Assembly (NCBI GenBank): GCA_017525235.1
Contig: JAFXTC010000003.1
Span: 62,001-126,000 of the forward strand
Source of the DNA: Bacteroidaceae bacterium
GTDB taxonomy: Bacteria > Bacteroidota > Bacteroidia > Bacteroidales > Bacteroidaceae
DNA: 64,000 nt
Reading direction: 5' to 3'
Both the position numbers and the translations under genes were made by a program. Below, in pieces: positions 1 to 64,000 of the stretch (positions within the stretch are counted from its first letter, which is position 1; each line of letters begins with the position of its first letter). The notes under the pieces are model-generated. The model ran no database searches, was not told where the DNA came from, and worked only from the letters and a program-made list of their open reading frames with translations.

Positions 1-141
1 AACAGTCCTCAATCAAATGAAGAAAGAAGGGAACTTGCCCAGCAGAATAGTTTGCAACTCGTCTCAAAACTCCTTGGTGGAAATGACGAATCTGCCGCCA
101 GCTTTGATGACGGTGAAGAAGATGTACCCTACAGCTCCTGA
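1..141 (+). CDS. C-terminal end of an unidentified protein (5' truncated by window)
   Basis: The first reading frame is open from base 1 to a TGA at 139-141 and gives 46 residues. The piece is polar, with a charged helix-like stretch followed by an acidic tail ending in EEDVPYSS. Short acidic tails that end in an aromatic residue are typical of single-strand DNA-binding or recombination-mediator proteins of phages and plasmids, but this one carries extra SS and there is too little sequence to assign a family. The stop is 7 bases before the ATG of the next gene, so the two are probably co-transcribed inside the mobile element. It overlaps an upstream extension of the next reading frame; the compact two-gene layout is the more natural reading. 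Confidence 0.5.
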   Translation, partial: NSPQSNEERRELAQQNSLQLVSKLLGGNDESAASFDDGEEDVPYSS

Positions 142-148
142 TTTCATA

Positions 149-631
149 ATGGCCATTAACCCAAGTCGCCAGCTGCAGATATGTACAGATCCCGAAAAGT
201 GCTTGTTCGGTAATTCTCCCAAACTGGAATCGTTGAACACAATTTATGGCCAAGGTACAGCAGAAGCATGGTTGGTACCAGAGGTTGTTGATGCATGCCA
301 GTTTTGTGGGTTGAAGGAAATGCCGGACAATTATCAGTTGGAGAAATTGGTCACCATTATAGCTGATAAGTATCACTATCTGACCATTGATCAGCTACAA
401 CTGTTCTTCTATTGGTTCTGCTCTGCAAAATACCTGCATTTCTACAATTCATTCGATCCGTTTGTAATCATCCGTAGCTTGGAACTTTTTATAAAGGACC
501 AAAATGATGCAATATATAAACGTGATAAAAGGGAAAAAGAAGAGAAACGAGAACGTGAACATCAAGAGTGGCTAAAGGACAGGGAGAAGGCTTTAGATTA
601 TCTTCATCAACAAGACAGGGGAAAGCCGTAA
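149..631 (+). CDS. DUF6633-like protein of a mobile element
   Basis: A 160-residue protein of unknown function. From memory of the family, the central block (IYGQGTAEAWLVPEVVDACQ, then a segment around LFFYWFCSAKYLHFYNS) matches small proteins annotated DUF6633 in Bacteroides phages and integrative elements; no search was run. The C-terminal 40 residues are a highly charged helix rich in K, R and E, possibly a coiled coil. The frame stays open further upstream (ATG at 17), but that stretch overlaps the end of the preceding gene in another frame, and ATG 149 sits 7 bases after that gene's stop, so I prefer 149. A hairpin (arms 636-644 and 652-660) follows the stop and may end transcription. 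No membrane segment or enzyme motif is visible. Confidence 0.6.
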   Translation: MAINPSRQLQICTDPEKCLFGNSPKLESLNTIYGQGTAEAWLVPEVVDACQFCGLKEMPDNYQLEKLVTIIADKYHYLTIDQLQLFFYWFCSAKYLHFYNSFDPFVIIRSLELFIKDQNDAIYKRDKREKEEKREREHQEWLKDREKALDYLHQQDRGKP

Positions 632-648
632 CGACGCACGGGCATCGG

Positions 649-738
649 GCTTGCCCGTGCCACCTCCTACCATGGAGGGGTAGCCTAATACCCCAAGCGA
701 ACGTGTTCGTAGGGAGGCATGCCACTACGATAGCAAGC
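649..738. repeat. Structured element copy 1 (cloverleaf-like, GCCTAA loop)
   Basis: Outer stem GCTTGC (649-654) with GCAAGC (733-738); a possible second stem CGTGCC with GGCATG; then three internal hairpins: CCTCC/GGAGG, GGGGTA-GCCTAA-TACCCC (677-694) and CGAA-CGTG-TTCG (698-709). A second copy lies at 1329-1418. Its 5' part can alternatively pair with GCACGGGCA at 636-644. Fold drawn by eye. Confidence 0.6.
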
Positions 739-884
739 TCAGGAACCATCATCGATTTATCAAAGCCCCTCCAAAATAAACAATATAGACTGGCATCAGC
801 TATGTACAACAAATACCACCTCTCTAATAGCTGTGTCGTAATTTGATGGATAGATACGAGATGTCTATTCGCCGTTTTCGTTCC

Positions 885-930
885 ACAAAAACGCTAAGCC
901 TAATTAGCGTTAACTTCCATTAACGTGTAA
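885..930. repeat. Double-hairpin element copy 1 (GCCTAA loop)
   Basis: ACGCTAA-GCCTAA-TTAGCGT (891-910) is a perfect 7-base stem with a 6-base loop. It is followed at once by GTTAA-CTTCCA-TTAAC (909-924). The same arrangement recurs at 1005-1050, and the loop equals that of the larger elements at 683-688 and 1363-1368. Confidence 0.6.
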
Positions 931-1004
931 AACGTCCACCTCCATCAAGCTTGCTCGTTACCTCATGAAGTGAGGCTTCTTGCAAGTCAAAGGAAGTGAG
1001 TTTT

Positions 1005-1050
1005 ACAAAAACTCTAAGCCTAATAAGAGTTAACTTCCGTTAACACATTT
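1005..1050. repeat. Double-hairpin element copy 2 (GCCTAA loop)
   Basis: ACTCTAA-GCCTAA-TAAGAGT (1011-1030), followed by GTTAAC-TTCC-GTTAAC (1029-1044). Relative to copy 1 the third stem position changes G to T and its partner C to A, so the pair is kept; one inner pair is lost. Similar sequence continues for a few bases on either side. Confidence 0.6.
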
Positions 1051-1328
1051 CGGCTTCTCGAAATCGGGCTTTGGTGGAGCAAGCTCAGCCTAGGAATGGG
1101 TGTAAAATAGGGGTATAACATACCCCACCTCAAGAATGTGATTTCAAATCAAAAAAACAATAACGAAATTGAAAATCTTGGGAATTTTATGTTGAAAATT
1201 CTGGGATTTTGCAACTTCTATCAAAGATGAGATGGTGTGTTTGAAGGCACCCATCAATTTGCTGAAGCCATAGGGGAAGGGTGGCAGCTGCTGCCACAAA
1301 GTCGTTCAAGCGTTAAATGAAACACAGG

Positions 1329-1418
1329 GCTTGCCCGTGCCACTTCTTTTTGTGAAGGGGCAGCCTAATACCCCAATCGAATATATTCATTGGGAGGCAT
1401 GCCACTTCACGAGCAAGC
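1329..1418. repeat. Structured element copy 2 (cloverleaf-like, GCCTAA loop)
   Basis: Second copy of the element at 649-738, with the outer stem GCTTGC (1329-1334) / GCAAGC (1413-1418) intact. The first internal hairpin changes from CCTCC/GGAGG to CTTC/GAAG, a paired substitution. The GCCTAA hairpin (1357-1374) and the last hairpin (1378-1389) each carry one change that is a C-A mismatch on the plus strand but a G-T (G-U) pair on the minus strand. The copy ends about 9 bases before the stop of the integrase gene. Confidence 0.6.
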
Positions 1419-1426
1419 TTCAGCCC

Positions 1427-2893
1427 TCACTTTTCCATCAGTTCCATGAGCAATGCAGCCATTTCTACTTTGCTCATCTTCTTGATGTCACTTTTTGTGA
1501 TAGTGCGCTCTGGGGTCAGGTTCAGCAGTTTGGAATTGTATTCCATTTGCTTCTCCAAGGGGAAAGTCGCTATGTAACGGTCAGTAACGGACATCGCTTC
1601 CGAGTGGCCCATGCTCTCTTTAATATAAGAACGGCTGATGCCAGCATGGTCAAGGTTGGTGGCAAAACTATGGCGGGCCCACGTACCAGAAGGGCGCACC
1701 TCCCAATGAAGTACCTCTTGACAGATTTTGATGACGCGGTCTTGTATGTTGGAGTTCTCGTCCGACACTCTCTTGCGAATGTCGCGTTCATGTGTTGCTC
1801 CTTTCAGCACCTGGGGAAAGACGTAACCATCGCGAGTTGGCGGTGCAGCTATTTCGTCGAGTATTTTCTGAAGCGGCTCGATGATGGGGATGATGACCTC
1901 TGAGCCATTGGTGCTGCGTCCACGTGTTTTCTTGCGATGGAACTGAAACGCCTTGCGCTCCGTATCGAAATAATACTGCGAGTAAGTAAGCTGTCCCACA
2001 TCGACGAGATTGAAGCCGTTGCCGAGATACTGCACAAGGAAAAGACCGAGTGATTCGTGAGCACGTTCGGTATAGCTCTTTGACCAAGTGGAAGGATAAC
2101 TTTTGCTGATGAAAACGTTGTATAGTTGCGTCATCCTATCCACGTCAAGATAATGCTCTTTGCGTGAAGCCGGTGCAGGGATGGCAACCAATCCCTTCTT
2201 CGTGTTGGAGAATGGATATTCAGTCTGGAGCAGATAGCCGCGATTGCGACACTCGTTCCAAACTGCACGACAATGACGCAGATTAATGCCGCGTGTTGTG
2301 CTGCTAATAGCCTTCAGCGGTTCGCCATTGCGACCGACACCGCCATTAATCATACCATACTCCCACTTCTTGATGTGTTCAACAGTTACCTCAAATCCTT
2401 TGATATCTTCCTTCCATAAGAACTTCTTGAAAGACTTCAAGGCTGATTCGTATGGTTCTGCGGTAGTGTATCTGGCTCCATTGTTTTCTGTTCGCAGGTT
2501 GTGAATAATTTCTTCCCAGATACCTATAAAGGACTCCTGTGTATGCGAAGCCACCTTGCCTTCAACCACCATGCGCACAGCATCCAATGTCAGTTCATGA
2601 CCAGGATTGAGGTTGACAAGCATCTCTTTGTATTTGTCAACGCATTCCAACAATCGTTTCTTCTCCTCATACTTTGGCGACTTACTTTTCTGTACGTTGC
2701 ATATTTCAGAGAATTCCCGTTTGCTGAAACTACCACCTATGGGATAGTAGTAGGAACGGCGGTCGATAGTGAAGCGGGCCTTTACTGGATATTCCGATAC
2801 ATCTTTGCGGTTGCTGCGAATGTCGAGGACGATAGCCATTGTGCACTGACGTTCTTTGAAGCCAGCCAATGAGGTTGTGAGTTTCTTTGCCAT
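1427..2893 (-). CDS. Tyrosine-recombinase integrase of the mobile element
   Basis: Site-specific recombinase of 488 residues, presumed to integrate and excise the element at the tRNA fragment 0.3 kb upstream. The N-terminal third is an arm-binding/SAM-like region typical of Bacteroidota integrases. The C-terminal catalytic domain shows a KKTRG strand (Lys), ARHSFATNL (His, Arg), MGHSEAMSVTDRYI (His and nucleophile Tyr). At the place where most family members carry the first catalytic Arg the sequence reads GNGFNLVDV, with Asn in that position; I recall a Bacteroidota subgroup with a similar NGMNF block, so it may not be a defect. The ATG at 2893 is chosen over the in-frame ATG at 2932 because a perfect 14-base palindrome, a likely operator, lies at 2909-2922 between them. 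Confidence 0.88.
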   Translation of the reverse strand: MAKKLTTSLAGFKERQCTMAIVLDIRSNRKDVSEYPVKARFTIDRRSYYYPIGGSFSKREFSEICNVQKSKSPKYEEKKRLLECVDKYKEMLVNLNPGHELTLDAVRMVVEGKVASHTQESFIGIWEEIIHNLRTENNGARYTTAEPYESALKSFKKFLWKEDIKGFEVTVEHIKKWEYGMINGGVGRNGEPLKAISSTTRGINLRHCRAVWNECRNRGYLLQTEYPFSNTKKGLVAIPAPASRKEHYLDVDRMTQLYNVFISKSYPSTWSKSYTERAHESLGLFLVQYLGNGFNLVDVGQLTYSQYYFDTERKAFQFHRKKTRGRSTNGSEVIIPIIEPLQKILDEIAAPPTRDGYVFPQVLKGATHERDIRKRVSDENSNIQDRVIKICQEVLHWEVRPSGTWARHSFATNLDHAGISRSYIKESMGHSEAMSVTDRYIATFPLEKQMEYNSKLLNLTPERTITKSDIKKMSKVEMAALLMELMEK

Positions 2894-2908
2894 AGTTCTT
2901 TCTTTTTT

Positions 2909-2922
2909 GTTTTCGCGAAAAC
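2909..2922. promoter_or_regulatory. Palindrome upstream of the integrase gene
   Basis: GTTTTCGCGAAAAC is a perfect 14-base palindrome 15 bases before the preferred integrase start. The half-site GCGAAAAC recurs at 3038 and 3049 and inverted at 3022. It may be an operator for the integrase or a recombinase/excisionase binding site. Confidence 0.45.
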
Positions 2923-3021
2923 ATTGAGCCATACAGACCCATAGTCTGCTGCCCCAAAATCGCTCAAATCTTGTTCTATTTCATTCAATTTTCTGCAACC
3001 TCCAGACTCAGGTCTGATGTC

Positions 3022-3059
3022 TTTTCGCATGATTTTTGCGAAAACAATGCGAAAACAAT
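3022..3059. promoter_or_regulatory. Iteron cluster GCGAAAACAAT near the attachment site
   Basis: Two adjacent direct copies of GCGAAAACAAT (3038-3048 and 3049-3059), with an inverted TTTTCGCA at 3022-3029 that pairs with TGCGAAAA at 3037-3044. The spacing between the integrase gene and the tRNA fragment suits excisionase or integrase arm sites. Confidence 0.4.
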
Positions 3060-3167
3060 CGGCGTGAGTTATGGGGTTTCTTAACATCTCGTTTGATGGT
3101 GCAAATTTAGTAAATTATTGATAATCAACCAAATTTCAAGCAAAGAAAATTTTACAAAATTTCATTC

Positions 3168-3216
3168 TCTCAGACTCATAATCTGGAGGTCCCAGGTTCA
3201 AGCCCTGGCTGGTCCA
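3168..3216 (+). pseudogene. 3' half of a tRNA (CAT anticodon): probable attachment-site duplication (att)
   Basis: Visible parts are the anticodon stem-loop CAGA-CTCATAA-TCTG (3171-3185; anticodon CAT, so Met or lysidine-modified Ile), variable bases, the T arm CCAGG-TTCAAGC-CCTGG (3192-3208) and the 3' acceptor strand CTGGTCC plus A. The 5' acceptor strand and D arm are absent: upstream bases are AT-rich and do not pair. Elements that integrate into tRNA 3' ends leave exactly this remnant at the distal junction, so the intact tRNA should lie at the element's other end, left of the window. The original tRNA terminator follows at 3222-3260. Confidence 0.8.
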
Positions 3217-3221
3217 CAGCA

Positions 3222-3260
3222 AAAATCAGCAATCAAGAAGAAATTCTGGTTGCTGATTTT
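3222..3260. terminator. Rho-independent terminator after the tRNA fragment
   Basis: AAAATCAGCAA (3222-3232) pairs perfectly with TTGCTGATTTT (3250-3260). The arms end in A and T runs, so it could work in both directions: for the tRNA and for the convergent lipoprotein operon. Confidence 0.7.
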
Positions 3261-3287
3261 GTGTTATGAGCGTATATATCTTATGGT

Positions 3288-4406
3288 TTATTCTTTTCTT
3301 CTACGCCATAGGAAGCTACCGATAGCGAGAAAGATTATTAGTAGCGTTACGATGTATGCCCAGATATGGGTGACACGTGACGTGGCTGTGATGGTATAGT
3401 CCTGAGGAATAAGGCGCTCACCTGTGAAGGGATAAAAGATGGTACCATCAGGCTGTAAAGTGCCGTTTCCCGCATCAGTAACCTTGCCTGGCATCGTCAG
3501 CATATAGGGAACATTAAACCAGAAGATGTTTAGACGGTTTTGAAACTCCTTGTTCAACTTTTCGCCCAGAGTGTTATCTTCGTCGAAGAACATAGCATAA
3601 GCATCCGAGTGGAAGAAAGTGCGTAACTTATCATCCGGTTGAGCAGTTAAGATATCTTCTTCACCAGCCATAATAAAGTGAACCAAAGAATCCTGAAGTT
3701 CTATGAAGCGTTCCATACTGACGGGTGGATTGGGGATGGAATCGTAATGAGCCACGATAAAGTCGAACCCCACCTTGAACAGATTATCATTCAGCCACTT
3801 GGTGACGGCAGGTTCCATCTTACCCAGTTTCTCGTATGCCTCGGCTCCGTTTAATCCTTGCAGCAGGTTGGGCTGACCGGTGAACCAATAGCTTATCTCC
3901 GCTTTGTCTGCATAGTCGGTAGCAGGCAGCTTAAATGTATCGCCCACGCAGAAGAATGTCTCCGTGAAAGTATATTCGGTATAGAACCAACGGAACCGCT
4001 TGTCTAAGTTGGCTTTCGACCTAAGACGCACACCATTCAGTTGCAAAGGCGTTTGCTCGCACATCTCTTCAACGGTCTCAAAAGGACACCAGAACGTAGT
4101 AGTAACCGTATCTCCTTCGCCGATTTTGGTTTCTGTACTACAGAAAGCATCTGTGTTCAGGCACTCCGGCATGGGTTGCGACCATTCTACGTACCCTTTG
4201 CCCCAAAGCGAATCGCGCATCTCTTGCGACATAACGTTGCTATATGTAACCTCACGAAAGTTATGGTTCACAAAATTACTATGTCCTTTCCCTTCTATAA
4301 CGGTTTTCATCACCACTTTTGGTTGATAGCAGGAAGTAAAGAGTAGGGCCATCAACAAACTGTAAACTGTAAAACGTAAAACACAAATCAACTTATTTGT
4401 TTTCAT
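3288..4406 (-). CDS. Lipoprotein with C-terminal membrane helix, third gene of a sigma-factor operon
   Basis: A 372-residue protein of unrecognised family. Residues 1-27 form a lipoprotein signal with lipobox LLFTSC (Cys near 26); a hydrophobic helix (about 345-365) and RRRKE end the protein, so it is probably held at both ends or inserted by the tail. The body is soluble and rich in aromatic residues. Its start overlaps the anti-sigma-like gene by 14 bases, and that gene overlaps the sigma factor, so the three form one operon. It may sense or transmit an envelope signal to the anti-sigma protein, which is inference from context. Codons for residues about 8-16 (VLRFTVYSL) lie in a heptad DNA repeat (4357-4384), so part of the signal peptide is repeat-derived. 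Confidence 0.75.
   Translation of the reverse strand: MKTNKLICVLRFTVYSLLMALLFTSCYQPKVVMKTVIEGKGHSNFVNHNFREVTYSNVMSQEMRDSLWGKGYVEWSQPMPECLNTDAFCSTETKIGEGDTVTTTFWCPFETVEEMCEQTPLQLNGVRLRSKANLDKRFRWFYTEYTFTETFFCVGDTFKLPATDYADKAEISYWFTGQPNLLQGLNGAEAYEKLGKMEPAVTKWLNDNLFKVGFDFIVAHYDSIPNPPVSMERFIELQDSLVHFIMAGEEDILTAQPDDKLRTFFHSDAYAMFFDEDNTLGEKLNKEFQNRLNIFWFNVPYMLTMPGKVTDAGNGTLQPDGTIFYPFTGERLIPQDYTITATSRVTHIWAYIVTLLIIFLAIGSFLWRRRKE
4357..4384. repeat. Heptad tandem repeat in a signal-peptide coding region
   Basis: About four 7-base units of the CTGTAAA type. It lies inside the lipoprotein gene and encodes part of its signal peptide. Confidence 0.6.
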
Positions 4407-4827
4407 AAAGCATCGTTTTAAATTGGGTGTAACTTAAGATTTTCTCCTTATGCTGACGACTTGTGTACACATTCTTCAGGGTGCTGCCAGCAGAAAAGTT
4501 ATATGTATAATAATGAGGTGCTTCATTCACATTTTCATTGGGCATATGTTGATAGAGGAACAAACCCACCAGCAACACAGCAGCCATAGAGGTAATAGAG
4601 CATATCCACCCCCATCCCCTCCCGTGATGGAGGGGAGTATTCTTTCTTAGGATTGTATCGTACTCTGCCTCGCCTAAGGCCAGTTCACCTAACATCAAGC
4701 GGATGGCTTGCCATTCCTCTGGAATATCCGGTCGTTGCAACTCCAACGCAAGCTTTTGTTCCTCGGCTGGAGAGGTCTCGCCCTCCAGGTATTTGTTGAT
4801 CAGTTGTTCTATATCCTTGTTTTTCAT
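4393..4827 (-). CDS. Anti-sigma-factor-like membrane protein
   Basis: A 144-residue single-pass protein. Residues 1-60 are a charged cytoplasmic helix bundle beginning with DIEQLINKYLEGETSPAEE, the pattern of N-terminal anti-sigma domains in Bacteroidota. A membrane helix follows (about 78-95, AAVLLVGLFLYQ), then a short periplasmic tail. It overlaps the upstream ECF sigma gene by 4 bases (ATGA) and the downstream lipoprotein gene by 14. It probably holds that sigma factor at the membrane. It is shorter than FecR-type regulators and lacks the FecR periplasmic domain. The segment TPLHHGRGWGW just before the helix is encoded by a G/C-rich palindromic repeat (4606-4638). Confidence 0.7.
   Translation of the reverse strand: MKNKDIEQLINKYLEGETSPAEEQKLALELQRPDIPEEWQAIRLMLGELALGEAEYDTILRKNTPLHHGRGWGWICSITSMAAVLLVGLFLYQHMPNENVNEAPHYYTYNFSAGSTLKNVYTSRQHKEKILSYTQFKTMLYENK
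4606..4638. repeat. G/C-rich palindromic repeat inside the anti-sigma gene
   Basis: CCCCTCC (4616-4622) pairs with GGAGGGG (4629-4635) around a 6-base loop, flanked by more C-rich sequence. Similar elements lie at 14166-14215 and 46511-46577. Confidence 0.55.
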
Positions 4828-5366
4828 TGTTTCATCATCCTTTTAAGTTCAGTAAAGACCTTCTTTCGTGCTGCCGACACCATTACCGTGATAGATGGTT
4901 TAGGGATTCCCGTTTCTGATGATATTTCATCTACCGACAAGCCCTCCAACTGCCGCATCTCAAAGAGTTGCCGTTCTCGAGGCTTCAGCAATCCCAACGC
5001 CTCCTGTAGCATCCGCTCCGTATCCTTAGCTTCCAACTCCTCTTGAGGCGAGGCATCATACTGAACATTGCCACTTCGTTCTCGCTGGAAGCTCGCGACC
5101 CCTTCGTCGTTGATCATTGAACATTGAACATTGGTCTGCGGCTTCTGCCTCCTATACATATTTACGCAACAGTTTTTTGCTACCCTGACAGCCAAGGCCT
5201 CAATGTTTCTGGTGGTATCTATCTGTTCGCAGTAGCGCCACAACTGCTCCATTGTCTCCTGGGCAGCATCTTCTGCATCCTCTTGCGAGCCAAAGAACTG
5301 AAGTCCAACCTTCAGCACCTTCTGGCGCAACGTCGCGGCAATATGTTCAAATTCTGAGCGTGTCAT
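4824..5366 (-). CDS. ECF-type RNA polymerase sigma factor
   Basis: A sigma-70 family, extracytoplasmic-function protein of about 180 residues. Region 2 is visible at FFGSQEDAEDAAQETMEQLWRYC and the following helix to VAKNCCVNMYRR; region 4 at LKPRERQLFEMRQLEGLSVDEISSETGIPKPSITVMVSAARKK holds the helix-turn-helix. The ATG at 5366 (MTRSEFEH) is preferred; an in-frame ATG at 5414 adds 16 residues unlike the family. A TAATTTTG box reads leftward at 5474-5467, giving a leader of about 95 bases. First gene of an operon with the anti-sigma-like protein and the lipoprotein. The linker between regions 2 and 4 is long and partly encoded by a heptad repeat (5113-5136). Confidence 0.9.
   Translation of the reverse strand: MTRSEFEHIAATLRQKVLKVGLQFFGSQEDAEDAAQETMEQLWRYCEQIDTTRNIEALAVRVAKNCCVNMYRRQKPQTNVQCSMINDEGVASFQRERSGNVQYDASPQEELEAKDTERMLQEALGLLKPRERQLFEMRQLEGLSVDEISSETGIPKPSITVMVSAARKKVFTELKRMMKQ
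5113..5136. repeat. Heptad tandem repeat in the sigma linker
   Basis: About three units of ATTGAAC with a 7-base period. It lies inside the sigma gene and encodes part of the linker around NVQCSMI between regions 2 and 4. Confidence 0.65.
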
Positions 5367-5563
5367 ACATCTATAATACGCAGAAGAGAGAGAAATGTTA
5401 AGTTGGCTATGCAAAAAACACTTTCATATTCATTGCGTTATTGCTTGGTTAAGTTGTTTCTTAGGCACAAAATTACTTATATTTAACGCGAAAAAACAAT
5501 TTTCACGCTTTAAAAATATATTGTCAAGCTTTGGAAATATTTTTATTGCCCTTCAAAGTTGGT

Positions 5564-5679
5564 TTTGTTGGGTTTCTCTCTCGCTTAATCGTAGCTTTAG
5601 TCAATGTTTCACTTACCTTCGGTTGGCAACAAAAATAAATGATTTTATTTTGTATTCCGCACACTTAGTCGTATCTTTG
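5564..5679 (+). promoter_or_regulatory. Promoter cassettes before the sialic-acid operon
   Basis: A full Bacteroidota promoter lies at 5649-5678: TTTG (5649-5652), 18-base spacer, TATCTTTG (5671-5678). It is embedded in the string TTTTATTTTGTATTCCGC followed by CACTTAGTCG. A partial second copy (CTCTCGCTTAATCGTAGCTTTA) lies at 5575-5600. The same cassette occurs three times before greA (28362-28590). The 367-base gap 5367-5733 otherwise holds the divergent sigma-gene leader and nothing else I can identify. Confidence 0.7.
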
Positions 5680-5733
5680 TGGCGTGAAAAGGAAAATTTA
5701 AACAATTTACAAACTCAAAACCTAACTGATATT

Positions 5734-6651
5734 ATGGAAAAGATAATCGGACTAATTGACGCGCCTTTTACACCTTTCTATGAGAATGGTGATGTGAACT
5801 TGGAACCCATACCCGCCTACGCTGCTATGCTGCAGAAAAACGGGTTGAAGGGTGTCTTTATCAACGGTTCTAGCGGTGAGGGCTATATGCTTACCCCTGA
5901 AGAGCGCATGCAACTGGCTGAAGCATGGGTAAAGGCCGCACCCGAGGGATTTAAAGTGATTGTGCATGTGGGCAGTTGCTGCGTTCGCGAGAGTCGCAAA
6001 CTTGCCGAGCACGCTCAGAAGATCGGTGCCTGGGGCATTGGTGCAATGGCGCCTCCCTTCCCCAAAATCGGGCGCATAGAGGAATTGGTGAAATATTGCG
6101 AGGAAATTGCTGCCGGTGCTCCTAACCTGCCTTTCTATTTCTACCACATCCCTGCCTTCAACGGAGCCTTCCTGCCTATGGTCAAGTTCCTGGAGGCTGT
6201 GGACGGCCGTATCCCTAATTTTGCCGGTATCAAATATACCTTCGAAAGCCTCTATGAATACAACCAATGCCGACTTTATAAAGATGGAAAATACGATATG
6301 CTGCATGGTCAGGACGAGACCATCCTGCCCTGCTTGGCAATGGGCGGCGCACGAGGCGGTATCGGCGGCACTACCAACTACAACGGTAAGAATCTGGTGG
6401 GTATTATCGAGGCTTGGAACAAAGGGGACTTAGAGACGGCACGTGCTTTACAGAACTACAGCCAAGAGGTTATCAACATCATCTGCCACTTCCGCGGCAA
6501 CATTGTGGGAGGCAAGCGCATCATGAAGCTGATTGGTTTGGATCTTGGTCCCAACCGTACGCCGTTCCAAAACATTACACCCGAGGAAGAAATACAGCTT
6601 AAAAAGGAGTTGGAGGAGATTGGATTCTTCCAGCACTGCAACGAGTTTTAA
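5734..6651 (+). CDS. nanA: N-acetylneuraminate lyase
   Basis: Cleaves N-acetylneuraminate to N-acetylmannosamine and pyruvate in the cytoplasm. The 305-residue protein has the DHDPS/NanA TIM-barrel pattern: GLIDAPFTPF at the N-terminus, NGSSGEGYMLTPEER (pyruvate-binding GSSGE loop), YFYHIPAFNG (catalytic Tyr), and GIKYTFESLYEY with the Schiff-base Lys. The family length is about 300. The frame is open further upstream, but ATG 5734 gives the family N-terminus and lies about 50 bases after the promoter at 5671. First gene of a four-gene operon. The GSSGEG loop and the other operon genes favour NanA over dihydrodipicolinate synthase. Confidence 0.93.
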   Translation: MEKIIGLIDAPFTPFYENGDVNLEPIPAYAAMLQKNGLKGVFINGSSGEGYMLTPEERMQLAEAWVKAAPEGFKVIVHVGSCCVRESRKLAEHAQKIGAWGIGAMAPPFPKIGRIEELVKYCEEIAAGAPNLPFYFYHIPAFNGAFLPMVKFLEAVDGRIPNFAGIKYTFESLYEYNQCRLYKDGKYDMLHGQDETILPCLAMGGARGGIGGTTNYNGKNLVGIIEAWNKGDLETARALQNYSQEVINIICHFRGNIVGGKRIMKLIGLDLGPNRTPFQNITPEEEIQLKKELEEIGFFQHCNEF

Positions 6652-6718
6652 AAGCCCCTCTCCGTTCTTCCTTCTTGGGAGAATACAGGGTTCATAATCA
6701 AACATATAATACGACAAA

Positions 6719-8986
6719 GTGAAGAGTAAAAACATTCTTTTTGCAATACTTCTGTGCTTCCTTTCTTTTTCCACAAAGGCACTCCCCAAAAAGGGGAACA
6801 AGGAGGGAATTATCAAAGTTGCCTGTGTGGGCAACAGCGTTACATACGGATATGGGCTTCAGAATCGCGACCGCGATGCCTACCCCGTCCGACTTCAGCA
6901 AATGTTAGGCGAGGGGTATGAGGTAAGCAACTTCGGACATTCGGGCGCTACCTTATTGTATAAGGGACACCGCCCCTATATCAATCTGCCTGAGTTCCAC
7001 CAAGCACTGAACTTCAAGCCAGATTGGGTGGTTATCCACTTAGGCCTCAATGATACCGATCCGCGCAACTGGCCCGACTGGAAGGAGGAGTTCATCCCCA
7101 ACTATCGCGCCTTGATTGATTCCTTCCGCACAGTGAACCCTGAGGCGCGTATCCTCGTCTGCAAGATGACACCTATCTTCGATCGTCATTCACGTTTCCA
7201 AAGTGGTACGCGCGACTGGCACGCTCAGATACAGAAGGCCATTGAGCAGGTAGCACAGGGAGCTGATGCACAACTTATCGACCTCTACACACCGCTGCAC
7301 AGTCGTCCGGACCTCTTCCCCGATGCATTGCACCCCAATCCCGAGGGGGCGCAGATTCTAGCCAGAACTGTCTATAGCGCACTTACGGGCGATTACGGAG
7401 GCCTGCAGCTGCCGCCTGTCTATTCGAGCGGCATGGTACTACCTCGTAACGAGCATCTGTTGATTGAAGGCCGTGCCGATGCACGACGCCGAATCAAAGC
7501 TGTGTTGAGTCAGGAAGGCAAGATAGTGGAAGAGAGTGGAACCTTCACGCGTGCCGACGGTTCATGGGCGATAGAACTACCTCACATGAAAGCCGGCGGT
7601 CCCTACACCCTTACATTCACTGCCACACCACTGAACCCCGATCATTACCGTCACTTCTACTATCCCGAGAAGTATCCCTTCCTGCTCAAGAACCTGACAA
7701 AGGCTGAGGCACAGACACTGACCATCGACAGTCTCTACTTCGGCGACTTATGGCTGGCCAGCGGACAATCGAACATGGAACTACGGGTTGACCAGTGCAA
7801 CACGCTCGACCAAGACCTTGCAGATGCAAAACGTCTTGCAGGTCGCCTACATCTTTATAATATGCCGGCACGAGCAAGGACAGATGCTGTGGAATGGGAC
7901 GACAGCGTACTCCGCTACACAAATGAGCTTCGACACATGGACTTTCAGGGATGGAAGTTTGCCTCTCCCGAAACCGTGCGGAACTTTTCTGCCGTTGCCT
8001 TCAACTTCGCCCGCGTACTCTGCGACAGCTTACCCGACATTCCTATCGGCATCATCTGCAACGCCGTTGGAGGCTCGACAACCGAATCGTGGATTGATCG
8101 ATCAACGTTGGAATGGGAGTTCCCCAACATCCTGCGCGATTGGCGTAACGGAGACTTCGGACAGGCTTGGGCTCGCGGCCGTATGAATCAGAACATCGCA
8201 CATGCGCTCGATAAAGAATCGCCCGCCTATAATCCTCTGCAACGTCATCCTTACGACCCTGCCTACCTCTTCGAGGCAGCCATTGCACCACTTGGTCATC
8301 TGCCCATCCGAGGCGTTATCTGGTATCAAGGCGAGAGCAACGCCCATAACATAGAGGTACACGAAAGACTGTTTCGTCTGCTCGAACATTCCTGGCGCGA
8401 ATTCTTCGCCCGCCGCTGGAACTGCGAGTTCCAGAAGAAGCCCTCGTTGCCCTTCTACATCGTACAACTCTCCAGTCTGCCACGCCCCTCGTGGCCTGCC
8501 TTCCGCGACAGCCAGCGTCGACTCGCCGACGAGTTAACCGACACATGGATGGCTGTCAGCAGCGATCTTGGCGATCCATCCGACGTCCACTACCGCACGA
8601 AACGACCTGTGGGTGAGCGATTGGCCTTACAGGCTTTGCGACACACCTACGGTCACTCGTTAGAGAGCGAAGGCCCAACGCTTGATTATTCCCTCGCAGC
8701 GCAAGACAACACCGTTGTTCTGCGGTTCAATCATGCCGACGGCCTAACTTGCACTAAGGGGTTCGAGATTGCTGCTTCCGATGGTTTGTTCTATCCTGCC
8801 AACATCAAGATAGAAGGCAACAAGATTCATCTCTCATCACCTCAAGTAAAAAACCCCGCTTCCGTCCGCTACGGATGGAGTGGCTTCACCGATGCCGACC
8901 TTCACAATGCCCAGGGCCTTCCTGCGTCCACGTTTTGTTCCTCAACACAATTTTATGGAAAGGGTTTTAATATATTAAATAAATAA
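6719..8986 (+). CDS. nanS: Two-domain secreted sialate O-acetylesterase (NanS-like)
   Basis: Removes O-acetyl groups from sialic acids so the sialidase and lyase can act. A signal peptide (about 1-22) is followed by an SGNH/GDSL hydrolase domain: VACVGNSVTYG (block I, GNS where the classic motif has GDS), HLGLND (block III), and FPDALHP (Asp-His). The second half is a sialate O-acetylesterase (SASA) domain with LWLASGQSNME (Ser), ICNAVGGSTTESW and IRGVIWYQGESN. Tannerella NanS has a comparable two-domain layout. The start is GTG at 6719, 67 bases after nanA; the gap holds a degenerate C-rich palindrome. Periplasmic or surface location is inferred from the signal. Named from context and family; the substrate is untested. 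Confidence 0.85.
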   Translation: MKSKNILFAILLCFLSFSTKALPKKGNKEGIIKVACVGNSVTYGYGLQNRDRDAYPVRLQQMLGEGYEVSNFGHSGATLLYKGHRPYINLPEFHQALNFKPDWVVIHLGLNDTDPRNWPDWKEEFIPNYRALIDSFRTVNPEARILVCKMTPIFDRHSRFQSGTRDWHAQIQKAIEQVAQGADAQLIDLYTPLHSRPDLFPDALHPNPEGAQILARTVYSALTGDYGGLQLPPVYSSGMVLPRNEHLLIEGRADARRRIKAVLSQEGKIVEESGTFTRADGSWAIELPHMKAGGPYTLTFTATPLNPDHYRHFYYPEKYPFLLKNLTKAEAQTLTIDSLYFGDLWLASGQSNMELRVDQCNTLDQDLADAKRLAGRLHLYNMPARARTDAVEWDDSVLRYTNELRHMDFQGWKFASPETVRNFSAVAFNFARVLCDSLPDIPIGIICNAVGGSTTESWIDRSTLEWEFPNILRDWRNGDFGQAWARGRMNQNIAHALDKESPAYNPLQRHPYDPAYLFEAAIAPLGHLPIRGVIWYQGESNAHNIEVHERLFRLLEHSWREFFARRWNCEFQKKPSLPFYIVQLSSLPRPSWPAFRDSQRRLADELTDTWMAVSSDLGDPSDVHYRTKRPVGERLALQALRHTYGHSLESEGPTLDYSLAAQDNTVVLRFNHADGLTCTKGFEIAASDGLFYPANIKIEGNKIHLSSPQVKNPASVRYGWSGFTDADLHNAQGLPASTFCSSTQFYGKGFNILNK

Positions 8987-9040
8987 CATGAAGAGAATAA
9001 GAATGTTTTCTCTCCTGGAATTCAAAACCTCGTCAAATAG

Positions 9041-11512
9041 ATGAAGAAACAAATACTACTCTGCATATTTTCCTTTTTGGCGCTGAGTAATGCTTGGGGC
9101 CAGAATCAGGTTGTGGTGACTTCTGCGGGTGAGATGGAGCGTGCAGTCTCAGGCCATTTTGCAGGCATCGTGGATGGCAAGCTCAAGACCTGGGGCGGCT
9201 GTAACTTCCCCGACATTCCCTGTGCAGACGGCGGACAGAAGGTTTTTTACCCCAAAGCCTATGGTGCCAGCGTAACAGTGCCGGAGGGCACGGTGTATAT
9301 TGGAGGTTTGGGAGAGAGCGGGTCTGACGACACTGTCAAACCCGATCCTCTCCCCAACCTGCCCAAACCCCTCGACAACTTTGCAGCTTGCTATGGAGCT
9401 GGCAGATTATTTGTAGCAGGAGGTCAGACGAATGGAACAGCCAACAGAGATATCTATGCCCTCGACTGGCCTGACGGCAAGGAGTGGGTTAAGTTGTGTG
9501 AGTTACCCGACGAAGGGCGCCTACAGCCTTGTATGGCAGTGCAGAATGCGCCAGAGGGAAAGGCACTCTATATATTTGGGGGGTACATAGCCTCCTCTTC
9601 GCCTTCCCTTGAGAAAAGTGCCATAGTCTATCAGAAAGGACTCAAACTAAACCTAAAAACCCTCGAATGGAAAGAAATATCTCCCACAACTATCAACTCA
9701 TCTTCTTACAAGGGAGAGATAAAGAGAGGTTCTAGGCCCCAGGCCATTGTTGGCTCCTGCGCCACCACCTGCGGCTATAGTCATATTCTATTCTTTGGGG
9801 GTGTTGATTATGACATCTTCCTCTCTGCCATACAGGGCAAGCAGGACAACTTGTATCTACGGCACGAACCGGTTTGGTATAAGTTCCGTCAGGAGGTGCT
9901 GGCCTACCATACTATCACAGACTCGTGGAGTCTTATCCCTGGCGACAGCGCACTGGCTCGTGCCGGAGCAGCCCTTACCCCCTTTGACAACGGTTGGTTA
10001 TATAGTGGCGGCGAACTGATGCCGGGCATCCGGTCTGCAAAGATTTCCCGCATAGAGATAAAACACGAGACGCACTTCGGCTTTGCCAACTGGATGGTGT
10101 TGGTGCTCTACCTGTTGGCAATGTTGGGTATGGGCATCTACTTTATGCGACGAGAGAACGGAGCTGATGATTTCTTCAAAGGCGGCGGTCGTATCCCTTG
10201 GTGGGCTGCTGGTATCAGCATCTATGCCACCATGCTGAGCGCTATCACCTATATGGCCATCCCTGCCAAAGCATACGCGACGGACTGGACCTACTACCCC
10301 ATGCTGTGGATGATTCCGCTGGTGGGTTTCCCCGTCATCTGGTACTATCTACCCTATTTCCGTCGGCTTAAAGCTGCATCGGCCTACGCCATACTGGAGG
10401 AGCGTTTCAATTTGGCCACTCGACTGATGGCATCCACGCTTTTCTGTATCTTCATGGTAGCCCGTATGGCCCTGGTGATGTATCTGCCTTCGTTGGCCCT
10501 GACAGCTGTTACGGGCATTGATATATACTTGTGTATAATATTGATGGGCCTCGTTACCATTATATATTGTACCATGGGTGGTGTAGAAGCTGTAATTTGG
10601 GGCGATGTCATCCAAGGCTGTATCTTAGTTGGAGGCGCCATCTTTGCAGCCTTGTATCTGTGGGGTAATACAGAGGGCGGTTTCTCGGGAGCTTGGCAAT
10701 TGGCCGTGGATAACGATAAACTGCGCCTGTTTGTTTGGAGCTGGGACTATCGGTACGTCACTTTTTGGGTCGCCATCATAGGCGGTGGTATTGCCAACAA
10801 CCTGATATCGTACACGAGCGACCAGACTGTCATTCAGCGATATATGACCACCAAGGACGAGAAGAGTGCGGGCCGAAGCATTCTGGTGAACGGTTTCATG
10901 AGTGTATTCATATCCGTAGCATTCTATTTCATCGGAACAGGTCTCTATACCTTCTACAAGACGCACCCGACGAGTCTGGACATCACCATGCAGCAAGGCG
11001 ACGCCATCTTCCCCTTCTTTATGATGAGCCAGATGCCGGCAGGTGTGGCAGGTCTGCTGATTGCGGCTATCTTTGCAGCAACCATGAGCACCATCTCGAG
11101 TAATATCAACAGTGTGAGCACGGCATTCAGTGTCGATTTCATACAGCGATTCCGCCCCAACATCAAAGACTCTACCCTGCTGCGTGTAGCCCGATGGACT
11201 TGCATCGTGAGCGGCTTGATGGGCTTAGGCATCGCTCTGTTGATGGCAACATGGGATATCGCTTCGCTGCTGGATTACTTCAACACTATCCTAGGCTTGC
11301 TGACCAGTGGTTTGGGCGGCTTGTTCGTAATGGCCGTCTTCTTCCCTCGCATCAAGGGCAGGGCAGCCCTCACAGGCTTCATCGTGGGTGAGCTGGTAGT
11401 CTTCCTGATGTACCTATACACCGATGCCAGCTTCTTCCTCTTCGGTGCTATCGGTATTGTGGTAAGCGTTATCACAGCTTGGCTTCTCAGCCTCGTTGGA
11501 AGTGAAAAGTGA
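9041..11512 (+). CDS. Sialic-acid mutarotase fused to a sodium:solute symporter (NanM-SSS)
   Basis: An 823-residue fusion. A signal peptide (1-20) leads into a Kelch/cyclically permuted mutarotase domain to about residue 345, with repeated GG motifs (LFVAGGQTNG, LYIFGGYI, LYSGGEL). This type of domain interconverts sialic-acid anomers. From FANWMVLVLYLLAMLG onward there are about 13 membrane helices of the SSS family, with typical TYMAIPAKAYATDW and ISYTSDQTVIQRYMTTKD segments. The signal would place the Kelch domain in the periplasm, feeding its product directly to the inner-membrane symporter. It lies between the esterase and the epimerase in the operon. The gene ends in a heptad repeat that also forms the junction with the next gene. 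Confidence 0.88.
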   Translation: MKKQILLCIFSFLALSNAWGQNQVVVTSAGEMERAVSGHFAGIVDGKLKTWGGCNFPDIPCADGGQKVFYPKAYGASVTVPEGTVYIGGLGESGSDDTVKPDPLPNLPKPLDNFAACYGAGRLFVAGGQTNGTANRDIYALDWPDGKEWVKLCELPDEGRLQPCMAVQNAPEGKALYIFGGYIASSSPSLEKSAIVYQKGLKLNLKTLEWKEISPTTINSSSYKGEIKRGSRPQAIVGSCATTCGYSHILFFGGVDYDIFLSAIQGKQDNLYLRHEPVWYKFRQEVLAYHTITDSWSLIPGDSALARAGAALTPFDNGWLYSGGELMPGIRSAKISRIEIKHETHFGFANWMVLVLYLLAMLGMGIYFMRRENGADDFFKGGGRIPWWAAGISIYATMLSAITYMAIPAKAYATDWTYYPMLWMIPLVGFPVIWYYLPYFRRLKAASAYAILEERFNLATRLMASTLFCIFMVARMALVMYLPSLALTAVTGIDIYLCIILMGLVTIIYCTMGGVEAVIWGDVIQGCILVGGAIFAALYLWGNTEGGFSGAWQLAVDNDKLRLFVWSWDYRYVTFWVAIIGGGIANNLISYTSDQTVIQRYMTTKDEKSAGRSILVNGFMSVFISVAFYFIGTGLYTFYKTHPTSLDITMQQGDAIFPFFMMSQMPAGVAGLLIAAIFAATMSTISSNINSVSTAFSVDFIQRFRPNIKDSTLLRVARWTCIVSGLMGLGIALLMATWDIASLLDYFNTILGLLTSGLGGLFVMAVFFPRIKGRAALTGFIVGELVVFLMYLYTDASFFLFGAIGIVVSVITAWLLSLVGSEK

Positions 11513-11547
11513 AGAATAAAATAATGTTCAATATTCAATGTTCAATG
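11500..11547. repeat. Heptad tandem repeat at the symporter/epimerase junction
   Basis: Seven-base periodicity runs through GAAGTGA AAAGTGA and then TTCAATA TTCAATG TTCAATG. It spans the stop of the symporter fusion and the start of the next gene. Confidence 0.6.
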
Positions 11548-12726
11548 GAAAAAATTGATTTTAAACAGCTTGCTGCTCAGTACAAGAGCGAACTGTTAGA
11601 GAGGGTAATGCCCTTCTGGATGCAGAACAGTATAGATAAGGAATACGGCGGGTACTTTACCTGTATAGAACGTAACGGCGAGGTGTACGACACCGATAAG
11701 TTCATCTGGCTTCAAGGCCGCGAAGTATGGATGCTGGCTACATTATATAATAAGGTAGAGAAAAAACAGGAATGGCTGGATGCTGCCATTCAGGGCGCCG
11801 AGTTTCTGAAAAAGTACGGACACGACGGGAACTTGAACTGGTACTTCTCGTTAGATCGACAGGGACGTCCCTTGGTGGAGCCTTACAACATCTTCTCCTA
11901 TACCTTTGCCGTTATTGCCTTCGGACAATTGTACAAAGCAACAGGCAATGAGGAGTATGCCGAAATAGCCAAGAAGACCTTCGACATTGTGCTCTCGAAA
12001 CGCAACAACCCCAAAGGGAAATGGTCGAAGGCCGCCCCAGGTGCTCGTGCCCTGAAGGATTTCGCCCTCCCCATGATTCTATGCAATGTAGCGCTAGAGA
12101 TTGAAGACCTGCTTTCCCCTGATTTCTTGAAGGAGACTATTGACATCTGTCTGCATGAGGTACTGGATGTCTTCTATCGCCCCGAACTGGATTTGGTAGT
12201 AGAACATGTAAGCAAGGACGGTAAGTTGGTTGATTGTCACGAAGGTCGATTGCTCAATCCCGGACATGCCATCGAAGCTATGTGGTTCATCATGGATCTG
12301 GGCAAACGATTGGGCCGTAAAGACCTTATTGAGAAGGCTGTACACATTGCCTTGCGCGAAGCGGAATACGGTTGGGACAAGGAGTACGGAGGCATCTTCT
12401 ACTTCATGGACCGACTGGGTCGCCCTCTACAGCAGTTGGAATGGGACCAGAAACTCTGGTGGGTTCACATCGAAACCCTCATCACCATGATAAAGGGCTA
12501 TGAGCTGACGGGCAACAAGGAATGTCTGGATTGGTTCATGCGTGTCCACGAATACGTATGGAGTCACTTCATGGATCCCGAATACCCCGAATGGTTCGGC
12601 TATCTGAACCGTAGGGGCGAGATACTCCTCACACTGAAAGGCGGCAAGTGGAAGGGCTGCTTCCATGTACCCCGCGGTCTGATGCAAGTATATCAGACGT
12701 TGGAGAGGATTGCTGAAAAAGAATAA
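11545..12726 (+). CDS. N-acylglucosamine 2-epimerase (AGE family)
   Basis: Expected to convert N-acetylmannosamine, the lyase product, to N-acetylglucosamine in the cytoplasm. The 393-residue protein is an alpha/alpha-toroid of the renin-binding-protein/AGE family: NSIDKEYGGYFTCIERNG, FIWLQGREVWMLATLYN, a central CHEGRLLNPGHAIEAMWF with catalytic-type His, and KLWWVHIETLITM with FHVPRGLMQ near the end. The ATG at 11545 (MEKIDFKQL) is preferred; an in-frame ATG at 11509 adds 12 residues that are only a translated heptad repeat. Last gene of the operon, convergent with the flippase gene 2 bases away. No kinase follows, so phosphorylation must be encoded elsewhere. Confidence 0.9.
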   Translation: MEKIDFKQLAAQYKSELLERVMPFWMQNSIDKEYGGYFTCIERNGEVYDTDKFIWLQGREVWMLATLYNKVEKKQEWLDAAIQGAEFLKKYGHDGNLNWYFSLDRQGRPLVEPYNIFSYTFAVIAFGQLYKATGNEEYAEIAKKTFDIVLSKRNNPKGKWSKAAPGARALKDFALPMILCNVALEIEDLLSPDFLKETIDICLHEVLDVFYRPELDLVVEHVSKDGKLVDCHEGRLLNPGHAIEAMWFIMDLGKRLGRKDLIEKAVHIALREAEYGWDKEYGGIFYFMDRLGRPLQQLEWDQKLWWVHIETLITMIKGYELTGNKECLDWFMRVHEYVWSHFMDPEYPEWFGYLNRRGEILLTLKGGKWKGCFHVPRGLMQVYQTLERIAEKE

Positions 12727-12728
12727 TC

Positions 12729-14165
12729 TTATCGGAAATATTTGCCTACTACAGGCAGCGACTTCAGGGGCAGGTCATGATAGAGGATGTACCCCACGAA
12801 AGCGCATATCAATACCGTATTGATGGCAAGGCGCAACACCACGGGCCACTCCTGCGGTACACACTGCATGATAGCAAAGAAGAGAACCGTGATGAGCACA
12901 TACACGGCAATGCTCTTCATGGGGTAACGGATGGGATTCTTAACTTGTCCTACCACATAGCTCAGTATCATAGAGGTTCCGTAACCTGCCACACCTCCCC
13001 ACGCACAAGCCATATAACCATAAGTGGGAATAAACAGAATGTTCACCGCTATCAAGGCCGCACAACCCGCCAGGGAGAACCAAGCACCCCAAATGGTCTT
13101 GTCGATGAGTTTGTACCAGAACGACAGATTGAAATAGACGCCCATCATAATCTCTGCTGCCATCACTATGGGAACAACGTTTAATCCCTCGCGATAGTCG
13201 GCACCAATAATATATTGCAATACAGGCATCCAACCAACAACACAGAGGAAAGCCAACAGGGTAAAGATAAGGAAATACTTCATGGCAGAAGCATAGTATT
13301 CGTTCTTGTCCCCATCCTTGGCTTTGGCAAAGACGATGGGCTCATAGGCATAACGGAAAGCCTGTGTTATCATGGCCATAATCATGGCTATTTTCACGCA
13401 CGAGCCATAGATGCCCAGTTGTACATTGGCATCAGCCTCATCGGGATAAACCAATGGGAAAATGATTTTATCTGCCACTTGATTCAGGATTCCCGCAACA
13501 CCCAATATCAGGATGGGCCACGAATAGCTGAGCATCCGACGCAACAACTTCCAATCGAAGTTCCAACGGATGCGGAACAGATCCGGCACAAAGAAGAAGG
13601 TGATGAAAGCCGTACAGAGCAGGTTGATAAAAAATACATAAAACACCGATGTCTTTCCCAACCAGACGAAGTATATTACATTCAGTGCTATATTGATGAT
13701 GATAAACAACATCTTGAGCGAGGCAAACATGATGGCTCGCTTCTGGAATCTCAGATAGCTGAAGGGAAGAGCCTGTATGGCATCAAGGGCAACAACAACA
13801 GCCATCATCAACAAGTAATCGGGATGTTCCGTATAGCCTATGGCATTACAGATGGGACTGATAAAGCCAAATACCAGTAGCAGGAATATGGCCGTCAAAG
13901 AACCAACCGTAGCAAATGCCGTAGAGAAGACGGTATCAGGCTTACACTTGTCGTCGTTGGCAAAACGGAACAAGGTGGTCTCCATACCAAATGTCAGCAG
14001 CACCAGGATAAGCGCCGTATAGGCATACATATTGGTACTGATGCCATAGTCGCCCGAATCCTTGGGCATATAATGGGTATAGAGCGGGACAAGCAGATAG
14101 TTCAGGAATCTGCCAACGATACTGGAGAGACCGTAAATGGCCGTATCTTTTGCCAAGGATTTCAT
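12729..14165 (-). CDS. Polysaccharide flippase (Wzx/MATE-like)
   Basis: Integral membrane protein with about 12-14 helices of the MOP superfamily, probably moving a lipid-linked polysaccharide precursor across the inner membrane. It begins MKSLAKDTAIYGLSSIVGRFLN, the usual Wzx start, followed by NYLLVPLYTHYMP. About 478 residues from the ATG at 14165. An in-frame ATG at 14231 would add 22 residues (from MVKNNNSTPQAL through GDGGG) encoded entirely by a palindromic repeat, so 14165 is the likelier ancestral start, though the longer form may be translated. Last gene of the long minus-strand run that includes ruvB. No glycosyltransferases lie nearby, so the cargo is unknown. Confidence 0.85.
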   Translation of the reverse strand: MKSLAKDTAIYGLSSIVGRFLNYLLVPLYTHYMPKDSGDYGISTNMYAYTALILVLLTFGMETTLFRFANDDKCKPDTVFSTAFATVGSLTAIFLLLVFGFISPICNAIGYTEHPDYLLMMAVVVALDAIQALPFSYLRFQKRAIMFASLKMLFIIINIALNVIYFVWLGKTSVFYVFFINLLCTAFITFFFVPDLFRIRWNFDWKLLRRMLSYSWPILILGVAGILNQVADKIIFPLVYPDEADANVQLGIYGSCVKIAMIMAMITQAFRYAYEPIVFAKAKDGDKNEYYASAMKYFLIFTLLAFLCVVGWMPVLQYIIGADYREGLNVVPIVMAAEIMMGVYFNLSFWYKLIDKTIWGAWFSLAGCAALIAVNILFIPTYGYMACAWGGVAGYGTSMILSYVVGQVKNPIRYPMKSIAVYVLITVLFFAIMQCVPQEWPVVLRLAINTVLICAFVGYILYHDLPLKSLPVVGKYFR

Positions 14166-14215
14166 GCCCCCTCCGTCTCCCTCTTTAAGGGAGTGAAGAG
14201 CTTGGGGGGTGGAAT
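14166..14215. repeat. G/C-rich palindromic repeat at the flippase start
   Basis: Nested inverted repeat: outer CCCCC (14167-14171) with GGGGGG (14204-14209), inner CTCCCT (14177-14182) with AGGGAG (14188-14193). It directly precedes the preferred ATG of the flippase gene. A shorter related stretch (CTCCCCTGAGGGAG) lies near 14274. Confidence 0.6.
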
Positions 14216-14297
14216 TATTATTCTTTACCATTATATAGAATAAAATTATAACTATGTCTTAAAACATGTTCTCCCCTGAGGGAGCGGAAGGGAGCCT

Positions 14298-15530
14298 TTA
14301 ACCGAAGAACATATATGCTATTGCGATGGCAGCTATAATACCTGCCAAATCGGCTAATAGGCCACACGTAACGGCATGGCGCATCTTGACAACACCAACA
14401 CTACCAAAGTAAACGGCTAAGATATAGAAGGTAGTATCTGTGGAGCCTTGGAAGATACAACTCAAGCGCCCCACAAATGAATCGGCACCGTAAGTAGTCA
14501 TTGCATCAATCATCATGCCTCGTGCTCCACTACCCGAAAGCGGCTTCATCAATGCTGTAGGCAAGGCAGCCACAAAGTCAGTGTTGCCACCACATGCCTC
14601 CACACCATATTTAATGCCGTCTATCAACATATCCATAGCTCCTGAAGCACGGAAAACGCCTATACCCACAAGAATAGCGATCAGATAAGGAATGATTCTA
14701 ACTGCTGTGGTAAAGCCGTCCTTTGCGCCCTCGATGAAGGCATCGTACACATTGACCTTCTTGTGCATACCAGCCAGAATGAAGGCAATGATAATCAGCA
14801 TCAGTATGATGTTAGCAGCACTCGTGCTTACCTTGTTCATCAACAGCGAATCCATCTGACCGAATCCCCAGATGATGGTGGCAACCGCTAAAGCAGCACC
14901 ACCCAGCGTCAGCAGCATGGTGCGATTCAGCAGATTAATCTTCTGGAACAGACTGGTAATAATAACACCAGCCAATGTAGAAAAGAATGTTGCCAGCAAG
15001 ATAGGAATAAAGATATCGGTTGGTTGAGCCGCATTCATCTGGGCACGATACACCATAATAGAAATGGGAATCAGCGTCAGGCCGCTTGTGTTCAGCACAA
15101 GGAACATAATCATCGGGTTGGTGGCCGTATCCTTCTTAGGATTCAGTTCCTGCAACTGCTCCATAGCTTTCAGCCCCAGTGGAGTGGCAGCATTGTCCAA
15201 TCCCAGCATATTGGCAGCAATATTCATAAAGATGCTACCCGTCACAGGATGACCTTTGGGAATATCAGGAAACAACTTTACAAATACAGGACTTAGCATC
15301 TTTGCCAAAGTGTTTACAACTCCACCCTTCTCACCTATCTTCATGATACCGAGCCAAAGGGATAGTACACCCGTCAGGCCCAAAGATATCTCAAAGGCTG
15401 TCTTAGAAGACGCGAATGTAGAATCCATCATAGCGGGGAACACATCAAAGTCCCCAAAGAACAACAACTTCACCATCGCTATAACGAAAGCGATGAGAAA
15501 GAAACCTATCCAAATGTAATTTAAAACCAT
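14298..15530 (-). CDS. SpmA-SpmB-like membrane protein (nucleoside-recognition/gate domains)
   Basis: A 410-residue membrane protein with about 8-10 helices. Two Gate-type domains are visible: one in the N-terminal half (SLGLTGVLSLWLGIMKIGEKGGV and MNIAANMLGLDNAATPLGLKAM, a conserved SpmA signature), and one in the C-terminal half (FRASGAMDMLIDGI and KPLSGSGARGMMIDAM, a SpmB signature). In Bacillus the two are separate spore-maturation proteins; fused versions are common in non-spore-forming Bacteroidota, where the transport role is unknown. It ends 67 bases before the flippase reading frame and starts 2 bases after ruvB, within one operon. Confidence 0.85.
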   Translation of the reverse strand: MVLNYIWIGFFLIAFVIAMVKLLFFGDFDVFPAMMDSTFASSKTAFEISLGLTGVLSLWLGIMKIGEKGGVVNTLAKMLSPVFVKLFPDIPKGHPVTGSIFMNIAANMLGLDNAATPLGLKAMEQLQELNPKKDTATNPMIMFLVLNTSGLTLIPISIMVYRAQMNAAQPTDIFIPILLATFFSTLAGVIITSLFQKINLLNRTMLLTLGGAALAVATIIWGFGQMDSLLMNKVSTSAANIILMLIIIAFILAGMHKKVNVYDAFIEGAKDGFTTAVRIIPYLIAILVGIGVFRASGAMDMLIDGIKYGVEACGGNTDFVAALPTALMKPLSGSGARGMMIDAMTTYGADSFVGRLSCIFQGSTDTTFYILAVYFGSVGVVKMRHAVTCGLLADLAGIIAAIAIAYMFFG

Positions 15531-15532
15531 AT

Positions 15533-16567
15533 TTACTCGAAAAGATCTCCTTGAAGTGGGTTGCCGTACCGACTCCCCATTGTTCTACCAAGGTGTGAAT
15601 AGGCCAATTCTGTTACCTCACGTCCACGGGGAGTACGCTTCAAGAATCCTTCCTTGATAAGGAAAGGCTCATAAACTTCTTCTACGGTTCCTCCGTCCTC
15701 ACCAATAGCCGTTGCTATGGTGTTGATGCCCACGGGGCCACCCTTGAACTTATCTATGATGGTCAGCAGAATCTTATTGTCAATCTCATCCAAACCGTAA
15801 CGGTCAATATTTAGTGCCTCTAAAGCAACACGAGCAATCTTAAGGTCAATCTGACCGTTACCCTTCACCTGGGCAAAGTCGCGAACACGACGTAACAGGG
15901 CATTAGCAATACGTGGCGTACCACGACTACGACTGGCAATCTCGCCTGCAGCCTCTGCATCTATAGGAAGACCCAAGATACTTGCACTACGTGTAACAAT
16001 CTTTTGCAATGTCTTGGCATCATAATATTCCAGATGCATATTGATGCCAAATCGGGCACGCAAAGGAGCCGTAAGCAAACCGCTGCGAGTAGTTGCACCC
16101 ACCAAGGTAAACGGAGCCAAATCAATCTGTATGCTACGGGCGCTTGGCCCCTTGTCTATCATGATATCAATACGATAGTCCTCCATCGCACTATAAAGAT
16201 ATTCCTCAACGACAGGACTCAGACGATGTATCTCATCAATAAAGAGTACGTCGTTGGCTTCCAAACTGGTTAGAATACCTGCCAAATCGCCGGGCTTATC
16301 CAACACGGGACCGCTAGTAAGCTTGAAGCCTACCCCTAACTCGTTGGCAATGATGTTACTGAGCGTAGTCTTTCCTAATCCTGGAGGACCATGCAGCAGG
16401 GTATGGTCTAAAGGCTCTCCTCGGTACTTGGCTGCCTCCACAAAGATACGCAGATTCTCTACGACTTTCTGCTGACCGCTGAAGTCCTCAAAGCGAAGCG
16501 GACGGAGTGCGTTCTCGAAATCCTTCTCCTTGTTACGACCTTCTTGTCTTATATCGAATCCTTCCAT
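15533..16567 (-). CDS. ruvB: Holliday junction branch-migration helicase RuvB
   Basis: The hexameric motor of RuvAB, driving branch migration of Holliday junctions with RuvA. The 344-residue sequence shows Walker [17 protein letters not shown], Walker [13 protein letters not shown], sensor 1 [19 protein letters not shown] with the arginine finger region, and the C-terminal winged helix ([15 protein letters not shown] and RTPRGR). Length is normal. The start overlaps the upstream ybeY gene by 19 bases. RuvA is not in the window. Confidence 0.97.
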
Positions 16568-16971
16568 AATTCCAATGCTTTGTCTTCCTCGGCTTCCATA
16601 ATGGCCCGTTCTCCTGGTCCCTTATCGTCAATACCGCAAAGATGTAACACACCATGAATGATTACTCGATGCAGTTCCTCGTTGTAATCACAGCCTATCT
16701 TTTCACTGTTTGTGCGTACTGTATCAACACCGACGTAGATATCACCCGATATAGTAGAGCCCTGGCTATAATCAAAACCTATATGATCTGTATAATAGTC
16801 GTGGCCTATGTATTCGCGGTTCACTCGCAAAATCTCATCGTCATCCACAAAGATGAAGTTAATATCCCCCACATGTCGTTGGTATGTTGCTGCTACCCGA
16901 CGGACCCATTCGGAAACCTTCTGTTGGTTGATGGGCGGCATCTCAGTATTTACAACATTGTATAATATCAT
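16549..16971 (-). CDS. ybeY: Endoribonuclease / rRNA maturation factor YbeY
   Basis: A 140-residue metalloprotein needed for 16S rRNA 3' maturation and ribosome quality control. The motif [21 protein letters not shown] contains the first two zinc-binding His (HGVLH); the third position, His in E. coli YbeY (GYDH), is Asp here (GIDD). I believe Bacteroidota YbeY proteins often vary there, so this is probably lineage-typical and not a defect. The upstream [10 protein letters not shown]...[12 protein letters not shown] block also fits the family. It overlaps ctp by 4 bases and ruvB by 19. Confidence 0.92.
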
Positions 16972-18572
16972 TTTTCTAACAACTCGACAGCCTTTTTTAC
17001 AACCTCATCGTCTTCATAGATAATATTGAAGTACTCACTCATATCCCAAAGGTCACGGGCTATAAGCCCCTTCAGGATCATACGTGCATTCACTATGGCC
17101 TTTGCCTTTTCTTCATCATCCTTGGGCTTGATATCTTGTTTCTCACCCTCTTCAAAGATTCCGTCAATAAGCTCCTGGGGAACCTGGAACGAAGCCTTGT
17201 ATTCATCGAAAGAAGAATATTGTTTTGAGAGCTTCTTTCGATTCTTATCCATATACTTCAGGTTGGCATTCACAATCAAGTTCTTAGCCGAAAGTTCCCT
17301 GTAGTACTTGCTATACTTCGTTGTATCTAATGGAACAAAATAATCGGGCATAATACCGCCACCACCATATACAGTACGCTTCTCGCGTAAAGTCTGATAA
17401 CGCAAAGAATCTGGGAAATGAATACTGTCAGCATTTGTCAACTCGCCGTTGTTGTAACGGTTGATAACATCCTTGGCATAGCTCAGTTTGTCTCCCTTCT
17501 CATAAGGTTTCTGTATGCATCTGCCACTGGGCGTATAGTATTTAGCTGTTGTCAGACGAATCATACTGCCATCCGGCAAATCTATGGGACGCTGAACAAG
17601 ACCTTTCCCGAAGGTTCTCCTTCCCACCACGATTCCGCGGTCCTGATCTTGTATGGCACCTGAAAGAATCTCGGCGGCTGAAGCACTGTATTCATCCACC
17701 AGACAAACTACTTTTCCCTCTGTAAAAATACCATTACCCGTACTGCGGAACTCCTGACTGGGGACGCTTCTGCCTCTGGTGTAAACTATCATATCGCCCT
17801 TAGGCAGAAACTCGCTGGCTATATCAGCTGCCGCCTGAAGGAATCCACCGCCATTTTGCTGAAGGTCGATAATCAAATCTTCCATTCCCTGTTCCTTAAG
17901 CTTCTTAATAGCATCTACCACTTCCTGATGTGTGGTCTGGGCAAAGTTGTTGAAACGAATCAAACCAATTTTAGGAGTAACCATATAGGCAGCATCCACC
18001 GAGTTTACGGGAATCTTGTCGCGCTTTACATCAAAGTACATAGTTTCCTTGATACCTCGTCTTACTACTCCCAAATGTGCAATCGTTCCCTTAGGACCAC
18101 GCAGACGGCGCATAATCTCTTCGCGGCTCATCTTAACACCAGCGATGGCTGTGTCTGCCACACTAATTATACGGTCGCCCGCCAAGATACCAACTCTCTC
18201 GCTGGGACCTTTAGGAACTGGCTGTATAACAAGCAAAGTATCATCAAGCATATTGAACTGAACACCTATGCCCTCAAAACTTCCTGCCAAAGGCTCCGTA
18301 AACTTCTTGGTCTCTGAAGCATTGGTATAGGCTGAGTGAGGATCCAGCTTGGAAAGAATGCCATTGATAGCGTCTTCTACCATCTTCTTGGTGTCCACAC
18401 TATCCACATATGCATTGTTTATCATCACACTGGCCATTACCAGTTTCTGAATATTTTGCTGCAGATCGTTTGCGGGCGCATTCTGTTCTGCAGAACGGTT
18501 ATTGCTAAAAAACTGGGCAGACGAAGCGAGTGTCACGCAAAACACTATCACGCCCAAAAACATTCTTTTCAT
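16968..18572 (-). CDS. C-terminal processing protease (S41 family)
   Basis: Periplasmic serine protease of 534 residues. A signal peptide (1-19), a helical N-terminal part (VDSVDTKKMVEDAINGILSKLDPHS), a PDZ domain (about 85-170, FEGIGVQFNMLDDTLLVIQP), then the tail-specific protease core with catalytic Ser in VCLVDEYSASAAEILSGA and Lys in RRTFGKGLVQ. The last 120 residues form the extension common to Bacteroidota members. It may process envelope or secreted proteins; the substrates are unknown. It sits between coaD and ybeY in the same operon, as in other Bacteroidales. Confidence 0.92.
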   Translation of the reverse strand: MKRMFLGVIVFCVTLASSAQFFSNNRSAEQNAPANDLQQNIQKLVMASVMINNAYVDSVDTKKMVEDAINGILSKLDPHSAYTNASETKKFTEPLAGSFEGIGVQFNMLDDTLLVIQPVPKGPSERVGILAGDRIISVADTAIAGVKMSREEIMRRLRGPKGTIAHLGVVRRGIKETMYFDVKRDKIPVNSVDAAYMVTPKIGLIRFNNFAQTTHQEVVDAIKKLKEQGMEDLIIDLQQNGGGFLQAAADIASEFLPKGDMIVYTRGRSVPSQEFRSTGNGIFTEGKVVCLVDEYSASAAEILSGAIQDQDRGIVVGRRTFGKGLVQRPIDLPDGSMIRLTTAKYYTPSGRCIQKPYEKGDKLSYAKDVINRYNNGELTNADSIHFPDSLRYQTLREKRTVYGGGGIMPDYFVPLDTTKYSKYYRELSAKNLIVNANLKYMDKNRKKLSKQYSSFDEYKASFQVPQELIDGIFEEGEKQDIKPKDDEEKAKAIVNARMILKGLIARDLWDMSEYFNIIYEDDEVVKKAVELLEK

Positions 18573-18591
18573 CTCTTAACCTTTGTCTTTC

Positions 18592-19068
18592 TTATTTCTT
18601 ATCTGAATAATGTAATCCTTCTGGCAGAAAGGACTGAATATCCTTGCCAAAGTGAGCCAACTCACGTACAATGCTACTGCTGACCGAACTATATTGTGGG
18701 TTAGCGCAGAGCAGAAGCGTTTCTACCTTGGCGAGTTGTCTGTTAACATCTGCCATCTGCATCTCATATTCGTAATCTGCCATTGTGCGAATGCCTCGCA
18801 AAATAGCAGTTGCACCACATTGCTTGGCAAAATCTGTGGTCAAACACGAATAGCTTTCAACCGTCACCCTTGGCTCATTGGCATACAGTGCCTTGAGTGC
18901 GGCAAGGCGCTCCTGAACAGGAATCCATCCTTGCTTGTGCTCGTTATAGCCGACAGCAACAATCACCTGGTCAAAAATCTGCAAGGCACGCTCCACTAAA
19001 TCTGCATGTCCTTTGGTGAATGGGTCAAAGGAGCCAGGGAACAATACCCGTTTAGGCAGTATATTCAT
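18592..19068 (-). CDS. coaD: Phosphopantetheine adenylyltransferase
   Basis: Penultimate step of coenzyme A synthesis: 4'-phosphopantetheine plus ATP gives dephospho-CoA. The 158 residues match the family length; nucleotidyltransferase motif [19 protein letters not shown] (TKGH), [22 protein letters not shown] (substrate-binding Arg) and the C-terminal [19 protein letters not shown] are all present. The start overlaps the end of parE by 17 bases. Confidence 0.96.
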
Positions 19069-21076
19069 GCTCCTCTTCCTCCTCTTCGGCCAAGTCTTCT
19101 TCTATCACCAGGTTATCAATGATAAAGTTCTGGCGATCCATCGTATTCTTGCCCATATAATACTCCAACATCTCTGCAACCTGATCGCTCTTATTCAGTG
19201 TAACCTGCTCCAAACGCATATCCTGACCAATAAAGTTGCGGAACTCGTCAGGACTTATCTCGCCCAAACCTTTGAAACGAGTTATCTCCGGGTCAGGTCC
19301 CAAATCCTCGATGGCTTGTACACGCTCCTCCTCGGTATAGCAATATTGGGTTACAAAATCTGATGTTACACTCAAATGGGGAGGACGCTTCTTGTCATTC
19401 TCCTCGCTCTCTGTATTATTCTCACGGGCAGCAAGTTCTGCCTCTATGGTCTTTAGTTTCTGTTTGCCGATTTTCGTCTTACGTCCGCGAACACGGAACA
19501 GTGGTGTCTGCAAGATGTATACATGACCCTTTTTAATTAGTTCCGGGAAGAACTGCAAGAAGAAGGTTATCATCAGCAAACGTATATGCATACCGTCCAC
19601 ATCGGCATCGGTAGCCACGATTACCCTATTGTAACGCAAGCCATCCAAACCGTCTTCTATGTTCAACGCAGCCTGAAGAAGGTTGAATTCCTCGTTCTCG
19701 TAAACCACTTTCTTGGTCATGCCAAAGCAGTTGAGGGGCTTTCCTCTTAACGAGAATACAGCCTGTGTATTCACATCCCTGCTCTTGGTGATACTTCCGC
19801 TTGCCGAATCGCCCTCGGTAATGAAAATGCAAGAATCTTCCTGCTGTGTTCCCTTAGCATCAGAAAGATGGATACGACAGTCGCGCAACTTACGGTTGTG
19901 CAAATTAGCTTTCTTACTCATCTCCCTGGCCTTCTTGGCAACACCGGCCATAGCCTTACGCTCACGTTCACTTTCAATAATTTTCTGCAAGATAATATCG
20001 GCCACATCTGTATTCTTATGCAGATAATTGTCAACCTGCTCCTTTACAAAGTCGCCAATGAACTTATCTATGCTAATACCACCTTCAGGCGCCGTAGTGA
20101 GAGAGCCCAACTTAACCTTTGTCTGACTTTCAAAAACAGGCTCCTGAATGTTGATGCTGATGGCCGCCACCATACCGTTGCGAATGTCGCCATACTCGTA
20201 GTTCTTTCCGCTATAGTCTTTAATAACCTCAGCTATATACTTCTTGAAAGCAGCCTGATGGGTACCTCCCAGCGTTGTATGCTGTCCGTTCACAAAAGAG
20301 TAATATTCCTCGCCGTTCTGTTTACTATGCGTAAAAGCAATCTCTATGTCCTCTCCTCTCAGATGTACAATGGGGTACAGAGCATCATAGTCCATACGGT
20401 CTTTCAACAAGTCGGAAAGACCCTCACGTGAGAGGATGCGCCGGCCATTGAACATAATGGTAAGACCCGTATTGAGGTAAGTATAGTTGCGCAACATTAC
20501 CTCTACATGCTCTCCACGGAACTGATAGTGCTTGAACAGAGTAGAATCCGGTTCAAAGTAAATATATGTTCCGTTCTCATCCTCTGTTGCCTCTGTAGTG
20601 TCGCTAATGATGTGACCCTTTTCAAAAACAGCCCTTCGCACTTGCCCGTCTCTATATGAATGAGCCTCGAAATGACTGCTCAACGCATTTACCGCTTTTA
20701 AACCTACACCATTCAAACCAACGCTTTTCTTGAATGCCTTGCTGTCATACTTACCACCAGTATTGAGCATAGAAACAGCCTCGACCAATTTGCCCAATGG
20801 AATTCCTCTGCCATAATCGCGGATAGTGCAACGCAGGTTCTCTTCCACCGTAACCTCTATGCGCTTGCCGGCATTCATCTTGAACTCATCAATGCTGTTG
20901 TCAATAACCTCTTTCAGCAAAACATAAATACCGTCCTCGGCCTGGGAACCATCACCAAGACGGCCAATATACATACCTGGACGGAGTCTTACATGCTCCA
21001 TATCAGAGAGGTGACGAATATTACCCTCGTCATAATTCACCTTCTCCGGCACGTTATCTTGTTTTATTTCCTCCAT
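19052..21076 (-). CDS. parE: DNA topoisomerase IV subunit B
   Basis: ATPase subunit of a type IIA topoisomerase that decatenates chromosomes. The 674 residues contain the GHKL ATP site (VIDNSIDEF, then GRGIPLG and [14 protein letters not shown]), the transducer domain with Lys loop, and the TOPRIM motif EGDSASGS plus [10 protein letters not shown] and RFKGLGE. Length and the [17 protein letters not shown] segment fit the Bacteroidota ParE type better than GyrB. An acidic insertion around residues 580-600 and an acidic C-terminus ([14 protein letters not shown]) are noticeable. The partner parC is not in the window. Confidence 0.92.
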
Positions 21077-21078
21077 TC

Positions 21079-22230
21079 TTACAAATCTTTTCCAAATGCT
21101 GCCCTACGCTTATGAATGACACAGTCCAGATTCTTCCATTGCGTCTGGCTGGCCAGATTCTCTTCTAACTGCGGATGTGTCTCTGCCCATTCGTAGCCAT
21201 CCTTTGTGGCTTCGGGAATAATATTGGCAAAGATGAGCGCATTGGCACCCTTATCATGATATTCGGGTAACACCCCCACCAGCAACATATCCAGAATCTG
21301 AGGATTTTTGTTAAACCACAAAGCCTTTGCTATATGATACCAACCAAAGGGAAAGAGTTTTGATTTTGCCTTCTGAACAGCTCGGCTAAGACTGGTGACA
21401 CAGACGCCCATTCCTATCACTTCTCCTTCTGCGTTCTCCACAACAGACAGATAACGTTTATCCAGTAAGGGCAGGAATCTATCAGCAAAGGTTTTCATCT
21501 GGTATTCATCAAGTTCGCTGTATTCATATAGTTTAGCATAGGCACGGTTAACTACACCAAATATCTTTTCTATATAGCCTTCTTTCAGAATATCCTTCTT
21601 ACTCTTGAACTTACGAATTCTGAATCCGTAACGTTGCTCCACCAGTTGGGCTATCTTAAAATACTTCTGCATGTTGGCCTCGTGCCCATTTATTGGCACC
21701 ATAACCTTACGTTCCACCCACCCCTGCTCCTTCTGGAAGCCTAACTGCTCCATGTGCTTGGGATAATAAGGATAATTGTAAATTGAGAAGACGGTTCCCA
21801 GCTGATCATATCCATCGGTAAGCATTCCTTCCGGGTCAAGGTCGGTAAACCCAAGAGGACCTACAACATGCGTCATGCCACGCTCTCTTCCCCAATTCTC
21901 AACGGCTTGCATCAGCAGCCGAGTTACCTTTATATCATCTATAAAGTCAATCCATCCAAAACGCACATTCTTTGCCCCCCACTTTTCATTGGCCCGATGG
22001 TTAATAATTGCCGCCACGCGTCCAACAATCTTCCCATCCCTTCGAGCCAAGAACAACTCTGTCTCGCAAAAACGGAAAGCAGGATTCTTTTTTGCATCAA
22101 AGGTGTCCATTGTGTCCTCCAACAAATCAGGCACAGCATAGGGATGGCCTTTGTACAACTCATAACCGAACCTTGCAAACTGTCGCAACTCCTTACGGTT
22201 TTTAACGCCACTTATGATGATATCTGACAT
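21079..22230 (-). CDS. Acyltransferase-fold (GNAT-like) protein
   Basis: A 383-residue cytoplasmic protein of the family annotated as GNAT-like (E. coli YghO type). The first half has an acyltransferase-like core ([36 protein letters not shown]). A second unit shows [23 protein letters not shown] and [18 protein letters not shown], which resembles the acyl-CoA loop. The substrate is unknown. It is first in the long minus-strand operon, 2 bases upstream of parE, and divergent from an outer-membrane protein gene. Confidence 0.75.
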
Positions 22231-22378
22231 CTACTAACGTTGTTAAATGCTTACTTTAGGGGACAAAGTTAATAAATTTTGCCGAATTTTACGGATTCAT
22301 TGCATAAATTATGCAAGATATGTTGGTTAAAAGAATAAAAAAACGTTGCAATGTTGGTCTAATTGCCCCAAATTGGAT

Positions 22379-22386
22379 TATCTTTG
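22379..22386 (+). promoter_or_regulatory. -7 promoter box immediately before an outer-membrane protein gene
   Basis: TATCTTTG ends 7 bases before the ATG at 22394. Bacteroidota transcripts begin only a few bases after this box, so the message would be leaderless or nearly so. The -33 element is weak (TTGG at 22354). Confidence 0.5.
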
Positions 22387-22393
22387 CACCGCA

Positions 22394-23068
22394 ATGTGTC
22401 AAAAAAAGAATCTTCAACGTATTGTACATGTAATAATTTTGCTTGTTCTATGTTCATCAATAAGAGCAGAGAACACGGCAGAAGAATCACCTCGTCACCA
22501 GACGTATCCCTATATGTTTCTGGGCATACAGGGAGGCATGCAGACTACATTCTCAAAAGGCTACAGCACTGCCCAACTCATCACCCCGACTGCCAGCGTT
22601 AGCTTTGGTGCTTTCTTTACCCCTTATGTGGGCACAAGACTACACGTAAACGGCATTTGGGACAAGGGAGGCTATGCTGGGAATGGTGTCGATTTCCAGT
22701 ACCATTACAAGTATTCCACAATTAATCTCGACATGATGATCAATCTGGTAAACCTCATTTGCAGAAGAACCTATTCTGCTATGAATGTCTACTTCATAAA
22801 CGGCTTTGGCTTGAATATGGCATGGGGCAATGGTGATGCCTGTACACACAAGGATGTACTACCTTATGCATACGAAAACACCTGTTTTAGCCACAACATC
22901 CGGTTGGGTTTAATGGTCGACTACAATTTCGCCAAAAACTTTTGCATCAATATAGAGATTGACGGAAACAACCTTAGAGACCGCTTTAACAGCAAGCTTT
23001 CCAACCACAGCGACTGGCAACTGACAGCTCAACTGGGCGTTGCCTACAAATTCGGTCATAAAAAGTAA
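22394..23068 (+). CDS. Outer-membrane beta-barrel protein
   Basis: A 224-residue protein with a Sec signal peptide (residues 1-27 from ATG 22394) followed by alternating hydrophobic and polar strands ending in an aromatic pattern (QLTAQLGVAYKFGHKK), as in small 8-stranded barrels. Strands such as YMFLGIQGGMQTTF, SVSFGAFFTPYVGTRLHVNGIW and FSHNIRLGLMVDYNF fit this. No specific function is recognised. An in-frame ATG at 22346 would add 16 residues without signal character and would start upstream of the promoter box, so it is rejected. Convergent with the VanX-like gene, 7 bases apart. Confidence 0.75.
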   Translation: MCQKKNLQRIVHVIILLVLCSSIRAENTAEESPRHQTYPYMFLGIQGGMQTTFSKGYSTAQLITPTASVSFGAFFTPYVGTRLHVNGIWDKGGYAGNGVDFQYHYKYSTINLDMMINLVNLICRRTYSAMNVYFINGFGLNMAWGNGDACTHKDVLPYAYENTCFSHNIRLGLMVDYNFAKNFCINIEIDGNNLRDRFNSKLSNHSDWQLTAQLGVAYKFGHKK

Positions 23069-23075
23069 ACAGGTA

Positions 23076-23762
23076 CTACTTTATCGCCTTATAGTGAGCC
23101 TTAGCTTCTGCACGGGTAATGAGGTTGAAGTGCCACCATTCGGTTTTCAAGGGCATAAATCCAGCCTCTTGCATCACGCTACGTAAGAGTTCACGGTTCT
23201 TCTTGGCCTGTGCCGTAATGATATGACGCTGAACTAACGAAGCTTCATCGGTGATATGCGCATAAACACCCAGATAATCCACCACAGTGCCCATATCCAA
23301 CGTGTCACCCGTAGCAACATCTGCCAAAGTGATATCCACGGCCATACCGTAGTTGTGCATACCACCCCCGTTCTTTGGATTGCTTACATAATTCTCTTGC
23401 TTTGTTCCTACTACCACATCCCACATAATTTGCTGAATATGCATAGGGCGTGCCGCATCATAGATTTTCAGCGTTAAGTCAGGACGTTTCTGCTTCAACA
23501 GTTGTTGTGCCTTGACAACGGCCTTAGCTGCCTTTGGATGCAAGTAAGCCTCTTTCAGGTCTTTATAAAGTACCTTCCCCGTAAAGTTATCCGCCCTACT
23601 ATACATCAGGCTCACCTGTATGGTGGAATCCAATGATGTCACATCAACGAACCCCTGTTTAGCCATTCCTCTGGCTGTAGGAGATAAACATTTAGTTCCT
23701 TGCCCCATTATCATCATAGGAACAAGGAGAAAACACATTAATAATCGAACTCCCATTCTCAT
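23076..23762 (-). CDS. D-alanyl-D-alanine dipeptidase (VanX/DdpX type, M15)
   Basis: Zinc dipeptidase of 228 residues expected to cleave D-Ala-D-Ala, releasing D-Ala in the periplasm. A signal peptide (1-20) is followed by MYSRADNFTGK, IYDAARPMHIQQIMWD (Arg), the zinc motif GGGMHNYGMAVDITLAD (His and Asp) and KTEWWHFNL (catalytic Glu and zinc His). All key residues of the VanX group are present. The gene overlaps the end of the beta-galactosidase gene by 4 bases and is probably co-transcribed with it. A role in cell-wall recycling is more likely than vancomycin resistance, as no vanH/vanA genes are nearby. Confidence 0.88.
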   Translation of the reverse strand: MRMGVRLLMCFLLVPMMIMGQGTKCLSPTARGMAKQGFVDVTSLDSTIQVSLMYSRADNFTGKVLYKDLKEAYLHPKAAKAVVKAQQLLKQKRPDLTLKIYDAARPMHIQQIMWDVVVGTKQENYVSNPKNGGGMHNYGMAVDITLADVATGDTLDMGTVVDYLGVYAHITDEASLVQRHIITAQAKKNRELLRSVMQEAGFMPLKTEWWHFNLITRAEAKAHYKAIK

Positions 23763-26700
23763 TCCGCTAGCACTCCAAACTCTGCTCCACTGGCGAAATC
23801 AGCTCCATTCTGACTGCTGAGAGCTGTAAAACGTAGATAACGAGCCTTTATTGGCTTCTGGAACAGCACTTTCTTTTCCTTGGCATTATTCTCAAAGTCA
23901 CCTTCGCAAACGGTGTCACCCCAAACTTTGCCATCCTGACTCACTTGCACCTTGTAGCCCTTTATGTTACCATTGGGACTTCCATCCTGACGGGGCAGAT
24001 AGGTAAAGCCTTTCAGGGTCTTCACCTCGTTGCAGTCGAAGTCTATCCAATGCGGGTACTTAGGAACTGTAATGCTGTACATTGTGTGCCAGATGGTTGA
24101 CGGGTCGTTATCAACAAGGTTCTTGGCATAGCCGCCGTCAGGTCCTTCCTCGCTGCTGACATAAACCACATCAAGAGGAATCTTCTCTATACGTTCGAAG
24201 GTGGCAGAAACTGGATTTTTCTCGTCACCCTCATACCAGGCATAAATGGTTCCGCCTTGCTGGAAATTAAAAGGTTCCGTATATTTCATTGTTTTTCCTT
24301 TGTCGATACGATAGCTGACGGGGAATTTATCCAAGCCGTACTCAGGGTCGCCGGCAATGGTAACTTTTCCTGCCTTGTCGCGATAAATAGCTACCGGGCA
24401 AAGTATGCTTCTTTTGGCGATAACGGTCCCTTTCATTTCATAATCCTCATCAATATGGCGAATCATAATCTTCATCTGATGCAAAGTTCCCAGAACTCTG
24501 TCTTGCTTCAACGGGCCGCCCTGACCGCAACTGTTTCCTCCCAGTCCGTTCACCTTGCAATCCAGATGCAGATAGGTTCCGTCGCTCTCAGGAAGTTCAT
24601 GCGGATGCTGGGCAAGCATCATTTGCAGAGCACTCCAAGGAAGTGCCGAGGTGCTCATCGTACCCAGCTCGCTTAGGAATAACAGCCCGTTGCCTTTACT
24701 GTCTCTCAGTGCACACCAACGAACATCTTCTCTGTTGCCCATACTCTGAGGCTTGGGGAAGTTCACAAACTGATCTTGTACCGTGCTCTCATAAAAACCA
24801 ACAAACGAACCCGTCTTGCGGTCGTTATAGTTGTTCAAGGGGCCGCGCCCGTAATAGGTGTATTGACTGAACTGGCTTGGCAACCTCACTTCGTAACCCA
24901 ATCTGGGCAGCGCCAAATCCGGATTACTTGTGATGATGCTACTTGCCAATACAACAGTTCCATCGGGATAGACATTGTATGTCAGTCTTGTAGTAAAGGA
25001 CACATGTTCACCTTCGCCTGTTGCCTCCGCAACACTCTCATAGGGTTGTCCTGCTTTACCTGGACGATGCTTGGCTCCGCCCCTGCCTTTGGCCTGGCTC
25101 ACCACAGTATAAGTAATGTACACAGGACCTTCGGGAATCTTTTCAATATTGGGCTTTCCGACAGTCTTATGCTGCAAATCATACAATCCTTGCTGGAACC
25201 ATTGGTCGCGAGCCCAGTTGTCGTTATCCACAGGAGCACGGAAGGCAGAAAGTTGCAAGGGCGAATCCTTCAGGATGGTCTTACCGCCATATTGCATACC
25301 ACACAGACTACCGGTTGTATTATCAAAGGTAACGTTGAAGTCCTTGCCACTTACTACAATCTTTTCACCATCCTCTGATAATTGTAGAGCACCTCTTTGC
25401 CAATTCGAACCCTCCAGTCGTTTTTCTTGCACAAATAATTGCTCTGCCATCTGCACATAGCCCTTCTTTGCCCAAGGCTTGTCCTCTTTCAAACGGAACT
25501 CTACATTCAGGAAGTACTCGCCCTCTCCAACAACGTACTCATTAACCGGGCAGTAGCATCTAACCGACTTACGTGGCTGGATGTCTTCGTGCAGAGAGAT
25601 CGTTACATCCCCCATTTTCTCTCCATCCAATACTGTGTAAGCCACAATGTCATACTCTCTGGAAGAGATTGGCTCAAAATAATTCTTGTTGAAGATGGTA
25701 AAGTCAGCTATATCCTTCCCATTTCTTTCCTTTACCTCATTCAGCGTTACCCCCACATTCTGATATACCTTCTTCACCTCGTAGTACTGAGGCTTAGGCG
25801 AGAGGTCGGGCAGCATGATGCCGTTCATGCAGAACATACCATCGTTGGGCCAGTCGCCATGATCACCACCGTAACCCATATACTTCTTGCCGTCCTTGGT
25901 GTAAGTGTCAATAGCCTGGTCCACCCAGTCCCAAATGGCTGCTCCACAGAAGAAGTTGCTGCTTTCCATCGCCTCCCAATAATCCACCAAGTTACCCAAA
26001 GAGTTACCCATGCTATGGGCATATTCCGAGATGTGGTAAGGATACTTCACATTCGATTTTCCCTTGGCCACCTGCTGTACCCAAGCCACACTGGGGTATT
26101 GGTTTGAGCCCATATCAACAATATCGTTGTTGCGCTCATACTGAACAGGTCTGCTTGTATCAAACGCCTTAATGGCATCGTAGGAAGCCTTGAAGTTCTC
26201 ACCCGGCCCGGCCTCGTTGCCAAGGCTCCAGATAACGATGCTGGGGTAGTTCACGTGACTGTGCACCATCTCCATATTACGAGCCACATGGGCAGCCCTC
26301 CATTCCTTGGGATGCGAGAGCGATTCCTTACCATAATAATACTCATGGCTCTCTATGTTACACTCGTCCTCCAAGTAAAGACCGTATTTGTCTGCCAGAT
26401 AATACCAGTAGGGATCGTTGGAGTAATGCGACAGACGCACATGATTGATATTGCCTCGTTTCATCAGCATCACCTCCTCCAACATTTGCTCATGGGTAAT
26501 GGCATGACCCGTTGATGGATTTGTCTCATGACGGTTCACACCTTTCAGTTTCACAGGCTTCCCGTTCACGTAGAAATACCGGCCAGCCAAGCCAAATTCA
26601 TCCTCGCTGGAAGGAGTATCTTTAATCTCTACAGTCCGGATGCCGAAGTAGGTGCTGGTGCAATCCAACACTTTCCCCTTTTTGTCCTTTAGTTCTGCTA

Positions 26701-27811
26701 CAAGCACATAACGGTACGGAGCCTCAGCACTCCAGAGCTGAGGATGGGGAATGACAAGTTCTGTGTGAGTCTTTACCGTTTCACGTTTCTGCAATTCAAC
26801 TCCTCCACCTTCTGTCCATCTTACCTGTTCCAAGCACTCGTCCGTGTACAATTTCACAGGGTAGATGCTATACTCTATCTTAACATCCCCTTGTACCTTG
26901 TCTGTAAAGTTGCTGGTCTCACGGTCAATGCTAATAGTTGCCTCATCCCCTTCTATCTTGACGGTTCTGACAGCCATATCGCGAATCTGCACCTTTGGCA
27001 TCGCTGTCAGGTAGGTACTGCGAAAGATACCGGGCAAGCGGAACATATCCTGTGCCTCCAGGAAGGAACCGTCGCTGCTGCGGTAAACCTCCACTGCCAG
27101 CACGTTCTCGCCCGACTTATTTAAATAAGGTGTTATGTTGAACCGCGCTGTATTACGACTGTTCTTTGAGAAGCCCACAAACTTTCCGTTAACCCACAGA
27201 TAGAAGAAAGAGTCTACACCATCAAAGTTGATGAATATCTCCCTATCCTTCCATTCTTTGGGAATCAGGAATGTTCTGCGGTACGAGCCCACCTCGTTGG
27301 GGTACTGATAGGTTGTATAGCGCGAATCCTTGGGTTGGCGCATTACACCTTCGCGCCAATCATCCACCTTCACCTCGTGGTAGAATATCACCGGTTGATT
27401 CACATAAATGGGTACTCCATACTTCATAGTCCCGTCTTTCTGCAAACCTTGAACATTCCAGCAGCCGGGAACCTTGATATCATCCCATGCAGACACATCA
27501 TATATTGGCATATAGAAGTAGACGGGTCGTTTCTCCGGACTGGAAACCCAATGGAATTTCCATGTTCCATCCAGGCTCTGGTAGTATGAACTTCCCTCAG
27601 GCAGAACCTGTTTGGCCTGTTCCTTGTCGGCAAAAGGAAACATGTAGGCACGTGGCAGCTCCTTGTTCAAGGAGAGTAATTCAGGATTCTGCCACTCTGT
27701 ACCGTCAGGAGCATACTTTTCACCAAAAAGGAAACCTGACAACTCATCAGCCCTTGCCATCATTGCAAAGGCAAACACAAATAGCAATATCATTCGTTTT
27801 GTCATATTCAT
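23759..27811 (-). CDS. Secreted LacZ-type beta-galactosidase (GH2) with C-terminal discoidin domain
   Basis: A 1,350-residue enzyme that removes terminal beta-galactose, plausibly from mucin or milk glycans. A signal peptide (ILLFVFAFAMMARA), a GH2 sugar-binding domain with DGTWKFHW, an Ig-like domain, the TIM barrel with acid/base Glu in WSLGNEAGPG (residue about 532) and nucleophile Glu in ISEYAHSMGNS (about 596), a beta-galactosidase small-chain domain, and an F5/8 (discoidin) domain in the last 130 residues (YPHWIDFDCNEVKTLKGFTY). The frame continues to an ATG at 27991 but those 60 residues cover the promoter (27827-27858), so 27811 is chosen. Overlaps the VanX-like gene by 4 bases. Confidence 0.92.
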   Translation of the reverse strand: MNMTKRMILLFVFAFAMMARADELSGFLFGEKYAPDGTEWQNPELLSLNKELPRAYMFPFADKEQAKQVLPEGSSYYQSLDGTWKFHWVSSPEKRPVYFYMPIYDVSAWDDIKVPGCWNVQGLQKDGTMKYGVPIYVNQPVIFYHEVKVDDWREGVMRQPKDSRYTTYQYPNEVGSYRRTFLIPKEWKDREIFINFDGVDSFFYLWVNGKFVGFSKNSRNTARFNITPYLNKSGENVLAVEVYRSSDGSFLEAQDMFRLPGIFRSTYLTAMPKVQIRDMAVRTVKIEGDEATISIDRETSNFTDKVQGDVKIEYSIYPVKLYTDECLEQVRWTEGGGVELQKRETVKTHTELVIPHPQLWSAEAPYRYVLVAELKDKKGKVLDCTSTYFGIRTVEIKDTPSSEDEFGLAGRYFYVNGKPVKLKGVNRHETNPSTGHAITHEQMLEEVMLMKRGNINHVRLSHYSNDPYWYYLADKYGLYLEDECNIESHEYYYGKESLSHPKEWRAAHVARNMEMVHSHVNYPSIVIWSLGNEAGPGENFKASYDAIKAFDTSRPVQYERNNDIVDMGSNQYPSVAWVQQVAKGKSNVKYPYHISEYAHSMGNSLGNLVDYWEAMESSNFFCGAAIWDWVDQAIDTYTKDGKKYMGYGGDHGDWPNDGMFCMNGIMLPDLSPKPQYYEVKKVYQNVGVTLNEVKERNGKDIADFTIFNKNYFEPISSREYDIVAYTVLDGEKMGDVTISLHEDIQPRKSVRCYCPVNEYVVGEGEYFLNVEFRLKEDKPWAKKGYVQMAEQLFVQEKRLEGSNWQRGALQLSEDGEKIVVSGKDFNVTFDNTTGSLCGMQYGGKTILKDSPLQLSAFRAPVDNDNWARDQWFQQGLYDLQHKTVGKPNIEKIPEGPVYITYTVVSQAKGRGGAKHRPGKAGQPYESVAEATGEGEHVSFTTRLTYNVYPDGTVVLASSIITSNPDLALPRLGYEVRLPSQFSQYTYYGRGPLNNYNDRKTGSFVGFYESTVQDQFVNFPKPQSMGNREDVRWCALRDSKGNGLLFLSELGTMSTSALPWSALQMMLAQHPHELPESDGTYLHLDCKVNGLGGNSCGQGGPLKQDRVLGTLHQMKIMIRHIDEDYEMKGTVIAKRSILCPVAIYRDKAGKVTIAGDPEYGLDKFPVSYRIDKGKTMKYTEPFNFQQGGTIYAWYEGDEKNPVSATFERIEKIPLDVVYVSSEEGPDGGYAKNLVDNDPSTIWHTMYSITVPKYPHWIDFDCNEVKTLKGFTYLPRQDGSPNGNIKGYKVQVSQDGKVWGDTVCEGDFENNAKEKKVLFQKPIKARYLRFTALSSQNGADFASGAEFGVLAE

Positions 27812-27826
27812 AAGCATTAGTTTTTG

Positions 27827-27858
27827 CAAAGATACAAAGAAATAATGAGCCCACCAAA
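27827..27858 (-). promoter_or_regulatory. Promoter of the beta-galactosidase gene
   Basis: Read leftward: TTTG (27858-27855), 20-base spacer, TATCTTTG (27834-27827), 16 bases before the ATG at 27811. Confidence 0.7.
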
Positions 27859-28361
27859 AGGTTAGCCCATTGTTTTGAAATAAGACTATGTTAAAAACAC
27901 CACGTGTCGACTTTACCTTTTCCACACGTGAACTTTGACTTTTCCACACGTCGTGCATGCCGATGCGACGTGTCGCATTGGCCTCTGTCAAACGTAGACA
28001 ATGAATTGTCTGCCCCCTGACAAAGTTTTGTCTAAACGTGACAAAGCGGTTAGTGGTTAGCGGTTAGTGGATATTTAATGGTTATTGGTTATTGAGAGAC
28101 GGAGGGGGCCAGGTTGGTGACGAGTGGTGACGGGTTGGTGATGGGTCAAAAACAACCCGTTACCCATAACGTGTTGATTATTACAACCATAACCTCAAAA
28201 GGTGACGAGTGACGAGTGTTTTTACGTACGAGAAATTTTCAAGCCAAAGCCATCAACAAAAATCAGAATTATTGCACAAAAAACCTCAAAAAGTTTGGAG
28301 CCTCCAAACCCTTCTAATTGCGCCTCCAAACTCCTCGAATTCAGGCGCAATTCTCTTGGTA
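27859..28361. other. Repeat-rich intergenic region between beta-galactosidase and greA
   Basis: No gene. From left to right: a 22-base direct repeat (27911-27932 and 27933-27954, shared core CTTTTCCACACGT); an inverted repeat ATGCGAC-GT-GTCGCAT (27963-27978); AGACAA/TTGTCT near 27995; heptad repeats (28048-28095, 28201-28218) and an irregular GGTGACG repeat (28111-28145); and nested inverted repeats AGTTTGGAG/CTCCAAAC (28292-28309) and AATTGCGCCT/AGGCGCAATT (28316-28352). The first part may be an operator region for the beta-galactosidase gene. Confidence 0.55.
28048..28095. repeat. Heptad tandem repeat (GGTTAGT type)
   Basis: Units GGTTAGT, GGTTAGC, GGTTAGT, an interruption, then GGTTATT twice. 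Intergenic. Confidence 0.65.
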
Positions 28362-28590
28362 TTACTCTCGCTCGGGAATAAAAATAAAAGGGTTTTATTT
28401 TGTATTCCGCTCACTTAATCATAACATTGACCTGCAATCGAAGTTACTTCCGTTCGGAAATACTCAAATAAATTTGGTATTTCTCTCGCTTAATCGTAAC
28501 TTTGAAACCTTCGTATCGAAATTACTCTCACTCGGGAATAAAAATAAAAGCGGTTTTATTTTGTATTCCGCTCGCTTAATCGTAACTTTG
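28362..28590 (+). promoter_or_regulatory. Three tandem promoter cassettes before greA-nanH
   Basis: Copy A: TTTG 28399-28402, 19-base spacer, TAACATTG 28422-28429. Copy B: TTTG 28473-28476, 20, TAACTTTG 28497-28504. Copy C: TTTG 28560-28563, 19, TAACTTTG 28583-28590. Copies A and C begin with GGAATAAAAATAAAA that can pair with TTTTATTTTGTATTCC, so the -33 box lies in a hairpin arm. Copy C is the likely main start, about 50 bases before greA. A related cassette lies before nanA. Confidence 0.7.
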
Positions 28591-28643
28591 CAAAGGAATG
28601 TGACTGTAAATGGTTACTGAAAACATGAAAAAACAACTATCGT

Positions 28644-29108
28644 ATGGAATACATGTCACAAGAAGGCTACGATAAAATCGTAGAAGAATTACGCCAATTG
28701 GAGCGCGTGGAACTACCTCGGGTGAAAGAAGCAATTGCCGAAGCTCGCGACAAGGGTGACCTTAGCGAGAATTTCGAATATCATGCCGCCAAACGTGAGC
28801 AGGGACGGCTATTGGGAAGAATACGCTTTAAACAAAGAGTGCTGGAGTTTGCCAGGGTGATAGACAAATCGAGGCTTGACAGCGATGGCGTGGGACTACT
28901 GAGCAAGGTCGGGATTACCAACATGTCTACAAAAAGCCAAATGACGTACACCATTGTCAGCCCACACGAAGCAAACCTGCGAGAGGGCAAGATTTCTATT
29001 AAATCGCCCATAGGGAAAGCGCTGCTAAAAAAGCAAGTGGGAGACATCGTAGAGGTAGAAGTACCTGTAGGTACCTTAAAACTGCGTATAGATAGCATAA
29101 GCCTATAA
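28644..29108 (+). CDS. greA: Transcription elongation factor GreA
   Basis: Binds RNA polymerase and stimulates cleavage of backtracked RNA. The 154 residues give an N-terminal coiled coil (YDKIVEELRQLERVELPRVK) with the acidic tip motif (KGDLSENFEYHAAK, Asp and Glu at the tip), and the C-terminal FKBP-like domain ending in SPIGKALLKKQVGDIVEVEVP. Length is typical. It is followed 19 bases later by the sialidase gene on the same strand with no terminator between, so the two are probably co-transcribed. That pairing puts a housekeeping factor under the same cassettes as a glycan enzyme. Confidence 0.96.
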   Translation: MEYMSQEGYDKIVEELRQLERVELPRVKEAIAEARDKGDLSENFEYHAAKREQGRLLGRIRFKQRVLEFARVIDKSRLDSDGVGLLSKVGITNMSTKSQMTYTIVSPHEANLREGKISIKSPIGKALLKKQVGDIVEVEVPVGTLKLRIDSISL

Positions 29109-29127
29109 ATTACAAACAATTAATATC

Positions 29128-30792
29128 ATGAAAAAGAAAACAATTCTTGCCCTATTGGCACTTATGGTTATGACTGTTGGAGCGTATGCAGAAGTCTTTG
29201 GCACTAAGGTAGAACAGGGAAAGGTAACAACAGGCATAGGCAACAAAGATGTGGCTATCCTGCGCAGCACGCTTACCGTGAGCGACAATACGAGCAACGT
29301 GAACTTTCAGGGGGTAACGGGAAAAATTATCGCCTCAGACCTGAAAGATGTGAAATCCATCAGGGCTTACTTCGCCACAAACGCCCAAGAGCTCTTTATC
29401 GACAAAATACACGCGATGAAATGGCGTGAGAATAATGGAATGCTGTTTGCCGAAGGCAAGATGGCCAAAGACGGCACATATACCGTAAGGGGCAGCAAGA
29501 AGCTAATGCCTGGCACATACTACTTGTGGATAGCATTAGACATCTCTTCAAAAGCTAAGGAGGGAAATATGGTGGATGCTACCATTACATCTTATATTAT
29601 AGACGGAAAAGAACAAACAGAGCCCAACGGCAATCCTGCCAACGCAGCAACCATCTTCCTGACAGAAAGTAGTGTACTGATGCCCATGGACAAAGGAAGC
29701 TTGTATTACAGAATCCCCGCAATCTGCACCAGCGCAGACGGCAAGAGATTGGTCGCTCTTACCGATGACCGCAAGGACCATAATGTAGATCTTCCCACTC
29801 ACTGCTATGTGGTGGCTCAATATTCCGAGGATAATGGTCGTACTTGGACTGATCCTATAATCGTTGCAGGTACTGCTGAGACGGGTGGCGACTACGGACA
29901 CGGAGATGCCTCACTGATTACGAACCGCATCAACGGCGACATCATAGGCATTATGACCAGCTCGCACTACGGAACCGGATTCTTCTCTTCTACACCCGAA
30001 AAGCCGCAAACGTGGAAGACCATTGTCAGTCATGATGGCGGCAAGACGTGGGAAGCCCCTGTTGACCACACCAAGGAGCTATATGCTGCTGGCAGCCCAA
30101 ATCCCAACTGGCTGGGCGGCTTCACAGGCTCTGGAGCCGGATTACAGAAACGTGACGGCACGCTGGTGTCTCCCTTTGTGAATCGTGAATCGCCTGACGG
30201 TACCAACAATAATGTGACGCAGAACTACTATAACTTCATGTCGAAAGACGGAGGGCAGACTTGGTTCGTCAGCGGAAAGAGCGGCACCACAGCAGCCGAT
30301 GAACCCAAGGTGCTGGAGCGCAACAACGGTGATCTGGCCATTAGTGTCCGCGCAGGAGGCTACAATTATTATAATGTAACCTCGGATGATGGAAACACGT
30401 GGAAGAATGCCCCACAAACACGCTTCAAAACTGGCATCAGCGGCAATGCATGTGACGGAGAATACATGTATTGGTGCTCCACCATCGATGGTAACCCTTG
30501 GAACATTGTCTTCCAGACGGGGCCTAACGACCCACATCGTCAGAACGTTTCTATTGCCCTTTCAACCGATGAGGGTGAGACCTTCGGAACACCAAAGACT
30601 ATTTGTCCAAGAGGCTCCGCCTACAGCGCTGCCACCGTTCTGTCTGACGGCACAGTAGGCGTTTATTACGAAGAGGAAGGACTCTATGGCTGCTACACCA
30701 TGCGCTTCGTACGTTTCAGCCTGAGTTGGGCAAGCGATGGCAAGTATTCCTTCACAAAGAAACATCCCTTTAGACCAATACAAATGAAATAA
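29128..30792 (+). CDS. nanH: Secreted exo-alpha-sialidase (GH33)
   Basis: Releases terminal sialic acid from host glycoconjugates. A signal peptide (1-21), an N-terminal sialidase accessory domain (about 25-175), then the six-bladed propeller: the YRIP motif at 194-197 (catalytic Arg), and Asp-boxes SEDNGRTW, SHDGGKTW, SKDGGQTW, TSDDGNTW and STDEGETF. The usual C-terminal region with the Tyr/Glu pair is near YYEEEGLYGCYTMRFVRF. 554 residues, full length. It shares the cassette promoter type with the sialic-acid operon 23 kb to the left. A convergent terminator follows. Confidence 0.95.
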   Translation: MKKKTILALLALMVMTVGAYAEVFGTKVEQGKVTTGIGNKDVAILRSTLTVSDNTSNVNFQGVTGKIIASDLKDVKSIRAYFATNAQELFIDKIHAMKWRENNGMLFAEGKMAKDGTYTVRGSKKLMPGTYYLWIALDISSKAKEGNMVDATITSYIIDGKEQTEPNGNPANAATIFLTESSVLMPMDKGSLYYRIPAICTSADGKRLVALTDDRKDHNVDLPTHCYVVAQYSEDNGRTWTDPIIVAGTAETGGDYGHGDASLITNRINGDIIGIMTSSHYGTGFFSSTPEKPQTWKTIVSHDGGKTWEAPVDHTKELYAAGSPNPNWLGGFTGSGAGLQKRDGTLVSPFVNRESPDGTNNNVTQNYYNFMSKDGGQTWFVSGKSGTTAADEPKVLERNNGDLAISVRAGGYNYYNVTSDDGNTWKNAPQTRFKTGISGNACDGEYMYWCSTIDGNPWNIVFQTGPNDPHRQNVSIALSTDEGETFGTPKTICPRGSAYSAATVLSDGTVGVYYEEEGLYGCYTMRFVRFSLSWASDGKYSFTKKHPFRPIQMK

Positions 30793-30795
30793 CAA

Positions 30796-30830
30796 CAAAA
30801 AAAGGACCCAGATTTCTCTGAGTCCTTTTT
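30796..30830. terminator. Bidirectional terminator between nanH and secDF
   Basis: GGACCCAG (30804-30811) with CTGAGTCC (30818-30825), flanked by an A run and a T run. The single imperfect pair becomes a G-U pair in the minus-strand transcript, so it fits both directions. Confidence 0.75.
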
Positions 30831-30849
30831 GATTGATATAAATTTTCTT

Positions 30850-33800
30850 TTATTTCTCTTCTGTTTCCTTGATGGTCTTACCCATAGTAAGGTAAGCAGT
30901 AGGAGCAGCAATGAAGATTGATGACAAAGTACCGAAGATAACACCCAGAATCATTGCGAAGGCGAAGCTGCGGATGCTGGCACCACCCAGGCAGAAGATT
31001 ACAGCCAGTACGATGAATGTGCTGACAGAGGTGTTGATCGTACGGTTCAATGTGCTGTTCAGTGAGCTATTGAAAAGCTCCTGACGCTCACGTTTGGGAT
31101 AGAGACCAATGTACTCACGGATACGGTCAAAGACTACCACCTTATCGTTGATAGAATAACCGATAGCAGTAAGCACGGCACCGATGAAGGTCTGGTCAAT
31201 CTCAAGTGAGAAGGGCAGAACACCCCACCAGATAGCATACATACCCAAAATCAGCACGATGTCAATAATCAAAGCGGTGATAGCACCTACTGAGAAAGCA
31301 AGGTTGCGGAAACGTACAAAGATGTATGCAAAGATAGCTATGAAGGCCAAGATAACACTCCAGATAGCACCGTTAGTGATGTCCTCAGCTACGGAAGGAC
31401 CTACCTTCTGACTACTAATGATTGAACCACCGGCACGCTCATCACGATTGATGAAGCTCTCCAAAGTCAAATCGTCAGCTAACAGACTACCTGCCTTCAG
31501 TGTCTCGTACAGCTTCTGCTCTATTTCGCTGTCAACCTCAATACCGTCTTCCTGAATGCGATAGTTGGTAGAGATACGCAAGGTCTTACCACCAGTACCC
31601 AAAGCGATAACGCTTGTATTACTTTCGGGGAAGGCCTCAGCCAACATAGGACGTACGACCTCAGGCTGTACCTCGTTCTCGAACAGAACAACAAAGTTAC
31701 GACCACAAGTGAAGTCGATACTCTTGCTGAAACCACGACCCAGAGGAGACATGAAGATGATGCTGATAACAGCCAATATACCAAAAATGGTGAAACTCTT
31801 CTTGTATGCACTCATGAACTTGAAGTTCGGGTTCTGGAAAGATATCTTATCACCAACAGGAGTACGGAAGGTCAAGTTTAACCACTTATCCTTAGCCATT
31901 ACCTGAGCATATACAACACGTGTCAAGAACACTGCGGTAAAGAAGCTAACGCAGATACCGATGAACAGTGTGGTAGCAAAACCGCGGATAGGTCCTGTAC
32001 CGAAGTAGTAAAGGATAACGGCGGTGATGATAGAGGTCAGGTTAGAGTCGAAGATGGCGCTGAAAGCATTGCTGTAACCAGCAAAAAGAGCCTCACGAAC
32101 CTTCTTGCCAGCCTTCATCTCTTCCTTGGTACGCTCGTAGATAAGCACATTGGCATCAACAGCCATACCCAGTGTCAGAACCATACCGGCAATACCACTC
32201 ATGGTAAGAGCAGCCTGGAAACTGGTAAGAATACCTACAGTGAAGAAGAGGTTCAGCAACAGGGCACAGTTGGCAACCATACCAGGAATAAAGCCGTACA
32301 TCACAATCATGTAAACCATCAGGATTACGAAAGCAATGATACAGCTCAAGATACCCTGCTGGATAGACTCGGCACCCAGAGAAGGACCAACAATCTCCTC
32401 GCTAACAATCTTAGCGGGAGCAGGCATCTTACCAGACTTCAATACGTTGGCAAGGTCGCGGGTGTCTTCGGTTGTGAAACGACCAGTGATCTGTGAGTTA
32501 CCGCCAGTAATCTCGCTCTGTACGGTAGGAGCACTGTATACGTTATCATCCAAAACGATGGCAACGCAACGCTTCAAGTTAGCCTTTGTCAGGGCAGCCC
32601 AACGACGGGCACCATCGACGTTCATCTTCATGCTTACACAAGGCTGACCGTTCTGATCGAACTCGTCCTTGGCATCGGTGATTACATCACCCTCCAAAGG
32701 AGCACGACCGTTACGCTCTGTTACCTTGATAGCATAGAGCTCATAGATGTTAGAAGACTCGCCTTCGCCAACACCCTTAACACCCCACTTCAAACGAACG
32801 TCAGAGGGCAGAACCTCAGCAGCCTCGGGTGAAGCCAGCAATTCATCAATGGCAGCCATATCGCGCTTGTTGGCATAACCAACTACACAACCATAAGCGC
32901 CCTGAGCCAGTTGCAAACGACTCAGCAGAGGGTGCTGCTTACGTACTTTCTCAATGTCGGCAGCTGTTGCTTTAGCCTCTGACTTCTCCTCTGTGTTACC
33001 GCTAACTACAGAAGCAAGGTCCTTCTTAGCTGCAGTTGTATCAACAACTGTGGTGTCAGCCTCAGCCTCAGCAACAACAGCGGCAGAATCTGCAGTAGCA
33101 TCATCCTTAATGGCGCTCATTACAGCAGCCAACTTAGTATCCAAAGTTGCCAAGAAAGAAACAATCTCCTGTGAATTGTAGGTCTCCCAGAACTCCAGGT
33201 TAGCACTTCCCTGTAGAAGTTTACGTACACGCTCAGGTTCTTTTACACCAGGCATTTCTACCATGATACGGCCTTCCTGACCCTCAAGGGCCTGAATATT
33301 AGGCTGAACAACGCCAAAGCGGTCAATACGGGTGCGAAGTACATTGTAAGAGTTGTCAATAGCACTCTTTACTTCTTCGCGAAGGACCTTCTCAACCTCT
33401 TTGTCGGAACTCTTGGTAGTTACCTTATCGCGCAACTGCTGTGTTGCAAAAAGCTCAGCCAAAGCCTTGTTGGGCTCTAAAGTCTTGTAGTCTTTAATAA
33501 ATAAGGTAATAAAATCATTTTGGCTGTTTGCAGCCTCGCTGGTCGCCTGCTCGACGGCCTTGCGGAAGTTCTCGTCAGTCTCTTCTTTGTGATCTGCCAG
33601 TGCCTTAACCACATCGGGTACACTTACCTCAAGAATGACATTCATACCACCCTTAAGGTCCAGACCAAGTCCGATTCCCATCTCACGACATTCCTTCAAT
33701 GTCCAAACATTGCAGTAAATCTTGTTGTTGAGCAGAGAATCCAGATAACGGTCGGCAGCTTCCTGACCTTCTGTCTGTGCCAACTGTTCTGCCTTATTCT

Positions 33801-33894
33801 CAAAGTGGCTAGTTACCACTGAGAAACTCAGGTAGAAGAGGCAAACCAAAGTAAGCAGGACTGCGAAAACCTTTACAAATCCTTTGTTTTGCAT
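30850..33894 (-). CDS. secDF: Protein translocase subunit SecDF (single-chain fusion)
   Basis: Inner-membrane motor that uses the proton gradient to complete protein export through SecYEG. The 1,014 residues hold SecD first: membrane helix 1, MGIGLGLDLKGGMNVILEV, P1 head, then five helices with GMVLTLGMAVDANVLIYERTKEEM. SecF follows: GRGFSKSIDFTCGRNFVV and GYSINDKVVVFDRIRE. In the SecD head there is a low-complexity Ala/Thr/Asp/Glu insertion (about residues 270-320) that many homologues lack. Fused SecDF is the norm in Bacteroidota. The start is preceded by a good promoter box (33958-33951). Confidence 0.97.
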   Translation of the reverse strand: MQNKGFVKVFAVLLTLVCLFYLSFSVVTSHFENKAEQLAQTEGQEAADRYLDSLLNNKIYCNVWTLKECREMGIGLGLDLKGGMNVILEVSVPDVVKALADHKEETDENFRKAVEQATSEAANSQNDFITLFIKDYKTLEPNKALAELFATQQLRDKVTTKSSDKEVEKVLREEVKSAIDNSYNVLRTRIDRFGVVQPNIQALEGQEGRIMVEMPGVKEPERVRKLLQGSANLEFWETYNSQEIVSFLATLDTKLAAVMSAIKDDATADSAAVVAEAEADTTVVDTTAAKKDLASVVSGNTEEKSEAKATAADIEKVRKQHPLLSRLQLAQGAYGCVVGYANKRDMAAIDELLASPEAAEVLPSDVRLKWGVKGVGEGESSNIYELYAIKVTERNGRAPLEGDVITDAKDEFDQNGQPCVSMKMNVDGARRWAALTKANLKRCVAIVLDDNVYSAPTVQSEITGGNSQITGRFTTEDTRDLANVLKSGKMPAPAKIVSEEIVGPSLGAESIQQGILSCIIAFVILMVYMIVMYGFIPGMVANCALLLNLFFTVGILTSFQAALTMSGIAGMVLTLGMAVDANVLIYERTKEEMKAGKKVREALFAGYSNAFSAIFDSNLTSIITAVILYYFGTGPIRGFATTLFIGICVSFFTAVFLTRVVYAQVMAKDKWLNLTFRTPVGDKISFQNPNFKFMSAYKKSFTIFGILAVISIIFMSPLGRGFSKSIDFTCGRNFVVLFENEVQPEVVRPMLAEAFPESNTSVIALGTGGKTLRISTNYRIQEDGIEVDSEIEQKLYETLKAGSLLADDLTLESFINRDERAGGSIISSQKVGPSVAEDITNGAIWSVILAFIAIFAYIFVRFRNLAFSVGAITALIIDIVLILGMYAIWWGVLPFSLEIDQTFIGAVLTAIGYSINDKVVVFDRIREYIGLYPKRERQELFNSSLNSTLNRTINTSVSTFIVLAVIFCLGGASIRSFAFAMILGVIFGTLSSIFIAAPTAYLTMGKTIKETEEK

Positions 33895-33950
33895 TGTTTT
33901 AATTAATTATTTTGTTGTTTATATGTTTCGTTCAGTCACAAAATAGTGCG

Positions 33951-33982
33951 CAAAGATACACATTTTTCCTTAACGAAACAGA
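33951..33982 (-). promoter_or_regulatory. Promoter of secDF
   Basis: TATCTTTG read leftward at 33958-33951. The -33 element is degenerate. The leader is about 50 bases. Confidence 0.55.
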
Positions 33983-34017
33983 TTTTATGCTAAATTTTAT
34001 GCATTAAAGACATATTA

Positions 34018-35091
34018 TTAGTGTTTTTTCTGCATATAGGCAACTACAGGGAGGTGGTCAGAGGCTGTAATACCATCATCTACATAGCATTTCAGACACT
34101 GCCAGTCTTTGGAAATGAAAATGTGATCAATTCGTACATAAATACCACTGTGTTTATATGTGAAGCCGACTCCCCTGCCTGTTTCCCTGAAAGCGCAGTC
34201 CAACCTCCTTGCCAACCTTTGATAGGTGTAAGAGATTGGTGTGTCATTGAAGTCACCGCACATTATCATGCTTTTTCCGTAGTTTCGGTCTATCAGTGCA
34301 CAAAGCGTATCTGTTTGAGCACCACGATAATAGGCAGCCCCCCCTAGCTTTCGTTTCAATAACTGGCTTCCTAATTCCACCCGCTCACGCTCAGGCTCCA
34401 GAATCATGCCCTTATACTCGCATTTGTCAGAGTCAGACAGGCCATTGCTTTCCAAATGATTACTTACCAGAAGCAGACTGTCGCCTTGGCAGTAAATCCA
34501 ACATGCCATACTACTATTATTACGCGTGGGATAATCTATATGTAAGGTATCACCCAGTACAGGAAAACGCGTCAGTATGTATTTTCCCGCCCCTATCACT
34601 TTATTGTAATGCATAGAGTCGACAAATTGCTGGAATTCCGGCATATTCATCAAGTTTCCTTGAATCTCCTGAAAACAGACTATATCCGGATTCTTTTTCT
34701 TTAAGAATCCTACAACCTCAAGACGATCATTTTCTTCCACAACGCCTCCCAGATTATAGGTAACCACACAGATAGCGCTATCCGATTCATATTCCTTGGT
34801 GTTGATGGGACAGTAATCCATGGCATAGCTTGCCACTACTGCCAGCCCCAATATAGGAACCCATACTAACGTGAAATGGAATATCAGCCAAAAGAAGACA
34901 AAGGCTATATCCACAGCCACAAAAATAGGGAAGAAAAGCCCTAACAGAGAGATTGTTGGGTAATCACTTGGCGACACAAAGGTACTTGCCACCGTCAGCC
35001 ACAGCAATAAAACAGTACATACGTTAGCTCCCAAAAACAAACCGACAAGCAAACGTGTCAGAGGCCCTGTCTTTTTCTTCTTATTCTGCAT
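34018..35091 (-). CDS. Membrane-anchored endonuclease/exonuclease/phosphatase-family protein
   Basis: A 357-residue protein with three or four N-terminal membrane helices (about 10-95), then an EEP-fold hydrolase domain: YNLGG, DIVCFQEIQG (metal-binding Glu), NHLESNGLSD, MCGDFNDTPISY (catalytic Asp and Asn), and SDHLPVVAYM (His). All metal-binding and catalytic positions are present. The substrate may be a phospholipid, phosphoinositide-like or nucleic-acid phosphodiester; the sequence does not tell. It overlaps the upstream rhomboid gene by one base (TAATG), and this pair next to HU recurs in Bacteroidales. Confidence 0.88.
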   Translation of the reverse strand: MQNKKKKTGPLTRLLVGLFLGANVCTVLLLWLTVASTFVSPSDYPTISLLGLFFPIFVAVDIAFVFFWLIFHFTLVWVPILGLAVVASYAMDYCPINTKEYESDSAICVVTYNLGGVVEENDRLEVVGFLKKKNPDIVCFQEIQGNLMNMPEFQQFVDSMHYNKVIGAGKYILTRFPVLGDTLHIDYPTRNNSSMACWIYCQGDSLLLVSNHLESNGLSDSDKCEYKGMILEPERERVELGSQLLKRKLGGAAYYRGAQTDTLCALIDRNYGKSMIMCGDFNDTPISYTYQRLARRLDCAFRETGRGVGFTYKHSGIYVRIDHIFISKDWQCLKCYVDDGITASDHLPVVAYMQKKH

Positions 35092-36038
35092 TATTTCTTA
35101 CTCATATCAAAGAGGCGTTTCTTCTCCTCTTCTGTAAGCTGAGCATATCCGCTTTTCTTCACCTTATCCAATATACGGTCTAATTCAGCCTCATCTTCTT
35201 GCTTGCGCTCTCTGTAGCTGAAATCCTTCTCGTACTTTCCGCCCCAGGTAACTTTGATATCCGGTTTTTTCTTGCCAAACTTCCCAGAGAACCACTTACG
35301 GAAATTAAAGCCGCCCGAAGAACCCCTGTCGTAGTAGTCGCGATCGTAGTAATTATGGTGGTTCCTATTGTTTCCACCGCCATTACGCCAATAGAGAAGA
35401 AGGAGCAGGCCCACCAGCATGCCGCCTAAATGAGCAAAATGTGCTACACCGTCTCCAGGACGACCAAGAGCCGACATCAATTCTATCACGGCATAACCCA
35501 CAACAAAATACTTGGCTCTGATAGGTACTGGCAATGGGAATATGAACAAACGCTCATTAGGGAATGTCATACCGAAGGACAACAGAATACCATACACGGC
35601 TCCAGAGGCTCCCACTGTCGTCCAACGGTTTAGGAATTCACTCATATCAATAACCGTTCCACCCACATTTACCTGCTCGTAGGCATTCAGACCCTCTATC
35701 CAATAGTTGGCAAACTGCACCAGCTCCTGCATTAGAGCTGCGCCCAAACCACATGTCAGGTAATAGAACAGGAAACGCTTACTACCCATCGTCTGCTCCA
35801 TGATACGGCCAAACATCCACACTGCAAACATATTAAAGAACAGATGTGAGAAGCTACCATGCATAAACATATAGGTAAAAACCTGATAGAAGTAGAAATG
35901 GCTGGCCATAAAGAAATGCAAACCCAGCACATCGTCAAGGTCAATACCATAAGCAGGAAGAGCTGCTGCCCACCGGGCTGCAAAGAACAGCACGTTAATG
36001 ATAAGCAGATTCTTAGTTACGGGAGGCATATTGTTCAT
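35091..36038 (-). CDS. Rhomboid-family intramembrane serine protease
   Basis: Six-helix intramembrane protease of 315 residues from ATG 36038. The N-terminal part NLLIINVLFFAARW is followed by the L1 loop and HMFMHGS-like segment (TYMFMHGSFSHLFFNMFAVWMFG), the catalytic Ser in TTVGASGAVYGILL, and the catalytic His in AHFAHLGGMLVGLLLLLY. After the membrane part comes a cytoplasmic tail of about 95 residues: Asn/His/Tyr/Arg-rich first, then lysine-rich and ending in a rhomboid-associated helix (LDRILDKVKKSGYAQLTEEEKKRL). An ATG at 36098 would add 20 residues over the promoter area, so 36038 is preferred. Confidence 0.9.
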   Translation of the reverse strand: MNNMPPVTKNLLIINVLFFAARWAAALPAYGIDLDDVLGLHFFMASHFYFYQVFTYMFMHGSFSHLFFNMFAVWMFGRIMEQTMGSKRFLFYYLTCGLGAALMQELVQFANYWIEGLNAYEQVNVGGTVIDMSEFLNRWTTVGASGAVYGILLSFGMTFPNERLFIFPLPVPIRAKYFVVGYAVIELMSALGRPGDGVAHFAHLGGMLVGLLLLLYWRNGGGNNRNHHNYYDRDYYDRGSSGGFNFRKWFSGKFGKKKPDIKVTWGGKYEKDFSYRERKQEDEAELDRILDKVKKSGYAQLTEEEKKRLFDMSKK

Positions 36039-36155
36039 ATTACTCAAAAATCTTATTTTCGGCGCAAAATTACAAAAATAAAACAAAAGAGACCCCATTC
36101 TGCCCGTTCTAAAGAGGTATTTTTCGCTTTTTCGAACATTTTTTTATAAAAAAAC

Positions 36156-36186
36156 TTGGGTCATATAGCAAGATTTCTTATTTTTG
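36156..36186 (+). promoter_or_regulatory. Promoter of the HU gene
   Basis: TTGG (36156-36159), 19-base spacer, TATTTTTG (36179-36186). The leader is about 50 bases. Confidence 0.6.
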
Positions 36187-36241
36187 TGATACAAAACGTT
36201 GATAATTAACTGATTTAAAAAACATCTAAAAACACAAAGTT

Positions 36242-36505
36242 ATGAACAAGACTGATTTGGTTGCAAAAATTGCCGAAGGTGCAGGTTTGAGTAAAGTTGA
36301 TGCAAAGAAAGCTTTGGAAGCTACTTTGGAAGCTATCACTGGTGCAGTAAAGAAGGGTGACAAGGTTGCTCTCATTGGCTTTGGTACTTTCTCTGTTGCT
36401 GAGCGTGCAGCACGCAAGGGTATCAATGTTCGCACAAAGAAGACCATCAACATTCCCGCAAAGAAGGTAGTTAAGTTCAAGGCTGGTGCAGACCTGAAGT
36501 TCTAA
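36242..36505 (+). CDS. HU-family nucleoid protein
   Basis: DNA-bending histone-like protein of 87 residues. The start MNKTDLVAKIAEGAGLSKVD, the core GDKVALIGFGTFSV and the basic arm (RAARKGINVRTKKTINIPAKKVVKFKAG) are textbook HU; the Pro that intercalates DNA is in NIPAKK. Monocistronic, with its own promoter and a strong terminator. Confidence 0.97.
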   Translation: MNKTDLVAKIAEGAGLSKVDAKKALEATLEAITGAVKKGDKVALIGFGTFSVAERAARKGINVRTKKTINIPAKKVVKFKAGADLKF

Positions 36506-36520
36506 CCAACTTGTTTTGCA

Positions 36521-36560
36521 AAAAACGCGCTGACTCACATTTGAGCAGCGCGTTTTTTTT
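36521..36560. terminator. Bidirectional terminator between HU and the secreted HExxH protein
   Basis: CGCGCTGACTC with GAGCAGCGCG, 8 T on the right and 6 A on the left. The stop codon of the convergent gene (36559-36561) overlaps its right T run. Confidence 0.85.
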
Positions 36561-39534
36561 ACTTGATTCGAACCCCTTGTACGTTATACCACGCTCCGTC
36601 GCGAATAATCACAAGACGACCATTCCTTATATACTTGCAAACAACATGAGGGTCATCATTGAACGTCGTTTGTATGATGCCTGTGGGGTCGGCCTCATAT
36701 TCCCCATAATATAGTAAACCGAAGTTATCATAACATGTCCACCACGAGGTGTCGCTCTTTGTTGAACGAATACCAACCCTTAGCGTGGAAGCTGTTGGGA
36801 GGTTCACAACGACCAGATTCTCATAGCATCCTTCTGCAAACCATGAGTTAGCAGCCAGCGCATTTTTGGGAATGTATAGGTTGTTGTATGTCACACATTG
36901 GCCTGTCTTTTTTTCCTCAGATGCGTCATCCCATATATTCCGAATAGTCTGGTACACAGTCTTCCCGCCTCCTGTGGCATACAACTGTGCCTTTACGGCA
37001 TCCTTCCCCTCAGCCCAATCGGTATAAGCGTTTTGATAGGTGCCTGGCCGTTGGAAGGCATTAACCGTTAGCGCATAGTTGCCGGCAGGGAGTTCAGGCG
37101 AAATGGTCTGATACGTATTAAATGTAGTCTCCAAGAATTCTGCAACACCATTCTTGATGCTTTCAGGTCCTTTTGTCCATCCGCCAGAATTCTCGTCGAA
37201 ACCACGGTTTTCTATCAACCATGAAACAGGCATGGGCTGTAAGGGCGAGGAAGGTTTTACGTTCCCCATATATGTTATAAAGGTGTTGCGTAGGCTGGAA
37301 ACGGCATCCTCCATATCGCTCACACTATAGCCTTCCTTTTCTGCCTCTACCGTTGCTAACAGGTCTGTCATAGGCTTGGCTGCTTCCTCCACACTTGTCT
37401 CCTCCGACAATGGTTCGCAAGCAGTCTTCATCGACTCACGCACTTCTGCCAAGATAGCATCTAGTTTGGGCATTGCCTTTTCTGCACAATATTGGTCATA
37501 GGTCGACATTTCCCCTGCTGTTAGCAGTAGCCAATGCTGTTTGGTGTTACTGTCCGAGGCGTCAAAGCCAGTGCCTCCGACAGTCGTCTTGCTGGTAGTC
37601 CTCAATGCCGCCTTTCCGATGGTAATCCAGTATGACGATGTATTAAGCGTTCCTTTCTTGAAGTTCGTCCTTGACGGCAGCAACTGCACACGCTCTGCCG
37701 TGGTGGGCGAGGTGCGAGTCACAGCCTTGAATTGCTGACCTGTACATGACAGCAGACGCCCTGTTCCCACATTATGCAGTGTATAATAGGCAGTCTTAGG
37801 GTCGTAAGTGATGTTCCATGCAAAGTTATCATCCGTCTGCGCTTTTGCTGCACCTGCAGAAGCCTGCGTTAGGTCACCACTTTCTGTTACATACAGATAC
37901 GAAGTCTCATTACCAAAGGCATTATCTGTTGTCTTAATGTAATATTTGGTGTCGTCCTCCTGAGCAAAGGTATATGCCGGCGATGCAAATCCTACAGAGG
38001 TAGAGCAAATCAGTCCATCCTGATGCAAGGCATGTGTGATAAGCACATTACCATAATATAATAAGGTATTCTCTGGATTGTAACTGTCCTCCCATGAGCC
38101 GTTTATGCCGTAGTTAGGTCCGCTGAACGATGATTTGGGCCACATGTGCGTATCGTCACCTGTCATATAAGCGCTGTTGTCCTTGTTCAGGAACTGTATC
38201 ATCTGCGTAGCGCGCGGCCCCAGCCATTTGCCTTTGTTGCCTTCCTCACGATAGTTACCGTCCCACCAGATATCACTCGTGCCAACTCCCACACCATGAT
38301 TGGTCTCATGTAGAATGGTTCCCGTCTGCTGGTAAGAGGAGTTTGGTCCCACACGCATCCAGCCGCCATAAGAACAGTCGGCTGTTGGAGTATCCGCTCC
38401 GTAATGCACGCTCAGATTGATACCTCTAACATACGACAGATGGTTATACAGCCATTTTATTTCTTCTACGGCAGAGGCTATACGGTAATTCTCCTCTGTG
38501 CTGCCACCATTATCGTAGTCGGTCGTCACAGTTCCTCTGGGCAGCGTAGGAACCTTAATAATATCGCCATAAGCCAATTTGTATTTAGCAGTCAAAACAT
38601 AGGGACGCACATAGTACATGGTGCCTGGCTGCAGTTTCTCCATACGATAGATTTCTCCGTTAGACGAGAAGTAGTGTGTAGTCCGATTATCAAAAATGGT
38701 CGGTTCTGGATGCGTACTCCAACAAAATCCCTTTTCCAGGAATCCCGACGTTGGGTTCGCTGTCATACGCCCCAATAGTACAGTAGCGCCTGCTGCGACA
38801 AACTTGTTGGTCGATGTTACCCTTGGAGCAGTACCGGTGGCATTCAGAATACGATAGTTCAAAGTAGCATCGCTAAGGCTTTTTGCCAACGAATCTATCT
38901 TTTCATTGCCTCCTGCCTCTATCAACCCTCTTGCCCCGTTGATGGCAGCTGTCAAATCTGCAGCTCCTTCACCTTCGCCTTCGCCCAACACTTCTACAGC
39001 CGTGCCTATCAGCTTCTGCAATTCTGCATGTTCCGCTTCTATATTGGTGTCCAAAAGTGTCAACTTTACATTGTCAACAGTAGCCCAGTTGGCATTTGTG
39101 GAGGTTACCTTGAATCCTATGCGCGTTACGCCCTGCAAAACGGTAAAGGTAACACTATAATTCTTACTCTCCGTCACCGTTGTTGAAACATCGTTGGCAT
39201 AAAGTATTGCGCCCGTACAAGCCTCTATCTTTCCTGACTGCTGAATATTCTGGCAACCTGCTGTTAGTGTGTAGGTTCCGGCCGGCAGATACAGGTCCTG
39301 GCATATCTCAACATTGGGGATTTTACTGCCCGATGCCACCCAGCGTTCCATATATATCTTGCCATGCTTCTGACTAAAGCTGGAGTTGGTAACATAATAG
39401 AACCCATTGTTAATCCATCCGGCAAAACGTGCCTCAAAGTCTGGGTTTTCTACATAGGTATTTGTTACATCTGTTTCTGCCATCATGTTTGTGGCAATCA
39501 ACAGACAAATGCAAGAGATAATTAATCTATTCAT
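36559..39534 (-). CDS. Large secreted protein with metzincin-like HExxH motif
   Basis: A 991-residue protein of unrecognised family. Signal peptide (1-19), a beta-sandwich carbohydrate-binding-like domain (about 27-160), a fibronectin-III-like domain (about 235-332, FCWSTHPEPT pattern), a putative metallopeptidase region around HETNHGVG (409-416), a ricin/lectin-like segment (about 500-650), a helical spacer, a second beta-sandwich (about 765-950), and a C-terminal tail YIRNGRLVIIRDGAWYNVQG like those on other Bacteroidota secreted proteins. The Gly at 416 fits HExxHxxG of metzincins, but the usual third His (419) is Thr, with Asp at 421. Peptidase activity is inference. It may act on host glycoproteins. 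Confidence 0.65.
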   Translation of the reverse strand: MNRLIISCICLLIATNMMAETDVTNTYVENPDFEARFAGWINNGFYYVTNSSFSQKHGKIYMERWVASGSKIPNVEICQDLYLPAGTYTLTAGCQNIQQSGKIEACTGAILYANDVSTTVTESKNYSVTFTVLQGVTRIGFKVTSTNANWATVDNVKLTLLDTNIEAEHAELQKLIGTAVEVLGEGEGEGAADLTAAINGARGLIEAGGNEKIDSLAKSLSDATLNYRILNATGTAPRVTSTNKFVAAGATVLLGRMTANPTSGFLEKGFCWSTHPEPTIFDNRTTHYFSSNGEIYRMEKLQPGTMYYVRPYVLTAKYKLAYGDIIKVPTLPRGTVTTDYDNGGSTEENYRIASAVEEIKWLYNHLSYVRGINLSVHYGADTPTADCSYGGWMRVGPNSSYQQTGTILHETNHGVGVGTSDIWWDGNYREEGNKGKWLGPRATQMIQFLNKDNSAYMTGDDTHMWPKSSFSGPNYGINGSWEDSYNPENTLLYYGNVLITHALHQDGLICSTSVGFASPAYTFAQEDDTKYYIKTTDNAFGNETSYLYVTESGDLTQASAGAAKAQTDDNFAWNITYDPKTAYYTLHNVGTGRLLSCTGQQFKAVTRTSPTTAERVQLLPSRTNFKKGTLNTSSYWITIGKAALRTTSKTTVGGTGFDASDSNTKQHWLLLTAGEMSTYDQYCAEKAMPKLDAILAEVRESMKTACEPLSEETSVEEAAKPMTDLLATVEAEKEGYSVSDMEDAVSSLRNTFITYMGNVKPSSPLQPMPVSWLIENRGFDENSGGWTKGPESIKNGVAEFLETTFNTYQTISPELPAGNYALTVNAFQRPGTYQNAYTDWAEGKDAVKAQLYATGGGKTVYQTIRNIWDDASEEKKTGQCVTYNNLYIPKNALAANSWFAEGCYENLVVVNLPTASTLRVGIRSTKSDTSWWTCYDNFGLLYYGEYEADPTGIIQTTFNDDPHVVCKYIRNGRLVIIRDGAWYNVQGVRIK

Positions 39535-39565
39535 GGTTTAGTATAGTTAAAAACTTCTGTTACGA

Positions 39566-41104
39566 TTATTCCCCCCATGAGCTTCTGTCAAGATTTCGAT
39601 AGCCGATAGCTTCTTGCAGATGATGGGTCTGGATGTTTTCTGAGCCTTCGAGGTCGGCAATGGTACGAGCCACACGGAGAATGCGGTCATAAGCACGGGC
39701 AGAGAGTTGAAGCCGGGTCATGGCTTCGCGGAGCATATCTAAGTCTTCAGCTGCCGGCTCTGCATAACGATGCATGAGACGGCTTGTCATTTGAGCATTA
39801 CAATGAACACCTGGGTCATTCTTAAAACGTTCGTCCTGTATCTTACGGGCACGGACAACCCTTTCGCGGATTGTGGCACTGCTCTCGCCGGGAGCCGTCC
39901 GACTAAGTTCATCAAAGGAAAGAGGTGTTATCTCGCATTGTATGTCAATACGGTCGAGCAAAGGACCTGAAATCTTATTCAAATAATGAACTATCTGTCC
40001 AGGCGTACAGCAACATTGCTTGGTTGGGTGATTATAATAGCCACATGGACAGGGATTCATGCTGGCAACAAACATAAAGGAGCAGGGATAAGAAATGCTG
40101 TATTTAGCACGGGAAATATTTATGACCCTGTCCTCTAATGGCTGACGAAGAACCTCCAAGGTGCTCCGCTGAAACTCTGGCAACTCATCACAAAAAAGAA
40201 CGCCATTATGGGCCAGACTTATCTCACCTGGCTGTGGATTTACACCTCCGCCAACCAATGCCACCTGTGAAACGGTATGATGAGGGGCACGGAAGGGACG
40301 ATGATCAATCAGCGAACAGTTACCAGGCAATTTTCCTGCAACAGAATGAATCTGCGTAGTTTCTAAACTCTCTTGTAACGACAAAGGAGGCAGAATACTA
40401 GGAAGACGTTTTGCCATCATACTTTTGCCGCTTCCTGGAGGGCCTATCATAATAAGATTATGACCTCCTGCAGCGGCAATCTCCATGGCTCTTTTTACGT
40501 GCTCTTGCCCTTTAACATCACAAAAATCCAGCTCAAAATCGTTCTGCTGAGCATAAAACTCAGCACGTGTATTTATAATGGTAGGCTCCAACGGATGCAT
40601 GCCGTTAAGATGCCCTATCACCTGATTGATATGACGAACTCCATATACCTTGAGCTTGTTGACAACAGCCGCCTCACGTATATTGTCCTCTGGAACAAAC
40701 AGTCCCTCGTATCCTAATTCCCTAGCTTTGATAGCAATAGGGAGTGCTCCTTTAATTGGCATTAACGAGCCGTCAAGACTCAATTCGCCAACCATCATAT
40801 AACGGTTCAGCAGATTAACATCCACCTCTCCTTCCGTAGCAAGGATTCCTATCGCCAAAGGAAGGTCTAGGCCTGAGCCTTCCTTGCGAACATCGGCAGG
40901 AGCCAAGTTCACGGTAATCTGTCGTGTAGGAAAATGATAACCGCTATTCTCGATAGCAGCCATGATGCGCTCGTGGCTTTCCTTGACAGCGCTGTCAGGC
41001 AAGCCGACCATAACAAACCGACAACCCCTGGTGGCGTTAACCTCTATCGTAACAGCAACCGCCTGTAAACCCTGTACAGTTGCACCATAAACTTTTACAA
41101 GCAT
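39566..41104 (-). CDS. YifB/ComM-family Mg-chelatase-like AAA+ ATPase
   Basis: A 512-residue protein. The N-terminal ChlI/Lon-protease-like domain runs to about 180 (GLPDSAVKESHERIMAAIENSGY, NLAPADVRKEGSGLDLPLAI); the AAA+ core has Walker A GPPGSGKSMMAKRLP and Walker B GVLFCDELPEF; a CxCG-type cysteine cluster (NPCPCGYYNHPTKQCCC) and a C-terminal lid follow. Homologues (ComM) are branch-migration helicases in natural transformation; the role here is inferred. It starts inside the 3' end of the next upstream gene (10-base overlap). Confidence 0.93.
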   Translation of the reverse strand: MLVKVYGATVQGLQAVAVTIEVNATRGCRFVMVGLPDSAVKESHERIMAAIENSGYHFPTRQITVNLAPADVRKEGSGLDLPLAIGILATEGEVDVNLLNRYMMVGELSLDGSLMPIKGALPIAIKARELGYEGLFVPEDNIREAAVVNKLKVYGVRHINQVIGHLNGMHPLEPTIINTRAEFYAQQNDFELDFCDVKGQEHVKRAMEIAAAGGHNLIMIGPPGSGKSMMAKRLPSILPPLSLQESLETTQIHSVAGKLPGNCSLIDHRPFRAPHHTVSQVALVGGGVNPQPGEISLAHNGVLFCDELPEFQRSTLEVLRQPLEDRVINISRAKYSISYPCSFMFVASMNPCPCGYYNHPTKQCCCTPGQIVHYLNKISGPLLDRIDIQCEITPLSFDELSRTAPGESSATIRERVVRARKIQDERFKNDPGVHCNAQMTSRLMHRYAEPAAEDLDMLREAMTRLQLSARAYDRILRVARTIADLEGSENIQTHHLQEAIGYRNLDRSSWGE

Positions 41105-42150
41105 AATTTCTGAACTTTCGGTTCAACGTCGCGATGCCAGTCTGTACCAGAGCCTATTATCTTCTGATCTGGCCCCACAAGGATAAAATACGGCAAATCC
41201 GTAATGCCCCATTTCTGCACCAAGGGACTGTTGAAACACAGAAAATCACAATAGCTGTGATAGTCTACACTGTCATTTTCCTCAATCCTTTTTAGAGAAG
41301 AGACCTCTGTATCAAGAGAATAGCTAATGGCATTGACAGTCAAGCCTTTCTCGTTCATTTCCCTACGGAATCTGCGAATACGGTAAAGCGCACTCTGCGA
41401 GCCACTCTTCCAACTGGCCCAGAAGGAAATTAAAAGATAGTTGTCCTCAAATTCCTTTGATGTTATCTCCCTGCCCTCTTCTCCCCCAAAAGCTGAGGTA
41501 TGGGTCTTAAGTTTGAAATCTGGGAGTTTGTTGCCTTCACGTAACATGCCATAGGCTTTCACTTGACGGGAAAGCTTGCTGAGCTCGATATCATCGGGGT
41601 TGGCACGGCAAAGACTGTCATAGACTGCGGTAACAACTTTCTTGTCCAAATTGTCGGTCTGCAAGAAGTAGGTCTGAAACAAATACTTGCCGACTGCATG
41701 TTTGGAATACTTCAGGATATACATGTGGGCCACGTCAAGAACCCTAACAGGGGACAGGTCGGTAATATCCTCCCGAAACTCAGTATAAATCTCGTTATCT
41801 TCTGAGCCATCCACGTCCACGGCATTCAGGTTCTGGGCATCGCCCTCAATCTCTATGTCATCACCAGGCTGGGCAAAGATGGTGAGTTCAGAATAGTTTG
41901 GATACAGAATACGGAAAATGTGACTACCCTCTATGGGAACAACATATTCAAACTCGCCATCCAAGATATGAAGGGTATCCAAACGGTCAGTCGCCCCACT
42001 GGGGCTGTATATATAAAACTCACCCTGTTCAAGATTAGTAAAATCTCCAGTTATCCGAACTTGCCCCGAATCGCCGGTACATGAATGAAGGGCTAAGAGT
42101 AAAGAATGAAGAATTATAAGATTTAAGAGAAAACCTCTTGTTTTCATCAT
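41095..42150 (-). CDS. Thioredoxin-fold lipoprotein lacking the CxxC motif (DUF4369-like N-terminus)
   Basis: A 351-residue protein with a lipoprotein signal (LLALHSC, Cys near 24), an N-terminal beta domain (about 30-115, IYSPSGATDRLDTLHILDGEFEY, resembling DUF4369), a helical linker, and a C-terminal TlpA/AhpC-like thioredoxin fold from about 215. Where reductases carry WCxxC this one reads LISFWASWKSGSQSALY, so both redox cysteines are missing while the fold markers (cis-Pro segment DLPYFILVGPDQKIIG) remain. It probably cannot act as a disulfide reductase and may bind partners. Codons for residues 7-23 lie in a heptad-like repeat (42082-42130). Confidence 0.75.
   Translation of the reverse strand: MMKTRGFLLNLIILHSLLLALHSCTGDSGQVRITGDFTNLEQGEFYIYSPSGATDRLDTLHILDGEFEYVVPIEGSHIFRILYPNYSELTIFAQPGDDIEIEGDAQNLNAVDVDGSEDNEIYTEFREDITDLSPVRVLDVAHMYILKYSKHAVGKYLFQTYFLQTDNLDKKVVTAVYDSLCRANPDDIELSKLSRQVKAYGMLREGNKLPDFKLKTHTSAFGGEEGREITSKEFEDNYLLISFWASWKSGSQSALYRIRRFRREMNEKGLTVNAISYSLDTEVSSLKRIEENDSVDYHSYCDFLCFNSPLVQKWGITDLPYFILVGPDQKIIGSGTDWHRDVEPKVQKLCL
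42082..42130. repeat. Heptad-like repeat in a lipoprotein signal sequence
   Basis: Degenerate 7-base units such as GTAAAGA, ATGAAGA, GATTTAA. It encodes LNLIILHSLLLALHSC of the thioredoxin-fold lipoprotein. Confidence 0.45.
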
Positions 42151-42162
42151 TATTTGTCGTTA

Positions 42163-42205
42163 TTAATTCTTACTTCTTCACTCTTAACCCTACTCTTAAT
42201 TTACT
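42163..42205. repeat. Heptad-like repeat between two lipoprotein genes
   Basis: Degenerate 7-base units (TTCTTAC, TTCTTCA, CTCTTAA, CCCTACT) running into the 3' end of the TPR lipoprotein gene. Confidence 0.45.
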
Positions 42206-43889
42206 TCACGATGCTCTTGATTGTGCTTGCGTACTTAGCGAACTCCAGGTCGTTAGCTGCGCGGACAGCCAAGGTGTTATCCTGCTGGATGGCACTCTTG
42301 AGAGCTGTTGCTAGCGTGCTACCATCGTTTGTGCGGGCAGCAAGGACGGCCTGTAAGTAGCTAGTGATAGCATCAGGATTCTTGATAGCGGCAAGCGTCT
42401 TCTTGGCAGCAGTGTAGTCCTTAGCAAGAATCTGAGCCAAAGCTGCACTATTTGTGTTGACACCAGCCAAATCAGAAGCAGCCTGTGTATAGTTACCCTT
42501 AGCTATGTTCAGGTTACCCATAACCTCCTTGAAGGTATCTGAGCCACTTCCCTTTGCCAGATAGGTCTCTGCAGAATTTACATCGCCATTCTTCAAGGCC
42601 AGAAGAGCCATGTTGGTATTGACTTCGGGAGCATTCTTACTTACGTTGGCAGCCTGCTTAAGATAATTACTGGCAACCTCAGTATTACCGGCAGCAATAG
42701 CCTGTTGGGCCATATTGTTCAAAGCACGATAGTCACTAGGATATTGCTTTGCGATAGCTTCGTTCCACTGCTTGCGCTCAGCTTCGTTCTTAGTAAGCTT
42801 ATTGGCACCATAAACCATTTCCTCTACGCTAAGCTTGCTGGGGTCCTGCTGGAACTGAGCAAGAATCTGCTCGTCACTGCGACCAATTACCTCATAGTTT
42901 ACTATCAGACGAGCACGACGCAACTCGGGCAAGATGCTTTCCTTGATGTCAGTATAAACCTCGCTCATATTGCTAATCTGTTGCTCGCGCTCTTCGGGCT
43001 CCTGATACATAGAGAGGACGCGGAGAATAATCTCCTTATCCTGAAGATTGCTCTTGGAAACCAATTCTTGGAAGCCGTCCCAGTCCTCTGCGGTGTACTT
43101 GGTATCAACATCGGCCTTCATCTGAATTTTCTTGAGCTCACCCTTCAGATAATCACTGCTAACGTTCTGGCGCTTTTCAGCCAACTTCTCGTTTAGTTCA
43201 TATCTACCATCAGGACTGGCGTATGCGCTGACCTCGATGTTCTGAAGGGCGCGAGTCTCTGCATTGTCGTTAATCTCCTTCAGAATCTTACCCAAGTCCT
43301 TGATGCTTACGGAGTTCAGCTCGCTTGCGCGAAGGTTGGCCTGATTAATCAGGAACTTGATGTTTGCCTCCTGCTTTTGAGCAATAATACGCTGGTAAGC
43401 ATCAGGGGCTGTAGCACCCGTCATACTGCAACGGTTCAAAAGCTGACTGGTTGCCAATACGCCATAGCCAATCTTAACCTCAGGAATAGAAACGGTCTTC
43501 TTACCCAACTTGGCATCAAAACGGGCATACAACTCACTTGACAACATAGGGTCGATGTATGCAAAATTGGTCTTCATGGTGTAGGTTCCACCCATCTTGT
43601 ACTGAATGGTTGTGGCATTGCCCTCAACCTTTTCGCCCTGGAAAGAAGCACTCTGACCTTCAGCCTCACCACCCTGATACTTCAAAACGGGAGTAACGGT
43701 TACCTGGGCTTTCTTCTTCATATACTTAACGGGGAAGGTTCCGTTGATGGTTGCGGGAACCTGGCCACCTACAGCCTCAAGAGGTGTGGGGGTAACAGCA
43801 AAGTTATCTGAACTGAGCTTTCCAAGCTTACTACATGATGACAGCGCAACAACGGCTGCTGCCATTAAAACAATCTGTGATTTCTGCAT
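42201..43889 (-). CDS. Lipoprotein with OmpA-like segment and TPR repeats
   Basis: A 562-residue envelope protein. Lipobox VVALSSCSK (Cys 19). The N-terminal half is beta-rich (PVKYMKKKAQVTVTPVLKYQ); around 220-260 an OmpA-like segment reads IEVSAYASPDGRYELNEKLAEKRQN, similar to peptidoglycan-associated domains (SxDG and the R-x-x helix). From about 390 on there are TPR-like helical pairs (ALNNMAQQAIAAGNTEVASNYLKQAA, NTNMALLALKNGDVNSAETYL). It may link the outer membrane to peptidoglycan or a secretion complex. No catalytic motif. Confidence 0.75.
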   Translation of the reverse strand: MQKSQIVLMAAAVVALSSCSKLGKLSSDNFAVTPTPLEAVGGQVPATINGTFPVKYMKKKAQVTVTPVLKYQGGEAEGQSASFQGEKVEGNATTIQYKMGGTYTMKTNFAYIDPMLSSELYARFDAKLGKKTVSIPEVKIGYGVLATSQLLNRCSMTGATAPDAYQRIIAQKQEANIKFLINQANLRASELNSVSIKDLGKILKEINDNAETRALQNIEVSAYASPDGRYELNEKLAEKRQNVSSDYLKGELKKIQMKADVDTKYTAEDWDGFQELVSKSNLQDKEIILRVLSMYQEPEEREQQISNMSEVYTDIKESILPELRRARLIVNYEVIGRSDEQILAQFQQDPSKLSVEEMVYGANKLTKNEAERKQWNEAIAKQYPSDYRALNNMAQQAIAAGNTEVASNYLKQAANVSKNAPEVNTNMALLALKNGDVNSAETYLAKGSGSDTFKEVMGNLNIAKGNYTQAASDLAGVNTNSAALAQILAKDYTAAKKTLAAIKNPDAITSYLQAVLAARTNDGSTLATALKSAIQQDNTLAVRAANDLEFAKYASTIKSIVK

Positions 43890-43934
43890 TTTATTATACC
43901 TATTTTATAATTTTGCCGCAAAGATACATATTTT

Positions 43935-43990
43935 AGTTGAAAGTTGAAAGTTGAAAGTTGAAAATTGAAGGCTGAAAGATGAAAATTCAC
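43935..43990. repeat. Heptad tandem repeat (GTTGAAA type)
   Basis: Four near-identical GTTGAAA units, then ATTGAAG, GCTGAAA and GATGAAA. Intergenic, between xerD and the TPR lipoprotein gene; the best preserved example in the window. A short C/G-rich stretch follows to 44034. Confidence 0.8.
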
Positions 43991-44034
43991 TAAAGTCTAC
44001 TCCCGTCCCTAAATGGCAAAGGATTAAGAGGGGG

Positions 44035-44991
44035 CTACTTTATATTCCTCGGATGGTGCTCTAAGATCTCCTGACGAAGGTGACTCCTATCTATATGCAT
44101 GTATATTTCTGTGGTGGAAATATCCTCATGACCTAGCATCGCCTGAATGGCTCGCAAATTTGCTCCACCTTCCAAGAGGTGAGTGGCAAAGCTATGGCGG
44201 AAGGTGTGCGGACTGATATTCTTCTGGATGCCTGCCCGCTCGGCATAGTCCTTGACGTAGACAAAAAGGGTAATACGGCTCAACTTGGTGCCACGCTTGG
44301 TGCTGATGAAGACATAATCCTCGTGCCCAAGTTTCGCCTTGACCGTTACGCGCACCACAAACCACTGGCGCAACTTCTCTATGGCCTGTTCACCAATAGG
44401 AACCAGGCGTTCCTTCCTTCCTTTTCCGTGAACGCGGATATAACCTTCCTCCAAAAATAACTCGCTAATCTTAAGGTTACACAACTCACTGATACGGAGA
44501 CCACAGCTGTAGAGCATTTCTATGATGGCACTGTCTCTTATGCCCTGCGGCTTACTTTTGTCTATGGCGGCCTCTATGGCATCAATCTCCTGAATGCTAA
44601 GCACCTCAGGCAGATGCTTGCCTATCTGCGGATTCTCAAGCAACTCAGTAGGATCAGTCTCCAACTCCTTTTCAAGTACCAAGAAACGATAGAAAGAACG
44701 AACCCCACTCAAGATACGGGCCACACTGCGCGGCTGAACGCCCAAATCCTGCAAGACACCAGAAAAATGGTCAAGCTGTTCAAGAGTCACATGGCGGAAA
44801 TCTATACCTTCGTCAGCATAGTAATTCAAGAGTTTCTGCAAATCGCGAACATATGCGTCAAGGGTATTGCCCGTATAAGAGCGCTCAAGACGGAGATATT
44901 GCATATAACGCCTCAGAATCTGAGGACTTATTGCGCCTGTATTAGTGAACTGATAACCCAAAATCCTGTCGTTTAAATTAAATTTGCACAA
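44035..44991 (-). CDS. xerD: Tyrosine recombinase XerC/XerD family
   Basis: Chromosome-dimer resolution recombinase acting at dif. The N-terminal SAM-like core-binding domain (YLRLERSYTGNTLDAYVRDL) is followed by a catalytic domain with all residues: Arg in YSCGLRISELCNL, Lys in HGKGRKERLVPI, His/Arg in SPHTFRHSFATHLL, His in LGHEDISTTEIYMH and the nucleophile Tyr. The length of 318 is slightly above the family because the first 20 or so residues are atypical; the true start may be downstream of 44991. Divergent from aroQ. Unlike the left-end integrase, it has the first catalytic Arg, so it is a housekeeping Xer protein. Confidence 0.92.
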   Translation of the reverse strand: MCKFNLNDRILGYQFTNTGAISPQILRRYMQYLRLERSYTGNTLDAYVRDLQKLLNYYADEGIDFRHVTLEQLDHFSGVLQDLGVQPRSVARILSGVRSFYRFLVLEKELETDPTELLENPQIGKHLPEVLSIQEIDAIEAAIDKSKPQGIRDSAIIEMLYSCGLRISELCNLKISELFLEEGYIRVHGKGRKERLVPIGEQAIEKLRQWFVVRVTVKAKLGHEDYVFISTKRGTKLSRITLFVYVKDYAERAGIQKNISPHTFRHSFATHLLEGGANLRAIQAMLGHEDISTTEIYMHIDRSHLRQEILEHHPRNIK

Positions 44992-45019
44992 TAATGCGTG
45001 CAGGTTAAGCTATTTTTTC

Positions 45020-45027
45020 TATCTTTG
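45020..45027 (+). promoter_or_regulatory. -7 box of aroQ
   Basis: TATCTTTG about 24 bases before the aroQ ATG. The -33 element is not evident. Confidence 0.45.
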
Positions 45028-45051
45028 TAGCGACAAAAGTACAGAAAAAAT

Positions 45052-45489
45052 ATGAGAATACAAATTATCAACGGCCCTAACTTGAATTTATTGGGCGTTC
45101 GTGAACCGGAGATTTACGGAAAACGCGCTTGGGCAGATTATCTAAAGGATTTACGCACACGCTTTCCCCAAGTACGCATTGACTATTACCAAAGTAACTT
45201 GGAGGGTGAAATTATCAACAAGATACAGGAAGTTGGATTCGACCGCGACGGTATTGTTCTGAACGCCGGCGCCTATACACATACCAGCGTTGCTATCCTA
45301 GATGCTCTGAAGAGTGTGAGTACCCCTACTGTGGAAGTGCACATCACAAATGTTCACCAGCGCGAGGATTTCCGTCGCAAGAGCCTCATCAGTCCAGGCT
45401 GCCTGGGTGTCATCATGGGCTTTGGCTTAGACAGCTACCGCTTAGCTATCGAAGCGCTAATTGACAAGGCATCTCAAAATGAGGAATAG
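45052..45489 (+). CDS. aroQ: 3-dehydroquinate dehydratase, type II
   Basis: Third step of the shikimate pathway. The 145 residues are family-sized: IINGPNLNLLGVREPEIYG (with catalytic Arg and Tyr loop), YQSNLEGEIINKIQ, LNAGAYTHTSVAILDAL, VEVHITNVHQREDFRRKS (His, Arg), and a C-terminal GFGLDSYRLAIEAL. Its last codons overlap the O-methyltransferase start. Confidence 0.96.
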   Translation: MRIQIINGPNLNLLGVREPEIYGKRAWADYLKDLRTRFPQVRIDYYQSNLEGEIINKIQEVGFDRDGIVLNAGAYTHTSVAILDALKSVSTPTVEVHITNVHQREDFRRKSLISPGCLGVIMGFGLDSYRLAIEALIDKASQNEE

Positions 45490-46126
45490 CCTCCCCCTCG
45501 ACGATTACATACTGCATCATATTGATGCTGAGGGCGATTACCTGCATGAGCTGTGGAGAGATACACAGCTCAGACTGTCTTATGGCCAAATGGCAAGCGG
45601 GCATCTGCAAGGCAGACTGCTTAAGATGCTGGTACAAATGATTCGACCGAAGATGGTGCTGGAGTTGGGAACCTTTAGCGGATACAGTGCCCTTAGCATG
45701 GCTGAAGGACTGGAGGAAGGAGCAGAGCTTCACACTTTCGAAATTTTCGATGAACAAGAGGATTTCATTCGTAAGTGGTTCAACGGCAGCAAGTATGCCC
45801 ACTTGCTTCACCTTCACATTGGAGATGCCTTAGAACTGGTACCCCAGATGAACATTACATGGGACCTTGCCTTTATCGATGCCGATAAACGCCAGTACGT
45901 GGATTACTACCAGATGATTTTGCCCCGTATGCGTAAGGGCGGCTTCATTATTGCTGACAATACCCTATGGTATGGGCACGTATTAGAAGAACAGCCCCGC
46001 GAAAGTGACCTCCAGACGCAAGGTGTACAGGCTTTTAACGATTTAGTCGCCAACGACAACCGGGTCGAAAAGGTAATCCTGCCCCTCCGAGACGGGCTTT
46101 CCCTCATCAGGATAAAAGACGAATAA
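45479..46126 (+). CDS. SAM-dependent O-methyltransferase (CCoAOMT-like family)
   Basis: A 215-residue cytoplasmic methyltransferase. SAM-binding motif I is MVLELGTFSGYSALSMAEGL, followed by HTFEIFDEQEDF and the metal-binding Asp region LAFIDADKRQYVDYYQMILP with NTLWYG further on, as in small catechol O-methyltransferases of bacteria. The acceptor substrate is unknown. The ATG at 45479 overlaps the aroQ end by 11 bases, so the two are co-translated; an ATG at 45461 is possible. Confidence 0.88.
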   Translation: MRNSLPLDDYILHHIDAEGDYLHELWRDTQLRLSYGQMASGHLQGRLLKMLVQMIRPKMVLELGTFSGYSALSMAEGLEEGAELHTFEIFDEQEDFIRKWFNGSKYAHLLHLHIGDALELVPQMNITWDLAFIDADKRQYVDYYQMILPRMRKGGFIIADNTLWYGHVLEEQPRESDLQTQGVQAFNDLVANDNRVEKVILPLRDGLSLIRIKDE

Positions 46127-46146
46127 AAGATGTCATAGATACAACC

Positions 46147-46177
46147 AAAAAGAGCAACCATCTCGGTTGCTCTTTTT
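46147..46177. terminator. Bidirectional terminator after the O-methyltransferase
   Basis: AAAAAGAGCAACC (46147-46159) and GGTTGCTCTTTTT (46165-46177), a perfect 13-base stem. It also faces the convergent sigma/anti-sigma operon. Confidence 0.88.
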
Positions 46178-46279
46178 GTCGTTAGTATGTTTTTTGGATT
46201 TGGATGCTTCACAGCAACCGTGTTGTTTGTTTTATTAAGCACTAACTTGTTTTTGAATATAGAAAAAGCAATAAAAATG

Positions 46280-46798
46280 TTATCTTGTTATGCTCATGGA
46301 GTCCACCTGCTCCACAGTCAATTCAGCTGCCTGCTGTTCTGGCAGCGGGGTAAATTCCTGTGCAGGATTCTCCATACTGTCTGATTGAGTGTAAATTGCC
46401 TCCTGGGAATCATCCACCCCATCAAAACTATGCTGTGCAGCCATTCCAATGGTAAGAATCAATGCCACCAAGCCTGCAGCTTGATAGAAAGGACGCCAAG
46501 AATATCTCCTCACCGCTCCCCCGTGCAAGGGAAGAGCTTTAACAGTTCCTTTTTCAGTTCCCTCAAAGGGGAAATCCTCGTCTTGTTCGGAAAGCTGTTC
46601 TGTCATTTTTGCATCGAAATCCTCACCTAAGGTAGGTTCTGCCAACTCCTGCTGAACATCAAAAACTGCCCTGTAGGGCATCAGGTGGGCAGGAACCTCT
46701 GCCTGTTGGAAAAAAGTACGAAGAATCTGCTCCTCCTGTAGAGAAGTCTCACACGCCCAATAGCGCTCCAAAAGTTGTTCTATGTACTTATAATCCAT
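46280..46798 (-). CDS. Anti-sigma-factor-like membrane protein (second pair)
   Basis: A 172-residue single-pass protein. The N-terminal helix bundle YIEQLLERYWACETSLQEEQ resembles that of the other anti-sigma-like protein (4393-4827). A membrane helix lies at about 110-125 (AAGLVALILTIGMAA), then an acidic periplasmic tail rich in Glu and Gln. It overlaps the sigma gene by 11 bases. The segment FEGTEKGTVKALPLHGG before the helix is encoded by a palindromic repeat (46511-46577). Confidence 0.7.
   Translation of the reverse strand: MDYKYIEQLLERYWACETSLQEEQILRTFFQQAEVPAHLMPYRAVFDVQQELAEPTLGEDFDAKMTEQLSEQDEDFPFEGTEKGTVKALPLHGGAVRRYSWRPFYQAAGLVALILTIGMAAQHSFDGVDDSQEAIYTQSDSMENPAQEFTPLPEQQAAELTVEQVDSMSITR
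46511..46577. repeat. G/C-rich palindromic repeat inside the second anti-sigma gene
   Basis: Contains TTCCCTCAAAGGGGAA (46558-46573) and GCTCCCCCGTGCAAGGGAAGAGC-like arms near 46515-46537; it resembles the elements at 4606-4638 and 14166-14215. Confidence 0.5.
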
Positions 46799-47318
46799 AT
46801 TTCTCTATTTTTTCTGCATGCTGACGGATGCTGGTTCTGGCCCTGTGAAGGTAAACCTTTACCTGCGTCTCGCTCAGCTTCAGTATGTCTGCTATCTCTT
46901 GATATGTTTTGCCCTCTATATCTCGCAGTTCCATGATACTGCGCTGCACTTCAGGCAATGTATCCATTAATTTTCTTACCAGAGCTATGCGCTCTTTTTG
47001 TTCCTGACTTTCGTCAGGCAAAAGTTGAGAGTTGGAAGTTGATAGTTGAGGGTCAGTACTCAAGTTTAAAATTGAAAGTTGTACGTTTCCGCGTCCGGCT
47101 TTTCCTGCCATATCGAGTGAGATGTTGCGGCAGATGGTCAACGCATAGGCTTCTATGCTCTCTATCCGCTCCCACTCATCGCGATGTTCCCAAACTCTAA
47201 TCAGCGAATCCTGAACTGCATCCTCCGCCTCTGCGGGGTTCAGCGTGATGCGCAGCGCCAGACGGTAAAGCCTATTCTTCAGTGGCAACACATCATCTCG
47301 GAAACTGATCTTTTTCAT
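46788..47318 (-). CDS. ECF-type RNA polymerase sigma factor (second pair)
   Basis: A 176-residue sigma-70 family protein. Region 2: LRITLNPAEAEDAVQDSLIRVWEHRDEW; region 4: LPEVQRSIMELRDIEGKTYQEIADILKLSETQVKVYLHRARTSIR. It is paired with the overlapping anti-sigma-like gene. The linker between the two regions is unusually long and low in complexity (STDPQLSTSNSQLLPDES) and is encoded by a heptad repeat (47022-47084), as in the sigma gene at 4824. Confidence 0.9.
   Translation of the reverse strand: MKKISFRDDVLPLKNRLYRLALRITLNPAEAEDAVQDSLIRVWEHRDEWERIESIEAYALTICRNISLDMAGKAGRGNVQLSILNLSTDPQLSTSNSQLLPDESQEQKERIALVRKLMDTLPEVQRSIMELRDIEGKTYQEIADILKLSETQVKVYLHRARTSIRQHAEKIEKYGL
47022..47084. repeat. 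Heptad tandem repeat in the second sigma linker
   Basis: Units AGTTGAG, AGTTGGA, AGTTGAT, AGTTGAG, a spacer, then AGTTTAA, AATTGAA, AGTTGTA. It lies inside the sigma gene. Confidence 0.65.
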
Positions 47319-47373
47319 CTCTCTGTCTATTATGAAGACGAACGAGGGCCGTAAATGTTACAGCCCTCTCGTG

Positions 47374-48180
47374 TTAAAATTGTTTAATTGTTGTGCCTCC
47401 TTCACCGTTGATATCGTCGGACCGTGTTATTACCACTTTCTGAACGCCCAAATGGATGGCATCGAAAGCATTCTCCAGTTTAGGAATCATACCACCTGAT
47501 ATTATGCCAGAGGCTTTATAATCGGCAAAATCTTGCTCGGTAATGACCGGAATTACGCTTTCGTCGTCTTCAGCATCACGGAGCACGCCTTTTTTCTCGA
47601 AGCAAAAGGTTAGCGTAACATCATAATAGGGTGCCAAAGCGCAAGCTACCTTGCTAGCAATGGTATCGGCATTGGTGTTCAGCAGGTTGCCAGCTCCATC
47701 ATGTGTGAGAGGCGTCATAACGGGAACCACACCTTCAGCAATTAGTTTGCAGAGCATCTCTCCGTTGGCTTTATCTACATCACCCACAAAGCCAAAGTCC
47801 ACCATCTGCTCTGTTCCGTCATCCAACGTTACCTTCTTGAGCGGACGTTTATGACTACGGACAACATCCATATCGGCTCCTGTAAGCCCCAAGGCATTTA
47901 CCCCACGGGCTTGCAAGCCTGCCACAATATTCTTGTTCACCAAGCCCGCATAAACCATCGTTACTACTTGCAGCATCTGGGAATCGGTAATACGTCTGCC
48001 ACCCACCATGTGGCTCTCTATACCTAAGTTGGCTGCAATTTTGGTAGCACTTCTGCCGCCTCCATGCACCAATACTTTGATTCCTGGCAATTCCGCAAAC
48101 TGTGTAAGCAGGTTATTCAGCGATGTAGCGTCCTCCACCACAGCACCCCCAACTTTTATGACGTTTATTTGTTTTTTCAT
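47374..48180 (-). CDS. argB: Acetylglutamate kinase
   Basis: Phosphorylates N-acetylglutamate in arginine synthesis. The 268 residues show the amino-acid-kinase fold: IKVGGAVVED, VLVHGGGRSATKIAANLG, VGGRRITDSQML, LTGADMDVV, LLNTNADTIASKVA and the C-terminal GMIPKLENAFDAI with Lys. Length is typical. It lies downstream of speA (84-base gap with a heptad repeat), linking arginine synthesis to its decarboxylation. Confidence 0.95.
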   Translation of the reverse strand: MKKQINVIKVGGAVVEDATSLNNLLTQFAELPGIKVLVHGGGRSATKIAANLGIESHMVGGRRITDSQMLQVVTMVYAGLVNKNIVAGLQARGVNALGLTGADMDVVRSHKRPLKKVTLDDGTEQMVDFGFVGDVDKANGEMLCKLIAEGVVPVMTPLTHDGAGNLLNTNADTIASKVACALAPYYDVTLTFCFEKKGVLRDAEDDESVIPVITEQDFADYKASGIISGGMIPKLENAFDAIHLGVQKVVITRSDDINGEGGTTIKQF

Positions 48181-48187
48181 CCTTTTT

Positions 48188-48220
48188 GTTTACTGTTTAC
48201 CGTTTACTGTTTACCGTTTA
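48188..48220. repeat. Heptad tandem repeat between speA and argB
   Basis: GTTTACT, GTTTACC, GTTTACT, GTTTACC, GTTTA: nearly five units. Confidence 0.8.
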
Positions 48221-48264
48221 TTTTTTCTTATCAACTGTAAACCGCGAAGCGACTCAACGGTAAA

Positions 48265-50157
48265 CTATTCCAAATAAGTGTATCCGTACAGACCTGCACG
48301 GTAGTTGCTGATAAACTCCTTGCCTTCGCTCTCTGTAATCTTACCATCCTTGATGGCTTTGCTGACCCAGATTTCCAGTCGGCGAACAAGTTTCTTGGGG
48401 TCGTACTGCACATATTCCAGCACATCGGCAACCGTCTCGCCGTCGATGAACTGCTCAATATTGTAGCCGTTCTCATCCACAGAGATGTGTACAGCATTGG
48501 TATCGCCAAACAGGTTGTGCATATTGCCCAGAATCTCCTGATAAGCACCCACCAGGAATACACCTATATAATAATGTTCATCGGCCTTAACAGGGTGCAG
48601 GGGAATGTAATTGGTCTGCTGACCGCCATTTACGTAAGCCGAAATCTTACCATCGCTATCACAAGTAATATCCTGTAAGGTGGCGCTACGACTGGGCTGC
48701 TCCTCCAACCTTTCAATAGGCATAATGGGGAAGAGTTGGTCGATACCCCATGAGTCAGGCATACTCTGGAAGAGGCTAAAGTTACAGAAGTACTTGTCGG
48801 CCATCTGTTTGTCCAACTTGCGGAGCTCATCGGGTACATGCTTCTGATGGTGTGCCAACTCGGCCACCTCATGACTGATTGCCCAATACAACGATTCAAT
48901 CTGGGCACGGGTCTTCAAGTCGATAATACCATGACGGAAGAGATCCAAGGCTTCTTCTCGAATATCCTCAGCATCATGCCAATCCTCCAGCATGGAACGA
49001 GATGAGAGCTTGTCCCATATTTCTGTCAGGTCATGCACCAGTTTATGGTCATCAGGACCAGGTTCGAAATCTTCTGGCATCTGGGGGGCTGAAACGCTTT
49101 CCATCACATCCACCACCAACACACTATGATGAGCAGCCAGCGAACGACCACCCTCTGTAATGATATTGGGATGAGGAATGTTATTCCGATTAGAAGCTTC
49201 AGCAAGCGTATAAACGCAGTCGTTCACATATTCCTGAATGCTATAGTTCACGCTGCTCTCGCTGTTGCTGCTTCGGGTTCCGTCATAATCCACACCCAAT
49301 CCGCCGCCACAGTCAACGAATTCAATATTGAATCCCATCTGATGCAATTGCACATAATACTGGGCCATCTCGCGCAGGGCTGTGCTGATACGACGAATTT
49401 TGTTTATCTGACTACCGATGTGGAAGTGAATCAGTTTCAGGCAGTCGCGCAAGCCCATCTCATCAAGCATCTTCAATGCCATCAGCAACTCGGAACTGTT
49501 CAAACCGAACTTGCTGGCATCGCCCCCGCTCTCACTCCACTTGCCCGAACCGTTGCTGGCCAACTTGATGCGGATACCCAAGTTAGGACGTACACCCAAA
49601 CGCTCGGCTGTCTCCGCAATAATCTTCAGCTCGGGCAGTTTCTCTATCACCAGAAACACACGTTTTCCCATCTTCTGAGCCAGCAAAGCCAACTCAATAT
49701 AGTTCTGGTCTTTATGGCCATTGCAGACAATCAGGCTGTCACTGTCCATATTGGTAGCCAGCACCACATGGAGCTCCGGTTTAGAGCCTGCCTCCAGACC
49801 CAAGTTGTAACGCTTACCGTGACTGATAATCTCCTCAACAACGGGGCGCATCTGATTCACCTTGATGGGAAAGATGATAAAGTGTTCGCCATTGTAAGAG
49901 TATTCCTTCTCGGCCTTGCGGAAACATTCGTCAGTCTTCTCGATACGATTATCCAGAATATCAGGGAAACGAAGCAAGACAGGAGCTGTTACGTGGCGTG
50001 CAGCCAAATGGTCCACTACCTCTTTCAGGTCTATCTGCACCGAGTTCTTCTTAGGGGTCACGTACACATGTCCTTTATCGTTGATGCCAAAGTAGTTTAC
50101 TCCCCAACCTTTAATGTTGTAGAGTTCCTCCGAGTCTTCAATTCGCCACTTCTTCAT
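48265..50157 (-). CDS. speA: Biosynthetic arginine decarboxylase
   Basis: PLP enzyme that makes agmatine, a polyamine precursor. The 630 residues are family length. PLP-binding Lys in FIIFPIKVNQM, barrel motifs GLEAGSKPELHVVLA, LIHFHIGSQINKI, FVDCGGGLGVDYDGT, and EGGRSLAAHHSVLV. The Asp/Glu-rich GPDDHKLVHDL region fits the SpeA insert. Upstream of argB and downstream of the topA-aroK pair. Confidence 0.95.
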   Translation of the reverse strand: MKKWRIEDSEELYNIKGWGVNYFGINDKGHVYVTPKKNSVQIDLKEVVDHLAARHVTAPVLLRFPDILDNRIEKTDECFRKAEKEYSYNGEHFIIFPIKVNQMRPVVEEIISHGKRYNLGLEAGSKPELHVVLATNMDSDSLIVCNGHKDQNYIELALLAQKMGKRVFLVIEKLPELKIIAETAERLGVRPNLGIRIKLASNGSGKWSESGGDASKFGLNSSELLMALKMLDEMGLRDCLKLIHFHIGSQINKIRRISTALREMAQYYVQLHQMGFNIEFVDCGGGLGVDYDGTRSSNSESSVNYSIQEYVNDCVYTLAEASNRNNIPHPNIITEGGRSLAAHHSVLVVDVMESVSAPQMPEDFEPGPDDHKLVHDLTEIWDKLSSRSMLEDWHDAEDIREEALDLFRHGIIDLKTRAQIESLYWAISHEVAELAHHQKHVPDELRKLDKQMADKYFCNFSLFQSMPDSWGIDQLFPIMPIERLEEQPSRSATLQDITCDSDGKISAYVNGGQQTNYIPLHPVKADEHYYIGVFLVGAYQEILGNMHNLFGDTNAVHISVDENGYNIEQFIDGETVADVLEYVQYDPKKLVRRLEIWVSKAIKDGKITESEGKEFISNYRAGLYGYTYLE

Positions 50158-50165
50158 TTTATTCT

Positions 50166-50197
50166 GGTTTACAGTTTACAGTTTACGGTTTACAGTT
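50166..50197. repeat. Heptad tandem repeat upstream of speA
   Basis: GTTTACA, GTTTACA, GTTTACG, GTTTACA, then a T run. It lies between aroK and speA. Confidence 0.8.
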
Positions 50198-50252
50198 TTT
50201 TCAAGAGTGAAGATCTCAATCCGTTTAGCATTCGTGCTACCGGTAAACTAAT

Positions 50253-50783
50253 CTAAACTAAATTTAGTTGCTCCCTCAGCAACTGAACGCTGGTTTTTAT
50301 CTTATCATAATTATCCAACAGGGTTACATCCAAGGTATGCTTTGCCTTTTTGTAGTAAGGTTCGCGCTCCTTCAGTGAATCCTTGATATACTGTAGCAGT
50401 TCCTCTTCTGTCTTGCCCTTGATAAGGGGGCGTTCCACCTTTCCCATCTTTAGGTGCATAGCCAGCACCTCGGGTGTTGCCTTCAGATACACTGTTTCTG
50501 CCAGTGAGTTCATGTACTCCATATTGTCATAGAAGCAAGGTGTTCCGCCGCCGCACGAAAGCACAATGTTCTCAAATTCGGCAGCTTCATGCAACATATT
50601 ACGCTCTATCTCCCTAAATCCTTCCTCGCCCCGTTCAGCAAAGATCTGTGCTACGGTACGGTGGTAACGCATCTCAATATACCAATCCAGGTCATAGAAC
50701 TGAATGCCAAGAGAAAGGGCCAGTTGCCTACCAACGGTAGTCTTGCCCGACCCCATGTAACCTATCAGGATAATGCTTTTCAT
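50253..50783 (-). CDS. aroK: Shikimate kinase
   Basis: Phosphorylates shikimate. The 176 residues from ATG 50783 begin MKSIILIGYMGSGKTTVGRQ (P-loop), then FYDLDWYIEMRYHRTVAQIF (shikimate-binding Asp), EGFREIERNML, LSCGGGTPCF and RPLIKGKTEE (Arg). An ATG at 50846 would add 21 polar residues that overlap topA; the 4-base ATGA overlap at 50780-50783 argues for the shorter form. Confidence 0.95.
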   Translation of the reverse strand: MKSIILIGYMGSGKTTVGRQLALSLGIQFYDLDWYIEMRYHRTVAQIFAERGEEGFREIERNMLHEAAEFENIVLSCGGGTPCFYDNMEYMNSLAETVYLKATPEVLAMHLKMGKVERPLIKGKTEEELLQYIKDSLKEREPYYKKAKHTLDVTLLDNYDKIKTSVQLLREQLNLV

Positions 50784-53104
50784 TTCTTGCGTCTGGTAGT
50801 CTTTGCTCCCGACTTCTCTGCCTGTCCGTTTATAATCTGCATGCACTCCTCCAATGTAAGGTCCTTTGCACGGTCATGATATGTTTTGGGCAAACGATAG
50901 TTATTTCCATTATAAACAATGTAAGGACCGTATCTTCCGTTCAAGATCTCCATATCGGCATCCTCGAACTTCTTCAGGTGACGCTCTTCCTCCTCAACAT
51001 GCTTCTTATGAATCATAATAACGGCCTCCTCGAAAGTAATCTTCAGAGGATCCACATCCTTGGGGATGGAAACATAAGTGCCGTTGTGCACGACATAAGG
51101 TCCGTACTTGCCAGCTCCTACCGTTACCGACTTGCCCAAATATTTGCCTAGTTCACGGGGCAGGCGAAACAGCTCCATTGCCTCCTCCAGCGTGATGGTC
51201 TCCAACGTCTGACCCTTTTTTAGTTGTGCGAAACGGGGTTTGGCTTCACCGTCTGAGCTTCCAATCTGAACCACAGGACCAAACCTTCCAATCTTAACCG
51301 TGATGAGTTCACCCGTTTTGGGGTCGTTACCCAGAATGCGCTCGCCTACTTTATGCTCGGTATGTGCATTGCCTGCACGCTCAACAAGCGGGTCGAAGTC
51401 ATTGTAGAAGTCGCTAATGACACCTGTCCATTCCATCTTGCCCTCTGCTATCTCATCAAATTCCTTCTCTATGTCGGCTGTGAAGTTATAATCCATGATG
51501 CTAGGGAAGTTTTCGCTCAGGTAGTCATTCACCACAATACCTGTATCGGTGGGCAACAATTTGCCACGCTCCGCACCAATGGTCGTCTTATGGCTGGCAC
51601 AGGAAATCTTATCACCCTTCAACGTCAAAGTCTGATAGGTTCGTTCTTCGCCAGGCTTGTCGCCCTTGGCAACATACTCACGCTGCTGTATAGTGGTAAT
51701 AGTAGTAGCATACGTACTGGGTCGACCAATACCAAGTTCTTCCAGCTTGCGTACCAGACTGGCTTCGTTGTAACGGATGGGACGCTGTGCAAAACGCTGT
51801 GTAGCAACAATGGCGTTTCTCTGCAGCACATCACCTACAGCCATGACGGGTAGTATGCCTTCCGACTCGTTGTCCTGCTGTTCTGCATCGTTCTCTGTTT
51901 CCTTATATACACGCAGGAAACCGTCGAACTTTACAGCCTCTCCGTTGGCAACAAAGCACTCCTCCATGCCATCTATGCTGATAGTCACCTGTGTCTTCTC
52001 AATTTCGGCATCGGCCATCTGGCTGGCAATGGTACGCTTCCAGATTAAATCATAAAGCTTACGCTCCTGTTGGGTACCTTCTATCTGAGCCTGTTCCATA
52101 TAGGTAGGGCGGATGGCCTCATGGGCTTCTTGTGCACCCTTTGAACTGGTTTGGTACTGACGGGTCTTAACATAATCCTTACCCATCTGCTCTGTTATCA
52201 CCTGTTTGCTAGCACCCAGGCACAATTTACTCAAGTTCACGCTATCCGTACGCATGTACGTGATGCGTCCGCTTTCATACAGGTGCTGTGCCACCATCAT
52301 AGTCTGTGCTACCGTAAAGCCTAACTTGTGGGCAGCTTCCTGCTGCAGAGTACTGGTAGTGAAGGGGGGAGCGGGGACGCGCTTTTGGGGCTTTGTGACA
52401 ATCTCCTGAACGGTAAAGATTACGGCACGGCATTTCTCCAGAAAAGCCTCTGCCTGCTCCTGAGTAGCAAAGCGCTGGCTAAGTTCTGCCCTTACTTCAC
52501 TACCTTCAGCATTGGTAAAGACGGCAGTAACACGAAAGTTGTCGTCGCCGCAGAAGTTCTGAATCTCTCTTTCGCGCTCAACAATAAGCCTGACGGCAAC
52601 ACTCTGAACACGACCTGCACTCAACGCAGGCTTCACCTTGCGCCACAGCACGGGACTAAGCTTGAAACCTACTATACGGTCCAGGACACGACGGGCCTGT
52701 TGGGCGTTTACCAGATTCAAGTCTATCTTGCGGGGATGATCTATAGCCTCCAGTATGGCAGGCTTTGTAATCTCGTGGAAAACTATTCTACGTGTATTGT
52801 CGGGGCGCAGACCCAGCACCTCATACAGGTGCCAACTGATAGCCTCTCCCTCACGATCCTCATCGGATGCCAGCCAAACGGTCTTGGCCTCCTTGGAAAG
52901 CTTCTTAAGATTCTCCACAACACTTTTCTTATCACTTGGCACTTCATATTGCGGAGTGAACGTATTGACGTCAACACTGAAACTTCTTTTCTTCAGGTCA
53001 CGAATATGACCGTAACTTGACACTACCTTATAATCCTCTCCCAGGAATTTTTCTATGGTTTTTGCCTTTGCCGGGCTCTCCACTATTACCAGGTTATCCT
53101 TCAT
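50780..53104 (-). CDS. topA: DNA topoisomerase I
   Basis: Type IA enzyme that relaxes negative supercoils. The 774 residues show the TOPRIM domain (VIVESPAKAKTIEKFLG, LASDEDREGEAISWH), the catalytic Tyr in YESGRITYMRTDS, the conserved HEAIRPT region, and C-terminal repeats (YLGKSVTVGAGKYGPYVVHNG and LNGRYGPYIVYNGNNYRLP) in place of the zinc fingers found in E. coli. It ends with the basic RRKK. Translationally coupled to aroK. Confidence 0.96.
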   Translation of the reverse strand: MKDNLVIVESPAKAKTIEKFLGEDYKVVSSYGHIRDLKKRSFSVDVNTFTPQYEVPSDKKSVVENLKKLSKEAKTVWLASDEDREGEAISWHLYEVLGLRPDNTRRIVFHEITKPAILEAIDHPRKIDLNLVNAQQARRVLDRIVGFKLSPVLWRKVKPALSAGRVQSVAVRLIVEREREIQNFCGDDNFRVTAVFTNAEGSEVRAELSQRFATQEQAEAFLEKCRAVIFTVQEIVTKPQKRVPAPPFTTSTLQQEAAHKLGFTVAQTMMVAQHLYESGRITYMRTDSVNLSKLCLGASKQVITEQMGKDYVKTRQYQTSSKGAQEAHEAIRPTYMEQAQIEGTQQERKLYDLIWKRTIASQMADAEIEKTQVTISIDGMEECFVANGEAVKFDGFLRVYKETENDAEQQDNESEGILPVMAVGDVLQRNAIVATQRFAQRPIRYNEASLVRKLEELGIGRPSTYATTITTIQQREYVAKGDKPGEERTYQTLTLKGDKISCASHKTTIGAERGKLLPTDTGIVVNDYLSENFPSIMDYNFTADIEKEFDEIAEGKMEWTGVISDFYNDFDPLVERAGNAHTEHKVGERILGNDPKTGELITVKIGRFGPVVQIGSSDGEAKPRFAQLKKGQTLETITLEEAMELFRLPRELGKYLGKSVTVGAGKYGPYVVHNGTYVSIPKDVDPLKITFEEAVIMIHKKHVEEEERHLKKFEDADMEILNGRYGPYIVYNGNNYRLPKTYHDRAKDLTLEECMQIINGQAEKSGAKTTRRKK

Positions 53105-53163
53105 CGTTCATTCTTTTTTTACAATTGCGGCGGCAAAGGTACTGCATTTTTTTGTTCTACACC

Positions 53164-53700
53164 TTATATATTATAGTTTTTTTTTGCTAAAAGTTGTTGC
53201 ACACCCTTTCTTATAGAAGTTAAACCAAAGGTTTCCGGTTTGACTTCATTCCACGGAATCCACATAATTTCTGCCGCATCGTCTGCGGGGATAGCATTTT
53301 TTGTACTGTTTACGTGGCAAAGGTAGAACATGTCAATGGTGTGTATGTTCAACCCGCCGTACGGATAGATATTCGGAATGCTAAACAGAAATTTCACATT
53401 ATCTACACAGAGGCCTGTCTCTTCCATTACTTCACGCACAACCCCCTGCTCACTGGTCTCGTAGCAGTCGCTGAAACCGCCTGGCAAGTCCAAGGTTCCC
53501 TTGGCAGGCTCCTTTGCCCTGCGCACTACCAGCAACTCATTTTTCTCATTTACTATCACCGCCACGGTGCTAGCGCTAGGGTTAAAGTAATAGACAAAGC
53601 CGCAGGCTTCGCAGCGCTTGCTTTTATTATTGTTCTCTACAAATCTGTCCGAACCGCAAAGCGGACAAAAACGAAACTTTTCAAGAGGGTGTTGTGCCAT
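53164..53700 (-). CDS. Nudix hydrolase with zinc ribbon (NudC-like)
   Basis: A 178-residue enzyme hydrolysing a nucleoside-diphosphate derivative. N-terminal zinc ribbon CPLCG...CEACG, then a Nudix domain whose box GGFSDCYETSEQGVVREVMEETGL matches Gx5Ex7REVxEExG perfectly. The layout resembles NADH pyrophosphatases, but the diagnostic SQPWPFPxS is absent, so the substrate is open. ATG 53700 (MAQHPLEKF) is preferred to 53733. Confidence 0.88.
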   Translation of the reverse strand: MAQHPLEKFRFCPLCGSDRFVENNNKSKRCEACGFVYYFNPSASTVAVIVNEKNELLVVRRAKEPAKGTLDLPGGFSDCYETSEQGVVREVMEETGLCVDNVKFLFSIPNIYPYGGLNIHTIDMFYLCHVNSTKNAIPADDAAEIMWIPWNEVKPETFGLTSIRKGVQQLLAKKNYNI

Positions 53701-53776
53701 ATCTGTCGTTTTTTTGCCATTTTCGAGTTGCAAACATACAAAAAAGGGATAGAATTAACAACTATCAACAGTTTTT

Positions 53777-53809
53777 TTTGCCATCATAACTAAAAATAAA
53801 GTATCTTTG
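53777..53809 (+). promoter_or_regulatory. Promoter of the NfeD-like/flotillin pair
   Basis: TTTG (53777-53780), 21-base spacer, TATCTTTG (53802-53809). The leader is about 40 bases. Confidence 0.55.
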
Positions 53810-53855
53810 TCTTTTGGAAACAACATAAAACGTCTAACACATTAATTACAGACTT

Positions 53856-54452
53856 ATGAATTTTCTTTCTGATTGGTTCGTCCAGCTCGACCCCACCCTA
53901 CGCTTTTACTGGGGCATCGCTATCTTTGCATCTATTGTTGTGATTATCCAGATGACCATGTCCTTTGCGGGCATGGGCGACATAGACTCGGGCGACGCCG
54001 ATGTTGATTTCAGCACCGACACCGACAGCCTAGACGATGCAGGAAGTATGCATCTGCTCTCTATCCGTAACATATTCTATTTCCTGTTGGGATTCGGATG
54101 GGCAGGCGTCAGCCTATGGAATAGCATACCTAATATTATTGTACTCTGTGTCGTAGCCATTTTGGTAGGCTGTCTCTTTGTTGCCATCTTTATCTTCCTG
54201 TTCCGACAGATGATGAAGCTACAGAGCAACGGCGCCTTCAACATCAATGATGCCGTGGGTAAGGTGTGTGATGTCTACCTGCGCATACCAGGCCAGGATA
54301 AGGGCTTGGGTAAGGTGCAGATCAGTTTCAACGGCTCCGTTCAGGAACTGGATGCCCGCACAGCCGGAGAGCCCATCCCCTCTGGTGCCAAGGTGCGCGT
54401 TACGCGCGTAATTGATAAAAAGGTGCTAGAAGTGGAGGCTTTGGAGAATTAA
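53856..54452 (+). CDS. NfeD-like membrane protein
   Basis: A 198-residue protein with an N-terminal helix (about 18-40), an acidic loop (DSGDADVDFSTDTDS), two to three helices (about 75-125), and a C-terminal OB-like beta domain (VGKVCDVYLRIPGQDKGLGKV and GAKVRVTRVIDKKVLEVE). This is the layout of NfeD/YuaF proteins, which pair with flotillins; the next gene is a flotillin. It probably helps organise membrane microdomains. Confidence 0.8.
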   Translation: MNFLSDWFVQLDPTLRFYWGIAIFASIVVIIQMTMSFAGMGDIDSGDADVDFSTDTDSLDDAGSMHLLSIRNIFYFLLGFGWAGVSLWNSIPNIIVLCVVAILVGCLFVAIFIFLFRQMMKLQSNGAFNINDAVGKVCDVYLRIPGQDKGLGKVQISFNGSVQELDARTAGEPIPSGAKVRVTRVIDKKVLEVEALEN

Positions 54453-54469
54453 AAGTGATATTTGATAGT

Positions 54470-54642
54470 TTAGAGTTGATGGTTTAAAGTTTAAAGACAG
54501 TTGAAATAGTTGAAAGAAGCGAGTATGAAGTAATAAACTTGTTGAACTATAAACTAAAACACTGACTATAAACATTAAACTATAAACTATAAACATTATA
54601 AACTGACTATAAACATTAAACTATAAATTATAAACTTTAAAT
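54470..54642. repeat. Long heptad repeat tract between NfeD-like and flotillin genes
   Basis: About 170 bases of degenerate 7-base units: AGTTTAG, AGTTGAT, GGTTTAA, AGTTTAA, then many CTATAAA-type units. This fills the whole gap; no promoter or gene is seen. Confidence 0.7.
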
Positions 54643-54648
54643 ACAAAC

Positions 54649-56043
54649 ATGTTTCAAGATCCATTAACCCTGATTGTAGTTTGCGCCATCCTCATGGTGG
54701 CAATTGTGGCCTTCCTGGCCAATCGTTACAGAAAGTGTCCTGCCGATAAGATTCTTGTCATCTACGGTAGTGGAAATGGTGGCAAGAAGTCGGCTAACTG
54801 CGTTCATGGCGGCGGTGCCTTTGTTTGGCCCGTTATTCAGGACTATGCCTACATGAGCCTGACTCCCATTGGTATCGATGCCAACCTTACCAATGCTCTT
54901 TCGCGTCAGAACATCCGTGTGGACGTGCCCTGCCGCTTTACTGTAGGTATCAGCACCGACCCTGAATACATGAATGCTGCAGCCGAGCGCTTATTAGGCC
55001 AATCAGCCAATCAGATTCAGGAAATGGCGCGCGATATCCTCTTTGGTCAGTTGCGTCTGGTTATCGCTACCATGAGTATCGAGGAGTTGAACTCCGACCG
55101 TGACAAGTTCCTCGAGGCTATCACTGCCAATGTTGAGGTCGAGCTGAAAAAGATTGGTCTAAAGCTTATCAACGTAAACGTAACCGATATCAAGGACGAG
55201 AGCGGCTACATCGAGGCTCTCGGACAGGAGGCAGCTGCCAAGGCGATCAACGAGGCAAAGGTACGCGTAGCTGAGCAGGAGAAGATGGGTGAAATCGGTA
55301 AGGCTGAAGCTGTCCGTGAGACCCGTATCCGTACTGCAGCTGCCAATGCCGAGGCAGTAAAGGGTGAAAACGAGGCAAAGATTAACATTGCCAACTCAGA
55401 TGCTGTCCGTCGCGAGAACGAGGCCGAGGCTCTCCGTCGTGCTACAGCTGCTGAGAATGTGGCTCAGGCTCTTGCCCTGGAAGAGTCTTATGCTGCTGAG
55501 CAGAAGGCTGAGGAAGCTCGTGCCTCCCGTGAGCGTGCCACCCAGAATGCCAATGTCATTGTCAAGCAGGAGATTGAGAAGAAGCGTTTGGTTATCGAAG
55601 CAGAAGCTGCTGCCGAGCAAAAACGTGTCAACGCCAAGGGTGAGGCCGATGCCATCTTCGCAAAGATGGAGGCAGAAGCAAAGGGTCTCTATGAGATTCT
55701 GACCAAACAGGCATCCGGTTACGACAAGATGATTCAGGCTGCCGGCGGAGATGCCACCAAGGCATACACCCTGCTGCTCTTGGAGAAATTGCCTGAGCTG
55801 GTTAAGACACAGGTTGAGGCTATCAAGGGCATTAACATCGATAAGGTTACCGTTTGGGACAACGGTGGCAATGCTGATGGAAAGGGCTCCACAGCTAACT
55901 TTGTCTCTGGTCTCATGAAGAGTGTTCCACCTTTGAACGAACTCTTTGAACAGGCCGGCATGTCCCTCCCCGAATATTTGGGAAAGAAGAACGCTAACGT
56001 TAACGTTAACGAAAACGATAACGAAAAAACAAATAACAATTAA
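54649..56043 (+). CDS. Flotillin-family (SPFH) membrane protein
   Basis: A 464-residue scaffold of membrane microdomains. One N-terminal membrane helix (about 5-25), the SPFH/band-7 domain (about 30-190, with VDVPCRFTVGIS and INVNVTDIKDESGYIEALG), then a long Ala/Glu/Lys-rich coiled coil with repeated EAE(A) heptads (about 200-370), and a C-terminal domain (LEKLPELVKTQVEAIKGINIDKVTVWDNGG). The last 17 residues (NANVNVNENDNEKTNNN) are low complexity and encoded by tandem DNA repeats (55990-56085), so the original stop was probably earlier. Confidence 0.92.
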   Translation: MFQDPLTLIVVCAILMVAIVAFLANRYRKCPADKILVIYGSGNGGKKSANCVHGGGAFVWPVIQDYAYMSLTPIGIDANLTNALSRQNIRVDVPCRFTVGISTDPEYMNAAAERLLGQSANQIQEMARDILFGQLRLVIATMSIEELNSDRDKFLEAITANVEVELKKIGLKLINVNVTDIKDESGYIEALGQEAAAKAINEAKVRVAEQEKMGEIGKAEAVRETRIRTAAANAEAVKGENEAKINIANSDAVRRENEAEALRRATAAENVAQALALEESYAAEQKAEEARASRERATQNANVIVKQEIEKKRLVIEAEAAAEQKRVNAKGEADAIFAKMEAEAKGLYEILTKQASGYDKMIQAAGGDATKAYTLLLLEKLPELVKTQVEAIKGINIDKVTVWDNGGNADGKGSTANFVSGLMKSVPPLNELFEQAGMSLPEYLGKKNANVNVNENDNEKTNNN

Positions 56044-56085
56044 CAATTAACGACTGTAAACGGTAAACCGTAAACAGTAAACTAA
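55990..56085. repeat. Six- and seven-base tandem repeats across the flotillin stop
   Basis: A 6-base section (ACGTTA, ACGAAA) in the last codons of flotillin, then AACAATT units, then TGTAAAC, GGTAAAC, CGTAAAC, AGTAAAC heptads up to the aquaporin leader. Confidence 0.75.
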
Positions 56086-56095
56086 CTAAAAAAAC

Positions 56096-56767
56096 ATGAA
56101 AAAGTACATTGCTGAATGTATCGGTACATTCGTACTGACATTCCTTGGCTGCGGTGCAGCCGTTAGTCTTGGTTGTGCAGAAGCAAACACTGCCGCCGTA
56201 GTAGGAACTGCCATTGCCTTTGGTCTCTCTGTTGTTGCTATGGCTTACACCATTGGTGGTATCTCTGGTTGCCACATTAATCCTGCCATTACACTGGGTT
56301 GCCTTATCACAGGTCGTATTAGTGTCAAGGATTGTGCAGGCTATATGCTTGGTCAGGTAGTTGGTGCCATTATTGCCGGTGCATGCTTGGCATATATCTA
56401 TGGTGTTCCATCAGGACTTGGTGCCAACGGCATCGGAGCAGGGTGCAACGGCTGTGCGATTACGGCCCTTGTTGTTGAGATTGTTCTTACCGCCCTCTTT
56501 GTTTTGGTGGTATTGGGTGCTACCCACAAGACCAATGGTGCTACCGGTAACTTTGCAGGTTTGGCAATCGGTCTGTCACTGATTCTCATTCACCTGGTAG
56601 GTATTCACTTCACAGGCACCAGTGTGAACCCCGCACGTTCTATAGGTCCCGCTCTCTTCGCTGGTGGCGAGGCACTGACCAACGTATGGATTTTCATCGT
56701 AGGTCCCTTCGTAGGCGCTATCGTAGCAGCTTGCCTTTGGAAGTTAGTTGAACTGAAGGAGGAATAA
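56096..56767 (+). CDS. aqpZ: Aquaporin (MIP family, AqpZ-like)
   Basis: Water channel with six helices and two half-helices. Both NPA motifs are present: GCHINPAITLGCL and GTSVNPARSIGPALF, the second with the selectivity-filter Arg. The 223 residues and the small, water-selective filter pattern fit AqpZ, as does the lack of the Asp insertion of glycerol facilitators; function inferred from family. It probably shares the transcript of the flotillin gene. Confidence 0.93.
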   Translation: MKKYIAECIGTFVLTFLGCGAAVSLGCAEANTAAVVGTAIAFGLSVVAMAYTIGGISGCHINPAITLGCLITGRISVKDCAGYMLGQVVGAIIAGACLAYIYGVPSGLGANGIGAGCNGCAITALVVEIVLTALFVLVVLGATHKTNGATGNFAGLAIGLSLILIHLVGIHFTGTSVNPARSIGPALFAGGEALTNVWIFIVGPFVGAIVAACLWKLVELKEE

Positions 56768-56811
56768 AAAACCTACTCTCCGATGAGAGATGAGATGAAT
56801 GGATAATACTT

Positions 56812-56845
56812 AAAAGAGCGCTCGGGTTTTCCCAGCGCTCTTTTT
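56812..56845. terminator. Bidirectional terminator after aqpZ
   Basis: AAAAGAGCGCT (56812-56822) with AGCGCTCTTTTT (56834-56845). Facing genes converge here. Confidence 0.85.
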
Positions 56846-56858
56846 CTCAATGTCCAAA

Positions 56859-59285
56859 TTATTTTAACAACTTCTTACCGTCTTGTATGAACAGACCGTG
56901 TTGGGGAACTTTGTTCAGGGTTCTGCCGGAAAGGTCGAAAACTGCTCCAGCGCCTAATGCGGCAGGAATGGTTGCATTAGCAGTCTCCTCATCTTCTTTG
57001 ATGCTCAGCGTAAGTGTCTGCGAGATGGGAGTCCCTTCTATGCAAACGGCATACTTATGCGTACCAGGCTGTAAGAGACCCAACTCTATGGTGCCGTTTG
57101 TCTCGGTAAGGTCCTTCAGTGGTGTCCAAGTGCTTTCCCCTTCTGCCTGATGGCAGAGCTGACAGGCAAAGCGGGTTGGCAGTGAACTGTAAGAGAGGAC
57201 TACCGCATCCGTCTCGGTATATTCCGACTTACTGCTGCGCAGTAGGGCTGGCTTGCCTACCACCACATACTTGCGTTCGAAGGGCTCGGTATAACCGTCT
57301 GCCATAAAATAGCCTATGAAATACACACCCGTTGGGAGGGCACTCGTCCAGTTATTATTACCGCTGGTATTCAGGGTGACGGTTCCCGATGTCTTGCTGT
57401 TGTACACGTAACAAGGGCACTTGGCTTCCTTAGGCACAATACCGTCCTCATAGATTCCTATCCAGTCCTTGCTTATCGCAGGAGCACCGGCAAGGGTTAC
57501 ACGGATGGGATTACCCTGATTGTAAACCGTTTTGTCGGTTGTCATTCCAAACGTTGCCGGGTCATAGTCCCTTGTCAGGACAAAGAAGGGCACGCGCTCT
57601 GAGCATTCCGTATAGCCGCCATCCTTGAAGAGCACGGCAAAATATTCACCCGCAGCAGTCACTTTCACATTGACTGTACCATCCTTAGCATCAGTGTATT
57701 GATAGGTATAGGCCTTGTCACTGCTGCCGGGTGTCTTACCTGCTTGATAGATACCCACCCAGGCCTCCGTACCTACGGGAGCGTTCTTGAACGCGATGGC
57801 GATGTCGGTATTTGTCTTGTAAAACTGCTTTTCCATACTTAGCGTAGCCGTCAGGCTGCTGGGAATCTTTCCGCCTTTTATCCAATCCGTATAGATGGGG
57901 GCCCCTTTGCCGCTATAGCAGTTACACGGACGGACAACGAAGCGGTAGTCACGGTCCTTGGGCAACTCACTCAGGGCAAACACACAGGTCACCTCACCCT
58001 CATCCTGATCCTCTGCAAAAAGACTCATGGGCGAGAACACACGCTTGGTAGCCGAGATAAAGCGGCAGTCCAGCCACTCCCATTCTACCTGTACCTCAAA
58101 GTCGAAGGCTCTCACGCCCGTACGTTTCTTTAATACATTGGGGAAGTGTACCGTCACCTGTTCTGTCTCTGTTCCATTACGGTTCTTACCCTTTGCCTGG
58201 GTAACGGTAGCTATGGCACCAGCCTCAAACTGGGGTATAGGGGCCGTCTTGCTACGGTTCTCAAAACTGAGCGGTTCAGACAACGAGATGGGCCAGGGCA
58301 ACAGCCAGTTCTCATCCAGCTGCTGGTCATAGACAAACTCCCTTCTCTCCAAGGTAATGGCGCTGTCATAAACCCGCATTATCATACCCTGACGACCTTT
58401 TGAACAGTCCATGTTGGGCATCTGGTAAACAGGACGCAGGCTACTGTCGTCCTGATAGGTATTCTCGCGTGCGGGCATGGGATATAAGTATTGTAATGAT
58501 GCTGTGCCAATACTGGTAAAGGCTCCCTGCCACAGGTCGCGATCGTCGGTAAGGGGCGAGTGCGAGTGACCCGAGAAAGCCACGGCATTAGGGTAGCGGC
58601 TCATCAGCTTTGTTACGGTACCGTCATCCTGACCCCATGCCCACGGGCCGTTACAGGTGTTCTTCAGATGCGGATGCTGAATATAAAAGAAAGGACGCTC
58701 AGTCTCCAACTCACCGGCATGCTGCTGCATCAGCTCTTCCAGACCCGGAATATTATTGGTATGCCAATGGGCACCTATAAAGTGGTAACCCTTTATGGTC
58801 TTGAACCAGATGGGGGTATAGTCCTCTCCGAAGTATTTCTTCCACACCTCGGCAGGACGCTTTCCTATACCCTGCGACTGCGCGGTCTCACTGCCCACAC
58901 TGTTGATGACACTGCTCCACGTATAACCCTCCAAGTCGTGATTACCATAGATAAAGAGTCGCTCCGTATGTTTGCCGTCCAGTCCCTCGTCATTGGGGAA
59001 CACACTGTACCAGGTATCAGCCACCACCTTAAGCTGGGGTTCCAACCCTTGGTCAGCCATATCGCCGGCAATGATGACACCATCCACTTTCAGGCTGCGG
59101 AAGTATTCAAGGGTATGTTTAAAAGTATCGGCAGTCTCTGTGCCACGGATATGGATATCGCTGACAATGCCAATAACCAGATTGGGATTGCCCAAAGTGC
59201 GAAGGGCTTCAGCAAAAGCAGGGACGTTCAGATAGGCTGCACCTGCTAATACCGAAGAACGTTGTAGAAATTCTCGTCGGTTCAT
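56859..59285 (-). CDS. Secreted calcineurin-like metallophosphoesterase with C-terminal sorting-like tail
   Basis: An 808-residue exported enzyme. The N-terminus MNRREFLQRSSVLAGAAYL has a Tat-type twin-Arg motif. The metallophosphatase core has IGIVSDIHIRG (Asp, His), IIAGDMADQG, IYGNHDLEG, GAHWHTNN and AFSGHSHSP, a complete dimetal set. Two or three beta-sandwich repeats follow (about 480-740, each with a pattern like WIGIYEDG / WVGIYQAGKTPG), and a final segment DLSGRTLNKVPQHGLFIQDG, like C-terminal tails of Bacteroidota secreted proteins. The substrate may be a nucleotide or phosphodiester. No paired transporter. Confidence 0.82.
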   Translation of the reverse strand: MNRREFLQRSSVLAGAAYLNVPAFAEALRTLGNPNLVIGIVSDIHIRGTETADTFKHTLEYFRSLKVDGVIIAGDMADQGLEPQLKVVADTWYSVFPNDEGLDGKHTERLFIYGNHDLEGYTWSSVINSVGSETAQSQGIGKRPAEVWKKYFGEDYTPIWFKTIKGYHFIGAHWHTNNIPGLEELMQQHAGELETERPFFYIQHPHLKNTCNGPWAWGQDDGTVTKLMSRYPNAVAFSGHSHSPLTDDRDLWQGAFTSIGTASLQYLYPMPARENTYQDDSSLRPVYQMPNMDCSKGRQGMIMRVYDSAITLERREFVYDQQLDENWLLPWPISLSEPLSFENRSKTAPIPQFEAGAIATVTQAKGKNRNGTETEQVTVHFPNVLKKRTGVRAFDFEVQVEWEWLDCRFISATKRVFSPMSLFAEDQDEGEVTCVFALSELPKDRDYRFVVRPCNCYSGKGAPIYTDWIKGGKIPSSLTATLSMEKQFYKTNTDIAIAFKNAPVGTEAWVGIYQAGKTPGSSDKAYTYQYTDAKDGTVNVKVTAAGEYFAVLFKDGGYTECSERVPFFVLTRDYDPATFGMTTDKTVYNQGNPIRVTLAGAPAISKDWIGIYEDGIVPKEAKCPCYVYNSKTSGTVTLNTSGNNNWTSALPTGVYFIGYFMADGYTEPFERKYVVVGKPALLRSSKSEYTETDAVVLSYSSLPTRFACQLCHQAEGESTWTPLKDLTETNGTIELGLLQPGTHKYAVCIEGTPISQTLTLSIKEDEETANATIPAALGAGAVFDLSGRTLNKVPQHGLFIQDGKKLLK

Positions 59286-59427
59286 TATTTTATTGATTTG
59301 TTACATTTCCCCCTACAAAGATAGCAAATTTCTACAATACAATGCAATATTTTTGTAAAGAAAGTATTATAAATAGGGACAATATCCCTCATGATTCCTG
59401 ACATATCTATAAAAAACAAGCCAAAAG

Positions 59428-59459
59428 TTTTGCAGTTTCAGAGAAATGACGTACCTTTG
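59428..59459 (+). promoter_or_regulatory. Promoter of tRNA-Leu
   Basis: TTTTG (59428-59432), 19-base spacer, TACCTTTG (59452-59459). Confidence 0.7.
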
Positions 59460-59470
59460 CAACCGCAAAA

Positions 59471-59552
59471 GCCCAGATGGCGGAATCGGTAGACGCGCTG
59501 GTCTCAAACACCAGTGGGGCAACCCGTGCCGGTTCGACCCCGGCTCTGGGTA
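59471..59552 (+). tRNA. tRNA-Leu (anticodon CAA)
   Basis: An 82-base class II tRNA. Acceptor GCCCAGA with TCTGGGT plus A; D arm GCGG...; anticodon stem-loop CTGGT-CTCAAAC-ACCAG (anticodon CAA); long variable arm GTGGGGCAACCCGT; T arm GCCGG-TTCGACC-CCGGC. CCA is not encoded. A strong terminator follows at once. This is an intact gene with no sign of an integrated element next to it. Confidence 0.95.
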
Positions 59553-59557
59553 CTTAT

Positions 59558-59595
59558 AAAAAGAGAGTGCTGCAAATTTGCAGCACTCTCTTTTT
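59558..59595. terminator. Bidirectional terminator after tRNA-Leu
   Basis: AAAAAGAGAGTGCTGC (59558-59573), loop AAATTT, GCAGCACTCTCTTTTT (59580-59595): a perfect 16-base stem between tRNA-Leu and the convergent C10 gene. Confidence 0.92.
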
Positions 59596-59597
59596 GT

Positions 59598-62500
59598 TTA
59601 CTTAAACGCAACCTTTTTCCCATTCACTATGTAAATGCCCTTCTTAGGTTGAGAGTTTGTTACTTTGCGTCCGTTAAGGTCATACACCCCGGTAGCAAAT
59701 TTGTCGCCTTTCACTATTCCCTTTTCCCTTTCAACCGAGTTGATGCCATCTGGTGACTCGGGGATTTCGGGCAGGATGATGCTTGGCAGTCGCGTCTCCT
59801 CGGGCAGGTTCGTGGTGAAATAACAACTGAGAGCTGTCAATGCCGTGCTTGTCGTGACATACTCGAATGCCGTGCCTTCCGCATTCAGCATATAACAATC
59901 CTTGACCTTGGGCGATAATGTGCTGGCACGGAACTGGTAGTTTTGCGATGTGACAGCCATCTTGTCCGAGCCCGACTTATAGAAAGGCACATTAGTTGAA
60001 CAGAATACAATGGAGCGCCCAGCCATCGTTATGTCGCCCGCAATAATGTAAGGTGTACCGCCGCGCAACTCGGTAGCCGGAGCGAAGATCACCTCGCCTT
60101 TGTTTCCCTCGGCAGCGAACTCATAAATCCAGAAAGGCTTGTTCTCATCATCGAGCGAATAAGATACACCATCCAGATAGATGGAGTCTGCCCTGAACGG
60201 CATCGTAAAGACGTGCCAGCCTGTTCCTGTCTCTGTTTCGGGGAAGGTATAGGTAAACGAGGCACTGTCCGCATCGAAGCTTATGGGAAGGAAGAAAGGC
60301 TGTTCGTTAACCAGATTGATGTGGTTGGCATGACCGCCACTCACGGCATTAAAATCGTCGAGGGTAGAAGGTATCTGCATATCTGCCGCAAAGGCATAGA
60401 TGGTGTTGGGGTTCTTGTTGGGTGTCAAACGCGAAATCTTGTTGGATGCCGCATAGAAACCGCAGACAGTACTGGCTGTTGTCATCGAGGTAGAAGAGGC
60501 TTTACCCGTAACGCTGCCGTCGCTCTTCCAACTCAGCACACCGGCCGCCATCTCGCATTTCCAATCCCAGATGCCGCCATTTGTCAAAGTGCCGTCCTGA
60601 TTGCCATACATAGCCTTGAAGCGATAGTAGTAACCGTCGGCCAAGTTTTCAATGTTAAAGTCCACACTGGTTGTCTTGCCTGCAGGAATCTCTACATAAT
60701 ACATATAGCTAGAGCCACTTGTAGCAGAACTTGCGCCCACTTTTTGTTTCCACATCTGCAACTTGACAGTTCCATGGTAAGGCTTTGAACCGTTGTTTTT
60801 GATGGAAGCTTTTCCAATGAGTCGCTTGCCGTAGGCCACGTTACTGGCACCGTTGCTGACGGTATAGGAGATGGCCAGACTGGCCTTTTCGGCCTCAGCT
60901 GCCGTTACTATCTTCATTGTGCCTGTTCCTATTACACCGTTACCATTCTTGTTCGTACAGAACCATAGGTTGTAGGTACCCGTCTCTTCGGGCGTATAGT
61001 AGAACGAGAACTCTGCCGACTCACCTTTGCGAACGGCAACCCTTGCAAGGTTCTCTGTATATACCTTGCTATCGGTCTTGCTGGCAAAGAGATAGACATC
61101 CTTGTAGAACTCGTCGGCGTTGTTACGGAAGGTTACCTTCAACTCCTGCTCCTCTCCCACGACACGTGTACCGGGGAAGATTATCGTATCGACGCAGATA
61201 TCCTCAACAGGAGTGACCATGCGCATGGTAGCAATGCCGTTGGAATCCACCACAGCCTCGATATACTCATCGCGCATGTTGTATTTGGTCTTCCATTTGT
61301 CAGCCGTCCTTTGCTTGCTGGCAGGAGAAAGCTTGTATGTACCTTCGGGAAGTTTGCCCCTGATAGTGAATGACTTTGAGCTGGACTGCTCATCAGCCAT
61401 GCTGCTGATGGACTGCTGGGTTCCGACTATGGAAAGGCTGCCGTCCTCCTCCTGCATCATGACAGCTGTGTTAAAGCTGCCCGTTGCTCCTGTGTTATTG
61501 ACAAAGGTAACCTTTACCGCTGTGCTGGTAAGGCTGACATCACTGATGGTAAGGTAAGCCTCAGTCTTGTTCTTGTCGGGCCGACGAAGACCGATAACTA
61601 CAGCCTGTCCCCTGGCATAGCCGCCGCTGCCGCTGGCAGCACCGATGCCGCTGTTGTCGCCCGGGTTGAGAACGCCAATCAGGAACCAGCCGTTGCTGCC
61701 TCCGCCCCATCCCCAGTTCACATGGAAGAGGTTCTCGCCGTCGAATCCGTCTATCACGAAAGCATGACCGCCGCTGAGCTTGGAGCCGCTAAAGGGCACG
61801 GGATAACCGGCAGCCACCTCGTCGTAAACCAAGTCAAACCATTCGTCTATGCTGCATTCATCACGACCCACTCTGTGGCCGCCGTCATCGAAGCCAAAAT
61901 ACTTGATAACGTCAGGAGCCTTCCAGTTTGCGCCCGAACTCTTTCCGTAGCTCATCTTTACAGCCTGTCCGCAATAGCGCATCAGGTTGGCAACAGCCGT
62001 ATCCTGTGCCGTATGGGCATGGTCTTCGCTGCAGCTATAAGTATCACGCATGTTCTCCCAGTCGATGACGGCACCGCGTGGTACGGCGGGGAAGGTAACG
62101 GTCTTCTTTGTGCCGTTGCTCAACGTGTACGTCTTGCTGTATTCAGGAATCGCCACCTTAATCTTATCGGGGTACTTATGAAAGTTGATGACCTGCGCCC
62201 AAGCTGTGGCTATACAACCTGCAGCCGGACGTCCCTGTGTACCATCCTCCTTGTAGTACTTCTCGATGGTAAGGTTGTAGGGCAGGCCCTGATTCCATCG
62301 GGTAGTAAGAATCTCGGGCACGCTGTGCTTTGTGCCACGAATCTTGTTACGCTTCCTGAGTTCGGGGGCGTTGGGGTTTATGTCATTGTCTATCACATAC
62401 TTTATCTCTTCGGCATAGCACTCCAGCATGGCACTCATGTTCTCTGGGATGTTGTCGGGGTCGAAAGAGCCCTGCTCCACGTAGCCCAGGATAGGTTCTA

Positions 62501-62756
62501 CGCGGTCATCGCCAGCGACAATAACATAGCCGTTGTCGTCTCCGGCATTGAAAACATAGTAGTAAGCCTCCTCGTCGGTTGCAGTGGGTGCTGCCTTTCG
62601 GGCGGCCTTGAACGGCTTCTGCTGGGTATTGATGCTCTTACCCTTTGCAAGCATGTACGACTTTGCCGTGTAAAGTGCAGCCTGCCTACCCACTGGCTCC
62701 GCCATTACCATAAGTGTGAGACAGAGAGTCAGAAAAGATAATGTGATTCTTCTCAT
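59598..62756 (-). CDS. C10-family cysteine protease (streptopain/interpain type), multidomain
   Basis: A 1,052-residue secreted protease. The signal peptide (ITLSFLTLCLTLMVMAEP) leads into a Spi-type prodomain (YYYVFNAGDDNGYVIVAGDDRVEP) that keeps streptopain-like enzymes inactive. The catalytic Cys is in RPAAGCIATAWAQ (about residue 181) and the His in LSGGHAFVIDGFDG, followed by FHVNWGWGG. The remainder holds several beta domains (SLTSTAVKVTFVNNTG; AYGKRLIGKASIKNNGSKPYHG) and a C-terminal tail GVYDLNGRKVTN...GIYIVNG, typical of Bacteroidota secreted proteins. ATG 62756 is preferred to 62789. Its own promoter is at 62864-62833. Interpain A of Prevotella intermedia is the closest known example in my memory. 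Confidence 0.9.
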   Translation of the reverse strand: MRRITLSFLTLCLTLMVMAEPVGRQAALYTAKSYMLAKGKSINTQQKPFKAARKAAPTATDEEAYYYVFNAGDDNGYVIVAGDDRVEPILGYVEQGSFDPDNIPENMSAMLECYAEEIKYVIDNDINPNAPELRKRNKIRGTKHSVPEILTTRWNQGLPYNLTIEKYYKEDGTQGRPAAGCIATAWAQVINFHKYPDKIKVAIPEYSKTYTLSNGTKKTVTFPAVPRGAVIDWENMRDTYSCSEDHAHTAQDTAVANLMRYCGQAVKMSYGKSSGANWKAPDVIKYFGFDDGGHRVGRDECSIDEWFDLVYDEVAAGYPVPFSGSKLSGGHAFVIDGFDGENLFHVNWGWGGGSNGWFLIGVLNPGDNSGIGAASGSGGYARGQAVVIGLRRPDKNKTEAYLTISDVSLTSTAVKVTFVNNTGATGSFNTAVMMQEEDGSLSIVGTQQSISSMADEQSSSKSFTIRGKLPEGTYKLSPASKQRTADKWKTKYNMRDEYIEAVVDSNGIATMRMVTPVEDICVDTIIFPGTRVVGEEQELKVTFRNNADEFYKDVYLFASKTDSKVYTENLARVAVRKGESAEFSFYYTPEETGTYNLWFCTNKNGNGVIGTGTMKIVTAAEAEKASLAISYTVSNGASNVAYGKRLIGKASIKNNGSKPYHGTVKLQMWKQKVGASSATSGSSYMYYVEIPAGKTTSVDFNIENLADGYYYRFKAMYGNQDGTLTNGGIWDWKCEMAAGVLSWKSDGSVTGKASSTSMTTASTVCGFYAASNKISRLTPNKNPNTIYAFAADMQIPSTLDDFNAVSGGHANHINLVNEQPFFLPISFDADSASFTYTFPETETGTGWHVFTMPFRADSIYLDGVSYSLDDENKPFWIYEFAAEGNKGEVIFAPATELRGGTPYIIAGDITMAGRSIVFCSTNVPFYKSGSDKMAVTSQNYQFRASTLSPKVKDCYMLNAEGTAFEYVTTSTALTALSCYFTTNLPEETRLPSIILPEIPESPDGINSVEREKGIVKGDKFATGVYDLNGRKVTNSQPKKGIYIVNGKKVAFK

Positions 62757-62832
62757 ATTATTAGACGTTATTTTGGTTGTGTTAGTCATAGATTCATAGC
62801 GTCATACGACCCTATTTCTCCTTTTGTCGCTG

Positions 62833-62864
62833 CAAAAATACACTTTTTTGAGAACAGCACCAAA
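62833..62864 (-). promoter_or_regulatory. Promoter of the C10 protease gene
   Basis: Read leftward: TTTG (62864-62861), 20-base spacer, TATTTTTG (62840-62833). The leader is about 75 bases. Confidence 0.65.
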
Positions 62865-62890
62865 TAAACCGTCAAATTATTTAATAGCGA

Positions 62891-63079
62891 TTACCACTCC
62901 TCGTCCCAAACACTTTTGCCAGTGATAAGCCTTGTATCGGCTTCTATAACACTTCCGCTTTCTGTATCGCCACCCCAGCTTGCGCCGTCAAGCGAATCCA
63001 AAGCGCTTAAGTTCATGAACATGTGGCGGGTCTTTATTTCCACAACAACAACGTTGGGTGCATTATATATCTTTTTCAT
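62891..63079 (-). CDS. 62-residue peptide of the KxYxxPxxxVVxI type, next to a C10 protease
   Basis: Starts MKKIYNAPNVVVVEIKTRH and ends SVWDEEW. The N-terminus has a K-x-Y-x-x-P hydrophobic pattern that I recall from many short Prevotella proteins of unknown function, and the C-terminal VWD(E/D)(E/D)W is also shared among those, as far as I remember. No signal peptide or membrane helix. It lies 45 bases downstream of the surface-protein gene on the same strand and 26 bases upstream of the C10 promoter. It could be a bacteriocin- or RiPP-like precursor, a chaperone-like adaptor, or a marker of secreted-protein operons; nothing in the window decides. Confidence 0.6.
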   Translation of the reverse strand: MKKIYNAPNVVVVEIKTRHMFMNLSALDSLDGASWGGDTESGSVIEADTRLITGKSVWDEEW

Positions 63080-63124
63080 AACTGTAATTTTTTATTTGAA
63101 GTTAAATTAAGTTAGAGGAACTCC

Positions 63125-64000
63125 TTAAAAAAGAACTTTCTTCCCATTCACAATGTTGATGCCCTTCTGCAACTTATTGATGCGCTGACCGCTGAGGTTG
63201 TAAATAGGACCATTAACCATGAACCCTTCACCATTAACCATATCTATGCCATCAGCATCATCATCTTCGATAAAGTAGTTGAGCTCCTTAACTTCACCAC
63301 CGCCACCAACTGCGAGGTAGCCACGGAAGGCCTTCAGAGCAACTGTGCTGTTCACCTGATAGAACTTATTGTTGCTGATAATATAGCTATCCTCAGGTGC
63401 ATTGCCGTTGTTAAAGACACCTGTGAAGGTAATATCATCCTCGGTTACGGGAGTAATTGCACCCTTGATGGTTTTGCTGCTAAGGCTGATACTGCTGACA
63501 TTGCTTGGAACCTTTACCATATAAGGCTTGCCTGCTTCGATGCCATCAGCATCATCGAAAGCAAGGGTATAGCTACCGCCACCATTGTCGGTTACACCAA
63601 TCAGTTTCTTAACCTCCGTACCTGCGCCTAATTGTTCCTCTATTTCGTCTGCATCCATATCGAAAGGTACGCAGAAGGTGTTCCACTTGCCACCCTTCAG
63701 GGTGCGTTCCATAGTGACAGAAGTCACATCGAAGTTGCTGTTAGTGCCGAATGAATCATCTTCGTCCAAAGCAAGTGTAGAAGCCACATTCTCATAGCTG
63801 CCATTCAGGATAACCTGCTTATGTGAGCTGTTGAGTGTAGGCTCATCATCTGTACCAATGGTTTGATACCAGGCAGCACCAAGTTTGTATGTTATCTCAC
63901 CACTTGCTAGCTGTGAGGTAGTAACTTCTGGTGCTGTTGTTAATATGATTTTACCGTCATTGTCTTTAGCTGCTCCGTAGCCACTATCTTCAAGCCAAAA
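63125..64000 (-). CDS. C-terminal part of a large surface protein (GLUG-type tail), 5' truncated
   Basis: The frame is open to the window edge, giving 291 residues of the C-terminal end. The visible part begins with WLEDSGYGAAKDNDG and a segment GAAWYQTIGTDDEPTL that I associate with the ends of GLUG-motif surface proteins. A beta domain follows (about 90-230, MERTLKGGKWNTFCVPFDMDA, a pattern common at the ends of Prevotella leucine-rich surface proteins), then the tail IYNLSGQRINKLQKGINIVN. A heptad repeat lies within the codons for DMVNGEGFMVNG. No catalytic motif. The N-terminal function is outside the window. Confidence 0.78.
   Translation of the reverse strand, partial: FWLEDSGYGAAKDNDGKIILTTAPEVTTSQLASGEITYKLGAAWYQTIGTDDEPTLNSSHKQVILNGSYENVASTLALDEDDSFGTNSNFDVTSVTMERTLKGGKWNTFCVPFDMDADEIEEQLGAGTEVKKLIGVTDNGGGSYTLAFDDADGIEAGKPYMVKVPSNVSSISLSSKTIKGAITPVTEDDITFTGVFNNGNAPEDSYIISNNKFYQVNSTVALKAFRGYLAVGGGGEVKELNYFIEDDDADGIDMVNGEGFMVNGPIYNLSGQRINKLQKGINIVNGKKVLF
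63208..63244. repeat. Heptad tandem repeat inside the surface-protein tail
   Basis: Units ACCATTA, ACCATGA, ACCCTTC, ACCATTA, ACCATAT. In frame in the gene that runs to 64000. Confidence 0.6.

Follow-up and report, generated by a model that had tools for sequence, protein, structure and literature searches.

Hairpin modules of an apparently relaxase-free Bacteroidales island as candidate MobV-type origins of transfer

The window analysed here, a stretch of 64,000 nucleotides from a Bacteroidaceae genome, contains two large and two small hairpin modules that very probably represent MobV-type origins of transfer (oriTs), carried on an integrated island that would be mobilised in trans. Nicking, the strand concerned, transfer itself, the helper and the enzyme that made the hybrid modules described below are all inferred from sequence. 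An oriT was one of three explanations offered for these hairpins by the initial annotation, and this option is now strongly supported, because independent elements carry a related module immediately 5' of a MobV gene and on the strand of that gene.

Hairpin modules and their architecture

Four stem-GCCTAA-stem hairpins are present on the + strand, in the interval that separates a DUF6633-like gene from a convergently oriented tyrosine integrase gene (Table 1). The initial annotation had placed them correctly, except that the two small hairpins extend one nucleotide further at each end than it had indicated; it had not mentioned the A.A mismatch of the second small one. The changes that it had reported between copies, from CCTCC/GGAGG (663-667/674-678) to CTTC/GAAG (1343-1346/1354-1357) in the large modules and from a G-C to a T-A pair in the small ones, are correct. 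The large copies, each of about 100 nt, are 81% identical over 93 nt, and the small copies are 87% identical over 45 nt. Large modules share one architecture: a CTTG-loop hairpin comes first, then an IR1-like hairpin that stops just short of the core, the main hairpin, a further hairpin and finally GCAAGC.

Table 1. Coordinates of the modules and neighbouring features in the window (L, locus; G, genome; C, contig).
Feature	Position	Strand	Details
DUF6291 backbone gene, 3' end	1..141	+	PF19808, 4.9e-19; L065:6258-7142
DUF6633-like backbone gene	17..631	+	PF20338, 5.6e-05, below cut-off; relatives in L021, L023, L025, L067, L169
Large module 1 (oriT-like)	642..741	+	Covariance model R1, 91 bits; one of the model's 19 building sequences; relatives directly upstream of MobV genes
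Large module 1, CTTG-loop hairpin	646-657	+	
Large module 1, IR1-like hairpin	663-678	+	
Large module 1, main hairpin	677-694	+	GGGGTA-GCCTAA-TACCCC; loop 683-688, nic presumed inside by analogy
Large module 1, third hairpin	698-709	+	
Large module 1, GCAAG	733-737	+	
Small module 1	880..924	+	Hairpin 890-911, stem AACGCTAA/TTAGCGTT; loop GCCTAA 898-903, then GTTAACTTCCATTAAC
Small module 2	949..1084 (narrower extent 1000-1044)	+	Hairpin 1010-1031, stem AACTCTAA/TAAGAGTT, one A.A mismatch beside the closing pair; loop 1018-1023, then GTTAACTTCCGTTAAC
Small module 2, flanks	949-954, 1079-1084	+	GCTTGC, GCAAGC; putative grouping, after L014/L064
Large module 2 (oriT-like)	1322..1421	+	R1, 89.5 bits; also among the model's 19 sequences
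Large module 2, CTTG	1330-1333	+	
Large module 2, IR1-like hairpin	1343-1357	+	
Large module 2, main hairpin	1357-1374	+	Stem GGGGCA/TACCCC, one C.A mismatch; loop 1363-1368
Large module 2, GCAAG	1413-1417	+	
Tyrosine integrase, 501 aa	1427..2932	-	Phage_int_SAM_5, 1.2e-07; Phage_integrase, 2.3e-05, below Pfam cut-off
29-nt repeat, possible integrase arm site	3034..3062	+	Common to the other island end, C63:47340-47368
Right att, 48-bp repeat of tRNA-Met 3' end	3171..3218	+	Other copy C63:47247-47294; weak tRNA match 3143-3208

The hairpins of the window are real, and a chance origin is very unlikely because relatives occur in other genomes. The window shows no enrichment of the hexamer as such (22 GCCTAA observed versus 31.9 expected from shuffling), and only two copies have a perfect Watson-Crick stem of at least 4 bp, both of them in this region. 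Folded as DNA, the 790-nt region is far more stable than its shuffles (z -9.5, from only 20 shuffles). When modules are folded individually, only the first small copy takes the GCCTAA hairpin as its minimum-energy form; the large copies prefer a rival hairpin in which GCCT pairs with a downstream AGGC, and in an RNAalifold consensus the CTTG arm pairs with the main stem, in a fold that does not covary.

Covariation, which the initial annotation had proposed to test, holds for the CTTG hairpin in 19 large modules and for the main stem in 22 MobV upstream regions. For a structure chosen by the analyst, and with kinship among modules uncontrolled, 82.3% of cells pair in the 19 modules, versus 71.1% in shuffles and 41-54% when slid, and the CTTG helix is 93.4% paired, with changes on both sides in three of its four pairs. 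The main stem of the 22 regions is 80.7% paired, versus 55.1% with arms swapped (maximum of 2000: 70.5%), figures that are optimistic because visible hairpins guided the choice of regions, made by eye; 23 had been collected, and L110 was left out because its core is identical to that of L108.

The island and its relatives in other genomes

The island is 18.0 kb long and is bounded by 48-bp direct repeats at tRNA-Met, with the intact tRNA-Met at its other end (C63:47219-47293). Its backbone comprises HTH_17, DUF6291, DUF6633 and integrase genes. Defence cargo lies just upstream of the window, at about 55100-60400 of G000:C63 (L103:13108-18388), and includes a short pAgo (4e-199), a TIR-type partner (4e-145) and a DUF4062/ATPase protein; adjacent type I restriction-like genes encode HsdM- and HsdS-like proteins, and the cargo also includes an AAA/OLD protein and a GIY-YIG/DUF4357 candidate defence gene. 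The island has the integrase and att repeats of an iOriT-type integrative mobilizable element and, as also expected of such an element, no match to relaxase or mating-pore families (Pfam) in 14 of its 15 ORFs of at least 80 aa, the remaining ORF overlapping module 1. PF01076 and PF03432, the two families searched genome-wide, have no match anywhere in the genome of the island, which is 72.7% complete, and no MobV lies near the window copies. The island itself appears to lack a transfer enzyme and probably depends on one supplied by other mobile elements.

Relatives of the modules were found with a strict pattern (GGGGNAGCCTAATNCCCC) in 6 of 139 same-genus genomes, the island's own included, and the pattern read backwards gave no match. 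The covariance model R1, built from the 19 large modules, has 36 matches in the genus, on 25 contigs of 21 of the 139 genomes, and matches 14 of 393 genomes in a sample of the order (own genome included); GCCTAA is present in 15 of the 19 matches outside the genus. A plasmid DNA search with the 791-nt region returned no match. The small-module pattern had 12 matches at two mismatches, a number that the control with the pattern reversed roughly equalled or exceeded; use was therefore restricted to the five matches with 0-1 mismatch, two being those of the window itself and the type of small module 1 recurring in G088:C19, G211:C30 and G117:C25. A common island backbone (integrase, HTH_17 gene and module) is found in L212, L213 and L218, and an integrase lies near the module in L214, L216, L219, L220 and L225. 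Some modules are solitary in chromosomes, such as that of L167, which is accompanied by backbone remnants; these may be scars left by islands since lost. Most DNA matches of the region (18 of 24) fall on a non-module stretch at about 1137-1217; within it, about 1165-1217 (GAAAATCTTGGGAATTTTATG...) has 79-89% matches in many same-genus genomes, in two cases as a pair separated by about 25 bp, and looks like a dispersed repeat.

Association with MobV relaxases

At the level of the family, modules lie next to MobV on the coding strand, as expected of a MobV-type oriT, and in large module 1 one inverted repeat (663-678) precedes the assumed nic and another (677-694) surrounds it. Five of the 25 module clusters in the genus are MobV-linked (G012:C12, G217:C254, G118:C81, G054:C37 and G079:C17), and in all five the module is directly upstream of the gene on the same strand. 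PF01076 is present in 21 of the 139 genus genomes, with no match on the other 20 module-bearing contigs, many of which are short. A MobV (Mob_Pre) gene lies directly downstream of the module in L059, L062 and L063. Of the plasmids found with the L063 relaxase, six were examined (H1, H2, H5, H6, H7 and H56). In L068-L071, from Phocaeicola, Parabacteroides, Prevotella and Segatella, a GCCTAA module precedes mobV on the same strand, with a core-to-mobV distance of about 95-140 bp and stems of GGG type (L068, L069) or of other types (L070, L071). The same layout is found in L072 with the loop ACATAA, and in the far more distant L073 a CTTG hairpin is accompanied by a main hairpin of related type. 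Outside the genus, one of 17 loci adjoins a MobV of this clade (L211 in genome G526; 73% identical to that of L062), a distant MobV is about 5 kb off at G430:C1:528857, and a PF03432 relaxase lies about 8 kb from G430:C1:901458 and about 6 kb from the module of G433:C14; the other 13 have no PF01076 or PF03432 match within the retrieved stretch.

The full layout, judged by eye, is present upstream of 11 of 13 distinct MobV that are at least 38% identical to L063 or L059 over at least 300 aa; L105, whose MobV gene is broken, shows a weak GCCTAA hairpin and nothing more, and no module could be recognised at the MobV of L104. Among more distant MobV, L087, L090 and L106-L109 retain the main hairpin, here with the loop ACACAA or ACGCAA, as well as the CTTG hairpin and GCAAGC, and L088, L091, L097, L098 and L100 retain only the main hairpin (ACATAA); the CTTG hairpin is absent from L110 and from the ACATAA group. 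No module was recognised at L074, L075, L076, L078 and the listed distant set L112-L133, and L077, L093, L094 and L101 were left undecided. The loop consensus over the 22 MobV upstream regions is RCNYAM, followed by T. Loop type does not match the relaxase tree cleanly: the MobV of L176 and L177 (93% identical to each other, 51% to L063) branch beside L063, among GCCTAA-loop MobV. None of the MobV examined has a small-type oriT.

The loops of the MobV-linked modules of L176 and L177 (GCCCAC and GCTCAC) are exactly complementary to downstream hexamers (GTGGGC and GTGAGC), loop and hexamer changing together, and a second, mutually exclusive hairpin is possible. L121, L128 and L133 encode proteins of about 400 aa that share only the C-terminal motif of these MobV (query about 430-496), perhaps a common docking tail.

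Module arrays and recombination at the core

Large modules are arranged in tandem on one strand in related relaxase-free islands, with three copies each in L057, L058 and L164 and two each in L056, L067, L165, L166, L064 and L218. Start-to-start spacing is about 187 bp (175-209 bp in 10 of 12 intervals; the two outlying intervals measure 244, which includes a run of N, and 363). Multiple copies occur in none of the five MobV-linked clusters versus 9 of the 20 others, a difference that is not significant (Fisher test, p = 0.12). Two loop types are mixed in 8 of 10 arrays. In seven of them (L057, L058, L064, L067, L164, L165 and L166), the first member, whose loop is GCTCAT or GCCCAC, shows 76-89% identity to the module that precedes the MobV of L176/L177, the best match being L067 (88 and 89%), and later members have GCCTAA, the loop of the L063, L062, L059, L068 and L069 oriTs, except at L057:7800 (GCTAAT) and L064:7122 (loop lost). 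The eighth, L218, combines GCCTAA with ACTCAA. Only GCCTAA loops are found in L056 and the window. The large modules of the window are closest to the L063 and L059 oriTs (75/74% and 71/72%). An opposite-strand small module is also present in L164 and L064. At L064:7122-7243 an array member has lost its loop and right half through a deletion that runs from the core as far as GCAAGC. In L057 (7987-8093) and L064 (7331-7431) the open frame of an HTH_17 gene contains the first array member, and the oriT therefore seems to double as coding sequence; similarity to the HTH_17 frame is also seen at the first array member of L165 (13748-13854).

Five modules are hybrids of two parental types, with the change from one type to the other placed within or next to the 18-nt core. 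When the two L056 modules are taken as parents A and B, informative sites left and right of the core were 18A:1B and 0A:26B in L165, 20A:0B and 0A:23B in L167, 18A:0B and 2A:24B in L067, 15A:0B and 7A:19B in L168 and, reciprocally, 3A:16B and 27A:1B in L057. With the L058 modules as parents the switch is kept in the same five but is less clean (L165, 10:3 and 3:17; L168, 11:2 and 8:15). Recombination at the module core is thus likely and would fit the chemistry of a relaxase, and such switches are what relaxase-made recombination would leave. Relaxase deletion between same-strand oriTs has been described in other systems (PMC4652767). The five hybrids would then document natural crossovers in the presumed nic region.

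Switching at the core would also be expected if the core were the crossover site of a tyrosine recombinase, with inverted-repeat arms around a constant 6-bp spacer, and the covarying arms, a spacer constant in most copies, and an integrase gene next door here and near many other modules are all compatible with this. Such a site is nevertheless improbable, since the window island is bounded by the tRNA-Met 48-mer, which lies about 1.8 kb off and does not contain GCCTAA, the homology of the L212/L213 islands extends about 490 bp beyond the module, the MobV-linked copies of plasmids sit at the relaxase gene, and loops differ between copies within one array. The folded single-strand recombination site envisaged in the initial annotation is retained only as regards recombination at the core, as the island's own integrase appears to use the tRNA-Met repeat. 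The module as an attachment site was set aside because the ends of the window island and of L212/L213 lie at other places.

A structured RNA or cis-regulatory leader, another initial suggestion, would account for covariation and for a module 5' of mobV on the same strand, but is very improbable: no Rfam family matches above the gathering threshold, island modules lie downstream of unrelated genes, lead no single gene and, in the window, are convergent with the integrase, and tandem copies and core-switching hybrids would be unexpected. Single-strand and rolling-circle origins form hairpins near Mob/Pre genes in small plasmids, and Rep61-like genes occur near some modules; a replication origin carried beside mob genes is equally doubtful, given that the islands are integrated, that no common replication gene was recognised beside the modules and that in MobV elements the module abuts mobV, as the pMV158 oriT does.

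Proposed mechanism and comparison with known systems

As MobV-type oriTs, the modules would each fold in single-stranded DNA, with a cut site probably in the 6-nt loop. The island would excise from tRNA-Met by its own integration and excision functions, and MobV, the coupling protein and the mating pore would come from a helper conjugative element. The relaxase would cut the + strand within one of the modules and guide a single strand into the recipient, where the strand would recircularise and then reintegrate. Modules of differing specificity would widen the helper range, and recombination between them would reshuffle and delete modules. A helper of this kind is plausible: on the plasmid pE2-28, a distance of 4.7 kb separates a mobV of this clade from a T4SS conjugative DNA transfer gene, with an OmpA-family gene beside mobV and TraK some 26 kb away.

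The oriT of pMV158 (MOBV1, relaxase MobM) is described as lying near the mob gene, whose coding strand is transferred, with an IR1 hairpin 8 nt before nic and IR2 arms that enclose nic; the two hairpins are mutually exclusive, and IR2 was undetected as a formed hairpin on the supercoiled plasmid (PMC5863519). The modules resemble this oriT in mob-gene proximity, an IR1 before nic and an IR2 around the presumed nic, but differ in sequence, add a CTTG-loop hairpin and a GCAAGC flank, and occur in several copies and on islands without a relaxase. By analogy only, the pMV158 spacing (8 nt past the IR1-like arm) would place the nic of module 1 at 686/687, inside the loop.

Relaxase-free plasmids of S. 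aureus carry two or three mimics of pWBG749-family oriTs that match different helpers (PMC4652767, PMC8136818). The present islands are similar in being apparently relaxase-free, in bearing putative oriT variants and in probable recombination between distinct oriTs, and differ in phylum, in Mob type as given in those papers, and in being integrated rather than plasmids. The oriTs of two-oriT plasmids are, in those papers, always on opposite strands, whereas large modules form same-strand tandems in each array. An integrase with an excision factor, an oriT, no relaxase and a helper in trans also characterise iOriT-type elements, such as SXT-mobilised MGIs, the cases considered here being from Proteobacteria and Firmicutes (PMC11389934, PMC5704250). 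A 2017 review counted few Bacteroidetes IMEs, all encoding their own relaxase (PMC5704250).

Multiple oriTs on relaxase-free elements are thus already known from S. aureus plasmids; nothing on relaxase-free oriT arrays in Bacteroidales was found in the open-access literature, among the matches listed. The Tn4555 oriT (Smith and Parker, 1998) is, by title, reportedly a Bacteroides oriT related to a Gram-positive plasmid family. Its relaxase is classed as MobP (PMC5704250), whereas the modules would be served by MobV.

Implications

Relaxase-free islands may be widespread in Bacteroidales, with tandem oriTs that each fit a different MobV helper, specificities continually gained, lost and reshuffled by relaxase recombination and defence cargo moved by several unrelated conjugative elements, although this wider picture is tentative and somewhat more open to doubt than not. 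The modules would provide a sequence model for finding such islands and would carry oriT mimicry beyond the phylum and the relaxase family in which it is known. If confirmed, this reading would explain the spread of seemingly immobile islands of gut Bacteroidales, and immune genes, such as those of short Argonautes, would ride on borrowed conjugation.
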